Positions 1 to 64,000 of a stretch of 64,000 nucleotides of DNA are shown here, piece after piece. The notes under the pieces are model-generated. The model was not told the origin of the DNA and made no database searches. It saw nothing but the letters and a program-made list of their open reading frames with translations. Positions within the stretch are counted from its first letter, which is position 1, and each line of letters starts with the position of its first letter. The stretch comes from Carposina sasakii (taxonomy: Eukaryota; Arthropoda; Insecta; Lepidoptera; Carposinidae): assembly GCA_014607495.2 (NCBI GenBank), contig CP053163.1:9466716-9530715 (forward strand), read 5' to 3'. A program made the position numbers and the translations under genes.

Positions 1-60
1 ATCCGTGTTCTCTGGCTACCTCTCCGGGAAAGAGGCGTGATTTTTATGTATGTATTCGAA
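1..60 (+). mobile_element. 3' tail of an RTE-like LINE (family M), cut by window edge
   Basis: The sequence matches the end of the LINE ORF seen at 34921-35109: the SGYLSGKEA-like frame, then a stop, then a TATG-rich tail. Only the last ~40 coding bases and the tail lie in the window. Confidence 0.6.
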
Positions 61-984
61 ATATCTTTTATCTCAGGGAAACCCATTATATGTATAGGTA
101 GGTATAATATAATAAGAATAAGTATTAAACATGACGATAAGTACACAATATTTTGATTAAATAGTATATTTTAAGATATAGTTTGAATTTCAAAATTACA
201 TACAGATCAAAACTTTTCCAATTTTATCATTAGCAGCGGAGTGGGAATTGATTCGTTCCAATTAACCCTCACTAGTGGCGAAATTGGAATATCGAACGAT
301 CCAGAGGGAATATCATGAAAATGTGCACCGCCATGCCTTCCTCTATCAAACTATAGTTGTGCTTATTTTCACAATCAAATAGAAATAAACGTGGAAAAGG
401 AAGACTGTCCTATCATTCGTTCTACTTTTTTGTCTTACATAAATGCGTTAATTTTCACTCTAACAATAATAAAACTCCTGTCTTTGCATTTTTACCCGAC
501 TGCGCGACGCAAAGGAATGGTATTGTGTTTAACAGCCTATGTATGTATGTATGTTCCTTTGAAGCACTACACAGACCAAACGCCTCGACCGATTTTTATG
601 ATTTAAACGTCAATCGATTCCTCTTAGTCCGGGGAGTGTCACTAAAGACATGACTAGTGAAAATCCAATATGGCGACTATTGGACGCCATTTTGTGAAAA
701 TAAAAAAAAATTAAGTCGACAAACTACGAGTATATCGGGTAGGGTATCGTTGAATAGGTATTTAAAAATCATTATTAGGTTTCTCACAACATTTTTCGAT
801 TCGACCAACCGTTTAGGATCTATATCGATTGAAAGTTGCGTAACAACCATTCTCACATATAACTTTTCAGACAGCAGCAAGACGAAAACTTCTTGCTGCC
901 GAGCATGTTGAGCATTATTCTTGAAGTACCTATTAGTAGCTAGGTACTCATAACAAAAAAGGATAAAATAAAAAACATAATTTA
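61..984. other. AT-rich stretch without a recognised gene
   Basis: Short open frames here (for example 357-653) have no recognisable domain. It contains the repeat-like motif at 488-580 and one TACGAGTA word at 725-732. Confidence 0.5.
488..580 (+). repeat. Short repeat with TTTTACCCGACTGCGC motif
   Basis: The motif ACCCGACTGCGC followed by a TATGTATGTATG run also occurs at 55600-55690, with the same order of parts. Probably the edge of an old interspersed repeat; the family is not identified. Confidence 0.35.
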
Positions 985-1392
985 AAAAATCCAAAAACCC
1001 GACTGCTTAAAAAGAACCAAATAATGTGTACAATAAAAAAAAACTGAAAAGAAAAAAAACAAGCACTTAGATGTTCAGTAGTCTAGAATTCTATAATATT
1101 ATTATGGAATGAATACTATTGAAGAACATAAAATATTTTCTAATGATCGTAACAACTGAACAGTCGGGATCCATTACCCGACAGCCAAGCTAATATTTCA
1201 ATGGATCCTGGCTGGTCAGTTGTTATGTTACGATCATTAGAAAATATTTTATGTTCTTCAATAGTATTCATTCCATTATAATATTAAAGAATTCTAGACC
1301 ACTGAACATCAAGTGCTTGTTTTTTTCTTTTCAGTTTTTTTATTATATACATTATTTGGTTCTTTTTTAAGCAGTCGGGTTTTTGGATTTTT
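985..1392. repeat. Foldback element with ~180-bp inverted arms
   Basis: The left arm starts AAAAATCCAAAAACCCGAC and its reverse complement closes the element at 1371-1392. The arms match through GTTCAGTAGTCTAGAATTCT, ATGAAGAACATAAAATATTT-like and CGTAACAACTGA segments with few mismatches. A loop of about 50 bp at 1160-1215 holds a smaller GGATCCATT/AATGGATCC palindrome. No coding capacity; behaves like a long-TIR MITE. Confidence 0.85.
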
Positions 1393-1809
1393 CAATTACT
1401 CGATGCAAAGTTATCTGACAGCTGAAGTTTTTCAAGTTACTCGTACGTTATGAATTCGAAGGTGGGAGTGTTGCGATAGCGAACTTCGATGTCAAACATT
1501 GTTATATACTAAGTACCCTTGGGATATTTTTCGAAGTTATTATCGAAGTAGCGTTAGTTCGCTCCTTGTCCGCTCTAAATGAGTTCGCCTGAGATATGCT
1601 TATTAAGTCGAGACGCAATGAAGCGCGAAATCGATTTTACATCAAATTATAAAGGAGAATGCTCATAAAGGCTAATTAATGTGTCCCTTCTAAGTTACTG
1701 TTATCTGTCGCTGCTATTTCCTAACATAAAAAAAAAACATTTTTAGCTTCTTTAATGATTTACACAAAAGTCTTTCATTATTAATAATATATGATATGTT
1801 TTGTATTAT

Positions 1810-1922
1810 TATCATCATCATCATTCCAGACATGAGAAGTCACCTGTTGAACATAGTTGCCTCCCCCAACAACCTCCACTGCGACCTGCTGGAAGTGGCC
1901 TGCATCCAGCAGACAGCCGCGG
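1810..1922 (-). mobile_element. RTE-like LINE 3' end (family L), degenerate
   Basis: Starts on the + strand with the (ATC)n run that is the complement of the LINE's (GAT)n tail. It continues with the complement of the EWRLLGEAYVQQWTS-coding end, decayed. Same family as 4485-4652 and 7181-7608. Confidence 0.7.
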
Positions 1923-2529
1923 TACTAACTAAATCCGTCCGAAACTTTAACACAAAAATAGCTTATTGACTGTAAAATATATAGGTATAACATTATTATT
2001 ATTAAAAGACAAAGAAATACCAAACCCTTCGTAACCTTATAACAAGCTTAGCTCCGACCCTTAACATAATTGATGTTCACGAACTCTCGCACTTCGGTCA
2101 CACAATACGTGGCAGTGACAGGTGTCAGAGAGAAGCCTTTTGAGACTTGAACCAAATCAGCTTTATAATAGAATTGATAAGCTATTAGTAACGGCATACT
2201 TTTTGATAACCATAAACCACTTTTTTTTCTCACAGACCCCTTGAAAAGTTAACTAGTTCTGGTGGAGGCCTACACCACATACAGATTATTTGTTGACCCC
2301 CATTTTTTTACGTCGACGTAGACCCCCGTCAAGTCTCCTGTGGATCCCTGGGGGTCCACCTGGACCACTTTGGGAACCACTGCATAAAACATAAATATAG
2401 CGCTTTATTGCCTAATAAGATTGTGCTTGCTAGACCTGGCTAGTGAAATAGTGTAAATAAATAAGTAATAATAAACTTTACAATACTCGATGTCTTGAAT
2501 AGCATGTAAGCACCTAAGCAACGGTATAC
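1923..2529. other. No recognised gene
   Basis: I see no domain or exon-like coding bias. The strings GACCCCC/GGGGGTC near 2290-2360 suggest a decayed repeat that I cannot name. Confidence 0.4.
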
Positions 2530-2690
2530 AGTAATAGGTACAGTAACAACGGTACACCCTGTATAAATATAACATATACATAAATATAGAAACATCCATG
2601 ACCCGGAAACATATATCGATATTCATTCTGAATTTTGTACATACCGGGATTCGAACCCAGACATCCAGGAATATGTCCTATCAAGCATAA
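2530..2690 (-). mobile_element. SINE-1 fragment (tRNA-derived), partial
   Basis: Contains the complement of the B box (GGGATTCGAACCC) and the downstream body with the ATCGATATTCAT and CATGACCCGGAAACA blocks found in full copies such as 46555-46800. The tRNA-like 5' part is lost. Confidence 0.6.
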
Positions 2691-2699
2691 AGTTCCATA

Positions 2700-2770
2700 C
2701 ATTACAACTCATAGGTACGTATGCGTCTACGCTTACGTGCACGCACACGCATCCGGTGTGCTCGAGCCAT
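2700..2770. repeat. CpG-rich palindromic repeat (family D), one end only
   Basis: Carries GCGTCTACGCTTACGTGCAC and ends GGTGTGCTCGAGCC, identical in plan to the right ends of 43131-43351 and 52873-53098. Confidence 0.6.
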
Positions 2771-3150
2771 TAATCTATCGACGGTCCATAATGCTTTCAA
2801 GCGAGTCGATAACGTTACATAGCGTAAAAGGTCAAAACTTAATGTACTTGTATTAAATTACAGTTTATTTTAATATTATGTTAATATAATTTTTTTCTGT
2901 GTCAAATAAATCTTTCTTTCATTTATTATTAAGTCAGACCGGTGTTTCATAATGTTTGAAATTCTAAGAATAACTGAGTTACTTAAAAATAAAAATTAAC
3001 GTTACAGCATCTTTAGGAAAACTTGAATAATAACTGAACTCATTTTAAATATTAAAACACGAAGTCCGACGATTTAAAGTACCCACGGAGCAAATAAAGA
3101 AAAATAATGTAACTACAAATCATTGGATTCAAATGATGGTTCAGTATATA

Positions 3151-3526
3151 CAGGATGATTTTTGGTCGTCAACGTTCCCGAAAACTACGGAATCTCCTCA
3201 TCATCACGATAATTTTTCTCCATGGAAGCATACCTGGGAAGTGTCTGGTTTTCAATATATTAGGGTCCAAAGTTGAGTAAATAGACTGCGTATTTCTGCA
3301 TAAATGCACATAGACGCGCGTAGCAAGGTTTTTTCACGAGAAATAATTAATATCTGTTTATAAAAAAACTAACATAAACACTAGACACTATAAATTTCGC
3401 CCGATCAAGAAATTTCAAAAAAAAAAATAATAATAATAAATCCTGCATTTTTTTGGCATAAACTTACTTTATTTGATGTATAGAGTACGTACCCTTCGTT
3501 AATGGTGGCCACAAAAAAACATCCTG
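3151..3526 (+). mobile_element. MITE A, copy 1
   Basis: About 376 bp bounded by TA and short inverted ends (CAGGATGATTTTT / AAAAACATCCTG). Nine copies lie in the window. The interior shares GAATCTCCTCATCATCACGA, a TCCATGGAAGCATACCTGGG block and a poly-A/T patch. TA targets and CAGGRTG ends fit a Tc1/mariner-type MITE. The 40-residue frame through it (DDFWSSTFPKTTES...) recurs only because the repeat recurs. Confidence 0.85.
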
Positions 3527-4484
3527 TATTATTCTAAATGACACAATTTATTTTAATATGCCTTCAAAATCATTAAAAAAATAGTTTCCTCGACATAAGA
3601 ACACAGAATCGTGCCATTGCGTCCATCATTCGTAGATGCATAAATTAATGATTAAAATGATTACTTTTAGTAAAAACAACAGATACTCAGCTAGATTTAT
3701 CTATTAAAATGTATTATCAAATCATAACTAACACTCAGCACCTTACCAAACTCGGCAAGTCATCTATAGCATCTTAAAAAAGCCACGAAACGCTTAATCA
3801 CCTTTTTAACTCTCCAATATTGCGTCACGTAACAACTTTATCAGGTCGCTATAGGGGAACCATTCGCCGTTGAACCCTAAAATTGTCCGTGAATAGCCGA
3901 AAATATTCCCAGCGAGGTATTATGGAAAGTAGAAGGCCTTTCTGGAAGCTAATGCGTATAATCTTGGCAACTTTTAATAGGGATCCCGAATTTGACGGTC
4001 ATTATTCAAGAAATATACTCGGGGGTGTCCCGCCATCTGTGAAAGTTTATTTCATTCGGATTGTGTCGTCAGGAACGATAGAATGGGGCATTTTTGCGGA
4101 ACCAGCCCGGTTTTTTTGGGCTCCCAAGTGTTTGTTATCTTTAAGTTTGTAACAAAGTTTTGAGTTATGAGTTAGATAATGGAGACGGGATGACAAAGGC
4201 CATGGAAACTTTTTTTACACATTTTTACCATCATCGTATCTATTTCATTCATAAACGTTGCTTAGAAAGATATACAAGTACAGAAACAATAATTATTATG
4301 AATAGGTAGCTTGAGATTTGAAAATTTTAATATGTTTTGGTAACTACACTATAAGTAAAGTGATTTTACAAATTAATATTTATATAGGTATATATTTGAA
4401 TGTTCTTTAAATAAATCAAAATTAAAATTATTTGTTTCAGATGTGTTCAGTATTCATAATGTAAGTACCACGTAATGTAAGTAT
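3527..4484. other. No recognised gene
   Basis: An 89-residue open frame at 3883-4152 shows no motif I recognise and is AT-rich like its surroundings. The right edge ends in the target duplication of the next LINE. Confidence 0.4.
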
Positions 4485-4652
4485 CGGCAAACGCAGCATG
4501 GGAAGGCCACCCGCGAGGTGGACGGACGATCTGGCCAAGATCGCGGGCGTCGGTTGGATCCAGGCTGCTTCCGACCGGCCGGAGTGGAGGTTGCTGGGGG
4601 AGGCCTATGTCCAACAGTGGACTTCTCAGGGCTGTAAATGATGATGATGATG
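4485..4652 (+). mobile_element. 5'-truncated RTE-like LINE (family L) with 11-bp target duplication
   Basis: The insertion is exactly delimited: AATGTAAGTAT occurs at 4474-4484 and again at 4653-4663. It carries the final 51 codons of ORF2, then the stop overlaps a (GAT)n tail. The intact end frame makes this one of the younger LINE scraps here. Confidence 0.9.
4486..4641 (+). pseudogene. LINE ORF2 C-terminus (51 residues)
   Basis: The frame reads GKRSMGRPPARWTDDLAKI, then GWIQAASDRPEWRLLGEAY and VQQWTSQGCK, then a stop. This is the extreme C-terminus that follows the reverse transcriptase in RTE-like LINEs of Lepidoptera (family recalled, not searched). No start codon belongs to it: the element is truncated at its 5' side and cannot make a working enzyme. 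The same end is seen, decayed, at 7222-7596, 33082-33300, 40193-40410 and 63634-63784. Confidence 0.85.
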
Positions 4653-4691
4653 AATGTAAGTATACCTAAACCTATTTTGCTTGATCCTATA

Positions 4692-4842
4692 CAGGATGTA
4701 ACAAAAAGGGTATGTTAAGCGAAAAGCTACGTAAATAGCCCATTGTAGAGAACCTAACCACAAAATTTGAGATTCGAAATCACATATTTATTTTTCCCGA
4801 TAGTATGGAGAATTTTTAAATATCTCAGGAATTTTCATACAT
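4692..4842 (+). mobile_element. MITE B, left half only (copy 1)
   Basis: Begins TA|CAGGATGTAACAAAAAGG and follows the family through GTTAAGCGAAAAGCT and the CAGGAATTTTCATAC centre. It stops there, so the inverted right arm is missing. Confidence 0.8.
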
Positions 4843-4873
4843 AGGTAAGTTACATATATAGGTATTAGTAGTT

Positions 4874-5125
4874 TGACGGCCGATTGGTGTAGTTGGTAGT
4901 GGCTCTGCCTGCGACGCCATAGGTCCTGGGTTCGAATCCCGGTAGGTGCAAATATTGTTATGATGAATATTGATGTTTGTTTCCGAGTCATGGATGTTTC
5001 TATACTAATCTATGTATTTTTATACCGTTTGCTTAGAACCCATGACACAAGACCTTAGGGATCTTAATGTGGGGCTAGGTCAATGTGTTGTGAAGTGTGT
5101 GAATATTTTATTTATATTAGTATCT
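4874..5125 (+). mobile_element. SINE-1, near full-length (tRNA-derived)
   Basis: The head has a pol III A box (TGGTGTAGTTGG) and B box (GGTTCGAATCC) with tRNA-like spacing. The body has GATGTTTGTTTCCGAGTCAT, a TATGTATTT run and GACCTTAGGGATCTTAAT, ending GTCAATGTGTTGTGAAG. The internal promoter suggests transcription by RNA polymerase III. Nine full or partial copies lie in the window. Confidence 0.85.
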
Positions 5126-5380
5126 TTTTTTACATGAACGCGAAACTAATATTTACCTAGCCTCACTAATGTCTTTACTCTGTGGAATAAAGGAATTTCT
5201 TTCATATTCCCAATATTTTTTTATTTCAGCTATGTACGAAATGTATTAATAAAAATCATTCCATAATCCGAATTGCGTCTCAAATCGAGAACTAGAGGTT
5301 CGTCCATATCATGAAGCAGGATACAAACTGGAGCTGTGATAGTTAATGCAATCATACTCGTACAACTAATGCACTCTATA

Positions 5381-5570
5381 CAGGATATAACAAAAAGGCT
5401 AAGCGAAAAGCTATGTAAATAGCCCACCATAGAGAACCTATTTCCAAAATTTCAGACTCAAATTCACATTTTTATTTTTCCAGATAGTATGAAGAATTCC
5501 GAAACAACTCAGGAATGTCCATACAATCTTGAAAAATAAAAATGTAACATACCCTTTCTGTTACACCCTG
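5381..5570. mobile_element. MITE B, copy 2 (palindromic)
   Basis: TA-flanked; left end CAGGATATAACAAAAAGG, right end complementary (CTGTTACACCCTG). The centre is shortened compared with 20150-20401. Confidence 0.85.
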
Positions 5571-6070
5571 TTTATGTATAGGTAGATACATCGCAGTATA
5601 GTAGAGCACCGTTTCGTTGTAATCACTCCATGGTCCGTACCCAACCCATTGTCTGCCTCGGTGACAGGTCAGAAAGATCGTATTACCAATGCTCTTCAAC
5701 CCTCACTGCTCGCCCCACCCACCCAAGCCCCTCGAGTTCTTCACCCTGTGTCCGACATGATCGCAAGGTGTAGACGGTTTGAGGGACCATCGAGTTATTC
5801 ACCTGCTAGTCCGATATAACAAGAATATGGTGAAAATATTTATGTCGGTAACTGGGCAACCTACAAATATTTTATATTTTACCTATCATCCTACAGGAGT
5901 CAAGTAGTTCATTTATACTTGTTATAGAGTAACAGTAACTAACTATTGGTTACGATAGGCTTGTACTACACACTAGTTGTATATAGTACAAACCTATCAC
6001 ACACTACACTTGTACTAGGCAAAAGTTGCATTTGGTTATCGGATATTTTCATGTTGTTAAAATAAATAAA
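5571..6070. other. No recognised gene
   Basis: Includes a C-rich patch (CGCCCCACCCACCCAAGCCC) near 5711. Around 5900-6010 there are several repeats of ACTAGT/TTGTACTA words. No coding signal. Confidence 0.4.
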
Positions 6071-6175
6071 TATTACTCAGTTGGTTAGAGCAAAAGCGCG
6101 GTTTGCGAGTGGTCGTGAGTTCAAATCTCACTCGGGTGAAGAATTTTTTCATTTTCTTATTAATATTTTATAAAT
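6071..6175 (+). mobile_element. tRNA-like SINE-4, copy 1
   Basis: Carries CTCAGTTGGTTAGAGC (D-arm/A box) and GTTCAAATCTCACTCGGGTG (T-arm/B box and 3' acceptor). It is followed by a tail GAAGAATTTTTTCATTTTC then TTATTAAT that also follows the tRNA-like parts at 37155 and 50895. The shared tail marks a SINE, not a tRNA gene. Confidence 0.7.
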
Positions 6176-6829
6176 AAATATTTTCCGATTTTATATTTTC
6201 CTCTATATTTTTTCAATATAAATTTCATAACATTAACTATTACTTTTTATACTTACATGAAAATTAATAAGTAAACTTACTCTGTAAACCTTATAATTAC
6301 GACGAAAAAACGACGTCTAATAATTACAAATACATATCAAAAACCACCGTAGATTTATCACAAAAATAAAACCATATTCCCCATAAACTTCAAACGCAAT
6401 TTACACATACTTTCGACCGATTAAGTTAGTCCAATGAAGTTTAATATGAAGAGAACAACGCAAGTATTCTAATTAGTACCGGCTATTGCCAACAAAGGCA
6501 CCACTCTGCCCACAGATTATATACACTGGCCGGCAAGATGGCCGCCCTCCATAGTTATTAGAAATTGAAATTAGTAAGTTAGGAATTTCTACAGTTTGTT
6601 CAATAGTTCACTACTAATATTTTTATTAGAAAGCAAGTTTATGTGAATGATGTTAAATATTATTTTACAGTGCGAACTATAGCGACTTTATTACCCGTGA
6701 GTCTTAACTAAAAAGTTTTAAAAAAATGGCAATTTCACTTTTCCTACCCAGGAGGGATAGGCAGTAGGTATTAGGCAGGTAGTAAGATCGTTATTTTTCG
6801 CAAAAAGCCTACCCGAAAAGTATCATAAA
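6176..6829. other. No recognised gene
   Basis: AT-rich, with no open frame above 60 codons. Nothing repeat-like matched elsewhere in the window. Confidence 0.4.
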
Positions 6830-7095
6830 ATCCGCGTGGTACGGGCAGAGTATATTTTGTACCACCCCTGCCTGCCCGTGGATATCGTACGAGGCGGTTA
6901 AGGGTTTCCGAGAGGTGGGCAGCAGCGCCTCCCGTACTGACAACAAAGTCCGAAAATCACTCTGCGATTACCAACCCGCCAGCGTGGTGACTATGGGTAA
7001 AACCCCCTCTGGCGTGCATATAGTTAGAGAGGGCCTTGTGGCGTGCCCTGTGGGAGGCCTACGTCCAGCAGTGGACTGAAATAGGCTAAAGAAGA
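6830..7095 (+). mobile_element. SINE-T, copy 1 (RTE-like 3' end)
   Basis: Starts near CCGCGTGGTACGGGCAGAG and contains CGTACGAGGCGGTTAAGGG and CAGCGCCTCCCGTACTGAC. It ends GTCCAGCAGTGGACTGAAAT plus a purine tail. Six long copies start at the same 5' point, so this is a defined short element, not random LINE truncation. Confidence 0.8.
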
Positions 7096-7180
7096 GTTTT
7101 CTAGTCATTTGGTTAATACTATGCTAAACGAAAATAAAATAAGAAGAAGAGTTAGCCATTTAAAGGCATTCTCGTTGTAT

Positions 7181-7608
7181 CATCATTTACAGCCCTGAGA
7201 AGTCCACTGTTGGACATAGGCCTACCCCAACAACCTCCACTCCGACCGGTCGGAAGCAGCCTGCATCCAACCGAAGCCCGCAACCTTGGCCAGGTCGTCC
7301 GCCCACCTCGCGGGTGGCCTTCCCACGCTGCGCTTGCCGATACGTGGTATCCACTCTAGAACTTTCCGACTCCATCGGCCATCAGCTCTTCGAGCTATGT
7401 GCCCTGCCCATTGCCACTTCAGCTTGCTAGACCGTTCAGCTATGTCGGTGATCTTTGTACGTCTGCGGATCTCCTCATTTCTGATTCGATCACGCAGAGA
7501 GATCCCAAGCATAGCTCTTTCCATCGCTCGCTGTGGGATCCTGAGCTTTTTTATGAGGCATATAGTTAGAGACCACGTCTCGGCACCGTAGGTCATCAGT
7601 CATCACCG
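7181..7608 (-). mobile_element. 5'-truncated RTE-like LINE (family L) with target duplication
   Basis: Flanked by GGCATTCTCGTTGTAT (7165-7180) and GGCATCTCGTTGTAT (7608-7622), a target duplication with one indel. On the minus strand it runs from inside ORF2 to the (GAT)n-type tail. Confidence 0.88.
7222..7596 (-). pseudogene. LINE ORF2 C-terminal fragment (124 residues), broken
   Basis: The protein begins MTYGAETWSLT and continues with QRAMERAMLGISLRDRIRN, then RRRTKITDIA, KWQWAGHIARR, GKRSVGRPPARWADD and SDRSEWRLLG. This is the connection and C-terminal region downstream of the reverse transcriptase of RTE-like LINEs (family knowledge, recalled). The methionine is not a true start: the element is truncated at 7608. 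Against the sister copy at 4486-4641, a TAG replaces the GAG of LLGEAYVQQ, so the last dozen codons are cut off. Non-functional remnant; confident about the family group, less about the exact clade. Confidence 0.88.
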
Positions 7609-7739
7609 GCATCTCGTTGTATACAGAGCAACATACATAGTACACATCGCTGTGTACCCAGAAATGCAGCATCGCGAAGGAGATACTTTAGCCACGTTTA
7701 GCATATATGTCTAGATATTCCTACGTTTAGATATACCTA

Positions 7740-7812
7740 TCACCAACCCGTCTGCCCAGCGTGTGGCAGTAGCCTTGTGGAGTACCCTGGGGGAGGCTGA
7801 AGAAGAAGAAAA
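7740..7812 (+). mobile_element. SINE-T 3' fragment
   Basis: Contains CACCAACCCGTCTGCCCAGC and GTGGAGTACCCTGGGGGAGG followed by a GAAGAAGAA tail, as at 6830-7095, with an internal deletion. Confidence 0.6.
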
Positions 7813-9444
7813 TATACCTATATACATATATACATATAATATAGGAACACACGGTTGTGTTCCCGAAATGGAGAAGGAGATCACACAGCCTCGATTAGCA
7901 TTGCGGGGACAAAATCAAAATCACATTAAAAGTTAATTATGAGTGACAATTTCAAATCGCCTGAAAAAGTATCTACTGGATACAACACGTTCCGTACTCC
8001 AATATTATCATGCTATTCAGGTAGGTGAAGTGTGTCACGAGCTATTAAGCTATTACGTTCGGTACATTTGCCGCTCGGTGTCTGCCAGGTTACGCTTATG
8101 CGTCTCTCATGCTCATGGCTTGATTATCTGTGGCTTGTAGGTATCTATGTAGAGTCGACTGGGGAACTCAAGCATTCTCACAGGCAATACACTAGCACTA
8201 GCTAGGCTGTGGGAATTCCCTTATAATCCTGCAGACTGGTTTCTTATAGTAGTATGCCAAAGTGAATAAATTCCGAGAATACGACTGTTGCCAACCTCCC
8301 TGTGATCAGATTTAGAGTTATGGTTCTCAAAGCGTGTGTTGTGACCCCCCTATTGTAAACTTTAGACTGTAAATAATTTATCTAGGTACTTACATATTCT
8401 TTGCTATGTGCTCTTAGAAAGAAAGTTTTTATATTTTTCAATCGATTTCCTAAAATAGATTATTGATTCCACTACATTTTTGAGTTTTAATATGATTATT
8501 ACTTGTTCAAATATATTAATTGATTCTGATGGTCTGATGATATTATTGGAAGATCACACAATAATAATTATTGTCACAATAATAAATTGTCGTCTATTTA
8601 TAATGTCGTCTATTTATATTAGAATAAAAATAGTTTCGGCTTTTTGAGTAAAGCAATAATTTATAATATAGGTTTAGGTTTAAAGTTATTTCTAGTGCAA
8701 TCTAGGTGAAATTAAGCTGTTGAAGTTAGAAATCTTGTAAACTAATTCACAGTATACGAAGTAAGATTACACAAAGACAATGGGTCACCGCTGGCTGCTG
8801 GCATGCTTCTATCGTTTCATCAGTGTTTATGAAACGTTTATTACGGTTTCCTTGAGCTGTAAAATACTGGTGCTATTTCATTGAGCTGGCAGTATGCCGA
8901 TTTACTGGATACCTTATAGTTTTTTGGTCACATCCGTCTTCGTATAAAAAAGTTATTAAAATTTTTTAAATAAGACATATTACTATGTGGGTATGTAATG
9001 TAATAAAATATTTATGTAGGCAATAACATTTATAGGAATTAAACTCGTTTCTGGCATCATACAGTGCTCAATATTAAAATAGGCCATACCTGACGTTTGG
9101 TCTTAACTTGTGAAATACATAGCATAATGTTATACAAATAATGTACAAACCTACACCTAATTACTTTTAAATACATATGAGCCGAGTTGTTTCCTTAGAG
9201 CTTACATTTAACAATGACCCATAACGTGGGTTAGCAGTAATAAGTTTGGGAACCTACGAACAGGGGAATCTGGAAGATTTCTCTTGCAAGCTCGAGCCTA
9301 CAACGCATGTGTACGGTACAGCCAAATGAATTCCAACGTCTCTGCAACTGGCCAGCGAGCTGCACTGTCAATGGAGTAATTACAACGAGGAAATTATACA
9401 ATCAATGTTATATTCATATGATCCTGATTGGTCCATGCACATAA
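7813..9444. other. No recognised gene; traces of old repeats
   Basis: 7850-7930 and 8150-8230 resemble parts of repeat Q (see 61690-61835): GGTTGTGTTCCCGAAATGG and CTCAAGCATTCTCACAGGC. The rest is AT-rich without coding signal. Confidence 0.4.
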
Positions 9445-9690
9445 ACATTCGCCGTGTGGGCAGAGTAGAAAAGCACAACCCAATGTATGTCCGTGGGTAT
9501 GCCAATTGAGGATTTTTTATAAGTGGACAGCAGCGCCTCCCGTATTGAGAGCATAGTCAAATCACACTGTGCTCATCATCCCGTCTGCCCAGCGTGGTGA
9601 CAATAGGCAAAAACCCTCTACAGCAGTAGCCTTGTGGCGTGCCCTGAAGGGGGCCTACTTCCAACAGTGGACTGCAGTTGGCTTATGTGT
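9445..9690 (+). mobile_element. SINE-T, copy 2, degenerate
   Basis: The 5' CGCCGTGTGGGCAGAG, middle CAGCGCCTCCCGTATTGAGA and end CCAACAGTGGACTGCAGTTG align in order with SINE-T, with many substitutions. An older copy. Confidence 0.75.
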
Positions 9691-9861
9691 AAATATTACA
9701 ACGCTTCCTTCTTATATCTACTCCGAGGCTTTGCCAAAGCTGTAGAGCTTTGCAAGTGTTATCGGGATAAATATATAGATTCTGAAATGGGCATGATTCA
9801 TTCACATAGAGATCACATTTACTAGTAGAATAGGTAGGATGAAATTAGGACTAGGATAATA

Positions 9862-10229
9862 CAGGGTGTTTTTGGCTGCCGCCCTTAACGAAGGGTACGT
9901 ACTATATTCATCAAATAAAGTAAGTTTATGCCAAAAAAAATGGTGGGAAACGATGTAAATAAAAAATAAAAAAATTACTCGATTGGGCAAAATTTATAGT
10001 GTTTATGCAAGTTTTTTCATAGACAGATATTAATTATTTCTCGTGAAAAAATCTTGCTACACGCGTCAATGTGCATTTATGCAGAAAAATGCAGTCTATT
10101 TACTCAACTTTGGACCTTAATATTTTGGAAACCAGACACTTCCCAGGTATGCTTCCATGGAGAAAAATGATCGTGATGACGAGGAGATTCCGTAGTTTTC
10201 GGGAACGTTGACGACCAAAAATCACCCTG
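9862..10229 (-). mobile_element. MITE A, copy 2
   Basis: Inverse orientation to 3151-3526: CAGGGTGTTTTTGGCTGCC on the left, AAAAATCACCCTG on the right, TA flanks. Confidence 0.85.
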
Positions 10230-10242
10230 TATACATACACAA

Positions 10243-10425
10243 TCACGCCTTTATTCCTTACGGGGTAGGCAGAGCACCAAGGGCCGATAGAACCACATGG
10301 TGCCACTTCTGAACAATTTTGAGGGTATGGTTGAGATGTACAAGTTCGGTTAGTAGTGACAGATGATTAGCCCATTACCTACAAAACACCAAGACCCTCT
10401 TGTTCCTCTACTAACTTGTATTGAC
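10243..10425 (-). repeat. Interspersed repeat R4, copy a
   Basis: Complement of 16688-16965: it contains the inverse of GTGGTTCTATCGGCCCTTGG and CAAGAGGGTCTTGGTGTTTT. Its 3' end resembles the tail of LINE family M. Confidence 0.75.
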
Positions 10426-11021
10426 GGTATAGCATATTATACAGTTATACAGTATAAGATAATATGTATGATATTTTCTTTTTAACTCTGGCTCTTTTAA
10501 CAAAGGCGGGGCAAAGGAATGAGTAGAGTGAGGTATGTAGAGATAGACAGGTGATTTGATGTAGTTGGACACTGTATCAAGTTCTGGCCGAAGGTCGTAG
10601 GTTCTATTCCTTGCAATCATTTTACGCTAAGGTATATCTAACTTACAATTCAGTGTAAGTTGTGAATGGAGTCTGGAGACCAGCAAAATAAGATATAACA
10701 TTAGTGTACCTTGCTCAGTATAAAAGCCGCTTCCAGTATGTTTAACTGGAATGCTACAAGCGTTCTCTAACGGTTATGGTAACTGCTGTGCTATTGTCTC
10801 CACATTGCATCATCTGTAGCAACTTCCTGTGCAATCTTGATATACAATGTGCAATGAGAGCCAAGTTCAAAGCTGATAAAGGAATCTATTAATAAGCATA
10901 TCAAGTTCTGTGAAGAAAATCCTGATAGTTTTAGAATATTTGTCTAATTAGGGCAATTTTGGAATGGGGGATAACTTCATTTTGACGCTTTAAAACTTGT
11001 ATACCTGTAGGCATTCTTATT
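10426..11021. other. No recognised gene
   Basis: Around 10540-10620 there is a weak SINE-like string (TTCTATTCC, GGTCGTAGGTT) that I could not place. Otherwise plain AT-rich DNA. Confidence 0.35.
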
Positions 11022-11278
11022 TTTCTTCAGCCTATTACAGTCTACTGCTGGACGTAGGCCTCCCCAGGGCACGCCACAAGGCTACTGCCACAGGGGGGTT
11101 TTGCCCATAGTCACCACGCTGGGCAGGCGGGTTGGTGACCGCAGTGTGATTTTTAAGACTATGTTGTCAGTACGGGAGGCGCTGCTGCCCGCCTCCAGGA
11201 AACCTTAATCGCCTCGTACGATACCCACGGGCAAGCAGGGGTGGTACAAACTCTACTCTGCCAGCACCACGCGGCATA
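11022..11278 (-). mobile_element. SINE-T, copy 3, full-length
   Basis: Reads on + as the complement of the SINE: TTCTTCAGCCTATTACAGTC through CTCTGCCAGCACCACGCGGC. Both ends agree with copies 4 and 6. Confidence 0.85.
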
Positions 11279-11562
11279 TAAACCTACTTATCGTAGGGTC
11301 GATGCGATTACAGATATTTTTAGGTTATAGTATAAAATATCGATTTTTGCACATTTATAGCAAATTTCTCGTATTGTTGTCTCCAAACATTCTGTCCACT
11401 CTAATTTACTAAGTGTTTTCTGCTTCTATCTTCGCATAAAATCAGCATAATTTTACGCGAACTATTGCATAAAAGCAGAAAAATCATTATTTCACTTCAC
11501 ATGACATATGTACTATTAATATCACTATTTTATCTGTGGTTATACATTAAACATAAGTAACA

Positions 11563-11770
11563 TGACGGCCGATTGGTCTAGTAGGTAGTGGCCCTGTCTG
11601 CGACGCCATAGGTCCTGGGTTCGAATCCCGGTAGGTGCAAAAAATTGATGTGATGAATATCGATGTTATATACTTATCTATGTATGTATATACCGTTGTT
11701 TAGTACCCACGATACAAGACCTTAGGGATCTTAGTGTGGGACTAGGTCAATGTGTTGTAAAAAAAAAAGT
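11563..11770 (+). mobile_element. SINE-1, full-length with A-rich tail
   Basis: Head GGCCGATTGGTCTAGTAGG with B box GGTTCGAATCC, then GACCTTAGGGATCTTAGTG and GTCAATGTGTTGT followed by an A-run at 11759-11768. The A/T-rich 3' tail fits LINE-driven retroposition. Confidence 0.88.
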
Positions 11771-12061
11771 TATATAAAATCTTAGCGCGTCACGACTCCA
11801 CGTCGAGACAATAAAACCACACTCAAACTAACTTTTAAGAGCGAGTTTAATTTTAATTCTACACATACGCGCTTCCTTTCTTAAATAAGTTCAAATTTAA
11901 AAACTTCTCCAATCAACCCCTATTTCACAATGCATAAGTGCATTAACATACTATAAGAAGAATAGTAAAATGATTTTCATTTGTAGCACCAAAAAAAATA
12001 AATATACTTTACTTTTGATACTTCTATAAACGCTGTTCAATACCTAGGATAAAAGTATTAT

Positions 12062-12148
12062 GTATACTATACGCAAACGTTCCTGGCACGCGCTATCATA
12101 TAACGTTATATGACTGCGTGCGCCAGGAGGGTTGGCGTATAGTATAGT
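12062..12148. repeat. 87-bp palindromic mini-element
   Basis: ACTATACGCAAACGTTCCTGG on the left pairs imperfectly with CCAGGAGGGTTGGCGTATAG on the right. A second palindrome lies at the centre (ATATAACGTTATAT). TA on both sides. A very short MITE is likely. Confidence 0.7.
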
Positions 12149-12700
12149 GTAGTTCAGGAGCTTGCACTTTACGAGTATATCGATCCACTTTGTTCTTCGT
12201 TGATGGTCGTTAGTGTATAAAAGAATATTATGTTTATTGATTGAAATTACCTTTTGATTAAATTATGCTTACGAGTATTGCCAATCCACGAAAAAAAATC
12301 AATTTTATATTATTTTACCATTTTAAAACCATGTAAAATTGCCCTCTAAAGGAATGTAAGAAGACCTGTAGTGGGTGCTATTTAGAGACATTTGTTTGCA
12401 GTCATGTCACGAAGCTGTAACATTCTACTATCCTAATATACAATGACACAAGTCAACGAAGCGGCCAAAGAGGGCAGTTGACTCCGCTCAGTAACGATTA
12501 TTGCTCGCCCCAGCTGCAGCGTGCTCAGGGTGAGTTGTAGACATTCTCATTTTATACGGAGCTTGAATTCCGGGGGGTTAAACTCCACTTATATGATCAT
12601 GGAAATTGAAAACAAAATGGTGGATCAGGTTGACTAATAGGTACTCTATAATAAGATAAAAATTGATATTAAAGTGGGTACTATATGATCACCGACCGTA
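12149..12700. other. No recognised gene
   Basis: Holds two TACGAGTA words (12170-12177 and 12270-12277) only 100 bases apart. No open frame of note. Confidence 0.45.
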
Positions 12701-12702
12701 TT

Positions 12703-12962
12703 TCGGCCAAGGCGACCAATCTCTACGGAGATACTCCGTTACTCTCATAGTCCAATGGGACGGAAAGCCGACACGACCGGAGAGAGATCAGGCGCAGGAC
12801 CAACGGTTTTACGTGCTTTCCGAGGTACGAGCTAAGTGACAATTTTACAACATTAAAATCTGTACATGAAATAAATTCATTGGTACAGGCCCGTGACTGG
12901 GATAGAACTTACGCCTCCCGCTTGGAAGATGCACGTCTTAACCACTGGGCTATCACCACTTT
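12703..12962 (-). mobile_element. SINE-2 (tRNA-derived), near full-length
   Basis: The complement of A box TAGCCCAGTGG and a decayed B box (AAGTTCTATCC) lies near 12910-12955. The body includes the inverse of CGGAAAGCACGTAAAAC and GTCGGCTTTCCGTCCCAT. Same family as 53752-54095. Confidence 0.8.
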
Positions 12963-15009
12963 TTTAACGGTACTATATACTATCGTTATTGACATGCTGC
13001 AAAAGTAGGATTAACCGCTTGCACATGCATGGATACTCGTACGCATTGGACGTATATAAGAATATTCAGATGTCTGAATATTTGTTCATTCATGCAAAAA
13101 CTACGAATGGATTTGGATGATTAATAGCTTGGCAATTAATTCAGTTTTTTGGTTAAATTTTAAATTAAAACTCAAAATCTGTATTTGTTAGTTTCTTTTA
13201 ATTCGTAAGTATAATAATAATTGACCGGCCAAATCTTAGTTTGATTTCTAGTAATTTTGCCGAGTCTATTTATTAGGTTAATTCCAGGTCTTAAGAATGC
13301 TTGGTAATATCTTTTTTCATTTTCATTCAAAACTTCTACACCAATTACTACGAGTAATAAGCAATTGTGAGTAACTCGTATTCGAACATGACTAACAACA
13401 TCGTTAGTAGAAAAACCTATTTCCAAGTCAGATAAGTATGTGAAACTCGTGCAATGGAAACTTATACAAAATACTGTAACGAGCAAACAAACACGAACGT
13501 GTTGGTTGTAAATACTTTTAAAAAACTAACGCTTAATTAACTTGCTTAGTTAGTGTTTGTGCACGGAATTGATCGTAGTTAAAGTTACGTAGTTACTGCA
13601 TAGTAGTCGTTTTATGTATTAAGAGTTGTTTATGAAGGGGCTGGGCCACGGGGAAATTTCTAGAAGTAAGTCAAAGTGTGTTATCTCTTCTTTCTTCTTC
13701 CGCGCGGAATTTATCGTAGGGTTTAGGTTCACAGTCCACTTTAGGGTAAGGGTACTCTGATTGGGTAGATCAGTTTGTCACACACACAAAAATTCATTTG
13801 TCGAGCGAGAGGTCGGTACCGCAGTGGTTGGGCAACTGGCAGATGCAGGGCGGGGGGAAAAACGTGGCCAGCGTCCGCGGCGAGGGAAAGAGATAGGACG
13901 ATTAGAAGAAGAAGAAACAAAATTATAGTTTTAACAAGAGTTTTGCTGTGTATTGTAGGTGTCCCTTATTGTGTTAAGGTATAAAGCAAATATTTAAGAG
14001 CACAAAGTCAACCTGCCCGTAGCGCATTGTGCTTAGAATCGCTGTGATAGCGGTGCCCTTTGCATTCACACGGTCGCTACATTACGGCGTCGCAGCACTG
14101 CTATCTTAGGAAACCCATGTTTTACAACTTATAACATTGCCTATTTTTTATACTTAACTTTTTATATATTAAATTGTTTTAGGCGTTGCTATTTCAGGCA
14201 TGTCAGTCACTGCATGTTTGTTAGAAATATTTTCAATTTTGTTTTATAATAATTGTGGATTTTTCGCCGCATATCCTATCCAACCACCAATTTTATTTTA
14301 TTAAAAAATTGTTTTCACCGTGTCGTATCAAAAAATGTCCAGAAAATGCATGTTTATTAAAAGTGTAGCACAAAATTTTTATATATAAAAATATATATTT
14401 CTTTATATCGTTTGCCATTAAGAAATAAATACTTACGAGTACTTTTAAGCTCCTTGAAGAGTCCTTACCTGTAAATAACAAAAATACATTTTAACAATGT
14501 TTTCACAAAACACAATTTAAACTGAAATTATCTAATTTTAACAAATACACTTTGCAGATGTTATTTATTCAAGTTTAAAATGTGTTAAGCTGTTAAGTTA
14601 AAAACCTAAGTGGTAATAAACTGATGTCAAAATATGTTTATCTGAGCAAAAAAAACATAGAATATAATTTTGAGACTTACACTAAAATTGCACATGTCAA
14701 AAAGTATTGGGCAACGTTATTAAGTCAATAAATAAAATCCTATTGCAATGGCGATGTCCATTGCTCTTTCACTGACATCTCGTCAATATAAAACAAGAAC
14801 CCTGTAATATAAAGGAGTAGGTAGTTATATAAATAAATAACGTATTTTTTTCTTACTCATTAGGCAAATATAATAAATAGTTGGGGTTATTCTTTAAAAG
14901 CAGAAAATTGAGTCGTGTTTAGGTTGTAAATCTGAGAGAGCATACCGTTTACCCAATTGCGCCAGAACGAGGGTTACGTTTATTAACTTTTAGATTAAGT
15001 ACTTCTATC
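12963..15009. other. No recognised gene
   Basis: Open frames at 13172-13486 (minus) and 13775-13984 (plus) show no family features; the second is only an arginine-rich GC patch. TACGAGTA words sit at 13034, 13349 and 14434. Confidence 0.4.
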
Positions 15010-15334
15010 TACATCTATACATACAATAAAAATGTAACGGATCGCTGTCTGTACATGGAAGATATATGAGAAAAATATTATAGGAGACCATAAACGCAAT
15101 AGGACCCAAAACGATGATTTTTCAATTTTTGTCTATTTGTCTGTGCGTTTGTGCACACTAATCTCAGAAACGGCTGAACCGATTTCGATGCAGTTTTCAG
15201 GAATATATTGTGACAGGTCCCACTTAACATATAGGCTACTTTTTATCCCGGGAAAATGTTTTTATGCCGGATAATTTCGACATTTTGTTTTTTTTTCTAT
15301 AGTCCACAAGGACGGAGTCGCGGGCGTCCACTAG
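15010..15334 (+). mobile_element. Helitron-like non-autonomous element (Lep1 type)
   Basis: Ends GTCGCGGGCGTCCA then CTAG|T, with a GGACG...CGTCC hairpin just inside the terminus, as in Helitron 3' ends. The 5' side begins TCTAC. The interior has AAAATGTAACGGATCGCTGT and CTACTTTTTATCCCGGGAAA, both shared with 58177-58505. No Rep/helicase: non-autonomous. Confidence 0.8.
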
Positions 15335-16118
15335 TAATCAATAAATATTTACATTTTCATACTTCACATAAACCTAGTCCCACGGTAAGATCTCTAAGAA
15401 AGGGTATATTGTGATTTTCAGCAACAGTATACACAGCTATAGATAAATGTCTATTATTCGAAAATAAACATTAATATACCTCATAATCAATGGTTCCCTT
15501 TATTGGTATTCGAACACAAAACCATCGACAGGCCAGGTCACTACCAAATAGACCAATCCAGATGTACATATTAAATAAAAAGTGCCGAAATCCTAGTCGG
15601 ACATGAAGGGTTCCGTAGATGATTGCCAAAGTACTCTGCGTTTTAATTCTAACTTTGAATTATAAAATCATAAAATTTTCCAGAACACCAGACGGAAACC
15701 TCCATTTAACATCCATGCTGCGTGATAAAATAAAAGCGCATGGCTCACGAATCGCGCTGACCGAGCTCTGTCGCCTGCTGACAGACTGACACTACTGTCA
15801 CCCTGACAGGCCACAGCCTACAAATAACAACATACACTCGACAGTGTACCTATTTGTTTGATATATTTTCAGAAGTCTCTATTTCTCTTCTGTTTATTCT
15901 TCTTAACTCGCTGACAACAGTTCGAATTTTAAAATTATTTATAATTTAAATGATACAGACCATTTTAATAAGAAATAACGAAGAAATTTTATCAATTAAT
16001 TTACTTAAAATACATACATACAGTCACCCCCATTATCCCCTAGACAGGTTGGGCAGAAGTGTGCAAATTATACACCCTCTTTTTACTTTGAATAATGAAC
16101 AATAAGCTAAAATGTATA
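15335..16118. other. No recognised gene
   Basis: Short string CGACAGGCCAGGTCACTACC at 15516 looks like a remnant of a tRNA-like SINE. 16028-16075 (CCCCTAGACAGGTTGGGC) is similar to the inverse of 28440-28475. Confidence 0.35.
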
Positions 16119-16499
16119 CAGGATGTTTTTTTGTGGCCACCTTTAACGAAGGGTACGTATTCTATACAAGAAATAAAGTAAGTTTATGCCAAAAAAAATG
16201 CTGGAAAAAAAAAATTTTTTTTGAAAAAAAATTTAAATTCCTTGATCGTGCGAAATTTATAGTGTCTAGTGTTTATGTTAGTTTTTTTATAGACAGATAT
16301 TAATTATTTTTCGTGAAAAAATCCTGCTACGCGCGTCAATGTGCATTTAAGCAGAAAAACGCAGTCTATTTACTCAACTTTGGACCCTAATATTTTGGAA
16401 ACCAGACATTTCCCAGGTATGCTTCCATGGAGAAAAATGATCGTGATGATGAGGAGATTCCGTAGTTTTCGGGAACGTTGACGACCAAAAATCACCCTG
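16119..16499 (-). mobile_element. MITE A, copy 3
   Basis: CAGGATGTTTTTTTGTGGCC to AAAATCACCCTG with TA flanks; about 381 bp. Close in sequence to copy 8 (57160-57542). Confidence 0.88.
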
Positions 16500-16687
16500 T
16501 ATATTGGGCGACCACTGGCATTCGTTCTGTAAATATTGGTTTGTTTGTGGAGGTAAACTAAATAGCATCAAATTATTATGTTTTAACATTGTTTAGAAAC
16601 AAATATAGATAAGAGTTAGAGTTATTTATTAAACCCGTGTACTACTCGTATGTGACCTCATTTTGAGATTGTGCTAAAACATTAACT

Positions 16688-16965
16688 TCTTCTTCTATGC
16701 TGCTCTGGGAGTGAAAAAAAAAACGTATAATACTACAGCTGCTTCTCTTCCCGGGCATACTGTACAAGTCTGTAGAGGGACAAGAGGGTCTTGGTGTTTT
16801 GTAGGCGATGGGCTGACCACCTGTCACTACTAAACGAACTTGTGCATCTCAACTATACCCTCAAAATTGGTCAGAAGTGGCACCATGTGGTTCTATCGGC
16901 CCTTGGTGCTCTGCCTACCCCGTGGGGGATAGAGGCGTGGTTGTATATATGTATGTATGTAAAAC
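16688..16965 (+). repeat. Interspersed repeat R4, longest copy
   Basis: Starts TTCTATGCTGCTCTGGGAG and runs through CAAGAGGGTCTTGGTGTTTT and GTGGTTCTATCGGCCCTTGG. It ends CTCTGCCTACCCC...GGCGTGGTTGTATATATG. The end resembles the tail of LINE M, so this may be a SINE using that LINE. At 16724 it has CGTATAATACT where 23461-23480 has six extra bases. Confidence 0.75.
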
Positions 16966-16999
16966 ATTAACCCTTCAAATTAAACAGATTTATTATTAA

Positions 17000-17478
17000 C
17001 TAGTGGACGCTCGCGACTCCGTCCGCGTGGACTACAGAAAAAACAAAATGTCGAAATTATCCGGGATAAAAACATTTTCCCGGGATAAAAAGTAGCCTAT
17101 ATGTTAAGTGGGACCTGTCATGACGTGATATTTGACGAACTTGCATACTAACTTTCAACCCTTATTTCACCCCTTAGCTGGTCGAAATTTCAAAAATGCT
17201 AGAACAAATGTTTAATGATTTCTTATCAAGTGCTTAAATATAAAGTTTCATGGTTTTATCTTTTAAAATTAAGAAATCCCATACAAACTTTCAACCTCTA
17301 TTTCAACCCCTTCATCCCTTTTTTTCGAAATAAAAAGTAGCCTATGTTCTGTCTCAGGGTCTAAAGATTGTCTGTACCAAATTTCATCAAAATCGGTTGC
17401 GAGGTTTAAGCGGGAAAGCGTAACAGACAGACAGACAGACAGACAGAGTTACTTTCGCATTTATAATATTAGTTGGGA
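17000..17478 (-). mobile_element. Helitron-like non-autonomous element (Lep1 type), full-length
   Basis: On the minus strand it starts TCCCAACTAATATTATAAAT and ends GCGAGCGTCCA then CTAG followed by T. A (CAGA)n run at 17426-17450 lies near the 5' end. Ends and hairpin match 15010-15334. Confidence 0.85.
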
Positions 17479-17587
17479 TTAATACATATATGTAATTAAA
17501 TTGTAAAAAATATGTTAACCAAAAACATTTAAAGAAATTGTTTAAAATACTATTGCATTTTATAAAACCGTAAAAGAATAATATATC

Positions 17588-18423
17588 TGTCGTGGCCATA
17601 TCGTAGAATTGATCATTTCATGAAATGGTCGAGCATTTCATGAAATGGTCGCATTTCATGAAAAGTTCAACTGTCTATTGGCCACATCATGATATGGTTT
17701 GGGCAGATCGATGATAAAAATCGTTTCTCGATATGGGCAACTAAACGCCCGATCATTTCATGAAGTGGTCAAGATTATTGATCATATCGTAAAATAGTTA
17801 CATGAATCACCGGTAGAGGCGCTGCGCGCGTTTTATTTATGTGTGAAGATGGCGGATTTTTCTTTTTAGGTTATAAAACAAATTAAAGAGAGTAGGGTGA
17901 CTATGCAAAAGAAGTTCACGGATAGTGTGTTATATTGTATAATGTATATTAGACTTAATGGTGGTTTATAATAATATTGTTAAACAAAAACCTTAGATTA
18001 CGATAGGTTAGGTTAGGTTAGACTATGACAAATGACGCACGAGCCGAGCGAGCGGAGCGAGCGTGCCCAGGCAGCGTCCGGCGATGTGCCAGATGCGAAT
18101 CGCTTTTGTAAAGTCTTTTATGTTTTTAAATATTATATTGTGAAAATATCACATAAATAATAGCAAAAAAAATCATACCATCATACCTTATGGTATACTT
18201 ATATATGGTGTACGGTATATATTATTTATATAAGCTCTTACCACATTCGGATTTTATGGACACCCTGTTAATACGATTTGGCCAAACGTGGATGACAAAA
18301 TCGTGAAATGTAGACGATTTAACGATCTGGTCAAATTGAATTGGCCACTTCATGAAATGCGACCACTTCATGAAATGCTCGACCATTTCATGAAATGATC
18401 AATTTTACAATATGGCCACGACA
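17588..18423. mobile_element. 836-bp palindromic element (family G) with TATC target duplication
   Basis: Begins TGTCGTGGCCATATCGTA and ends with its complement. TATC flanks both sides (17584-17587 and 18424-18427). The arms (~200 bp) repeat the self-complementary 14-mer CATTTCATGAAATG or close variants several times. The middle contains GGTTAGGTTAGGTTAG and a GAGCGAGCGGAGCGAGCG patch. No transposase; superfamily not assigned. Confidence 0.8.
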
Positions 18424-19740
18424 TATCCACTTTTACTTTATCCCAGTTAACTTTTGCACAAACTCCTGTCAGCTTTAACACCTTTCAAAGAAAAAATAAG
18501 CTCAGAAACTTTGGAAATAATTCGCGTAATGTGAAAATTTAATCCTTTTCCATTTTCTGTTAAAAACTAGTTTAAAGCCTCGCGTTTTAGAAAGAACCTG
18601 CCGTGAACTTTGTGATTTATGCGGGTAGGTACTGCCACAGTAATAATTGTTGCACTTATTCTTTATTGTGCACAAAACAAACACTTTTCATTACTTACTT
18701 CTTTTATAATTTTTTCATGCGTTGCTAAATCTCTTTGCAAATTTGTTTTTATACATATCTTACGATATTAGCATAATCCGAGATACCATTTAAAAACATT
18801 TATAAACAATAGTCAGTCTATCTTTTTATTTCGACTCTCTATTTTTTATAATAAAACACCTGAACGCACGGTAATTACTTTATATAATTTTTGCTTGAAA
18901 GGCTACAAACCTAACTCGTATCATTTCCTTCACTTTTCAACCAACGAAACCAAATAACAAAACTATCACGTTTTTAATAACAGTATACACAGATCTCATA
19001 TTCTGCATAGACTTTACAACTCTATACAAACTAGTTACACTGTTCGATTAGGCTGTGGCCAAGCTGACACGATGGTATTGTCACTCGCTAGACACTTCTC
19101 CCATGAATATTCACTCGCTTTGAAAATTGTCTTGTCATAGCATTGAGCGGTTTGAAATCGAACTCATCCGAGCCGCTATCTAGAGCTTTTTTGTAAAGTT
19201 TGCGCGAGTTGTGATACTGCAATAATTTATGCTTGAATTGTGTATTATATAGTTTTGTGTAAAGTTCTATAGAATTCATTTGTGTGATATTATTGTTGCA
19301 GTTTTTAATTACAAAATGCAACTAACTAAATTACGAAGCCAAAAACAGGTACATTGTTTTTAATCACGAAAAAAATAGTTAGAGTCAATAACTCCTATGC
19401 CTAATTTAGGAACTATTTTTTTTTTGCAGAGTATGTTACATCGTTAATGAAAGGCACTTTACCAATGATGTGATTGGCGGCATTTATTATAAAATTCAAA
19501 TTCAGAAATCAAAATCGAAAAAACAATAACTGAAACCGAATTTGGAATCCGTATCGCTTCGGATATCGGTTATTTAAGAGTTAAATCGAACGTCAGATGA
19601 TCGAGATTCAAAAGTGTTTTTTCGCGGTGTCAGACCGCCTGAGTCAGACGCTGTCAAGTCTACCGCATGGAATACTGCGACATAGTTCAAAGTAGATAGA
19701 ACATCTTTATATAACTAATTGGAAGTATTAATTAAGAACA
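18424..19740. other. No recognised gene
   Basis: The 77-residue minus-strand frame at 19088-19321 has no domain that I recognise. 19560-19700 contains CGGTGTCAGACCGCCTGAG, partly echoed near 20700 (TGTCAGATCGACCGCATGGA), suggesting an old shared repeat. Confidence 0.4.
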
Positions 19741-20012
19741 TGGTCTTCTTCTTCTTCTTCTTCAGCCTATTGCAGTCCACTGCTGGACGTAGGCCCCCCC
19801 AGGGCACGCCACAAGGCTACTACCACAGGGGGATTCGCCTATAGTCACCACGCTGGGAAGGCAGGTTGGTGGCCGCAGTGTGATTTTCGGACTATGTATC
19901 CAGTACGGGAGGTGCTGCTGCCCGCCTCCCGGAAACCCTTAATCGCCTCGTACGATGCCCACGGGCAGATGGGGGTGGTACAAACTCTACTCTACCGGCA
20001 CCATGCGGCTAA
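19741..20012 (-). mobile_element. SINE-T, copy 4, full-length
   Basis: Long (CTT)n/GAAGAA-type tail at 19744-19762, then the complement of the SINE to CCGGCACCATGCGGC. Confidence 0.85.
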
Positions 20013-20149
20013 AAATACGGTAATGTATTTTTATTAAGTCAAAAGGGGAATTACCCAGCAGTAAGGCACCATGATCACGGCTAAATAATAATAAAAAAAA
20101 TTATTGTAATTTTTTTTTTATTTACCCTGGTAGCTTATCAGAGTTTATA

Positions 20150-20401
20150 CAGGGTGTAACAAAAAGGGTATGTTAAGCTATGTGAACAGTCTACTGTAGA
20201 GAACCTATCCACAAAATTTGAGACCCGAAATCACATGTTTATTTTCCCGATAGTATGGAGAATCTTTAAATATCTCAGGAATTTTCATACAATCTTGAAA
20301 AATAAAAATGTGATTTCGAGTCTCAAATTATGTAGATAGGTTCTCTATAGTGGGCTATATACATAGCTTTTCGCTTAACATACCCTTTTTGTTACACCCT
20401 G
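20150..20401. mobile_element. MITE B, copy 3, full-length palindrome
   Basis: Left CAGGGTGTAACAAAAAGGG, right CCCTTTTTGTTACACCCTG. The arms pair along ~110 bp each (AACCTATCCACAAAATTTGA against its inverse). The centre holds CAGGAATTTTCATACAATC. TA flanks. Confidence 0.9.
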
Positions 20402-21129
20402 TATAGGTAAAATTTAAATGGGATCAGACAACTTTATTACGTGACTTATTGTTTAGTTATACCTATCATTAGTATTTGTAAACTTATGCTTGGAATTCAA
20501 AGGCTAACTAGCAGCAAAACGAATGCCTAACAGGTTGATCGCAAAGTAGCTACCTACTGCTACCTACCTATAAAATAAGGTAACCTGTGTATAAATGTAT
20601 AACAAATAAACTTTTTTATAACTAAAATTAACTGTTAATGAATAATCAATAAAGCATTTGATTGTGAAAGTGGGTGCGTGAAGCGTATCTACTATATTTC
20701 TTAAACGATGCGCTGTCAGATCGACCGCATGGAAACTGAAGCGTCCAAATTGTGCCCGTCTTTAGCTGACACTGATAACGGTTCCGAAATTCCGAATCCG
20801 AAAATTGAAACGGTTTTATTATGCCAATGTGGATTATTGTGTTCCGTTTATGAATTGGATATTTATTGCTGAGATTTTTTTATATTGATTTTGATATAAG
20901 TACAGTGGTTGGTGATATCGGTGATAATAAGTACATGAGTTTTTTGTACTTGCTTATTTTAGTCAGACGACGTAGGCTCGACCCTTAGTCAGGGGCCTGT
21001 ACTAGGTACTCAATTTATTTCAAATGCATATTTTAATATTTTGAAGTTATTTCTTAGTAATACAGCCAGTAAAATAAATAATCTGTAAAATAAACGCTGA
21101 ATCCTTAGAAATATGGGCAATAATTTATA
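20402..21129. other. No gene; a small SINE-2 scrap
   Basis: 20990-21060 (GGGCCTGTACTAGG, CTCAATTTATTT) matches the middle of SINE-2. The rest has no signal. Confidence 0.4.
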
Positions 21130-21323
21130 CAGGGTGTAACAAAAGGGGTATGTTAAGCGAAAAGCTATAAAAATAGCCCATTAAAAGGAACCTATCTACA
21201 TAATTTCAGACGCGAAATCACATGTTTATTTTTCTAAATTGTATGGAAGAATTGTATCGAGTCTCAAATTTTGGAAATAGGTTCTGTATAGTTTTCGCTT
21301 AATACCCTTTTTGTTACACCCTG
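21130..21323. mobile_element. MITE B, copy 4
   Basis: CAGGGTGTAACAAAAGGGGT to TTTGTTACACCCTG with TA on both sides; the right arm is shortened. Confidence 0.88.
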
Positions 21324-21663
21324 TATACATCAAATAAAATGAAAAATGATCTTACCTAATTCCCAAAATATTCCTAACCTTAATACATTAAATTAACTTT
21401 TCCATACATACTTTCAACTTAAACGCGAGGTAAATAATAATAAGGCGCGATAGGCAACTGAGATTTCTTCCAGCAAATAAACTTCGTTATCACGCCCCAA
21501 CATGTGCGGAAAAAATAAATGACACGTCACATGAGCGAATGTGTCGAAGTGACAAATAGTGTCGACAGTGCGCTGCGGAAGATAAACGGTGCGCGCTCGA
21601 GCGGAGACGGGTGACGAGCCTTGTCTTGTACCTGTTGTTAGTCCTAGTATATACTCGAACATA
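21324..21663. other. No recognised gene
   Basis: The minus frame at 21414-21662 lacks any known motif. A CpG-richer patch at 21550-21620 has no matching copy. Confidence 0.35.
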
Positions 21664-22033
21664 CAGGGGTTTTTTTCATTGCCACCCTTAACGAAGGGTA
21701 CGTACTCTATACATCAAATAAAGTAAGTTTATGCAAAAAAAAAATGCTGGCAAACGATTAATTTTTTTATTTTTTTATTACTTGATCGGGCAAAATTTAT
21801 AGTGTCCAGTGTTTATGCTAATTTTTTCATGGACAGATATTAATTTTTTTTTAAATATTGTTACACGCGTCAATGTGCATTTATGCAGAAAAATGCAGTC
21901 TATTTACTCAACTTTGGATCCTGATATTTTGGGAACCAGACACTTCTCAGGTATGCTTCCATGGAGAAAAATGATCGTGATGATGAGGAGATTCCGTAGT
22001 TTTCGGGAACGTTGACGACCAATTATCATCCTG
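21664..22033 (-). mobile_element. MITE A, copy 4
   Basis: CAGGGGTTTTTTTCATTGCC at left, ATTATCATCCTG at right, TA flanks. Interior as in the other copies. Confidence 0.85.
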
Positions 22034-22046
22034 TATAATATACACT

Positions 22047-22275
22047 AAAGCGGTGATAGCCCAATGGTTAAAATGTGCGCCTTCCAAGGTTTGATCCCAT
22101 TCACGGGTCTGTACTACCTACTGAATTTATTTTATGTACGGATTTTCATGTTGTGAAATTGTCATTTAGCTCGTGTCTTGGAAAGCACGTAAAACGGTAG
22201 GTCATGAACCGACAATTTCTCAGCTTTTTGTATCAGTAGACGTATCGGCTTTCTGTCCCATCGGACTATGAGTTG
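22047..22275 (+). mobile_element. SINE-2, copy with short deletion in the tRNA-like head
   Basis: A box TAGCCCAATGG at 22056, B box region GGTTTGATCCC, then TGTACGGATTTTCATGTTG, GGAAAGCACGTAAAACGG and CGGCTTTCTGTCCCATCGG. The GCGGGAGGCG segment before the B box is missing. Confidence 0.82.
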
Positions 22276-22376
22276 AAGACATAATTATCTAATATACCTA
22301 CTCGTACTTACTAAATTTTCGTGTAGCGGTGTTTATTACCAAACTCTTTCGAAACGGCTTGAACAATTTTTATTAA

Positions 22377-22794
22377 TTCACTATGGGTGCGCCCACCACC
22401 GGGCCCTACACCCTCCACTGACCCTCGGATCTGATAACTCATAATTGCGACAACAGGCACTTGCACTAACTACAATCGCCATGAGAAACCAGACCCGAGC
22501 ACCTAGCATGCAAGACGATACATTGCACCATTCCGAAATCAAAAACTAGATAAATAATCTACATATGTTTCGCCAACAACCGTGGCATCCTCAGGATTAT
22601 AGAAATTAATAAATTAGTAAACCACTAATTATTATGAACCTCTAAAACCCAACACATTACTTACGCAGAATTAACTATGTGCAATTATGAGTTATCAGAT
22701 CCGAGGGTCAGTGGAGGGTGTAGGGCCCGGTGGTGGGCGCACCCATAGTGAATGTTTGAACTTCCGAATTGTAACGCCTAATACAATTTCATTT
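22377..22794 (-). mobile_element. Hammerhead-bearing retroelement (family P), copy 1
   Basis: Flanked by a perfect 12-bp duplication AATTTTTATTAA (22365-22376 and 22795-22806). Sense strand is minus. From its 5' end: a leader with TTTGAACTTCCGAAT on the + strand (22753-22794), an inverted arm, a spacer, a hammerhead core (22554-22600) and a body. The 3' arm ends at CACTATGGGTGCGCC. The arms at 22379-22450 and 22680-22752 are inverted repeats rich in GGGCCC. No ORF. Target length and a fixed 3' end argue for retroposition; Penelope-like elements and retrozymes are the known groups with hammerheads and such structures. Confidence 0.72.
22554..22600 (-). ncRNA. Hammerhead ribozyme-like motif (type I)
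   Basis: Minus strand: AUAAUC, core CUGAGGA, stem II GCCA/UGGC with a 7-nt loop, GAAA, stem III ACA/UGU closed by UA, then GUA as the cleavage triplet and GAUUAU. Stem I pairs 6 of 6. CUGANGA, GAAA and NUH are all present. One extra U separates the core A9 from stem II, which is a deviation from the textbook form. Confidence 0.7.
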
Positions 22795-22806
22795 AATTTT
22801 TATTAA

Positions 22807-23427
22807 ATTGTATATTCGGTAGGTCCGAGGATAGGTCATATACTATTTTTACACCCCTTCCATGCAATAAGCGACATCCATGCGGGCGGAGCCACGGGCA
22901 ACAGCTACTTTATTTATAATATTACTCTTTCACACAATTTAGGTGGAATTTGGCAGTTATATAGCTGAAACATAAGGGTTACAATATTAAGTTGACTTAC
23001 AGTTTTGCGAATGAAGTTGCGTCTTATAATGAGTATTTTAAGTGTTTAAATATTAAATAAATTTGTAATTTTATTTGATTGGTGAATTTTATGATCGCTT
23101 TCGACTATCGTTATAGTTTGCATAAAATAACAACGAAATGCAACGCGATGTTTTTTCGCCGCGTTATCTACCCTACTTTAAATCACTAAAAAATCACTGA
23201 CCTACTTTAAATAATATTGGAAAATGTGGAATATTTCTGAAATTGAATATTGCTAAAAATAACCTCTTTTGTCAATCAATGTTATTGTTGAAAATATCTC
23301 AAGTAGAAAAGGTTTTCATTTTAATCATAGTTTCTCTACACCCACGTAGTCATGATTTACAATAATGTCAAAAGAATCTAAATTTGTTTAACTACCCACA
23401 AAAAACATTTAATACAGAGTATCAGAA
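22807..23427. other. No recognised gene
   Basis: 22870-22925 (GCGGGCGGAGCCACGGGC, then AACAGCTA) is typical of the end of another lepidopteran repeat. The rest is AT-rich. Confidence 0.4.
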
Positions 23428-23520
23428 GTATCTTCTATGCTGCTCTGGGAGTGAAAAAAAAACGTACGAGTATAATACTCATAAGGGATAAAGGCGTGAT
23501 TATATGTATGTATGTATATA
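23428..23520 (+). repeat. Interspersed repeat R4, internally deleted copy
   Basis: Starts CTTCTATGCTGCTCTGGGAG like 16688, then jumps to the GGGATAAAGGCGTGATTATA tail. The junction region has TACGAGTA. Confidence 0.7.
23465..23472. other. TACGAGTA insertion scar
   Basis: This R4 copy reads CGTACGAGTATAATACT. The sister copy at 16724 reads CGTATAATACT. The difference is exactly six bases at a TA. Confidence 0.8.
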
Positions 23521-23691
23521 TCAGAAGAGGTCTATGAAAATAGCCCACTATAGAGAATTTTTCCTTCATGATATTTCTTGGTAACCATTTGAAAGTGTGT
23601 TGTAAAGAGCTTGATTCACGCATCCTTCTACATCTAAAGTTGATTGATTTAATTGGTTGGGGTGTATTCTAGGAGTACCACTAGCACTTGA

Positions 23692-23845
23692 TGGTCGATA
23701 GAGCTGAAAAGTTTCAGAGTGGCTACTACACGCGCAAGCGCATCGTGGAATGGCCACTCGTAAGATGGACGGAAATGTATCTGCTGAATGCAGGTCGCAG
23801 TGGAGGTTGTTGGGGGATGCATATGTTCAGTGGACTTAGTGGTTA
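23692..23845 (+). mobile_element. RTE-like LINE 3' end (family L), decayed
   Basis: Order of blocks as in ORF2 end: GATGGTCGATAGAG, CGTAAGATGGACGGA and CAGTGGAGGTTGTTGGGGGA. Several frameshifts. Confidence 0.65.
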
Positions 23846-25104
23846 AAATAATCATCACGTGTCTTTTTAAAATTTCAGTATCCTAAAATTCTTCCAATTT
23901 AAATCTTAGTCGACTCTTACGAGTATGTCATACATGAAAGCAGATGCATATTATATATTGTAGTGATAATCAAACACCATATAATTAATTAGCCAAAAGT
24001 CAGTACCTAAAAAGCTAAACAAATTAAACTCCTTACAAGGTTATAATCGCGTTTCGCGTTATATTAATTAATATTCTGGTCGGGCATTGTTTGGCGCCGT
24101 GACGCAGGGCTGGATGATTGATTAGTGCACGCGGTACGTGCGCTAACGAGCTACTGTCTTGTCTTGTTAACCGACTCATTTTTACACCAAGGTAAGATGG
24201 TCTCGTAAAAGGTATTCTTATGATTTCTTATGCTATGAGCGATTTTGGAACTTTGGGCGCCATTTGATGCAGGCCTGAACGACAATTGCGCTAAATGACA
24301 ACGTTTTACCCTTTCAACGGAACGTTTTTGGTTATGGTTTAGTTTTGGTTTAGTTATCTCTATTTAACAGCGGCTCATACATTTTCAAACCTCTCCTTGT
24401 CCTTCATATTATTAGAGTTAGCTGCACTTTTGGAAACTATCGCCAAAATGGCTGATTCAGTGTTTGGTAGGTAGGACTCTCTTCTGATCAGAATGGTCCA
24501 AGCCTGAGCGCATGCGGTCCATCAGCACCAGTAGCATGCCGTCCACGACTCATCTATGTCGCGCTTTTTGTGGCGCCTAAATGTCAGAATTCGCGACAAA
24601 ATGACGTTTCACACTTCAAGCTGACATTGAAACCCGCATCGCGTCGCGCGCGACATATTACCCGCGGTTGCGAGCATGAGTTTAAAATCACGCGGGGTAT
24701 TATTGCTAATTTTGACGTTTCGTGTGACTGTATATCAATTCAATTACCGATTCAGTGTTGAACGTAACAAAGTTCATTTTACTTTCGCAATGGTAGCACT
24801 ACTTCTACGAGTTGTCCAAAAGATGAGTCGCGCGCGGGTTCCGAATCACTGTCATTGCCATGCTCGCATTTGGTGACCGGTGCTGGTGACTTGATATCGC
24901 CGCGCAAAGACGGGTTATAGTTTCCAAAAATGAACAATAACTTACGAGGCTGAATCCATATGGGCTTTACCTATGTGAGCAGTACAAAAACTGACAAAAT
25001 TCGTTAGCTGGTTCAGGAGCTATAGGTGATGTTGTCAAAAGCGTGACATGAAGTGTGCATAACGTTATGGTGTACACGGCTGTGTTCCTAACATGGGGCA
25101 GCCA
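23846..25104. other. No recognised gene
   Basis: Frames at 24570-24761 and 24676-24876 overlap each other and lack motifs. The region is less AT-rich with several CGCG words. 25070-25100 (CACGGCTGTGTTCC) belongs to repeat Q. Confidence 0.4.
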
Positions 25105-25210
25105 GAACTGTATTATCATGCATTATCATGTGGTTCCATCGGCCATTCGTGCTCTGCCTACCCCGTAAGGGATGAAGACGTGATTATATGTATGTATATA
25201 TGTATCATGG
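25105..25210 (+). repeat. R4 3' end with (TATG)n tail
   Basis: GTGGTTCCATCGGCCATTCG, CTCTGCCTACCCCGTAAGGG and GTGATTATATGTATGTATAT are in the R4 order. Confidence 0.7.
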
Positions 25211-25255
25211 AGCCCGGATATAATTTATCTACGTATTTATATAATTATGTCGCGT

Positions 25256-25495
25256 CTTCAGCCTATCGCAGTCCACTGCTGGACATAGGCCTCCCCCAGA
25301 GCACGCCACAAGGTTACTGCCATGGGGGGTTTTGCCCATAGTCACCACGCTGGGCAGGCGGATTGGTGACCGCAGACTATGTTGTCAATACGGGAGGCGC
25401 TGCTGCCCACCTCCCGGAAATTCTTAATCACGTCGTACGATACCCACGGGCAGACATGGGGTGGTACGAATTCTACTCTGCCGGCACCACGCAAA
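25256..25495 (-). mobile_element. SINE-T, copy 5
   Basis: Complement of the SINE from TCTTCAGCCTATCGCAGTCC to CTGCCGGCACCACGC. Small deletion in the GTGTGATTTT region. Directly abuts the J1 repeat. Confidence 0.85.
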
Positions 25496-25616
25496 ACTAT
25501 ACAACAGGCATAAACCTACACTAAGCATAGGGAGCGACGATACAAACTAATGCCCGTTAGTTGGCAGTTCCTTTGACGTAAAAAGCATTAGCAAAATCAT
25601 AATCGCGCTGCAGTTT
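25493..25616 (+). repeat. 124-bp repeat J, copy 1
   Basis: From AAAACTATACAACAGGC to CGCGCTGCAGTTT. Nearly identical to 28499-28625: about three substitutions and one 3-base indel. High identity implies a recent copy or an active, unclassified repeat. Confidence 0.8.
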
Positions 25617-25624
25617 ATAATTAC

Positions 25625-25715
25625 GTGCCGTTGTTTGTTACCCTTCGATACAAAGACCTTAGGGATTTTAGTGCGGGACCAGGTAAATGTGTTGTAAAAT
25701 ATGTACTTAAATATT
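25625..25715 (+). mobile_element. SINE-1 3' fragment
   Basis: GACCTTAGGGATTTTAGTG then GTAAATGTGTTGTAAAATA, the 3' half of SINE-1. Confidence 0.65.
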
Positions 25716-27244
25716 TATTCATTCCGTAACGCTATCGTCACATTGCCAAATGTCGTAGAATCTGCTTGCAGTGGAAAGTAAAAAAGTTCGTGTGCCTATA
25801 AGAGTAACCCACATTACAAAACACAATGTCAAAAGGATCACCTTATTTAGTTAATTGGAAAACAAATTGAGTTGTACACATTTTAATAACATGAAATCGA
25901 TACCTATTAACGCTAAATCCAATGAATGTTTCTATACATTTCTAGGACAAAATGTCTGCGTCGGCAATTAGAAAACAAGATGTACTGATTAAGTTAATCC
26001 TGGGAGTTAGGTCAATGTGACTTTGTACATTCGGTACACATACATTTATAGGTATTTGCCCGGGAAAATTGTATTCGTATAAAGGTGAATATACGAGGCA
26101 TATTAAATAGCACGTGGTATTACTAAACCGCTGAACATTTTGAATAATTACTTGCTAAAGTTCGTAGGTGGTCAGTTTATTTATATTATCACTGATAATA
26201 GAGACCTGAAATTGAGGGTAATGTTCTTAATATGACGTAGGCATCCGTGAGAAAGATTTTTTTTAAATTCCCACTAGTAGGAAATTAGCGAGATTTGTAA
26301 AGTTTCTGCAGACGAGGTTACCACGTGCTTAGTCCAATAGCAAGAATAAAATATTAAAATGATTAATCTTAACTAAATACCATATAGAAACATGTAATAT
26401 TCGATCGGCATACTTAATACTGCTCTAAATACTAAGCGACACGATTAATAGGATTAGGTACGTTTCGTATATTATGCGAACGTAAGTCCTTTCGCTCGAA
26501 TGAAAACGCTTAGCTGTCGATTGCAGCCACTTGAACTAAACGAAGTTTACAATATTACCCTATTCAATTTATTAGGTTATCCTATACGCTAATATTATTT
26601 ATAGTATACGGTGCTAACGGGGCCCGCTATTTTTCATCCGAGTAATATTTTTAATTTTTATTACTTCTCGGTCTTAGAATAATGATTCGTCAGAGCGGAG
26701 CGAAGATCAATCATCGATCTAAGTTCTCGGTCCTGAATTGTGGCGGATTCTTGATGATGACGACTAAAGCGTCTACTATAGGTAGGTAGGTATATGTATA
26801 ATCTTCTAAGCTAAATTTATTGTTCAGTAGTCAAGTAGTTTACCAGAATATTACCTATATGACACTCTGACTCTCACAGGGTCCGGAGAAGTTATTTACC
26901 GAACCATTTGATCGAAACAAAATGTGAAAACCAAACACAGAAAAGAAATGCTATTTAGAGAAGGACGGCACCCCGTTGCGTTGTTAATAAGATGGTATTT
27001 TAACTCGGTGTAGGACGTGCAGGGAATGGATATGAAACACCGCGATTGTGTAACACAATATGATAAATCTTTATAGCAGTTAATACTTATTGGCAAAGTT
27101 GGAGAGACGTCTTACAGCGTGGTTATTCATTCGAATGTAACTATAGCTTTATTTAATTTTAGAGGTAATCCTGGCTTTGAAGCATCATGAGAGGATCCAC
27201 CGAAATTCCCACGGGAACTAGCAAGACGGGTATTCTAAAGTATA
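25716..27244. other. No recognised gene; mostly unique sequence
   Basis: I found no copy of this segment elsewhere in the window and no convincing frame. It is the longest repeat-poor stretch on the left half. Confidence 0.4.
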
Positions 27245-27624
27245 CAGGATGATTTTTGGTCGTCAACGTTCCCGAAAACTACGGAATCTCCTCATCATCA
27301 CGATCATTTTTGTCCATGGAAGCATACCTGGGAAGTGTCTGGTTTCCAAAATATTAGGGTCCAAAGTTGAGTAAATAGACTGCGTTTTTCTGCATAAATG
27401 CACATAGACGCGCGTAGCAGGATTTTTTCACGAAAAATAATTAATATCTTTCTATAAAAAAACTAACATAAACACTAGACACTATAAATTTCGCACGATC
27501 AAGGAATTAAATTTAAAAAAAAAAAAAAAAATTTTTTCCCAGCATTTTTTTTGCCATAAACTTACTTTATTTCATGTATAGAATACGTACCCTTCGTTAA
27601 AGGTGACCACAAAAAAACACCCTG
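27245..27624 (+). mobile_element. MITE A, copy 5, followed by (TA)n
   Basis: CAGGATGATTTTTGGTCG to AAAAACACCCTG. The right TA target is extended into a (TA)n microsatellite at 27625-27645. Directly after it, 27647-27671 (GGGCGTCCACTAG) is the 3' terminus of a Helitron-like element. Confidence 0.88.
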
Positions 27625-27671
27625 TATATATATATATATATATATGACGAAATCATGGGCGTCCACTAGGT

Positions 27672-28010
27672 ACCTACTAATATTATATTGACCAAGAAGA
27701 GTAAGTACGTCTAGTTTCGAAATATTTATTTTATTTCTATCTCATAACGTGACCGGCGTGGGTGGGTCAATATGAATAATAAGTTGTTTCTTTTGACCCC
27801 GTATTGGAATGGTACAACATTTTATATTAAACCGATATCACGTTTGTAATACAGTTATTCAGGTTATTTCCGAGAATCATTATTTAGTAAAGTTAACAAT
27901 ACCGTTCAATGAAATTGGGGGTTCGTTATAAGATTATATTATTTGTGGAGTATGTGAAGAGGATTTTAATTATGTATTATACTTAATTTTTAACACAATT
28001 TTGTCGAATA
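27672..28010. other. No recognised gene
   Basis: Nothing beyond AT-rich DNA. The right end supplies the 13-bp target of the next element. Confidence 0.4.
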
Positions 28011-28023
28011 AATTGTGATTATT

Positions 28024-28294
28024 ATTATGAGAGTTTCATAATAATTAGTGGTTTACTAATTTACTAATTTCTATAATCCTGAGGATGCCACGGTTGTTGG
28101 CGAAACATATGTAGATTATTTATCTAGTTTCTGATTTCGGAATAGTGCAATGTATCGCCTTGCATGCTAGGTGCTCGGGTCTGGTTTCTCGTGGCGATTG
28201 TAGTTAGTGCAAGTGCCTGTTTTCGCAGTTATGAGTTATCAGATCCGAGGGTCAGTGGAGGGTGTAGGGCCCTGTGGTGGGCGCACCCTTAGTG
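28024..28294 (+). mobile_element. Hammerhead-bearing retroelement (family P), copy 2, 5'-truncated
   Basis: Perfect 13-bp duplication AATTGTGATTATT at 28011-28023 and 28295-28307. Unlike copy 1 it has no leader and no inverted 5' arm: it starts inside the spacer, then has the hammerhead, the body (GCATGCTAGGTGCTCGG) and the fixed 3' end GTGGGCGCACCCTTAGTG. Truncation only at the 5' side is the mark of target-primed reverse transcription. Confidence 0.78.
28073..28119 (+). ncRNA. Hammerhead ribozyme-like motif (type I)
   Basis: AUAAUC-CUGAGGA, then U, then GCCA/UGGC around a 7-nt loop, GAAA, ACA-UA-UGU, with predicted cleavage after A28113 (GUA), then GAUUAU closing stem I with six pairs. Same sequence as in copy 1 although the elements stand in opposite orientation. 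Confidence 0.72.
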
Positions 28295-28498
28295 AATTGT
28301 GATTATTTGTCAAAAACGGGTCATTACTTAGGACAGTGCTTGTAAAGGAATCGAAATATATGTTCGTAATATCTTTAAAAGCAAGCGGCTTGCCACGTGA
28401 GACTTAATAGGCTAGCTGGTGAAAATAGGTAGTGTAATTTGCACACTTTTGCCCAACCTCTGGAGGATGGTGGGCATAATTATAATATGTATGATTAC

Positions 28499-28625
28499 AA
28501 AACTATACAACAACAGGCATAAACCTACACTAAGCATAGGGAGCGACGATACAAACTAATGCCCGTTAGTTGGCAGTTCCTTTGACGTAGAAAGCATCAG
28601 CAAAATCAGAATCGCGCTGCAGTTT
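28499..28625 (+). repeat. 124-bp repeat J, copy 2
   Basis: See 25493-25616. It has CAACAACAGGC where copy 1 has CAACAGGC. Confidence 0.8.
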
Positions 28626-28628
28626 GCC

Positions 28629-28972
28629 CGCACGACACAAAAGCAAAATCATTTCTACAACCTAAGCCGCAAGGCTCACTTTAACGCAACTGGGAATCAG
28701 ATAAGCAGTACAAAGCGCACAAAGCACTGCATTGCTTCATTATATCTATGTCAACCAGGTGGACTGTATGCTGTTGTGATATGGGGCAAAGTAGCTTGGC
28801 TTGTGGGTCTAAAAGAATTTCATGCTTAGAGTAAAATGTCACATTGATACAGTTTTTGAACAGGGTTCCGCGGGGAAATGGTTGAAAAGGAAGTTGACCT
28901 GACATTGATTTGCTCAGAATGAACATGTGACAGTTCTGGCTACCCCATTCTGGGAACACAGCCGTGTATATA
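28629..28972. other. No recognised gene; ends in repeat Q piece
   Basis: The minus frame 28681-28959 is open for 92 codons but shows no domain. 28930-28968 (TTCTGGCTACCCCATTCTGG, then GAACACAGCC) matches repeat Q. Confidence 0.4.
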
Positions 28973-29393
28973 CAGGGTGTTTTTGGTTGTCAACGTTCCC
29001 GAACACTACGGAATCTCCTCATTATTATAATAATTTTTCTCCATGGAAGCATACCTGGGAAGTGTTTGGTTCCCAAGATATTAGGATCCAAAGTTGAATA
29101 AACAGACTGCATTTTTCTGCATAAATTCCTATGTGCGTAAATAAATCTTGCTATCGTGACAAATTCACGCACGTAGCTAGATTTTTTTTACGTGAAATAA
29201 TTAATATCTGTCTTTAAAAACACTAACATTAACACTGGACACAATAAATTTCGCCCGATTAAATAATAAACATTTTTTATTCTAAATAATTTACATTGTT
29301 TCCCAGCATTTTTTTTTTTTGCATAAACTTACTCTATTATCGATGTATAGAGTACGTGCCATTCGTTAAGGGTGGCAACGAAAAAACACCCTG
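28973..29393 (+). mobile_element. MITE A, copy 6 (diverged)
   Basis: CAGGGTGTTTTTGGTTGTC to GAAAAAACACCCTG, TA flanks. Carries an extra ~40 bp near 29125-29165 (a partial repeat of the GTGACAAATTCACG area). Confidence 0.82.
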
Positions 29394-29569
29394 TATATGT
29401 ATGTATAAGTAACAACCTAACAACTATTGAACTGAAAACCACGATTGCAAAGTGAAAGCAAAACATTTTTTTTCTAGAAAATTAAGTAACTCCTCTTTTT
29501 CACACGGCACAAAATTCGTGGAAGTAATGCGCATAGTATTTTGCAATTGCTGTGAATAAGTTTTAAAGT

Positions 29570-29800
29570 CTCATCATCATCTTCCTGCCCTTATCCCTTA
29601 TGGGGTCGGTGCAAGATGGTTTCTATTCAAACTCACATTGTCAAAGATTTGGCATTTGTTTTTACGGCCGGCTGTCTGCCTAACGCCAACCCTCCTCGGG
29701 TATAGCTAAGTGACAATTTTAGAAAATCCGTACATGAAAATAAATTCAGTGTTACAAGCCTGTCACTGAGGTCGAACCCACGCCTTTCGATTGAATTTTT
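29570..29800 (-). repeat. Repeat K followed by a SINE-2 fragment
   Basis: 29575-29700 (CTTCCTGCCCTTATCCCTTA, GGGGTCGG, ACGGCCGGCTGTCTGCC) is repeat K, also at 34350-34770. 29703-29795 is the inverse of SINE-2 (AGCTAAGTGACAATTTTA, then GAGGTCGAACCCACGCCTT). Confidence 0.6.
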
Positions 29801-30194
29801 AAATTTTATTATATTTATGTATTCCCGACCTATTTATCTAATTCCGACCTATATTATTTACAAGTAGTGGGTATATCTCTTACTTAAGGTCGGAGTTTCG
29901 CAATACGTCAAGCTAAAACTAGGCGACGGAAATTACGAATTTAAATTTAAATACAACGGCTCTATCGAATCATTCTATCGCGACCCTTCTCAGACCTGCG
30001 TCAATCAAAAACAAACTCAAGGGCAAAGAGAATCGGTTTTATTTCTTCTGTGAACAATGTGATTGAAAGGAGATAGAAGATAAATTGTCATTAATGATAC
30101 TGTATTTATAGGTAAATATAGGTACTTATATAGACATAAATACACGGTTGTATTTCCGAACTAGGGGAGCCAGAACTGCTTATTAATGTCATTA
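29801..30194. other. No recognised gene
   Basis: 30145-30185 (ACGGTTGTATTTCCGAAC) is a scrap of repeat Q. Otherwise no signal. Confidence 0.35.
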
Positions 30195-30437
30195 CCATAT
30201 TATAAACGCGAAAGTTTGTGAGTATGGATGGATGGATGGATGGTAGATGGATGTTTGTTACTCTTTCACGTGAAAATGGCTGGAGCGATTTTAATAAAAC
30301 TTGGTATGGAGTTAGCTGACACCCTGGATTAACACATAGGCTACTTTTTATCCCGGGGAAATATTTTTATCCCAGATAATTTCGACATATTGTATTTTCT
30401 GCAGTCTACGCGGACGAAGTCGCGAGCGTCAACAAGT
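30195..30437 (+). mobile_element. Helitron-like non-autonomous element, decayed terminus
   Basis: Starts ATTATAAACGCGAAAGTTTG with a (GGAT)n patch at 30222-30243. It contains TTTTATCCCGGGGAAAT and ends CGCGAGCGTCAACAAG instead of the usual CCACTAG. Confidence 0.75.
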
Positions 30438-30934
30438 ATAATTTGAAAAGCGATGGAAAGGTAAAATTTTCATTAAAATTGCTTTACCCCATTGAGTCTT
30501 ATAGCATTCAAAACTCTTTTAAAATCGACCTTACTTCTGAGTAGTTTTCTTATCGAGTAAATGTTAAATATCTTTAGATTCTGTATTATATGTAATGTAT
30601 ATTTTTTCCGATTTTATTTATGATGATTTCTTCATAAGCAACTTAATCTGACAAAGGGCCCATAGTAAAATAATAATGTACTGAACCATCAAAACGATAA
30701 TTTGTTTTGGCACAAATTTTCCGAACAGTATCGAAAGTTCTGGAGCGCGGCCAAGTTTTAATGAACGCATTTGTAAACGTTTCACTCGCACGTTATTATA
30801 ATGAACACGGATCCGTGCGTTACGTTAAAAGAAACGACTGGCTGTTATGAAAACGACTGTTAAAAGTTTAATGCAATATATATAAACATGATATTTTACT
30901 AGACGTTTAAGAGTATTTTTTATGTCGAAAGAAA
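30438..30934. other. No recognised gene
   Basis: AT-rich with no open frame or repeat match noted. Confidence 0.35.
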
Positions 30935-31060
30935 GCACGTAAAACTGTTAGTCCTACGCCTGATCTCTCTCCGGTCGTGTCGGCTTTCCGTTCCATCAGT
31001 GCACCCGTGTTTGCGCATACACTTGTGCGCTATAATATCTTTTCTATCTCACCACCGTAT
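30935..31060 (+). mobile_element. SINE-2, 3' half
   Basis: AAAGCACGTAAAACTGTTAG, TGATCTCTCTCCGGTCGTGT and CACTTGTGCGCTATAATATC follow the order seen at 53880-54030. The tRNA-like head is absent. Confidence 0.75.
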
Positions 31061-31227
31061 TTCGAATGTATAAACTAATTTAAAACAGATTTAAGTTCGT
31101 GATTTATCCGAATCAGACTACATTATATCAGATTTTCCTGAGAAAATAAATCATTCTTTTTTCTTGATGTAAGAATCTAAAGTTATAACAGTATAATGTG
31201 GTACTGAGATTCACAGTATAATAAACA

Positions 31228-31546
31228 TGTCGGAACAGGGGGCTGAACATGAGCTGGATTCGACATCTTGGATGGCGAGAACAATAAATTGCACTTCCGA
31301 ACAAAGATGGTTTATTCCAAATTACAATACTTTATGATTAGAACGCGAAGATAGTTCGTAGGAGGTGTGCGCTTGACCGCTGCTCGAATAGGAATGAATC
31401 CAAGGTCCGCTGCGCACGCCCCGGGAACCCATCCAAGCGCGCCAAACCTGATAGGTGGAGCCACCGTTGTTGTTGCGCTGTCTTATCCGCTAGGGGCGCT
31501 TGCGTTCTGATAAATTGTGGGTCCATATTCATGACTTCCCCCGACA
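31228..31546 (-). mobile_element. Solo LTR (319 bp) of an LTR retrotransposon
   Basis: Ends are TGTCGG on the left and CCGACA on the right, flanked by a 4-bp duplication AACA (31224-31227, 31547-31550). On the minus strand it runs TGTCGGGGGAAGTCATGAAT to CTGTTCCGACA, with a polyadenylation signal AATAAA near its 3' third (inverse of TTTATT at 31311-31316). No primer site or coding body remains. A 4-bp target and TG...CA ends fit Ty3/Gypsy more than Copia or BEL (usually 5 bp). Confidence 0.75.
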
Positions 31547-31951
31547 AACATATATTATGTTATCTAAACTTTCGTGTACATATACCTATAATACCTACCT
31601 ATATACCTATATTCACGCATGCAATTCAGAAATTAAACGTTTTACTCTCTTGGGTCTAGCGTTAAAATAAGCTTCAAAAACCAAAGTTTTATAATAAAAC
31701 TGCATCCTTAAACAAGTAAAGTCGACAACAAAATTAGAACAACCTTTATACTAACTAGAGGCTCAGCTCTCAATCAGTGCGAGCAAAGTAAACTCGGATG
31801 CACACACTCCACAACAAAATTAACGGTGCATCGACGTCACAAATGCGCCGATCGACAGCAAAGCAAGCGCCATCGACGTCGATACGGGCGCTGTCAATTA
31901 CTATCGACGTGAAGCTGTTGAATAAAAGAGATGTGATTGTGATTTTTTTCT
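31547..31951. other. No recognised gene
   Basis: The plus/minus frames at 31770-32115 overlap the start of the next element and are not coding. CATCGACGTC words repeat at 31830-31910. Confidence 0.4.
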
Positions 31952-32276
31952 CTATTGAGGGATCGCCCGCCACCGGGCCCTATACCCTCCGCCGACCCTC
32001 GGATCTGCCTACTCATGATCACGAACACAAGACACTACAGTCGCAACGAGAAGCCAGATCCAAGCACCTAGCATGCATAAATAAATACATAGCTGCTAAT
32101 CCGAAAACCAATTAAAATTTTTTAATCGACATATGTTTCGCCAACACCCGTGGCATCATCAGGATTAGTTTTCCATGTTAGTTCTATGTTAGGTAGAGGG
32201 TATAGGGCCCGGTGGCGGGCGATCCCTCAATAGAGATTTGAACTTCCGAATAGTGACGCCTGATACAATTCAATAT
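31952..32276 (-). mobile_element. Hammerhead-bearing retroelement (family P), copy 3
   Basis: 3' end (on + at left) CTATTGAGGGATCGCCCGCC. At right, the leader TTTGAACTTCCGAATAGTG and CGCCTGATACAATTC. The inverted 5' arm is short (32197-32240). Flanks GTGATTTTTTTCT and GTGAATTTTTTTTT are a plausible but imperfect duplication. Belongs to a second subfamily together with copy 4. Confidence 0.7.
32123..32167 (-). ncRNA. Hammerhead ribozyme-like motif (type I)
   Basis: UAAUC-CUGAUGA, U, GCCA/UGGC with loop CGGGUGU, GAAA, ACA-UA-UGU, GUC as the cleavage triplet, GAUUA. Relative to copies 1 and 2 the variable core base changes (CUGAUGA for CUGAGGA) and the triplet is GUC, the commonest natural one, while all stems are kept. 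Confidence 0.72.
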
Positions 32277-33081
32277 GTGAATTTTTTTTTCGTGTGAACG
32301 TATTTGATGTAGAGATTATAAAACCGAGTCATAATTTAATTTAATGTATATTTTAAAAAAAAAAAAAAAACGAGCACAGGTTATAAATGCCACGTAATAT
32401 ATTGGATGGTGTAAATATTCGATCTCAGTGAGTAGTGTAGGCACCGAATTCATTTTATGTACGGATTTTAGTGTCGTTAAATTGATACTGTTGACTATAT
32501 CTCTGACGGCACGTGAAGCTATTTTCATTACGTGCATCTCTTACCTTTTTACTATTTTAATTTTAGTGGGTAAGTACTCAAAGTATATATCTTACACCGC
32601 TTAAACTTCTTGGGAACCACTGGATAACATTTTCTAGCACACTAAGCGACATCAATACGATTAAACAGTTACTAAGCACTAAGTAATTAAGCAGTTACGA
32701 TTAAGCAGCTCCATTTTGTATCTGACTACGTGATACAGTCGCTGTCAATTACTACAACACTACTCCCTCCATGACTTTGATGAGCGCGTTTTCACGAGAC
32801 TTTGTGTGCGATAATCAACCGTATACACATTGTGTAGGGTCGGTTATACAGTACGGCGGGTAGGTACAGTTCGGTGCACAATTAGAGAGACAAAACAATG
32901 GATAATTTTGCAGTTTATGCATCAATTGAATGGACAGATGTGTTGTGAGTGACGTTTCGATCGCGCTGACGTCAATTGTTTGTAATGGCGGAAATAATTG
33001 CCAGTGGTGAAAGATAACAGTACGAATGTAGCTGTAGATGTCGGTGAACAAGCCCGTATGGTTTCTAAATCTTTGCTTTTA
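32277..33081. other. No recognised gene
   Basis: Long A-run at 32354-32370. 32430-32480 (GAATTCATTTTATGTACGG) is a SINE-2 scrap. No exon-like signal. Confidence 0.4.
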
Positions 33082-33300
33082 CATCATCATCATCATCATT
33101 TCAGTCCTGGGAAGTCCACTGCTGGACACACCGACCGGTCGAAAGCAGCCTGCATCAAACCGACGCCAGCGACCTTGGCTAGGTCGTCCGTCCATCTCGC
33201 GGGTGGCCTTCCCACGCTGCGTTTGCCAGTACGTGGTATCCACTCTAGAACTTTCCGGCTCTATCGGCCATCAGTTCTTCGAGCTATGCGCATCAGACAT
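33082..33300 (-). mobile_element. RTE-like LINE 3' end (family L), internally deleted
   Basis: (ATC)n tail complement, then inverse of GGAAGGCCACCCGCGAG-type coding. The GCCTCCCCCAACAACC segment is missing between GGACA and CCGACCGG. The plus-strand frames at 32998-33327 are shadows of it. Confidence 0.75.
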
Positions 33301-34349
33301 CATAATTTAATCATACCTTCAGAGTAATCTTATTTAGTAATCTAGAAATTTCTACTCCAAAATAACTCAACTACTGTTAAATCCAGCAATTTTAGAGCTT
33401 ATTTTAACTAAGTACGAGCTAATGCTTATTACGTATGTTTACGTATAGCTCCAAACAACGTTGACATTACAATTTAATGCCACGACCACAATACGCCTCT
33501 GAAATGTGTCACTTGAACGCAAGTGTGTTCTGTGCCTTACAGATTGAGAACACGCAATTGATGAATATCAAAGAAGAGGTGCTATATTTATTCTAGACCT
33601 AGGAAATCTAGACTATACAGCGCAGTATGAAACGATCACAGGTTTACGCCTTCTACCATAGTCTACCCTTCTGCAACCGCGATACTATGGTCAATTTTGA
33701 CCGTCACACGTAAAAACCTAAACGTAAAATTGGCCCTACCTGTTCCTTTCTCTCGCAGTTATTTGTCTTAGTAATGGAGAGGGATAGACCTGGGGCTCTA
33801 CTCTGAAATGCCGCTTTCGAATCTTTCGGTCCGACCGAAGCCCGACCGAATCGAAGCCTTTGACAGCCTTTGACCCTACTACGAAATTGCTTCGGATTCA
33901 TTCATCTGAGTTCACAACTCATTCGGAACCATAGAGAATAATTCACATTGACTAATATTATAAGTTTTCTATTATCTAGCCTTATACCTGTCAAATAGAG
34001 TTCGATCGGACCGAATGAAAAAACGGCGCGACTGATCCGATCGAAGGAAGTTCGTAGTAGGAAACACCTCGATATTCGGCCGATACTTCGTTTATCGTCA
34101 CTTCAGAGTAGACCTCCTGATTAAGTTAACGTTTAAGTGCGACGGTCAGAATCGCCCATTTTGCTGTCTATGAGCATTCGCTGTAAGGCCAGATCCTTGT
34201 TATTCTTACTTCATGTTACATGACGCATGCATGCAATGTGTAATTTAGTCTACAGTAATTAAGATTGTAGTTATAATAATAATAGTTTGGTTTATGACAC
34301 TGTGTAAAATGTAAGATTACTTAATGTAAGGTCGTTTTATAAGTCATGT
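33301..34349. other. No recognised gene
   Basis: 33830-34090 contains several CGGTCCGACCGAA / TCGGACCGAATG strings that are partly inverted with each other, perhaps an old palindromic element. No domain in the 65-residue frame at 33704-33901. Confidence 0.4.
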
Positions 34350-34770
34350 AATCATCATCTTCCTGCACTCATCTCATTATTTATATCATCATCATCAGCC
34401 TATTGCAGTCCACTGCTGGACGTAGGCCTCCCCGAGGGCACGCCACAAGACTGCCATGGGGGTATTTGCCCATAGTCATCACGCTGGGCAGGCGGGTTGA
34501 TGACCGCATTTTGTATTTTGGACTATGTTGTCAACACGGGAGACGCTGCTGACCATCTACCAGAAACCCTTAATCGCCTCGTACGATACCCATGGGCAGA
34601 CACGGGGTGGTACGAATCCTACTCTGCTGGCACCACGCGGCACGCGGCCATTATTTATATGGTCGGCGTAATATAGTTTCTTTCGAAATTCATATTGCCA
34701 AAGACTTGGCTTTTTTTTCACCCGGTCTGTGATTGGGATCGAACCCATGCCTTTCGACTGAAAGACTCAA
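34350..34770 (-). repeat. Repeat K split by a SINE-T insertion
   Basis: The left piece 34355-34386 and the right piece 34649-34765 are the two halves of the repeat seen intact at 29570-29700. The right piece goes on to a SINE-2-like string (GGGATCGAACCCATGCC). Confidence 0.65.
34387..34648 (-). mobile_element. SINE-T, copy 6, with 12-bp target duplication
   Basis: CATTATTTATAT lies at 34375-34386 and 34649-34660. Between them is the full SINE: (ATC)n tail complement to GGCACCACGCGGCACGCGGC. This fixes the 5' end of the family. Confidence 0.9.
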
Positions 34771-34920
34771 AAGTAGTCATTTTGGTCGATTCTGACAGTC
34801 ACTTAAACGTAAACTTAATCTTACGAGTAGTCATAATATAAATGGCGATATTTGTATCTTTTTCACAATTACAAAGGTTAACAGATTTCAATGAAATTGA
34901 TATAAACAACGTATGATTGA

Positions 34921-35109
34921 TATAGACCTCGCCGGACTTTCACCGATCAAATTGGTGAAATTCTAAAGAAAGGTCAGGTCAAGAGTACCCTAAACCGACG
35001 AGCGTGCATGAAGAATATCATGAAAGTAGATGAAGCGAAAGAGGTGTGTGTGGATCGTAGCAAATGGAGATCCGTGATCTCTGCCTACCCCTCCGGGAAA
35101 GAGGCATGA
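34921..35109 (+). pseudogene. LINE ORF2 C-terminus (62 residues)
   Basis: Frame: YRPRRTFTDQIGEILKKGQV, then KSTLNRRACMKNIMKVDEAK, EVCVDRSKWRSVISAYPSGK and EA before TGA. This is a conserved C-terminal tail of a lepidopteran LINE ORF2, placed after the reverse transcriptase (recalled, not searched). A stop lies just upstream in frame, so nothing longer is readable. A degenerate sister lies at 63405-63545 and the last codons reappear at position 1-40. The tail shares its final ~40 bases with repeat R4. Confidence 0.8.
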
Positions 35110-35130
35110 TTATGTATGTATGTATGATAT
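34921..35130 (+). mobile_element. 3' end of an RTE-like LINE (family M)
   Basis: Last 62 codons of an ORF2, stop, then GATTATGTATGTATGTATG. The 5' side is truncated; no clear target duplication was found. Confidence 0.8.
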
Positions 35131-35530
35131 AAACAGTATCATAAAGAACACAGGTTTTTTATCACGAAAAAATATCTTATATCTTTAATATCTTTCGAAG
35201 AAAGAGTTACCAAAGAGAGCGTAAAAAAACCTTCGCATGTCAAATCTATGTCAAAATATAGCCATTAATTTCCCCATTTTAGGAACGTTGGTACAGTCGT
35301 CAACAAAACGGGTCATGTAGGATTGACACGAAGGAGGTGGCCTAACAACATCCTCACTTATATTATAAACGCTAGCGTGACTGCCTGTTTATCACGCTTT
35401 TACGCCAAAACTAGCAATTTATTTGAAATTTGGTAAAAAGATAGATTGTATAGGTAATATAGCCCAAAGGCGGATATTAGGTCATTTATTAATGCGAAAA
35501 GAGCGTCATATGTAGTTCAAGTTTGTCCTG
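35131..35530. other. No gene; Helitron 5' piece
   Basis: 35355-35480 starts TATATTATAAACGCTAGCG and resembles the 5' part of the Helitron-like elements (compare 62450). It stops before the 3' terminus. Confidence 0.4.
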
Positions 35531-35789
35531 GGGGCCAATTCTTGAAAAGTCTCCAGTTGGAACGAAGCCGAAACGGAACCGTTGTGGACTCTCAGAACAA
35601 AGAAATAATTATTTTACGGTGACGTAATTAGACACTTTTTAGCACGAGACAGATATTTGATTTTATTCTGTCATACTCGCGACCGATACGTGTCAAACTA
35701 TACCTTATTACATTACCTTAAAACACCGCGTTTCGTTAACGGTTCGTTAGTGGTTGTGTTTCGGCTCAAAAATTTTCAAGAATTGCCCC
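35531..35789. mobile_element. Harbinger-like MITE (family E), copy 1
   Basis: Left GGGGCCAATTCTTGAAAAG, right complement TTTTCAAGAATTGCCCC, flanked by CTG on both sides (35528-35530, 35790-35792). A CTG 3-bp target and GGG-start ends fit PIF/Harbinger. Interior inverted pair CGAAGCCGAAACGGAACCG and CGGTTCGTTAGTGG. Confidence 0.75.
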
Positions 35790-36086
35790 CTGAGCTGATG
35801 CGGTACTACTCTAAAATATCTATATCAGCTGCATCCTTTCGTGCATTTCATAAGAGTCGACTAAGCTAAGTACTCGGGCATTCTCTCAGGCGATCAACTT
35901 AACTCAATTACATCTCTATTGAGGGATCGCCCGCCACCGGGCCCTATACCCTCCGCTGACCCTCGGATCTGTCTACTCATGATCACAAGAACACAAGACA
36001 CTACAGTCGCAACGAGAAGCCAGATCCAAGCACCTAGCATGCAACCATAAATACATAGCTGCTAATCCGAAATCCAATTAAAATTT

Positions 36087-36137
36087 TAATCGACATACGA
36101 GTATGTTTCGCCAACACCCGTGGCATCATCAGGATTA
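36087..36137 (-). ncRNA. Hammerhead ribozyme-like motif with enlarged stem III
   Basis: As at 32123-32167 except that stem III reads ACAUA-CUCG-UAUGU: six bases (TACTCGTA word, 36096-36103) were gained at the UA loop. The result would be five pairs with a 4-nt loop in place of three pairs with a 2-nt loop. Confidence 0.68.
36096..36103. other. TACGAGTA insertion scar inside the hammerhead
   Basis: CGACATACGAGTATGTTTCG here. CGACATATGTTTCG at 32127-32140, and the mirrored arm of this same element (36191-36203) also lacks the six bases. Confidence 0.85.
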
Positions 36138-36579
36138 GTTTTCCATGTTAGTTCTATCTACCGAACCAACTAACTCATTTAGGAGTTGGCGAAACATATG
36201 TCGATTAAAATTTTAATTGGATTTCGGATTAGCAGCTATGTATTTATGGTTGCATGCTAGGTGCTTGGATCTGGCTTCTCGTTGCGACTGTAGTGTCTTG
36301 TGTTCGTGATCATGAGTAGGCAGATCCGAGGGTCAGCGGAGGGTATAGGGCCCGGTGGCGGGCGATCCCTCAATAGAGATTTGAACTTCCGAATAGTGAC
36401 GCCTGATACAATTCAATATCAATTACATCTGTCCCCACTAGGGTAAACGTGGTTGTGTGATCGCCTTTGTGATTTAGCTCTGGCTACCCCATTTCGGGAA
36501 GCATACATACATATACACATATACATACAGCATACATACGTGTATGAAAATTTGTATTAAGATGTATGATCATAACATT

Positions 36580-36959
36580 CAGAATGTTTTTTTTTGTTGC
36601 CACCCTTTACGATGGGTACGTAGGTACTCTGTACATCTAAAAAAGTATGTTTATGTAAAAAAATTGCTGGGAGACGATTTCAATTTTTTCGAAAAAAAAA
36701 AAAATTACTTTATCGGGCGAAATTTATAGTGTCCAGTGTTTGTGTTAGTTTTTTTTTTTATAGACAGCTTTTAATTATTTTTCGTGAAAAAATTTTGTTA
36801 CACGGGCCTATGTGCATTTATGCATAAAAACGCAGTCTATTTCTTTCTAATATCTTGGGAACCAGACACTTCACAGATATGCTTCCATAGAGAAAAATGA
36901 TCGTGATGATGAGGAGATTCCGTAGTATTCGTGAACATTGACAACAAAAAAACACTCCG
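36580..36959 (-). mobile_element. MITE A, copy 7 (most diverged ends)
   Basis: CAGAATGTTTTTTTTTGTTGC to AAAAACACTCCG; both termini carry substitutions. The interior GATGATGAGGAGATTCCGTA is intact. Confidence 0.8.
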
Positions 36960-37154
36960 TATAGAGCATATCTTCCATGTCCTTCCTTCATCATCATCAG
37001 TCCGCCGTCACCCCCATCTCAAAGGGAATAGGTTCCGGCATATGCAAATTATAACGACACCATCAGAATTGTGTTCTATCACCGAGTGGTAAAGACTAGT
37101 ATGTAATAGCAACATGGATTTTGAGTGATGACCGAAGTATAGTATAGTTCGGAT

Positions 37155-37292
37155 TTTACATAGACTAAAATAATTTATTATAAAATTATTAATAAAGAAA
37201 ATGGAAAAAAATCTTCACCCGAGTGGGACTCGAACCCACGACCTCTGCATTCCATGGCAGTGCTCTTACCAACTGAGCTACCGGGTCAATAT
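37155..37292 (-). mobile_element. tRNA-like SINE-4, copy 2 (most complete)
   Basis: Minus strand: GACCCGGTAGCTCAGTTGGT, AAGAGCACTGCCATGGAATG, GTGGGTTCGAGTCCCACTCG. D arm and T arm are good and the acceptor pairs 6 of 7. The anticodon stem does not close with a 7-base loop. The tail GAAGATTTTTTCCATTTTC then TTTATTAATAATTTTATAAT is shared with copies 1 and 3. Confidence 0.72.
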
Positions 37293-38584
37293 AGACTTAA
37301 TTATAGGTTATATTAATCTGAGGCTAGTTTTGAAATAAATATTCTTAGTTAGTAGGTAAAACATTTATTAAAATGTCTTAATATTATCATGTTAATGTCA
37401 TGAATTCAATGTTATCATGAACTCTTAAGAAATGTCCGTTTCTGTACTCTTAACAATATGTTCTAAATTTCAGGAAGATTGGCTGTAAAAATAAAGCTTA
37501 AAAAAATAACAAACAAATAAACTTATTTTCGAATTTTAATATTAGTTAGGATTTCTTGAAACAAACACAAATAAATTGAAATATTCCTAAATATTGAGAA
37601 ATAGTATACCGATTTTATACCAAGAAACATACATTTTGTTTTCAGAAAACCTAATTACAATAACGATGATATCAACTCTAAATATTTTATCTCTATGCTC
37701 CTTTAAAGGTCAAATGGCCGGACCAAGGAAGAAAAGGCGCCGTGTAATTTGTGCGCTATTACGACGAGATAAAGGTTGGATTGCGGTGGCAATGGTGGAC
37801 CCTCGTCATGCGTTGACAGATGTTATGTAACTTCCCCGTTTTGTATTAGTTAATGGAGAGTCGTCCTTTATTAGCGACTATTTGTAATACTATGTCCTAT
37901 GACTTTGCATACAAGTTGTTTATAATTGGCATAGTTAAATCAGTCTGCTTGATATCTAGTCTCTTGATATCTTAAGATAATATTTCGTAGCTATACTACG
38001 ACGCGTAGCATGTGCTACGACGCGTAGCAAGCGCTACGACGACGCACGATCACTGCTTGTATTTTATTTAGTTTTGTATTTACGAGTATTATATTAGTAT
38101 TTTTTTATTTCGATTGTGATATCGTTTTGATATTAGAAGTGTTTTAAGAGAAAGTGGTATTTTTTTTTATAAAATTAGTATTCAATGTCATACAATTGTT
38201 TCACATTAGCAACAACTCGATCATTTAGTACAGTTATATTTATTCGCTACTTATTCTCGGATAAAAATAATCCTAGATTAAACTACCATAAAGGCAAAGA
38301 TCAAGCGATAAGAAAGTACACTGATAATTTAAAATACTTGAACAGTTTTCGCAACGAGTTTAAAGTAGCAGTTACATTCAATTTGGCAAAGTGGGCCCGA
38401 AGTTTGTATGCAGGCCCCTTCCCCGGGGCCCCGGGGACTATTTTAATACCATTTCAGTACACTTTCTTAAGAGAAACTTTAATAAAATTGCTGAAATTCG
38501 TATTTATGCAAGGAGTTTTTAATGATTATATTTCGAACTATATACTGTGTGGTATCGGTAGAGTAGAATAAATATCTACTCACA
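37293..38584. other. No recognised gene
   Basis: Frames at 37594-37830 and 38185-38571 (128 codons, beginning MSYNCFTLATTRSFSTVIF) have no motif I know and no paralogue here; I would not call them genes. 38410-38445 is a short C/G-rich patch (CCCCTTCCCCGGGGCCCCGG). Confidence 0.4.
37987..38043. repeat. Palindromic tandem repeat
   Basis: GCTACGACGCGTAGCA-type units occur about three times in a row (TACTACGACGCGTAGCA, TGCTACGACGCGTAGCA, CGCTACGACGAC). Each unit is itself close to a palindrome. Confidence 0.75.
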
Positions 38585-38815
38585 TACTTCCCAACACATT
38601 AACTTAGTTCCACATTAAGATTCCTAAGGTCTTGTGTCGTGGGTACTAAGCAACGGTATATAAATACATAGATAAGTATAGTAACATCCATGACTCGGAA
38701 ACAAACATCGATATCGATATTCATCATATAAATGTTTGCATCTACCGGGATTCGAACCCAGGACCTATAGCGTCGCAGGCAGGCTCACCACCAACTACAC
38801 CAATCGGTATATAGA
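38585..38815 (-). mobile_element. SINE-1, full-length
   Basis: Complement of the SINE from CAACACATTAACTTAGTTC to CTACACCAATCGG, with the B box inverse GGGATTCGAACCC. At 38651-38664 it keeps the uninterrupted GGTATATAAATACAT used for comparison with 46648. Confidence 0.85.
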
Positions 38816-38817
38816 TA

Positions 38818-38915
38818 AATATAGACATATTTATCTATGTATGTATATACAGTTGCTTAGTTACTACGACACCAGACTTTAGGGATCTTGGTGTGGGACG
38901 TAACGTGTTTTTTCA
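38818..38915 (+). mobile_element. SINE-1 3' fragment, opposite orientation
   Basis: TCTATGTATGTATATACAG, CTTTAGGGATCTTGGTGTG. Head-to-head with the previous copy, perhaps after an inversion or a second insertion. Confidence 0.6.
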
Positions 38916-38920
38916 TTACT

Positions 38921-38953
38921 ATTTCACTTAACATACCCCTTTTGTTACACCCT
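38921..38953. mobile_element. MITE B right terminus, fragment
   Basis: CACTTAACATACCCCTTTTG then TTACACCCTG followed by TA. Confidence 0.75.
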
Positions 38954-39644
38954 GTATAGATCTGTATTTGTAAATATAAAATTTAAATTGACATATACGA
39001 GAATAAATAATTTCAAATCTAAACATATTTTTGGCGAATAGTATTAAATTCAAACCACAGTACTTGCGTAAATTAAGTCTCGAAATTGGGTGCTAAATTA
39101 GATCTCATTATCCAGTCCCTATACACTCATCACCCATTAACCTACTTCGCTAAAAGAGGGGTAATGATGCGAGCACAAACCATCCGACTCCCTAATGAGC
39201 TTACTGACTGTTGTTATTTCATATCAGCGAATTAAAATAACATTGCAGCTATTAATTATAATGAAAATTGATTTGTTAATTGAATGCTTTTATTAGGTTT
39301 CTTTATACATTAACTGTAAACATTATAACTCAGAAATTTATATTGCACGAATATGCTTTCAAATATACATATACATAGCTACATCAGGCTGTACAACAGT
39401 AGAAATATAAAGAAGAAGATGGAATGTTAATAAATTTTTGGAATGTAGTGTGAAATGTAGCCTAAATAAATAAATAAAGATCCTATAGTCACGTTTAGAA
39501 CCAGATGCTAGGTTATTGCTTGAGATAATGCGCAAATTCCTTAGTCGATCTTCCGACATGCACGGAAGGAGCTGCAGCTCATGTATTCTAGTGAAGCCCC
39601 GCATCAGTAATAAAAATACCTTAAATAACTTATTTATTTAAGTC
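38954..39644. other. No recognised gene
   Basis: Nothing beyond short SINE-like words near 39590 (GTGAAGCCCCGCATCAG), which recur at 59450 and 53225. Confidence 0.35.
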
Positions 39645-39840
39645 AGTAGAGAGACAAGAGGGTGTTGGTGTTTCGTGGGCGATGGGCTGACCACCTGTCA
39701 CTACTAACCGAGCTTGTACATCTTAACTATGTCCTCAAAATTGGTTAGAAGTGGCACCGTGTGGTTCTATCGGCCCTTAGTGCTCTGCCTACCCCGTAAG
39801 GGACAAAGGCGTGATTATATGTATATATGTATCTATGTAT
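39645..39840 (+). repeat. Interspersed repeat R4, copy c
   Basis: GACAAGAGGGTGTTGGTGTTT through GTGGTTCTATCGGCCCTTAG to GTGATTATATGTATATATG. Starts ~80 bp later than 16688. Confidence 0.78.
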
Positions 39841-40192
39841 ATCTAATTATCTATCCCACTTTCCTATTTTATTTGACCCTTGTTTATCCCATGCATAGAA
39901 TATTACCTTTACTACTACCAGACATAATTATGTGTTTAAATATTCGTGTGAACGCGCGAAATGTTGGGAGATTACAGGTTGGGGTGACGGGGTAGTGACC
40001 TCGTAACTGGGTGAGCTTGCAGCAAAAAATAGATACTATTTTCGAACTCATGCTTGCTTAACCATAACGAATGCAACTACCAGTGTACTGTACATACCTA
40101 TGTAAACGAAATTTTAAATTGCTAGCACGGAAAGTTTCAAAACAACGTTATAATATTATATTTTTTCTAGTCATGATTATTCCACATAATTA
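39841..40192. other. No recognised gene
   Basis: No repeat match or frame worth noting. Confidence 0.35.
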
Positions 40193-40410
40193 TAGAACCG
40201 ATGGCCGATGGAACCGAAAGGTTCTAGAGTGGATACCACGTATCGACAAACGCAACGTGTGAAGGCCACCCGTGAGATGGATGGACGACCGGCCAAGGTT
40301 GCGGGCACCGGTTGGATGCAGACCGCTTCCGACCGGAATGGAGGTTTTTGGAGGAGTCCTATGTTCAGGAGTGGACTTCTCATGGCTGAGAATGATAATG
40401 ATGATGATAT
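40193..40410 (+). mobile_element. RTE-like LINE 3' end (family L), frame-shifted
   Basis: GATGGCCGATGGAACCGAAA, GAGTGGATACCACGTATCGA, AGATGGATGGACGACCGGCC, then the (GAT)n tail near 40392-40408. The ORF2 frame is broken by at least one indel after CGCAACGTG. Confidence 0.8.
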
Positions 40411-40431
40411 AATTAAGACGAATAATTTTAA

Positions 40432-40618
40432 AATATCCGAGGGTAGATTGGTGTAGTTGGTAGTGGCCATAGTACCTAGATTCAATCTCGGTAGGTGAAA
40501 ATATTGATATGATGTTTGTTTCCGAGTCAAGGATTTTGCTATACTTATCTATGTATTTATATATAGGTACAAGACCTTAGGGATCTTGGGCAGTATATGA
40601 ATATGTTATAAAGTGTGA
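40432..40618 (+). mobile_element. SINE-1, degenerate
   Basis: GATTGGTGTAGTTGGTAGTGG, a shortened T-arm (TTCAATCTCGGTAGGTG), then GATGTTTGTTTCCGAGTCA and GACCTTAGGGATCTTGGGC. Confidence 0.75.
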
Positions 40619-41778
40619 GAATATGTAAAAAAATCAAACGCAACAGACCACAAAGCAAGCTATCGAAACAGAAAGTTACGCTCTCATAACAATACGAGAA
40701 TTACGAATGAACACAATGCATAACATACGCGTACAGTAATAAGAAAATCAGTGGAAAGCGACCGGAATGTAGAAGGAGGTAATTCTGCAACTAACATTAA
40801 TAACCATGATGTGCTTACCCGACGGCGCATGACAAAGAGTGGCACCAAACTCCCGCACGCGATTTATTATGCGTCTGTCTGAACACTACCGACTTATTAT
40901 TCTGGAGTTATTGCAAACTTATTTTATTACCTCAGTTTTATTTTGCTGGCAACTTCGTGTTATATGAGTTTGTTGATTGATCTATTTTTGTAAAAATTGT
41001 ACTGTTTTTCTAGGATAAATGAATTTTCTTGTTTCAGATATTTTTACCTTTTTCCAGTAAATGATAATTTGACATAACGGTATTAAGGTATAAAAATATA
41101 ATAATTATTTATTGATTTAATTGTGTAAAATGGTATATTATAGGTATACTCTGCCTTTAATTACCTACCTACAACATCATGGACCATATTACAAGTTTTC
41201 TCGAAACCACTGCAGTGTCAGGCCAATCAAACGACCCCTTTTGACCCTAACACTCCTAAAGACCCAAAAAAAAAAATCTCCCCGCGACTTACCTTATTCA
41301 GCAGTTACTTACAATTCTGGGCGACCCTTTATTTATGTGTTCCGCACAAAATAAATTTACTATAAGTGGTATTTGTGAGGAATCCCGCGCGTCGAGAAGT
41401 TAAAGGGCACAGAATGAAGTTTTATGAACGATTAGAGCATGGAAGATGTATCGTGGGGGAGCCCGTAAATATTACCGCTCGGTGATAGGATTTTCGGTGA
41501 AAATAAAAACAAGGCTTTTATCTTTTTAACGGCGGAGATAAGCAGAGATTATCTGCTGGAAACTAGGTCAATGTGTGTTTGAATAACATTCCTATTTTCA
41601 CGAATGTATTTAAACTAGCATACGATTCGCGGAATAAGCATAGTTTTACCCGTCCGTATTTTCTGGGAATCCCACCCGGTTTTATAGGCTATATTTAACT
41701 TTTGTGACCATCTGAAGTTTCTTCTTATTCAGTTACATAACTAAATTAGTCAGTTTTACTTTAAATTAAATAATAATT
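40619..41778. other. No recognised gene
   Basis: The 77-residue frame at 41121-41354 has no domain. The sequence appears unique in the window. Confidence 0.4.
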
Positions 41779-41835
41779 ATGGCGTGCTCTGGGGGAGGCC
41801 TATGTCCAGCAGTGGACTGCAATAGGCTGATGATA
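41779..41835 (+). mobile_element. SINE-T 3' end
   Basis: GCGTGCTCTGGGGGAGGCC, GTCCAGCAGTGGACTGCAAT, then AGGCTGATGAT. Confidence 0.8.
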
Positions 41836-42224
41836 CGATACTTTAAAATAATTCTCGCTAAATCAAGCTACATTTATTTAACTTTTATTTCGTTAATTCT
41901 AAAACTTTCATTACAACGTTGATAAAATATGATATTTTTGAAATATTTTGTGGTGTGCTATGTGGCAATGCTGATCCGTTGGGCTACGTAGCTAAGAGAT
42001 TTTCCTCCTGTGAGGGCCCGCAGCCGGTTGCCAAGGTCCTTAAATTAATTAATTTTATTTCATAAAACTCACCATTCATATATCACTGAATTATTTGATC
42101 CAACGATCCAGAAATATCTTCTATCAATCTCATTAAAATAGAACATTCTACAAAAACATTAAGTGAGTACCCACAAACATTTATTTAATTCCACTTCCCC
42201 AGCTCCAGATATAAGAAACATATA
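41836..42224. other. No recognised gene
   Basis: GTGAGGGCCCGCAGCCGG at 42011 is a GC spot without context. Confidence 0.35.
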
Positions 42225-42569
42225 CAGTGTGTAAGTGACAGCCAATCAAATATTGATATGTTGACTTCAGATTGTAATTCTGAAGTTTTATTTTGATCAG
42301 GACAAAAATAGTGTAATTCGCTTGATTAAATATTTTAAGCTTTGACTATAGTATAAAAAACTTCAAATAACTGGTAAACCCTAATGGAGAGTAAGTGATC
42401 CGAAAAACAGCAATCACACTAAGCCCATTCAACTAGTCATAGGATCGCCTGATACAATTGCAATCATTGCGGATAATCAAATAAAAAATGCATTCCCGCC
42501 GAATGTCGTGCACCTCAACATAATAGTACTTGTTCAGCATTTCAGCATTCATATGTCACTCACACCCTG
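42225..42569. mobile_element. TIR element (family F), short copy
   Basis: Left CAGTGTGTAAGTGACAGCC, right GTCACTCACACCCTG, TA on both sides. The interior shares AATAACTGGTAAACCCTAATGG and the ATCGCCTGATACAA area with 47432-48275. Confidence 0.78.
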
Positions 42570-43130
42570 TATGTATGTCATCTACATACTCACACATGTG
42601 GCGGCAGAATACTCGCATACTCGTATCTCGGGCGGGTACTCCTGTATGCACAGTACCTTAAAGCAATTTAATAAAAAGCTCGGGCGCTCTCGGGCGGGCT
42701 CGTGCGACCGCTTTATTTGTTCGTGTATTTTTCTAAAACGGGGCAAAAAATCACACGCAAAGGAAACTTCAATGAGGGTTTTACATTATTCAAGAATGAG
42801 ATTAAACTCGAGGTGGAACCTGAAATCCAGCAAATGTTTACGTACTTTTCAGAGACAGTTTTTAATTAATTCCGGAATTGCTCTTACGTTCGCTGTATGC
42901 TTAATGTCTTCGTTTTTTTTTTTTGGGAAATAAATGCCTTTTTATCTGGGTTAATGTTAATGTTTTTTTCTAAACAAGAATGTTATCTTAAGCTGGTATA
43001 CTAGTGTACTAGATTTAATGGCAATACTGCTAAATAACCTCACTTAAAGAAAAAAACCGACTGCGTAATAATTTTGACCTAGTGTCACTCTCGTTCTAAC
43101 AGCCAATTTCAATAACCGATCTCGACAGAT
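42570..43130. other. No recognised gene
   Basis: The 141-residue frame 42508-42933 starts inside the preceding element and has no motif or family resemblance, so I read it as chance. Confidence 0.45.
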
Positions 43131-43351
43131 TTTTTGCATACACCGGATGCGTGTGCGTGCACGTAAGCGTAGACGTATACGTACCTCTGAGTTGTAATGT
43201 ATGGAACTGTATAGGCACGGGCAGACCGGATGCGTATGCGTAGACGTAAGCATAGACGTCAAGCGGTGACAGCTCTATACATTAAACTCAGAGGTACGTG
43301 TACGTCTACGCTTACGTGCACGCATACGCATCCGGTGTGCTCGAGCCTTAA
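43131..43351. repeat. CpG-rich palindromic repeat (family D), full copy
   Basis: The ends are inverted (ACACCGGATGCGTGTGCG / CGCATACGCATCCGGTGT). The centre has ATGGAACTGTATAGGCACGG and a second inner inverted pair around GCGTAGACGTAAGC. High CpG against an AT-rich background. Confidence 0.8.
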
Positions 43352-46300
43352 ATATTCCATTGTATTCTTACCAAATTTCGGAATTTAAAAAATCCGAGTT
43401 TCTTTGTGATCTCTAGTATTGAAATTGGCCGTAAGACGAATCTAATGATACGTCTCAAGCTCAAATGCAACCAGCCGAGGCTCAAGACCGTACTAAAGAA
43501 ATATAATATACATACATACATAGGTACACTCGAAAACATAACGCTCCTTTTTGGCGCAGTCGTTAACACCAACTACACTTCAATGTCACTTTAATCATAA
43601 AACAAATTTTATTTTATTTATTTATTTCTTACACGCTACACATTACAATTCCATTTTCTCACTAATTGGATACATTTGATCACGTCTGTCTTGAGATAAT
43701 ATTTTCAACTGAAATTCTAAGAGACTTTCTACATTCACTTAATAATATAGTGTATATGAGTAGGTTATAGATAAAGTACCTATCATATTACTCTGTCATA
43801 TTAATGTTATACGTCGGAGAAAATTTATGACGTTTATTATTATCCTCCGCATTTAAAAATAGGACCGTAGATCATTTCACAAATTACTCTAATAATATCT
43901 GAGGACAATAGACCGAGAGCTAGGACAAAAATGTACACACAAAGCTAAGTTCCTTTACCTTTCTGAGTGGCGGATAATGCTCACAGGTGGGGGGAGTATA
44001 AGCCAGTTTAGGCCCCCCATACCTCCCGAAGCCCCCTCTAACAACAAAACAATGTCCCGTTATGTCTCCCCAGCGAATACCTACCAGAAAATATAATGCT
44101 CGTAAATGTACCGAAATTTTTACGTATCCTTTTTCTGTATTGTGTGTGACGATGAAAAAATTAAGTGGCCTTATGATAAACAGTAATGGGGCCCAGAAAC
44201 CTCTTTTGTGAAATGAAAGTTCGGATTGTTGAGCTGTAGGGATTTCGGAATAAAATTTGTTCTGCGTTTACATTTAAAAGCTTTTAATACACATTACTAG
44301 TTCATCTTTAGGGTACGTGCCTTGAATTTTTTGCTGGTGAAAGTGCTTTTTGTTTTTATTTTTAGTTAGTTTGAACTTTATTTTATATGTAAGTTTAAAT
44401 GAGTTTTTGTGTATTGAAAACATACAACGTATTTCTGTATAATTTGCGCAGTTGAATATAGGTAATGATAATAATAATATTATTTTACATAGGTGTAATA
44501 CAAAACCAGTAACAACCCCGCTTCGCAAGGTAAGTTATATTTGTATATTCAATATAGACAACCGTACTCTTTCATCATTACAAAAGTATCAAGTATACTA
44601 ACAAGAAAGCTTTCAAAATATAATTAGAAACTTCAAACATATCTTCCTACATCAAAACTCGCAAACTTTACCTCATTACTCGCATCGTACTTATATTATA
44701 TACCTTGTTACAACATCTTAAACCAAACACAAATTCTAGCATGTCACAGATCTATATTTTGTGAGCAAACAATTTTGTTTCACACTAGCTACCACTAGTG
44801 TACGTGTTTGCACGAGTGGGAACTTTCGGCATACAAAATCTGTTTATATTTGAATGTGAACAAACACGCGTCTTCGAGCTGTTTACTTACTTGAAACTAA
44901 GGCAAATATTGTACACTGCGCTTGGTCTATATCACTGACATTTTAAAACTTCGAATAGGATTCGAAACACAAGTCTACGAGAAGCGGAGTCCGTTAGATT
45001 TTTGTGAGACATCAAGTAACAGAAATAGTGTCAAGGTTACCGTCAGATATAAAAGTACAATTTTCAACAATTATGTTTATGAGCGTACTTAACTTTTTTT
45101 CAAATCCATATAGTATTAAATTAATATACAAAACATCAATCAATTTTTTTTTTTTCATTTTGCTTAATGTATGACTAGCTCTAGATACAAGTGATTCAGA
45201 TTAACGTTTATTTTAATACATTAATGCATCATTTTTATCTTAGCCAAATACCAAACAAATATTTCAAGTTTTTAAGTTATATTAATTTCATATTAAAATT
45301 TATTGGTACCTACTCCTTTAATCTAAACATGCTATAATGAAAGTTAATTAAGAAGCTGGTATCAAACTCCTTTGATGTATATAAACTCATGGAAATTATT
45401 TGGAATGTTTATAATTTACCCTATTTTCCCAATCTACTCACAAATGGTAATCCTCATTCGACATCCACTTTCATCTTTGTTTTAGATACATAACTATAGA
45501 TTTAAGTTATTTTAGTTTGTTTTTTTTTTAACCTTTTATTTCTAGAAAAATTTGTACCTCATAAATGGTTACATTTTATATTGAATACTACAGTTGTCTA
45601 TTTAAATATAATTAATCATTTACGCATATTTATTTATCTTTTTTGCGCAAAAAATTAGCACTGCCATACAACGTGGCAACGCTGCCAGCATTCTGGGCAC
45701 CTTCCCGGTAGAAGGCAACTTTGTAAATATATTTTATTTCGTGTGGATTAAATTAGTTTTTAGTTTTATATAATGTAGTTAGTGTTTGTAATAACGTAAT
45801 TATTTATATTTTGTGTATTGTTTGAATTGTATATTTAAATGTAATAAAACAAGTTATATCCATATTTATTATTATTATATCAACAAATATATTCAAATAA
45901 AAACTACAAAATGTACATATTATAACGAATAAAAATGTTAAAATCAACAATATTATTTACTTGTGTATTTTGTAGATGTTTTTATTGGTTTATTCATATT
46001 TGTAGTAAAATAACTCACTGTATATTTAATAACATTTATTCATATTATTCCTTCGCCATCCAGGCTTCCCCCTTTACTCGTATAAATACAACTATACACA
46101 TATTATGTACACGATAATTATATATTTCATCCCATACTGTGCGGAGTTATCATCGTAAGCTTCTGTTATGTACAATAGCCAAATCATGCGGGTTTTTAAG
46201 GAACTAATCAAGCTAAATGAAGCAGTGTCAAAGCTACCAAGACACTAGCGCCTTTGTGAGGGGACTTTGTAACTGAACCGAAGCGTAATGTTATTTGCAC

Positions 46301-46554
46301 TGGAAACAGGATTCGAACTTGGCTACTTGCCCGCTCAACGGCTAGCCCCACCATCGGTGCCAAAACGGCTAAGTGTTAGTTTTTGCACTTAAACTTAATA
46401 ATATCAAGCATTTCTGTTTTCTAAAATTCAGTCAGAATGTCCATATACATACATTGAAATCTTGAGCTTTGGCTTTGGAAATCATATGAACACAAAGTGC
46501 AAGTTATTTATCCTACCGATATTAATAACGTTGAAGTTATATTATAAAATATAA
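43352..46554. other. Long AT-rich stretch without recognised gene
   Basis: No frame above 84 codons and none with a motif. 45660-45780 (GCCAGCATTCTGGGCACC, TTCCCGGTAGAAGGCAAC) followed by T-rich DNA may be the 3' end of an old retroelement, but I cannot name it. Confidence 0.4.
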
Positions 46555-46800
46555 ATAAATAAATATTTACACATTACACAACACATTAACCTAGTCACAC
46601 ATTAAGATCCATAAGATCTTGTGTCGTGGGTACTAAGCAACGGTATATACTCGTAAGTACATAGATAAGTATAGAAACAATCATGACTCGGAAACAAACA
46701 TCGATATTCATCATATCAATGTTTGCACCTACCGGGATTCGAACCCAGGACCTGTGGTGTCGCATGCAGGGTTACTACCTACTAGACCAATCGGCCGTCA
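46555..46800 (-). mobile_element. SINE-1, full-length, with TACGAGTA scar
   Basis: Complement of SINE-1 from ACAACACATTAACCTAGTC to CTAGACCAATCGGCCGTC. B box inverse GGGATTCGAACCC is intact. Confidence 0.87.
46648..46655. other. TACGAGTA insertion scar in SINE-1
   Basis: GGTATATACTCGTAAGTACA here, GGTATATAAATACA at 38655. Six bases gained. Confidence 0.8.
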
Positions 46801-47431
46801 TATATTTATTCCGGTTTTTCGATATTAAGAGCTTCAGAAACACAAATGAGTTCATAACTTTCTAATTAACAAATATTTACATTTCCATAAGTACTATTCT
46901 ATTCTTTATTGTACACAAACATTTTATATAGAAAAACATTTTACATTTACAATGTACAAAGGCGTGCTTATCCCTATAAGAAATTTCTTCCAGAATACCA
47001 CTTGAGATAGCGAAAGTTGAGTGAAAAAGGTAGATTGTATGTGTACACAATACCAAATAAATATACTTACATAAACCTACATAATATCAATATACCTAAA
47101 TAATAATACATATCTACATATAAGGTACCTATCGCGGTATCAATCGTAAGTTTTTTCCTGGGAAATCCATTCAAAGACCGTTGTTGTTTGCGGACTACAT
47201 TGTAATCAATAAGGAAAGCAACAATTAACAAATTCATACATCTCAAATGTTTTGCCTAAACGTTCGACTGTCGGATCAGCGCATAGCCTAACGAACACCT
47301 GAAACTTCGAGGGAGGGTTCTTTGTATGACATAGGCTTCTGATGTGAAGAATTTACCGAAACTCTAAAGGAACGAAAATTCTAAAGTTTACACGGACGGA
47401 TTCGTTGGCTACTAAGAAATAAAATAATATA
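46801..47431. other. No recognised gene
   Basis: No repeat match or coding signal seen. Confidence 0.35.
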
Positions 47432-48275
47432 CAGGGTGTTGGTGACAGCCAGGCAAATATTGATAACATGACTTCAGACAATGATTCTGAGGCGGAAAAC
47501 ACTGAAAATTTTCCGTATTTTTTTTTCATATTTTCTGCAAAAAAATAGTTTAGTTCGTTTAATAGAGCCTTAGATATTGACATTAAAATAAATTATCAAA
47601 CAAAAGATAATTTCCAAAAAAAAAGTTGCCCTCATAAAAGTTCAAATAACTGATAAACCCTAATGGAGAGTCACAAGTGATACAAAAAACAGCAATGTGT
47701 CATACAATAACCAATAAGTCCGTTTAATTAGTCACAGGATCACCCGATACAACTGGCGCGGAGAGCAAAGATAACTGATAATTAAATAGTTTTATTTAGT
47801 CGTAGTTACACAAAGAATATACTTACTCTCAAATAACCACCCCGACATAAACAACGCCCGTCTCCCCGAGATTTTCAAGCCATAGATTTCCCTATACCGT
47901 CTCACAGACGTTGGCGGTCCGCTGTTTATTACCGTTTTAATTGGCAATAAGGGTTACTGGAGCCGAACTAATGCGTCAATGTACGACGTACCACTCGGAG
48001 AGACGGCCGTGAATTTATGTAGTGTACAGGTCTATGTAAGTCATATTGTGATATTATTTGGATAATAATTTCAACAAACCTAAAACTGTTAGTTAATTTT
48101 GCTTGATGTGTAAAAAGTTTTAGTAAATACCTATATAAGTCGTACCAAAAGTTTACATAAAAAATTAGTCAGAAAATTTTGGAATTTTCCTGCGAAAATT
48201 TTTACTCTTTTTCGCCTCAGAATCATGGTCTGAAGTCACCATATCAATATTTGCCTGGCTGTCACACACACCCTG
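47432..48275. mobile_element. TIR element (family F), long copy (844 bp)
   Basis: Left CAGGGTGTTGGTGACAGCC extends as an inverted repeat for ~85 bp (CAGGCAAATATTGATAACAT, GATTCTGAGGCGGAAAA) against 48190-48275. TA at the left flank. The middle (47800-48170) is not shared with the short copy and could be an insertion. No transposase frame. Confidence 0.82.
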
Positions 48276-48753
48276 TTTATGTTGAAAAACTTGCTACTAT
48301 AATTTTATAAGCCTTATGGGAACATACTTACGTCCGAGACATTCATTATGTCCGAGACACAAAAATGTCTCGGACATTCACACAACGTGTGCTCTTGGGT
48401 GTGGAACGCAACCATGTTAAAGAAAACTAGTACACTAGTGGACCAGAATAATCGAAATAAAATTATATCGTTTCTGCAATTAATATTATACATCAAGGTA
48501 TATAAACTAGCTTTTTTAACTTATTGAGTCCCACGTGGTAAAGGGTGAGCCTACCCCCGCTTTTCGGGCACAAATAAAACAATCTAGCGACCGGTAACGA
48601 ATCTAATAGGAAATGTTTTCGTGCCGTTCTAAATAGGTTTCAAAAGCTATTTAGCGTCAGAGCCTCGTTCGTTAAATAGCAGGGTGCACCACTCACGAGC
48701 AGGTGAGGTCGACTTTGGGTCCTAAGATATAAGTCGAACCCACTTACATACTG
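48276..48753. other. No recognised gene
   Basis: Contains the perfect hairpin at 48349-48376 and otherwise no signal. Confidence 0.4.
48349..48376. repeat. Perfect 11-bp hairpin
   Basis: TGTCCGAGACA, loop CAAAAA, TGTCTCGGACA. A third partial arm (CGTCCGAGACATTC) lies just upstream at 48331. Confidence 0.85.
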
Positions 48754-49032
48754 GGGGCCAATTCTCGAACAGTCTTTACCGGAACGAAGCCGAAATGGAA
48801 CCGTTGTAGACGCTCAGAACAAAGCAATAAGTAGTTTATGCTGACGTAATTAGACACATTTTAGCACGAGACAGATATTTGTTTTTATTCTGTCATACTC
48901 GCGACCGATGGATGCTAAAATATACTCGTATGTTATTAATCAAGCGGTAAGTATATATTGCTTCGCACCGCGTTTCGTTAACGGTTCGTTAGTGGATGCA
49001 TTTCGGCTCAAAAATTTTCGAGAATTGTCCCC
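48754..49032. mobile_element. Harbinger-like MITE (family E), copy 2
   Basis: GGGGCCAATTCTCGAACAG to TTTTCGAGAATTGTCCCC between CTG targets (48751-48753, 49033-49035). It aligns along its whole length with 35531-35789 and is ~20 bp longer in the middle. Confidence 0.78.
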
Positions 49033-49534
49033 CTGATAGCCCTTAGTTAATAATCTGACACAAGCATGATTTGAGCCAGAGTGCCATATCTGTTGCAAAA
49101 ATAAACTACTTATATAACTGAACTGTGACGTAGCGGACGCCCAAATATCACAAGCATCGTGTATGCGCATAATATTACCTGTTTTGGCAGATTTCGTGCG
49201 CCTGCAACGGTCTTGTGCACGCTAAAAACAGTCTACTGGGACGGCTTAAAGTTCAAAATTCATGGCAATAGTAGCAGCTTTAACATTGTTTGTTTGCTGG
49301 CAGATTGTTATGTGCAAGACGTCTGGTATAAGCATTTGAAATATTTCCGCAGAATTATAGTTACATACAATCCTTAACATTGCGAATGCTTAGCATTGTG
49401 ATCATCTTCTGATATTTATGTACTCGTACTTTTGATATAATTTTATAAATGTTTTCAGTTACTTACATTATTATTAGCACTGCAATACATTAAAGTAATT
49501 AAGTGAAAAGTCAACATATACGAGTATAACCAGT
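49033..49534. other. No recognised gene
   Basis: Short frames at 48940-49377 overlap the MITE edge. Two TACGAGTA words (49421, 49519). Confidence 0.4.
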
Positions 49535-49605
49535 TGGTGCAAACGTCGATATTCATCATACGAGTATCTATGCGATTTGTACCTAACGAGATTTGAACTC
49601 ATCCA
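49535..49605 (-). mobile_element. SINE-1 fragment with TACGAGTA scar
   Basis: GCAAACGTCGATATTCATCATA then CGAGTATCTATG and GTACCTAACGAGATTTGAAC, the inverse of the T-arm and body. Intact copies read ATTCATCATATCAATG (46706-46721), so six bases are inserted at 49559-49566. Confidence 0.65.
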
Positions 49606-50894
49606 TAAACATATAGTAAAAAATATTTTTGCAATATATGTTTCGCCACCCCTAAGATTTATTATACCTACCACTCTTATTATGTACGAAAAATTTCAGC
49701 CCCCTATCGTATATACAAGAGGGTGCTCATCGAACCAGAAGTTTTAGTCACAGATAGGAGTTGTAATGACCTCTAAAGTGACCAGTATGCAAACCATAGA
49801 ACTCTATAGCGGTGTTCACAATTTCCCTTACGTATCTGATTTACGCAATAAAGGTTCCACGCGAACTTTAATGGGTCTTTGTTATTGTATTTATTTATTA
49901 TTGTGTTATTGAACATCAATTATAGGGCGAAATTGTGATAATGTGGGTTTGTAGACCATCATTACAGGGCTGTAGTAATATAGTGAGCGCAAAAACTCTA
50001 AAACAGAGCAATATTGGAATGTAGCTGAGTTTTAAAATACCTTTAGATAACTCAATTGCCCTAAAAAAAATCATCTTTTTTTTCTAGTAGATGAACACAT
50101 TTTTTAACACTGATTCACTTCATAGTCTACTAAATAAGTATCAAATATGTTAATAAACCTGTTTAACAATTAATTTTCACTATATTGACTAATTTAAATA
50201 CGAAATTTATCTGTAACAAAAAATAAAAATTGAGCATTTTACACAAAAAATCAAAAACAACACTTGGTTGAGCACCCTGTTCTACTTACGAGTATGCTAT
50301 CTCACTGATATTTTACTATGTCATTACTATAAATACATGTAACAAAATAACGGGGTGGCTAAAATAAAATAATAATAAAAAAATTTTGGACCACCCTAAT
50401 AGGTATATTTAGATCTATATTTAGATTCACCGCACGAGCTCTATTTTGAGTTTCAAAGGTGATTGTAATATATAAAATTTCCGAAACATACAAATGAGAA
50501 AAGGTATATTTTTGGTACACATGAATATTAACTCGCAAAACTCTATAGTCCATTTATTAAATTACATTTTCCTTTGTGTGTTTGTGTGAATGTATAAATA
50601 AGTATTTTACGTAAAAGGGAGAATAGTCAAGTGCTGCTACGAGTACCTTTGCCAACAAGAAGGGTTTTATTTAATTTTTTCGTGTTATATCACAGGAGTT
50701 TCTAAGAAAGTTTTTTTCTTTTGTAAATAACATCGATTCAGACGCGTTTATTAATGTTTTATTTTAACGAAGTTAATAATATTGAGTGGTGAATATTAGC
50801 TTTCACTGCCTCCTCTTTAAAATATATTTTTCTCTGATTCTACTTTGGTTCTATTCATTTAGGTAAAAATAACAATATTTTGATTTGAATCATT
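49606..50894. other. No recognised gene
   Basis: Strongly AT-rich, with three TACGAGTA words in or near it (49559, 50287, 50638). Confidence 0.4.
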
Positions 50895-50992
50895 TACATT
50901 ATAAAATTATTAATAAAGAGATGGAAAAAATTCTTCATCCGAGTGGGAATCGAACCCAAGCTCTAACCACTGAGCTACCGGGTCAATTACAT
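50895..50992 (-). mobile_element. tRNA-like SINE-4, copy 3
   Basis: Minus strand: GACCCGGTAGCTCAGTGGTT, then directly GGGTTCGATTCCCACTCGG: the anticodon arm is deleted. Tail GAAGAATTTTTTCCATCTC then TTTATTAATAATTTTATAAT. Confidence 0.75.
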
Positions 50993-51593
50993 TACAAAAG
51001 TGCGAAAATATTTTAATTCAACTTAAATAATAATACCAAGTTAAAAAAAGTCTAAAACTAAGTTAGCAAAGTTTCGAACTCGGGTAGCCCATTCCAGGTG
51101 TCGCTCCTGATTGTACTTGAATTGAGTTTGTGTTGCTGATTTTCTGTTTTGTTTGTTATTCGAAACCCCCCATTCTCCCAACGTATAATGGGGGAGTTGG
51201 GAACTAGTTCGAGAGTTTGTGTTGACGCGGCGATAAATTTTAATTACGATAATTTTAACTAGTTCATTGCTTTGCATTTTGTTCTGAAGGTAAATTATTT
51301 ATGTTTTTTAGCCCCACACAAAAAAACTGTCGGCAACTCAATTATATTAGGTATTTTTATCAAGAGTAAAATAAAAAATAGAAATTTAACATTCAATTAT
51401 AAAAAAAAATCATTTGAGGTAATCTTATCTCCGTTTCATTTTATAGTAAATTAAAAAATATCTCTTATCTTAAAAGAAATTTTACGTTCATATAATTTAC
51501 ACCCACTCCGAACAGTGTTTAGTTGAAGCTTATCTTACAAAATATAATATGAAACAACGTGCTTATTACAGATTTCTAGTTGAGGATTAGAAC
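50993..51593. other. No recognised gene
   Basis: 51165-51205 has a small near-palindrome (CCCCCCATTCTCCCAACG / CGTATAATGGGGGAGTTGGG). Nothing coding. Confidence 0.4.
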
Positions 51594-52157
51594 GTGCTGA
51601 GCTTTGAGAGCTTAATATTGTACTTTATTGTGAACCTAGGCGTCCTATCCAAGGTTAGGCGGTATTTTACTCCACAGCAACTATTGGCGCTATATAAAGC
51701 GCCAGTTCACCCTTGTATGGAGTACTGCTGCCACCTTTGGGATGGATCAGCTAAATATCAGCTAGCCGCACTGGACTCGGTGGAAAAACGGGCAATAAAA
51801 CTTATTGGAGATGAAACCGTAGCAAATTCGAAACTCCAGGACCTGACCCACCGCCGTAAAATTGCTGCCTTGTCAGTGTTTTACAGGATACACTTTGGAG
51901 AGTGTGCGTGGGAACTTCACAATGCAGTTCCACCAGCCCCTTTTCACCCTCGGGATACTAGACGCAGACTAGCGTATCACCCTTATGTTGTTGATATCCC
52001 ACCCATCCGCACCAAACGTTATGCTAACTCATTTGTAATGCGAACAGCTAAGGAGTGGAATGCACTTCCTGCCGATGTATTACCCGAGCACTACAACATT
52101 GGTCTCTTCAAAGCTAGAGTGAATATGCACTTTCTAGGCAAACATGTACCACTCTAG
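51594..52157 (+). pseudogene. Reverse transcriptase C-terminus of a Jockey/CR1-group LINE (187 codons)
   Basis: Family-like sequence begins near residue 15: LGVLSKVRRYFTPQQLLALY, KAPVHPCMEYCCHLWDGSAK, YQLAALDSVEKRAIKLIGD, HRRKIAALSVFYRIHFGEC, TKRYANSFVMRTAKEWNALP and LFKARVNMHFLGKHVPL at the end. This is the post-catalytic thumb/C-terminal region of LINE ORF2; the YxDD box and the endonuclease lie upstream in an intact element and are absent. The first ~14 codons are probably flanking DNA, so the methionine is accidental. It is uninterrupted for about 170 codons and hence relatively young. The clade cannot be settled without a search. Confidence 0.87.
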
Positions 52158-52240
52158 GCCGCATCTTGCTTAACATCAGGCACGATGATGGTCAAATTTT
52201 TGCTTAGCTAATTGTAAAAAAAAACCTTACAATAAACCTG
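51630..52240 (+). mobile_element. 5'-truncated Jockey/CR1-group LINE with 3' UTR
   Basis: ORF remnant plus a short 3' UTR (GCATCTTGCTTAACATCAGG, TTTGCTTAGCTAATTGTA) ending in an A-run and AATAAA at about 52215-52237. No clear target duplication seen. Confidence 0.8.
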
Positions 52241-52872
52241 GATACCTACTATTAATATTCGCAGATTTTGATAAGATACACAAAAACAGTATTAGAATTA
52301 TATACTCAATCCAAGTCGAAATTTTTTCCATTACTGCTCTCTGGATATTCTGGATATCCAGGGAATAATAATAAATTAATAAGATGCTTTTAATGTCTTC
52401 TATTTTAATTTATTTCAAAACAAATCCCTAGGAGTAATTTTATTTTTAATTCTTGGCATTACGACGACTCTTGGCAACATCTTTAGGTAATTTTATTAAT
52501 AATTTAGCATAACTGACCAGAAATGTTAAAACTTTGAGTTAGTACAGTATTAAATCGAAGAGGCCATCTATAGGTGACATTGCTACAGTAATAGTATGTC
52601 GCCTCATAGCCTCAATTTTGCTTAGTGTACTTGCCGCAGTAGCTTAAGCTGACCAACAGGCATTTAGTACTCCAAACATCGAGCTAATGGAATTGCTTCC
52701 GAGTTTACCACTAGAACTCTACTAGGAGAATGTTTATGCTACGTTAGGTAAACAGAATATAGTATACTATATATACCTACATATATAAACGTGTTACGGG
52801 AATGTTAAAATGTTTGGATAATCCTTTAAAGATCAATAAAAGTTTATCAAAAAAAAGATAACATAGACACGT
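52241..52872. other. No recognised gene
   Basis: 52330-52370 has CTGGATATTCTGGATATCCAG, a small palindrome. No coding signal. Confidence 0.4.
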
Positions 52873-53098
52873 TAAAGCCTCGAGCACACCAGACGCGTAT
52901 GCATACACGTAAGCGTAGACGTACACGAACCTTAGAGTTGTAGGTAATGTATGGAACTGTGTAGGCACGGGCAGACCAGATGCGTATGCGTAGACGTAAG
53001 CATATACGTCAAGCGGTGTATCCTGTCTTATACAGTTCCATACATCACAACTAAGAGGTACGTGTACGCATACGCAACCGGTGTGCTCGAGGCTTTAA
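52873..53098. repeat. CpG-rich palindromic repeat (family D), full copy
   Basis: TTAAAGCCTCGAGCACACC and GGTGTGCTCGAGGCTTTAA are perfect inverted ends. The interior has ATGGAACTGTGTAGGCACGG and GCGTATGCGTAGACGTAAGC. The TTAA at both tips could be target (piggyBac-type) or part of the TIR. Confidence 0.82.
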
Positions 53099-53751
53099 CG
53101 TTTCGGGAGGCAGATGTAATACCAGTGATAAGTTGCCAGCTTATCGCCTGGGATAATGCCCGAGATCCTTAATCGAGTCTAACGACAAGCACAGAAGAAG
53201 ATGCAGCTGATGTATTCTTTTGAAGCCCCTCAGCATAGCCATGGTTTACATATCAGAATAATGCAGTTATTATACGTACCTACTATTCTAGTGAACTAAG
53301 TAAGTAGCATCCGTTAATAATACATGTGAAGAGGAAAGGAATCGTTCTTTTATTTTAACAATAAACATGTTTAAAAGGATATCCAATAAGCTATAGGTAT
53401 ATAATTTACTGCTATTTATAGAAAATAAATCCAATTGGCTTTAAATCATTTACTTTTTCCAGAACGTTCGATCGTACGATCCAAATGGTCTCATAAAGGA
53501 CAATTGGTGAATTTAATGAGTAAATGGCCCTTCGATCCTGTTTGAGGACCAATTTAATTTGATAGTCCTGTGATTGAAGTATTTAAATGTTTTCATTAAA
53601 AGTAAATGTACTTTTTAAATTTGATTGTACAGGAAGACAAGCGGTCTTTAAAGGACAGAATTTTATTAGAATAGTTTAAGTACATACGTTTGAAACGATA
53701 CGGCCTGGCGTCTGTAATATACTTAGTTAATAATATAAGCTATCTATTATA
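53099..53751. other. No recognised gene
   Basis: 53200-53240 (GATGTATTCTTTTGAAGCCC) resembles words at 39575 and 58620. No frame. Confidence 0.35.
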
Positions 53752-54095
53752 TGGAGGTGATAGCCCAGTGGTTAACACGTGCGCCTTCCAAGCGGGAGGC
53801 GTAAGTTCGATCCCAGGCACGGGCCTGTACCACTGAATTTATTTAATGTACAGATTTTAATGTTGTAAAATTGTCACTTAGATCGTGCCTCGGAAAGCAC
53901 GTAAAACTGTTGATTCTGCGCCTGATCTCTCTCCAGTCGTGTCGGCTTTCCGTCCCATCGGACTATGAGAGTGAGAGAATAGAGAGTGCATCTATGTCTG
54001 CGCACACACTCGTGCACTATAATATCTCCTGCGTACCTGGCTAATCTCCGTAGAGATTGGCCGCCTTGGCCGAAATACGGTCGTGAGATCTTATT
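53752..54095 (+). mobile_element. SINE-2, best copy (tRNA-derived)
   Basis: A box TAGCCCAGTGG, B box AGTTCGATCCC, then GGCACGGGCCTGTACCAC, GTACAGATTTTAATGTTG, CTCGGAAAGCACGTAAAAC, GTCGGCTTTCCGTCCCATCG and AGAGATTGGCCGCCTTGGCC. The 129-codon minus frame at 53874-54263 is its shadow. Seven other whole or partial copies lie in the window. Confidence 0.87.
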
Positions 54096-54367
54096 ATTAG
54101 ATGGGGGTCTGCTGATGCGAGGCTTCATTAGTCGAATAAGGAACTCGGGCATCCTCCCAGATGCTAAGCTAGCAACTTGTTTCTGAGAATTTGCGTCTGT
54201 ATCTGCTATGCTAAATGTTACTGTGGACTCTGTTTTTTGTTCTACTCCATTTGGTGAATACAACCAAGTGTCGTATCTGCCTCCAAATGCGTATACAGCA
54301 GTCCTATAATTAATTTATCAATGGGAGTATTGCATATAAAGGTCCAGAGTAAATTCGAGATATTACA

Positions 54368-54627
54368 CAGGGTGTAACAAAAAGGGTATGTTAAGCGAAA
54401 AGCTATGTAAATAGCCCACTGTAGAGAACCTGTCCACAAAATTTGAGATCCGAAATCACATGTTTATTTTTCCCGATAGTGTGGAGAATTTTTAAATATC
54501 TCAGGAATTTTCATACAATCTTGAAAAATAAGAATGTGATTTCGAGTCTCAAATTTTGGAAATAGATTCTCTATTGTAGGCTACTTACATAGCTTTTCGC
54601 TTAACATACCCTTTTTGTTACACCCTG
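54368..54627. mobile_element. MITE B, copy 5, full-length palindrome
   Basis: CAGGGTGTAACAAAAAGGG to CCCTTTTTGTTACACCCTG. The arms pair over ~110 bp with a handful of mismatches. Closest relative of copy 3. Confidence 0.9.
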
Positions 54628-57159
54628 TATAGGTAGATATACAATGCAGTAAAATTAATACGAGTACGACATATTTAATCACAGTCAAATGTATTTTACG
54701 TTGGAAAATATTTTAAATTAATTTTAAATTTGGCTGAACCAACACGAAATTCACCCAATTCCAAACGCGGGCAGAAAATTTCAAATACTTGCAGGAAATG
54801 GAATGAAAATATTAATAGTCTACAAAGGCGGCTTGCCTTTGAAGTCCGTCGCCTGGGATTGCACACCGACAAGCGTTCCTATCTCAACCCTTTGTTTCTG
54901 CCAAATCTCCGATGAATGAAGGCGGTCGATTGTGGCCCCACATGAGAGGCTTTCATGCCACAAAAGGTCAGGTAAGCTGATTGGGTGGTGCTCGAAAATT
55001 TCGATGATTTCGTTTGAAAAATTTTCATTGCTATCGATTTACATTTCCGGGTTTGTTTTTGAGGCTTCGAGGGTGATCGGTGCCTTTGTTGTTTGTTGTG
55101 AGTGACACATCGTTGTTTGATTTACAAGGCGTTGTGAAGTTGTACCAATATTTTTTAAGGGTGTATAAGACGATATACCAAGTGGAGTTTTTTGTCGATA
55201 TCTCGGATTTTGTGATTGACACGCGTATTTTTTAGTAATTGATAAGATATAGTTTGGTGTACTTTTTACTTATTATTCAATAGTGTATCATCACAAAACA
55301 CAATTAAAATATCATTTCAATTAAATTCCATCATTCAAACGACTTATAAGTCCATAATATTGATGAATAGCTTTAAATTATGCGAAATAACAGCGTTGGA
55401 ATCGCCTGTAATTGGGCCATTTCAGGCCATACTCAAACAAGGTACGGACTATGAAGTAAGCGCATAGAGGAGATGGTACGGTAAAGTTTCTTACAATAAA
55501 TAATAAAGCCATTGCAGACGAAAACGTAGACAATGGTGGGATTTTGACAGTGATTGATTCTTACTGCGCTGCTTAGTTTATAGGTACCTTTGGCGGGTTT
55601 TACCCGACTGCGCCATTATGTTTTTCAAATGTAGGTATGTATGTTTATTTCTTTGACGCGCTCTAGAGCCTAGGCGGCTTGTGCCTTTTTAGCTTAAGAG
55701 ATGTCATTAGATTTGTTTTATAGCCAATTTCAATACTAAGAACTTTTATCCAAATTTGAAACTTTATATGAAAACAATTGAATATTTATAATCTGAGTTA
55801 TGCAAAAATCAAGATCGGTTATTGAAACTGGCTATTAGTTGTGGAAGCGATACTGGGTAGGTTGTTGTTTTTTAAAGTATCAAATTATTATCATTAGTCT
55901 TAATTGACACTCGCATCTCTTTTATCCTCTTCCTCCATGGTACGGTCAGAAAATTGAGCATTTCATGTGCTACCGTAATGGCGCGTGTGAGCACGAATTC
56001 TGGTGAAATATTCGCGAATCGAACATTTATTCAATGCGTCACCCGATACGACATACGTACTCGTATCGGCGCGTTATCGCATGGATAAAATGTCATGAAT
56101 ATCATTTTGTACGTCGTTTATAGAGATGTATTGTGTGGAAGTATGTAATAGATATTTAAAAGGCGAATACTTTGTTTTATGTGAAGATGTAGTGTTGTAC
56201 CTATACATTATTCATGCTCCGTATCGACAACTTCTTGTGGTAGATAATTTTGATCTGATTCTTGATGTAGAATATAAATAGGTTTTTATTTGATGTTCGA
56301 TTTGTTGTATGTTATCCTGCTATCTATGTATTTTATAGTTTGTGACAATGTACAGATATTTGAATTACTTGACTTACGGTCTTATGTTTCCTAGATGGGA
56401 GAGAGAGGACCGCCACAGTTCTCGGTCAGTCTTGAGTTTCGCACTTTTTGCTCCGTGTTTTCTCTACTTTAAAATGAAAAACAGGTTGATAAAGCGCCAT
56501 AAATAAGATTAAAGTATACACACAAGATGGATTCGTAAGAGAATACCCACCTCGTGCCTCTTTGAGCAACGTCTCATTTAAATAATCCAGAAACTCATAA
56601 GATTTTATGAAATTACACTCCGCACAGATTTGCGTGTCCTTGGAACTTGTGGCGAGGAATTTTCCCCAAGTTTTTGGGAGCCTCACGATGGATGAAATTA
56701 CTTGGCATTCCTCAATAACTTAAGCTATATCGAAAATACTTGTTATATTGATTGATCCCTTTGTGGTTTCGTAAGTTTGGTGTACGTGTTCCTCGGTAAA
56801 TAATTTTCGGGGAAAAAAGCTAATCTCAACTTCGGTGGCCCGACCTTTTTGTTTTGAAGGGTTTCGCCCTGTCGATGAAGCGGTGTGTGAAATTTAAGGG
56901 TTATTTTTATGCATGAAATATGGGTATCTAGCCGCCGCAGATGCGCCCTAATGGTAGTGTACTTATAGTACGACCATGCGGTCATTTTTTGAAATATCCT
57001 CAAATCCATGATCACAACAATATGGCGGTAAGCTAAGAAAGTGTGAATAGCAATTGTTTTCCGTATGGTCATGAAAGTATTGATCATGGAGCTGAATAGA
57101 TATAGAAAAAGAGAGAGACTCACATTACTTTGGAATACAGTGTGGAAGATGATAATATA
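54628..57159. other. Repeat-poor stretch without recognised gene
   Basis: Frames at 54730-54915 (RRLAFEVRRLGLHTDKRSYL), 56426-56686 and 56743-57123 were read; none shows a domain or a typical exon boundary pattern. The 55595-55690 segment shares the ACCCGACTGCGCC motif with 488-580. Of the intergenic intervals this one would be the first place to test for a hidden exon. Confidence 0.4.
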
Positions 57160-57542
57160 CAGGATGTTTTTTTGTGGCCACCTTTAACGAAGGGTACGTA
57201 TTCTATACATGAAATAAAGTAAGTTTATGCCAAAAAAAATGCTGGGATTTTTTTTTTTTTTTTTGAAAAAAATTTTTAAATTCCTTGATCGTGCGAAATT
57301 TATAGTGTCTAGTATTTATGTTAGTTTTTTTATAGACAGATATAAATTATTTTTCGTGAAAAAATCCTGCTACGCGCGTCTATGTGCATTTATGCAGAAA
57401 AACGCAGTCTATTTACTCAACTTTGGACCCTAATATTTTGGAAACCAGACACTTCCCAGGCATGCTTCCATGGAGAAAAATGATCGTGATGATGAGGAGA
57501 TTCCGTAGTTTTCGGGAACGTTGACGACCAAAAATCACCCTG
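57160..57542 (-). mobile_element. MITE A, copy 8
   Basis: CAGGATGTTTTTTTGTGGCC to AAAATCACCCTG with TA flanks. Almost the same as copy 3. Confidence 0.88.
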
Positions 57543-58102
57543 TATGCAAATTATGCCAAATACAAGTGAATAAAAAAATATTGCGCCGCGCCAACCTCAA
57601 GTTAATAAAACTTCACATTGTAAATGTACGAGTATCGATATTTTAAAGTAACATGCATACATATACATATACAACTACGAGTATATTCCCAAATTAGGGT
57701 ATCCAGATCTGCAAGATCACGAAGGAGATCTTGTAGACGAGTTATCATAGTAGGCCAAATGTAGAAGAGAGTAAGTGTATTAAGACTAACATCTGAAACT
57801 AAATTGGAAATCGAACTATTCAAAAGCTCGCTACCAGACCAAATCTTAGTAGCATTTACAGGAAGTCCTACTTTGGATCTGTCTAAACTTTAATTCAGTC
57901 GTCTGCTCGAGAGACCTAAAATGGGTTAACCTGATTTGACAGGGGAATGACACTGAGATGCGTCCTGGTGCTGGGGTGAATTGCAAGCTTAGCTTAGATA
58001 GACCAGGTAATAGACAGGTGACTCTTTTAGTTTTTGAGGAGCCCCAATATGAGGTAGCAGGATCTGAAGGATCATCGAGGTCAGCCACGTTTAGCAAAAC
58101 TG
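57543..58102. other. No recognised gene
   Basis: Overlapping frames on both strands at 57846-58161 (e.g. DLDDPSDPATSYWGSSKTKR) have no known domain. 57680-57715 (TATTCCCAAATTAGGGTATC) is a Q-like scrap. Confidence 0.4.
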
Positions 58103-58188
58103 GCTGGACGTATTATATACTAGCGGACGTATTATATACTAGCGGACGTATTATATACTAGCGGACGTATTATATACTAGCGGACGCC
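58103..58188. repeat. 19-bp tandem repeat at a Helitron terminus
   Basis: About four units of GCGGACGTATTATATACTA. The last unit runs into the Helitron end (CTAGCGGACGCCCGCG). Each unit equals the terminal nine bases of the element plus ten bases of flank. Confidence 0.85.
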
Positions 58189-58505
58189 CGCGACTCCGTA
58201 CGCGCGGACTACAGAATAAACAAAATATCAAAATTATCCGGTAATAAAACATTTTCCCGAGATAAAAAGTAGCCTATATGTAAAGTGGGACCTGTCACGA
58301 TATATTCCTGAAAACTGTATCGAAATCGGTCCAGCCATTTCTGAGATTAGCGTGCACAAACGCACAGACAAACAGACAAAAATTCAAAAAATCATTATTT
58401 TGGGTACTGTTGCGTGGATAAAGGTCTCCTATAATATTTTTTCTAATCTATCTTCTATGCACAGACAGCGATCCGTTACATTTTTATTATATGTGTAGAA
58501 GATAG
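58177..58505 (-). mobile_element. Helitron-like non-autonomous element (Lep1 type)
   Basis: Minus strand ends GCGGGCGTCCG then CTAG|T. Interior CTTTTTATCTCGGGAAAAT and AATGTAACGGATCGCTGTC as in 15010-15334. The flank of the 3' end is repeated in tandem. Confidence 0.82.
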
Positions 58506-58677
58506 ATAGGGTAGATAGTAGAAGATAGAATAGATGATCAATGAGAAGTAGAAAGCTCAATGCTTATGTACCCCTGAGTTCTTAAGTCGACTCTTATGTT
58601 ATGAACGGGAGGATATGCTGGGATTATCTATTTTAGTGAAGCCCTGCAGCCACTATATATATTGATACTAGTGGACG

Positions 58678-59015
58678 CCCGCGACTTCGTCCGCATGGAC
58701 TGCAGAAAAAACGAAATGTCGAAATTAACCGGGATATTTTCCTGGGATAAAAAGTAGTCTGTGTCAATTTTTTTTTTTATAATTAATAGGCTTACGCTTG
58801 ACCACAACGCGCCTGATGGTAAGCACCGTTGCAGTCTAAGATGCAGCGCGCTTGCTTTTAAGAAACCGGTTCACTCTCAATTCAATTCAATTCAATCCAG
58901 GGTGTCAGCTAACCCCATACCAAATTTTATTAAAATCGCTTCAGCTTTACGCAAAGAGTAACAAACATCGATCCATACATCCATACAAATTTTCACGTTT
59001 ATAATATTAATAGGA
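58678..59015 (-). mobile_element. Helitron-like element with nested insertion
   Basis: The minus strand begins TCCTATTAATATTATAAACG and ends CGGGCGTCCA then CTAG|T. The segment 58763-58893 is foreign: the host reads AAAAGTAGTCTGTGT, then the insert, then CCAGGGTGTCAGCTAAC. Confidence 0.82.
58763..58893 (+). mobile_element. Short retroelement 3' piece nested in the Helitron
   Basis: Contains GGCTTACGCTTGACCACAAC, GCCTGATGGTAAGCACCG and GCAGTCTAAGATGCAGCGCG, a string typical of a lepidopteran LINE or SINE end. TCAATT-type repeats lie at the right edge. Confidence 0.6.
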
Positions 59016-59544
59016 TAGTAGCATATCTCAACCAAAAGCATAGAGGAATAAAAGACCAAAAGTTATGTTTTTCTGAAATGATTCCGTTCCATTAAATCTA
59101 TACGGACGAGTTATATAGACGTAGGTACACTTTTATTTCAGAAAGATGTAAAAAAACATGTACACATTAACTTGAAGCGCGAATCAAAACGGAAGGCTTT
59201 TCAAATGAATTACCACCCGCCATTACTCTCCACATAATAACCCTTCCGTGATTTTACCCGAAAAATTCAATACTCGCTCGGTTTTTTTATCCGATTCATT
59301 CCAGCCGATTGGTGTCGAATGGAATCGAAAAGTAACATGAAGCAAACACAAAGAGAGGTGGACTGACAACTTTGGCTCATAGATGAAAACTCCATCATTG
59401 ATACGCCCGCCTTCGTCCATTCACTCGGTGTAATTATATTTTCTAGTGAAGCCCCGCACCGTAATTTTATTTTTTGTGTGTAAGAAAAAAAGAATATCAG
59501 AAAAATAATGTATACGAGTACTAGACTCTAAAGTATAATACTTA
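59016..59544. other. No recognised gene
   Basis: One TACGAGTA word at 59513-59520 and the GTGAAGCCCCGCACCG scrap at 59443. Confidence 0.35.
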
Positions 59545-59690
59545 TTTGCTCGTGCCTCGGAAATACACGTAAAGCTAGTGTCCTGCACACGCTTGCGCAC
59601 TGTAATAATTTCCTACGCAGTCGCCTAATCTCCGTTGAGATTGGGCTCAGTGACCGAAGTACATACGGTCTCAGGATATACCTATAGTTA
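59545..59690 (+). mobile_element. SINE-2, 3' half, degenerate
   Basis: CGTGCCTCGGAAATACACGT, CACGCTTGCGCACTGTAATA, CTAATCTCCGTTGAGATTGG, in SINE-2 order. Confidence 0.65.
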
Positions 59691-60032
59691 TCATATTGAC
59701 TGACGTATTTCCTCGTTATATTTCCTTCGTTATTTATACGTAGAACGATGCTCACTCACTCGTGAAAGATTTCTCGGGACACTCTGAATACGTTCGCGTA
59801 TCTGAGTGATTGATTTAACGCGTTTCTCCATATTTGTGTCGCATCAAATGTATTGTGTGATGAGTATTGCTACCGAAATATTTTATTGTGTGAACTTTTC
59901 AAATGGAAAGTATTATTCATATTTACTTGAGATGTGAAATATTGTTCGTTTTACATTAATTTTGCGGGGGCGGTGAAAAGGAAAGCGCTTCCGGCCCCAC
60001 CGAGTTATTTGTTATTGTTTAGCTCATGTATA
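59691..60032. other. No recognised gene
   Basis: No signal apart from a GC patch at 59965-60003. Confidence 0.35.
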
Positions 60033-60304
60033 CAGGATGATTTTTGGTCGTCAACGTTCCCGAAAACTACGGAATCTCCTCATCATCACGATCATTTTTC
60101 TCCATGGAAGCATACCTGGGAAGTGTCTGGTTTCCAAAATATTAGGGTCCAAAGTTGAGTAAATAGACTGCGTTTTTCTGCATAAATGCACATAGACGCG
60201 CGTAGCAGGATTTTTTCACGAAAAATAATTAATATCTGTCTATAAAAAAACTAACATAAACACTAGACACTATAAATTTCGCACGATCAAGGAATCTAAA
60301 ATTT

Positions 60305-60955
60305 ATTTTCAAAATACGTGGAGTCCATATTGAGGTACGGTCTTCCATTGTGGGGTAATAGTACAGATAAAGATAAAGCGTTTATTGCACAAAAAAAATG
60401 TATCAGAGCTATCTGCGGAATCCCACCCGACGAGTCGTGTGAGCCATTTTTTAAAGACCTTGGTTTGTTACCATTACCTTGTTTATATATCCTTGAAGTT
60501 AGTAGTTTTGTCAGCAAACACAAGGATCTATTTGTAAAATCATGTGCTGTAAATAACAGACTAAAAAGAAACCCTAATAGATTAGTTCATGACGAAATAC
60601 CAAAGTCAGCTAAATATGGTAAAAGCTGTCTTACAATGTGTGTAAAAATATATAACAAATTACCAAACGATATAAAACTATTAAATAATTCAATATTTAA
60701 AATTAGACTACGCAAGTGGCTTCAGGAAAAAAACTTTTATAATTTAGAAGATTTCTTTAAGTGTAGGAACAAAGATAACTAGGTACCAATTATTATTTGA
60801 CATTGTAATGATAAATTTAATTTAATGTAGTTTAGTTTACTTTATAATTTGCATGCTAAGTTTAATTGGCTAGACATAAGGACAATTTTTTATATGTGAC
60901 ATCTTAATTTACTATGTTTAATTGCAAATAAAGATTTATCTTATCTTATCTAAAA
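60305..60955 (+). mobile_element. 5'-truncated Jockey/CR1-group LINE nested in MITE A
   Basis: ORF2 remnant, 3' UTR and the tail AAATAAAGATTTATCTTATC then TTATC, poured into an A-run. The tandem TTATC at the 3' end is a feature of some CR1-like LINEs. Younger than the MITE copy that holds it. Confidence 0.85.
60309..60782 (+). pseudogene. LINE ORF2 C-terminus (about 157 codons, uninterrupted)
   Basis: Readable from FSKYVESILRYGLPLWGNS, then DKAFIAQKKCIRAICGIPPD, ESCEPFFKDLGLLPLPCLYI, LEVSSFVSKHKDLFVKSC, YGKSCLTMCVKIYNKLPND and LRKWLQEKNFYNLEDFF to a stop at 60780-60782. This is the region after the reverse transcriptase catalytic core in Jockey/CR1-group LINEs. The first methionine (60318) is internal, since homology starts earlier. 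No frameshift or stop: a recent arrival. Not the same family as 51594-52157. Confidence 0.87.
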
Positions 60956-61056
60956 AAAAAAAAAAAAAATCCAGCATTTTTTTTGGCATAAACTTACTTT
61001 ATTTCATGTATAGAGTACGTACCCTTCGTTAAAGGTGGCCACAAAAAAACATCCTG

Positions 61057-62449
61057 TATAATCACTGTGAGAAACTTCCATATTGTGTTCCACAAATGTA
61101 TTGAACTGTGGTTCTCTGTAGCGCCCCATAGGTTGCCTTATATTAAATTCTCAGCTTTATAATAAGGTAGGTACATTATTGCCTAAAGTTTTATTTTATT
61201 TATCTTTGGTTATTACCAAGTACTCCTTCGTGAGTATTAAACTGAGAATTATAACATAATTAACATCCAATGGTTATCTCCCGCAACGCTTGACACAAAA
61301 GATTGTATTCTATCTGCCAAAATTTTTAAAGATTATTTTCAACACAAATGTTTATTCGATATCTCTCACTGTACCTGAAGCAGAGTTCTCGCTTTTATAT
61401 CCAATACACGAGCAATAAAATGGGTTTTAAAAGATATTCACGTCTGAATATAGTATACAGTGTTTCCGCGCTATAAGTACACCATTTTTCTCTATTTCTT
61501 TTGAGCTGGGCAAATAAAGTAAAAACCCTGTCTTGTCTTTTTATTTTGCACTAGAAATTGGTACGGCTTTCAACATTTTTAGGAACATTAAAATGCTACT
61601 ACATAGTATAAATTACACATTTAGTTTTTAATGGTATTCGTATTTCCGCTGTGCTCTCCTTCCATGTATGTCTAGGTTCCTTCCATGGAAGACTATGGAA
61701 CTCTGGCATTCTCTAGACGATAAGCTAGCAACTTGTCACTGATCAATAACATCTGTCCCCGCTATTCTAAACGTGGCTGAGGGATTTCTTTTATGATCCT
61801 GCAGTTCTGGCTACTCCATTGCGGGAACACAGCCATGGATATATGTATGTCTGTGGCATTCGCATCTAAAACATAGATATAAATTAGGTTTATATCTTTT
61901 TTAGTGTTGTGAGTCTTCTTTTTTATTTGGTACATTTCATGGTGAAGGTATAAAAGAGGAGGTGGGACTACGAACTGAGTCGTGTGGCAATCGTGAGGCC
62001 ATGACATCATGATAGGGGCGGAGCTTCAGGGCCAGTGTGTGTAACGCAGTAGCTGTAACCACACGCTAATGCAAGTAGTTTGGCTGGTCACTGCAAGGTG
62101 GTTTCAATGTAAATGGGCAGGGCTACAGTGTCAGGATGCTCCCCTCGTCCCATACTTCACCCCGCTCCGCGGCACACTATTTTTGTATGAAAATATACTT
62201 TGCCGCTGCTCCTCTTTTATTTCTTCTCCATGGTACATTTATAGGCTATGTGTGATACGAATTACCGTCAGTCCGGGCTAAGCTACGTGTCTAGATATTA
62301 GCAAGTAGAAATTAAATAAATCTACATAAGTTATAACTGTGCTTTTGATTATATTGTATTTTACTTTCTATCTTAATAAAAATTGCTTATCATTATAATT
62401 ATAGATCGTTAGCCATATTATTAATGTACTGTGAATTTGTAGCAAATTC
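61057..62449. other. No gene; contains the unsplit repeat Q
   Basis: No domain in the frames at 61762-62010 or 62069-62281. Confidence 0.4.
61690..61835 (+). repeat. Repeat Q, unsplit copy (empty site)
   Basis: CTCTGGCATTCTCTAGACG, GATCAATAACATCTGTCCCC, GTTCTGGCTACTCCATTGCG. It aligns with 35873-35915 joined to 36431-36500 and lacks the 503-bp element. Confidence 0.75.
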
Positions 62450-62658
62450 GTACTAGTATTATAAACGCGAAAGTTTGTGAGTATGGATGGAAATTTGTTA
62501 CTCTTCCACGTAAAAACGGCTGGAGCGATTTTAATAAAATGTTAGTATAGAGTTAGCTGACACCCTGGATTAACACATAGACTACTTTTTATCCCGGATA
62601 ATTTCGCCATTTAGTTTTCTCTGCAATCTGCGCGGACGAAGTCGCGGGCGTCCACTAG
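62450..62658 (+). mobile_element. Helitron-like non-autonomous element, short copy
   Basis: Starts CTAGTATTATAAACGCGAAA and ends GTCGCGGGCGTCCA then CTAG|T, with the terminal hairpin. Interior CACCCTGGATTAACACATAG as in 30195-30437. Confidence 0.83.
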
Positions 62659-63404
62659 TTCAATATAAAATATGATCTTCGTGAATTTTTCGAAAACCTC
62701 ATACAGTTTAAAACTAAATGGTATAAGGTTTGCTATTATAACCAATATCACTAGCATGGTATACGCAAATATAAGTACACACTTCAGTCAAAACTTGAGT
62801 TGGCAACCGTACACACCCTCACGTTTTATTTGAATACGGAATAAGTTATGTTGCGCAGAGGTTTCAAAATACTTTCGTGTACAATCTAGGTGAGTTGTTT
62901 CGGAATTCATTCGGGGTTGGGTTGTTAGTATAAATGATGTTAGTGCACTGGTTCGGGGATTTCGGAATTAGGCAAACAAATTCCTTGATTTAATTTGTGC
63001 TGTAATTAATCCGTTTTCATTTGTGTTTTGGACTCGAGTCTGTTTGCGGTTGTTTTAGTTTTAACAAGTCAATGTAGTTTATAATAATATTGTTTATGGG
63101 GTATATAAACTCAATATTGAATTTAAATAAACTTTAGGGTTAACCAAAGAACTGCTCTTGCATATTAAGTCAGAACTATCTTACCACGTAAGATAGTTCA
63201 AATGTGAGATAGTTAAGAACAACTTTTGATCTTACAAAACCATCAATATGCATAAGCCACACGTTAAATTTGTTTTATAAATAAGCGCGATTCATTTGCA
63301 GTTCGGTTCCTTCGCCTTAGTATTTATCCCACCTGGAACGCCTTAGATCATGCGATTCAATCCCGGTAGGTAATATGATATAATTATATATGCTCTAGGC
63401 TAGA
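62659..63404. other. No recognised gene
   Basis: 63170-63205 has AACTATCTTACCACGTAAGA then TAGTT, a small palindrome. No coding signal. Confidence 0.4.
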
Positions 63405-63545
63405 TGAACATATTCGGACCAAATTGGTGACGTGTTTAAGGTCTAGTCAAGAGCAGCTCAAATGAACGAGCTTGTCTAAAAAACTTCGTAAATGTAGATG
63501 AGGCGAAAGAAGTATGTTTGGAAAGTGCTAAATGTAGATCTGCAC
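63405..63545 (+). mobile_element. RTE-like LINE 3' end (family M), decayed
   Basis: GACCAAATTGGTGACGTG, CAAGAGCAGCTCAAATGAAC and GTAGATGAGGCGAAAGAAGT line up with the DQIGEILKKG and KVDEAKEVC codons of 34921-35109, with stops and frameshifts. Confidence 0.7.
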
Positions 63546-63633
63546 TGTAGTATATTCCTTTCTTGTACTATAATACCTCAACAATGAGATTTTATGGTGT
63601 TTGTTAAAGGTAAAGTAAAGGTAAAGGTCCTCA

Positions 63634-63784
63634 GCGTGAGAAGGCCACCCGCGAGATGGACGGACGACCTAACTACGTGCGTCGTCGGTTGGATACAGGC
63701 CGCTTCCGACCGGTCGGAATGGAGGTTGTTGGGGGAGGCCTATGTTCAGCAGTGGACTTCTCAAGGCTGAGAATGACGATGATG
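63634..63784 (+). mobile_element. 5'-truncated RTE-like LINE (family L) with 10-bp target duplication
   Basis: AAGGTCCTCA at 63624-63633 and 63785-63794. Carries AGGCCACCCGCGAGATGGAC, GGAGGTTGTTGGGGGAGGCC and a GAATGACGATGATG tail. The ORF2 frame has small indels. Confidence 0.88.
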
Positions 63785-63800
63785 AAGGTCCTCATTGACC

Positions 63801-63938
63801 TACCTCCGCTATGCGGTGAAGCGGTGGCGGCCACGCAGACGCAGTGCAGCAGCAGCGAAAGAAGCATGTTGCCTCATGCGTCGCGCCTCACGTCTCGTCC
63901 GTCACATGCTCGGGGAGGCATCGCGTGCTCTGGAATAA
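63801..63938 (+). other. Unrecognised GC-rich open frame (45 codons), possibly partial
   Basis: Open from at least 63795 to TAA at 63936-63938: YLRYAVKRWRPRRRSAAAAK, EACCLMRRASRLVRHMLGEA, SRALE. Much richer in C and G than anything nearby, and basic/alanine-rich. It may be the end of a protein, a repeat or chance. The LINE at 63634 sits directly before it, so whatever it is was interrupted there. Confidence 0.3.
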
Positions 63939-64000
63939 AGGAAAATAGGTCAAATCCTGTCAGAATATCCGCATTTTGCAGATATTTAAAACTATTGCGC

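Follow-up and report, generated by a model that had tools for sequence, protein, structure and literature searches.

Hammerhead ribozyme-like cores in short, probably Penelope-type, repeats of Carposina sasakii

Penelope-like elements (PLEs) have been reported in Lepidoptera (PMC8848866), and PLE hammerheads are described as lacking helix III. For PAc, a PLE of Anolis carolinensis, reverse transcription is described as starting at internal sites, with a tail of 30–40 bp that represents the stretch between two of these sites; its targets are AT-rich and a hammerhead is present (PMC11167929). According to the same account, the Anolis hammerhead does not cleave without the PLE protein, and its mutants were still inserted in vitro. 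The PLEs of the rotifer Adineta vaga are described with inverted pseudo-LTRs (pLTRs), one of them bearing a 31-bp tail, with target duplications of 8–10 bp and with solo pLTRs (PMC3846280). In these two descriptions the mode of PLE integration and the purpose of PLE hammerheads are presented as open (PMC11167929, PMC3846280).

The kind of element considered here, a PLE that bears a hammerhead, is known; the C. sasakii family was not found in the literature searched, and it is not a new class. Among the papers listed, judged by title and the start of the abstract, none dealt with hammerheads in a repeat of Lepidoptera; both words occur in PMC10886601.

Hammerhead-like cores in the window

The window is a 64,000-nucleotide stretch of C. 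sasakii contig CP053163.1 (positions 9,466,716 to 9,530,715 of the forward strand). It contains four cores, c1 to c4, exactly where the original prediction had placed them (Table 1). All four share one order: stem I, CUGANGA, an extra U, stem II (GCCA and UGGC around 7 nt), GAAA, stem III, UH and the other side of stem I; that is, the core C3UGANGA9 ... G12AAA, stems I and II and the UH cleavage triplet stand in order at 4/4 sites. Both strands of the window were scanned for the full architecture with zero or one base tolerated before stem II, and only these four sites were recovered, each with one extra base. As a chance control, 300 dinucleotide-preserving shuffles of the window gave one site in total.

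Stem III was predicted to be tiny. This holds for c1, c2 and c3, where 8 nt, ACAUAUGU, form a perfect palindrome, and fails for c4, which has five pairs closed by a CUCG loop (ACAUA CUCG UAUGU). The palindromic stem III of the first three cores would suit a dimer. An ATG was seen by eye in all four cores, its frame stopping soon after; the start codon of PAc in stem II may be compared.

The copies fall into two subfamilies, c1/c2 (96% alike) and c3/c4 (94% alike). The proposed paired change in stem I was not borne out: all four cores have the same inner five pairs (UAAUC/GAUUA), and c1/c2 merely have an additional sixth pair (A-U), in the place of which c3/c4 have an unpaired C and A. The changes of the free core base N7 (G versus U) and of the triplet (GUA versus GUC) are real; given the similarity within each subfamily, they amount to only one independent comparison. 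Between c2 and c3 the ribozyme differs at 3/45 positions and the remainder of the element at 50/168 (Fisher one-sided p 0.0006), and all three ribozyme differences are in places that tolerate change, namely N7, loop II and H17. No compensatory stem changes were seen between the two subfamilies, stem II and the inner five pairs of stem I being invariant. Closely related genomic copies differ too little to reveal constraint, with variant cells at 2/940 in the hammerhead and 16/3540 in the region that follows. The hammerhead-like character of the cores is supported by a layout far above chance and by a ribozyme that is less diverged between subfamilies than the rest of the element.

Table 1. Positions of the hammerhead-like cores, carrier elements and target duplications in the window
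Feature	Positions	Strand	Details
Hammerhead core c1	22554..22600	minus	C3 at 22594; 6-bp stem I, N7=G, H17=A, stem III palindrome ACAUAUGU
Hammerhead core c2	28073..28119	plus	C3 at 28079
Hammerhead core c3	32123..32167	minus	C3 at 32162; 5-bp stem I, N7=U, H17=C
Hammerhead core c4	36087..36137	minus	C3 at 36132; 5-bp stem III, CUCG loop
Element c1	22376..22795	minus	head-to-head: tailed inverted arm and untailed arm; ends to within 1-2 nt
c1 target duplication, 3' side	22365..22376		TTAATAAAAATT
c1 target duplication, 5' side	22795..22806		
Element c2	28024..28294	plus	one untailed arm, begins at unit position 26
c2 target duplication, 5' side	28011..28023		13 bp
c2 target duplication, 3' side	28295..28307		13 bp
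Element c3	31949..32276	minus	second subfamily; tailed inverted arm and untailed arm
Element c4	35916..36418	minus	second subfamily; long tailed inverted arm ~36182-36418, untailed arm ~35916-36157
c4 target duplication, 3' side	35904..35915		
c4 target duplication, 5' side	36419..36430		

Genomic copies of the carrier element

The cores are carried by a dispersed unit of ~293 or ~335 bp, often in head-to-head arrangement and with target duplications mostly of 12–13 bp. The inverted arms are perfect over 73 nt in c1 and extend over 112 nt in c4, where the hammerhead in the inverted arm (plus strand) is reduced to its 3' half. Element c3 is flanked by an imperfect A-rich repeat (31938-31952 and 32276-32291).

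The sequence had been proposed to be a repeat family of lepidopteran origin. The genome of the host contains at least 43 matches (40 of 602 candidates scored), and the core motif is present in 20/20 genomic loci examined. The organism is named in 19 of the 43 protein matches to the ORF at 51591-52154, and all 19 belong to lepidopteran genera. The element had no match in viral or prokaryotic collections, which were searched with three patterns on viral contigs and two on genome contigs.

The ends of the unit were compared in 37 copies (35 genomic ones plus c1 and c2). These young, dispersed copies have two alternative 3' ends, with and without a tail of 42 nt. Exactly one end carries the tail in every two-arm copy (18/18), 15 of the 16 single-arm copies are untailed, and the three other copies are complex. 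Outside this set, c3, c4 and two further insertions in locus L158 also have one tail each. Flanking repeats score at least 11 in 23/37 copies, with a score of exactly 12 in 12 of these, and below 11 in 14/37; many of the target sites are AT-rich by eye. Whether arms are copied from each other was examined in 15 two-arm copies: the arms of the same insertion differ at 16/763 shared positions, and half of these differences fall in a single locus (L179), whereas 290/12820 positions differ between arms that belong to different insertions.

The connection with Penelope, only suggested originally, is supported by the tail, the head-to-head arms and the target duplications. The units resemble pLTRs with an optional tail, which at 42 nt is slightly longer than the published 30–40 bp. 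Short duplications at AT-rich sites, also expected of PLEs, were found in the 23 copies with scores of 11 or more, and a minimal type I hammerhead-like motif lies in the pLTR-like unit both in the window copies and in all 20 loci. The length of the target duplications speaks against a PLE, since those described for rotifers are shorter (8–10 bp; PMC3846280), and so do the 14 copies that score below 11. We consider it probable, at about 0.8, that the repeats are short retro-inserted PLE units (solo pLTRs or a non-autonomous derivative), each with a putative minimal type I hammerhead that includes an extra U. Their family is probably of the PLE type, young and lepidopteran, and either non-autonomous or made up of solo pLTRs.

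An enzyme gene was sought in three ways. When the genome was searched for the GIY-YIG family, with 150 of 424 candidates scored, at least one match appeared, and no PLE gene was tied to the unit. No reverse transcriptase or GIY-YIG domain was detected by Pfam in 10 of the 35 window ORFs of at least 90 aa, nor in 10 of the 33 ORFs of at least 140 aa around 20 copies.

The extra U and possible activity of the motif

In all four cores A9 is not joined directly to the first pair of stem II but is separated from it by one extra U, which was the main doubt attached to the original prediction. The motif with the inserted U has 19 matches on metagenomic viral contigs, ten of which form complete layouts (nine of type III and one of type I); with letter-shuffled flanks, 20000 cases yielded 58 complete layouts of type III and 184 of type I. 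The ten layouts suggest that the insertion may be tolerated, and the doubt is weakened by this sequence-level evidence, yet not removed. Search models that require a strict junction of A9 and stem II may miss real hammerheads, as suggested by the extra U that the cores share with these layouts. In a survey of hammerheads, some core insertions are reported to lower activity; matches mispaired beside the core were rejected there, and many such rejects were in repeats.

Over the whole window, Rfam gave no hammerhead at E <= 10, a result that goes against the prediction. Taken by itself, a 66-nt stretch of c4 reached only 15.9 bits (E 0.77) with RAGATH-1-hammerhead, below the gathering cut-off. 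At this cut-off no hammerhead was found among 12 loci that carry the U-insert motif, nor among 7 loci on viral contigs with the canonical motif, all of these control loci being picked by motif rather than verified as ribozymes. In one canonical-looking case on a viral contig, the hammerhead families reached only 19–24 bits in 6 kb of L045. The Rfam result is therefore weak evidence, because canonical-looking hammerheads also fall under its cut-offs.

Thermodynamic folding was rejected as support for the ribozyme, the z-scores being −0.22 to −0.51 and the cofold minima being different from the double hammerhead. Relative to the ensemble, the monomer hammerhead is less favourable by 4.1–5.8 kcal/mol. 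A competing AUCC/GGAU hairpin arises in c1/c2 through the G at N7.

We regard it as rather doubtful that the motif is inherited but inactive, that is, that the PLE sequence is real and the RNA fails to cleave because a U is inserted in the core, the monomer folds weakly and a hairpin competes. The folding results speak for such a loss, as do the reduced activity reported for some core insertions and the Anolis hammerhead described above, which is uncleaved without its protein and whose mutants were still inserted in vitro (PMC11167929). Against an inactive motif stand a ribozyme that is less diverged than its surroundings, with all three changes at permitted positions, the recurrence of the extra U on viral contigs where the layout is complete, and a stem III that is palindromic in three copies and five-paired in the fourth.

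Insertion pathway and relation to known elements

The units could also be viewed as animal non-LTR retrozymes, in which the transcript of tandem ribozyme repeats is cut into monomers that become circular before they are reverse transcribed. The unit of ~300 bp, of the low-GC type and with a type I hammerhead, fits this description, and the target duplications of retrozymes, where present, are described as longer than 4 bp (PMC7229834). Close copies exist as well: L158 holds three plus-strand cores in a span of 4.7 kb, and in L162 two are 449 nt apart. We nevertheless find this origin improbable. A tandem array is absent, as 34/37 copies are single-arm (16) or head-to-head (18); the copies cross an uncut hammerhead from a 5' end other than the cleavage site; and the hammerheads of invertebrate retrozymes can, according to published descriptions, mostly build a stable helix III. 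If the unit were a DNA transposon of the foldback or MITE-like kind, with a hammerhead resemblance due to chance, the inverted arms of c1 and c4 would be explained. This is very improbable, since a single arm is present in 16/37 copies, of which several (c2, L158, L160, L170 and L172) are still flanked by 12–13 bp repeats, one arm of the two-arm copies is shortened to a varying degree, their outer ends differ by the tail in 18/18, and the motif is far above chance in the shuffles.

For retro-inserted PLE units, we infer a pathway that specifies the enzyme, the order of priming, and the RNA cleavage and its role. The unit RNA would begin at a defined 5' end. A PLE-type enzyme would cut AT-rich target DNA with a stagger of ~12–13 nt, and reverse transcription would start internally on the RNA, at either of two sites separated by 42 nt (~293 or ~335 in the unit). 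If both DNA ends were primed, each from a different site, head-to-head arms with one tail would be produced. The hammerhead would cleave after GUC or GUA, mainly as a dimer via the palindromic stem III, and c4, the copy whose stem III has 5 bp, might do so as a monomer. More speculatively, the unit could be a short parasite of PLEs, a SINE-like satellite of ~300 nt consisting solely of a pLTR with its own hammerhead; its insertions would record paired priming from two fixed RNA sites, hence one tail per two-arm insertion. We hold this view only tentatively. Since the family is young and has many copies, sharp ends and a one-tail rule without exception in 18 two-arm copies, it lends itself readily to a test of two-site priming versus self-priming.

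Among known systems, animal non-LTR retrozymes share with the C. sasakii units a non-coding unit of ~300 bp and type I hammerheads; they differ by tandem repeats and circular RNA, and a tail is not mentioned where they are described (PMC7229834). The minimal type I hammerheads of PLEs, which later papers credit to Cervera and de la Pena (2014) and Lunse et al. (2017), are alike in the type I order and in a helix III that is missing or very short; they occur in pLTRs, and action as dimers has been proposed. The C. sasakii cores may differ from these hammerheads by the extra U that separates A9 from stem II, and c4 has five pairs in stem III; the units examined are solo or head-to-head instead of being pLTRs around an open frame.

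The Penelope pLTRs of Adineta vaga, as described, are similarly head-to-head, one of the two bearing a tail; target duplications are short, solo pLTRs occur, and the insertions also capture unrelated sequence between the pLTRs (PMC3846280). Compared with them, the C. sasakii units have a tail of 42 nt, target duplications mostly of 12–13 bp and no open frame found; the word ribozyme is absent from the main text of that paper. Poseidon PAc of Anolis carolinensis resembles the C. sasakii units in its hammerhead, located at the start of the pLTR and ORF, in its AT-rich targets and in internal start sites that flank the tail, and differs in having a known protein that is needed for cleavage, tandem copies and a start codon at stem II, as far as its description goes (PMC11167929).

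Hammerhead layout and its conservation

The original prediction of four hammerhead sites in the window was borne out as described: a scan of both strands found the full layout at exactly four sites, the predicted ones, each within a copy (c1–c4) of the repeat unit. The layout comprised CTGANGA, 0–1 extra base, stem II (minimum 4 pairs), GAAA, A15.1-U16.1 with one further stem III pair, H17, and stem I (minimum 5 pairs); both stem I and stem II could include G-U. One extra base is present in all four sites. A set of 300 dinucleotide-preserving shuffles of the window yielded one site altogether. The paired stem I change proposed between subfamilies is absent: the five inner pairs are identical in c1–c4, and a sixth pair is found in c1 and c2.

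Identity is 96% for c1 versus c2, 94% for c3 versus c4 and ~75% between the two groups, so that the close similarity within groups leaves one independent comparison only. Between c2 and c3 the ribozyme differs at 3/45 positions and the remainder of the element at 50/168 (one-sided Fisher test, p 0.0006); for the remaining cross-group pairings, three in number and with 44 or 45 ribozyme positions, p is 0.0004–0.0016. The three ribozyme differences are N7 (G/U), one of the loop II bases and H17 (A/C). Among 192 sliding 45-column windows of the c2–c3 alignment, the fewest differences (2) occur in the one starting at the ribozyme, where six columns have gaps in both rows. In 20 close genomic copies, 2/940 cells are variant in the ribozyme and 16/3540 after it, a variation too low to assess constraint.

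Stem III of c1–c3 is ACAUAUGU, an 8-nt palindrome that could pair between two molecules, and that of c4 (ACAUA-CUCG-UAUGU) is a hairpin with five pairs. Dimer action has been proposed in the literature for PLE (Penelope-like element) hammerheads. Double-hammerhead dimers have an estimated energy of -18.8 to -23.1 kcal/mol, compared with -3.5 to -6.6 kcal/mol for monomers. The predicted minimum is neither the double-hammerhead dimer nor the monomer hammerhead, and shuffled sequences fold as well as the monomer stretches do.

A tRNA-like sequence in the window, for which ARAGORN gave no clear anticodon, may be a tRNA or the head of a tRNA-derived SINE.

Positions of the features discussed (HO, hammerhead orientation)
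Feature	Sequence	Position	Strand	Remark
c1 core	window	22554-22600	minus	first subfamily
c2 core	window	28073-28119	plus	first subfamily
c3 core	window	32123-32167	minus	second subfamily
c4 core	window	36087-36137	minus	second subfamily
tRNA-like sequence	window	37215-37287	minus	Rfam tRNA 48.7 bits
Two-arm insertion	L158	5453-6516		419 bp between arms
Match to the 419 bp	L158	7605-8023		inverted, 100% identical, 1.4 kb away
Five clustered unit pieces	L162	~3082-4477	HO	mixed orientation; two cores 449 nt apart
Unit 5' end	L167	~3946-3957	HO	begins AGGTGTAAGT, like a 5' splice site

The extra U before stem II

The pattern CTGATGA-T-GCC...GGCGAAAC matched 19 stretches in the scanned metagenomic viral contigs. 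The layout is incomplete in 9 and complete in 10, one of type I and nine of type III; among 20000 controls with letter-shuffled flanks it was complete as type III in 58 and as type I in 184. A nearly identical ribozyme is common to six type III loci (L002, L003, L004, L013, L016, L018), the others being L006, L012 and L017; independent cases with the extra U therefore number ~4–5. The version lacking the U occurs in at least 120 viral contigs (type III 19/134 and type I 78/134 among the matches listed), which makes the U-insert form the minority. A survey of hammerhead core variants describes insertions elsewhere in the core, a number of which reduce activity, and finds that a U-U mismatch is tolerated at the stem II base; matches mispaired next to the core were rejected there. 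By eye, several of the type III viral layouts (e.g. L002–L004) lie immediately 5' of what looks like a ribosome-binding site followed by a start codon.

Unit ends and insertion anatomy

The genome to which the window belongs comprises 399 Mb in 31 contigs. It yielded at least 43 matches to a 235-bp piece of c2, counting the window copy (40 of 602 candidates scored), and 40 of these matches cover the query wholly or nearly so at 97% identity or more. Protein matches to one window ORF number 43, and all 19 with an organism name are from Lepidoptera. We examined 37 copies: c1, c2 and 35 drawn from the 39 further near-full-length ones, these 35 with flanks of ~4 kb (20 copies) or 0.5 kb (15). The sample leaves out older copies and those without the hammerhead region; tails, the 3' extensions of some units, played no role in selection, because the query stopped at the untailed 3' end.

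The main arm (one unit copy in an insertion) begins at unit position 1–6 in 17/37 copies, although alignments cannot extend past position 1, where the reference unit was trimmed. Two observations suggest that the unit does end here: the other arm follows after no more than 1–3 nt (e.g. L149, L153, L165, L178), or a flanking repeat lies at that point (L170, L172). The 3' ends fall at two places, ~293 or ~335, and six tailed copies diverge from one another after the same CATTTA.

Eighteen copies are two-arm and head-to-head, among them L157 and L161, which contain an additional internal piece; 16 are single-arm and three (L150, L162, L167) complex. Every one of the 18 two-arm copies ends at 335 on one side and at 293 on the other. 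Were tails acquired independently at each end, a single tail in 18/18 would have a probability of at most 4e-6, or 8e-6 with L159 and L171 merged. These two appear to be a single insertion that was duplicated, and so do L176 and L177, with the same flanking repeat. Single-arm copies end at ~293 in 15/16 cases and at 335 in one (L174). A single tail is also found in each of c3 and c4, of the other subfamily, and in each of two further L158 insertions. Flanking repeats score 11 or more in 23/37 copies (exactly 12 in 12 of these) and below 11 in 14; under slightly different scoring, 27/2000 randomly paired longer flanks attained a score of 11.

Comparison with Penelope-like elements

The family that includes c1–c4 fits PLE anatomy well. 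A limited search, including a GIY-YIG family search of the genome, tied no PLE protein gene to the unit. In the Anolis PLE study, the purified protein cleaves the two DNA strands where they are AT-rich, reverse transcription begins at sites inside the RNA, and the known tail is the stretch between two such start sites (PMC11167929). As that study saw no top/bottom start-site difference, it does not predict a strict one-tail rule; paired priming would, we infer, be the source of the one-tail two-arm insertions. Cis cleavage is not needed to make genomic copies, because these include an uncut hammerhead, and the Anolis findings agree on this point; the role of the ribozyme in the unit is one that we infer. 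Rotifer PLEs are described as having inverted pseudo-LTRs (pLTRs), of which one may carry a tail, and short target duplications; solo pLTRs and unrelated sequence captured between pLTRs also occur, and a self-priming route was proposed (PMC3846280). The two-arm insertion of L158 resembles such capture: its arms enclose neighbouring sequence, which codes for part of a Cys-rich ORF.
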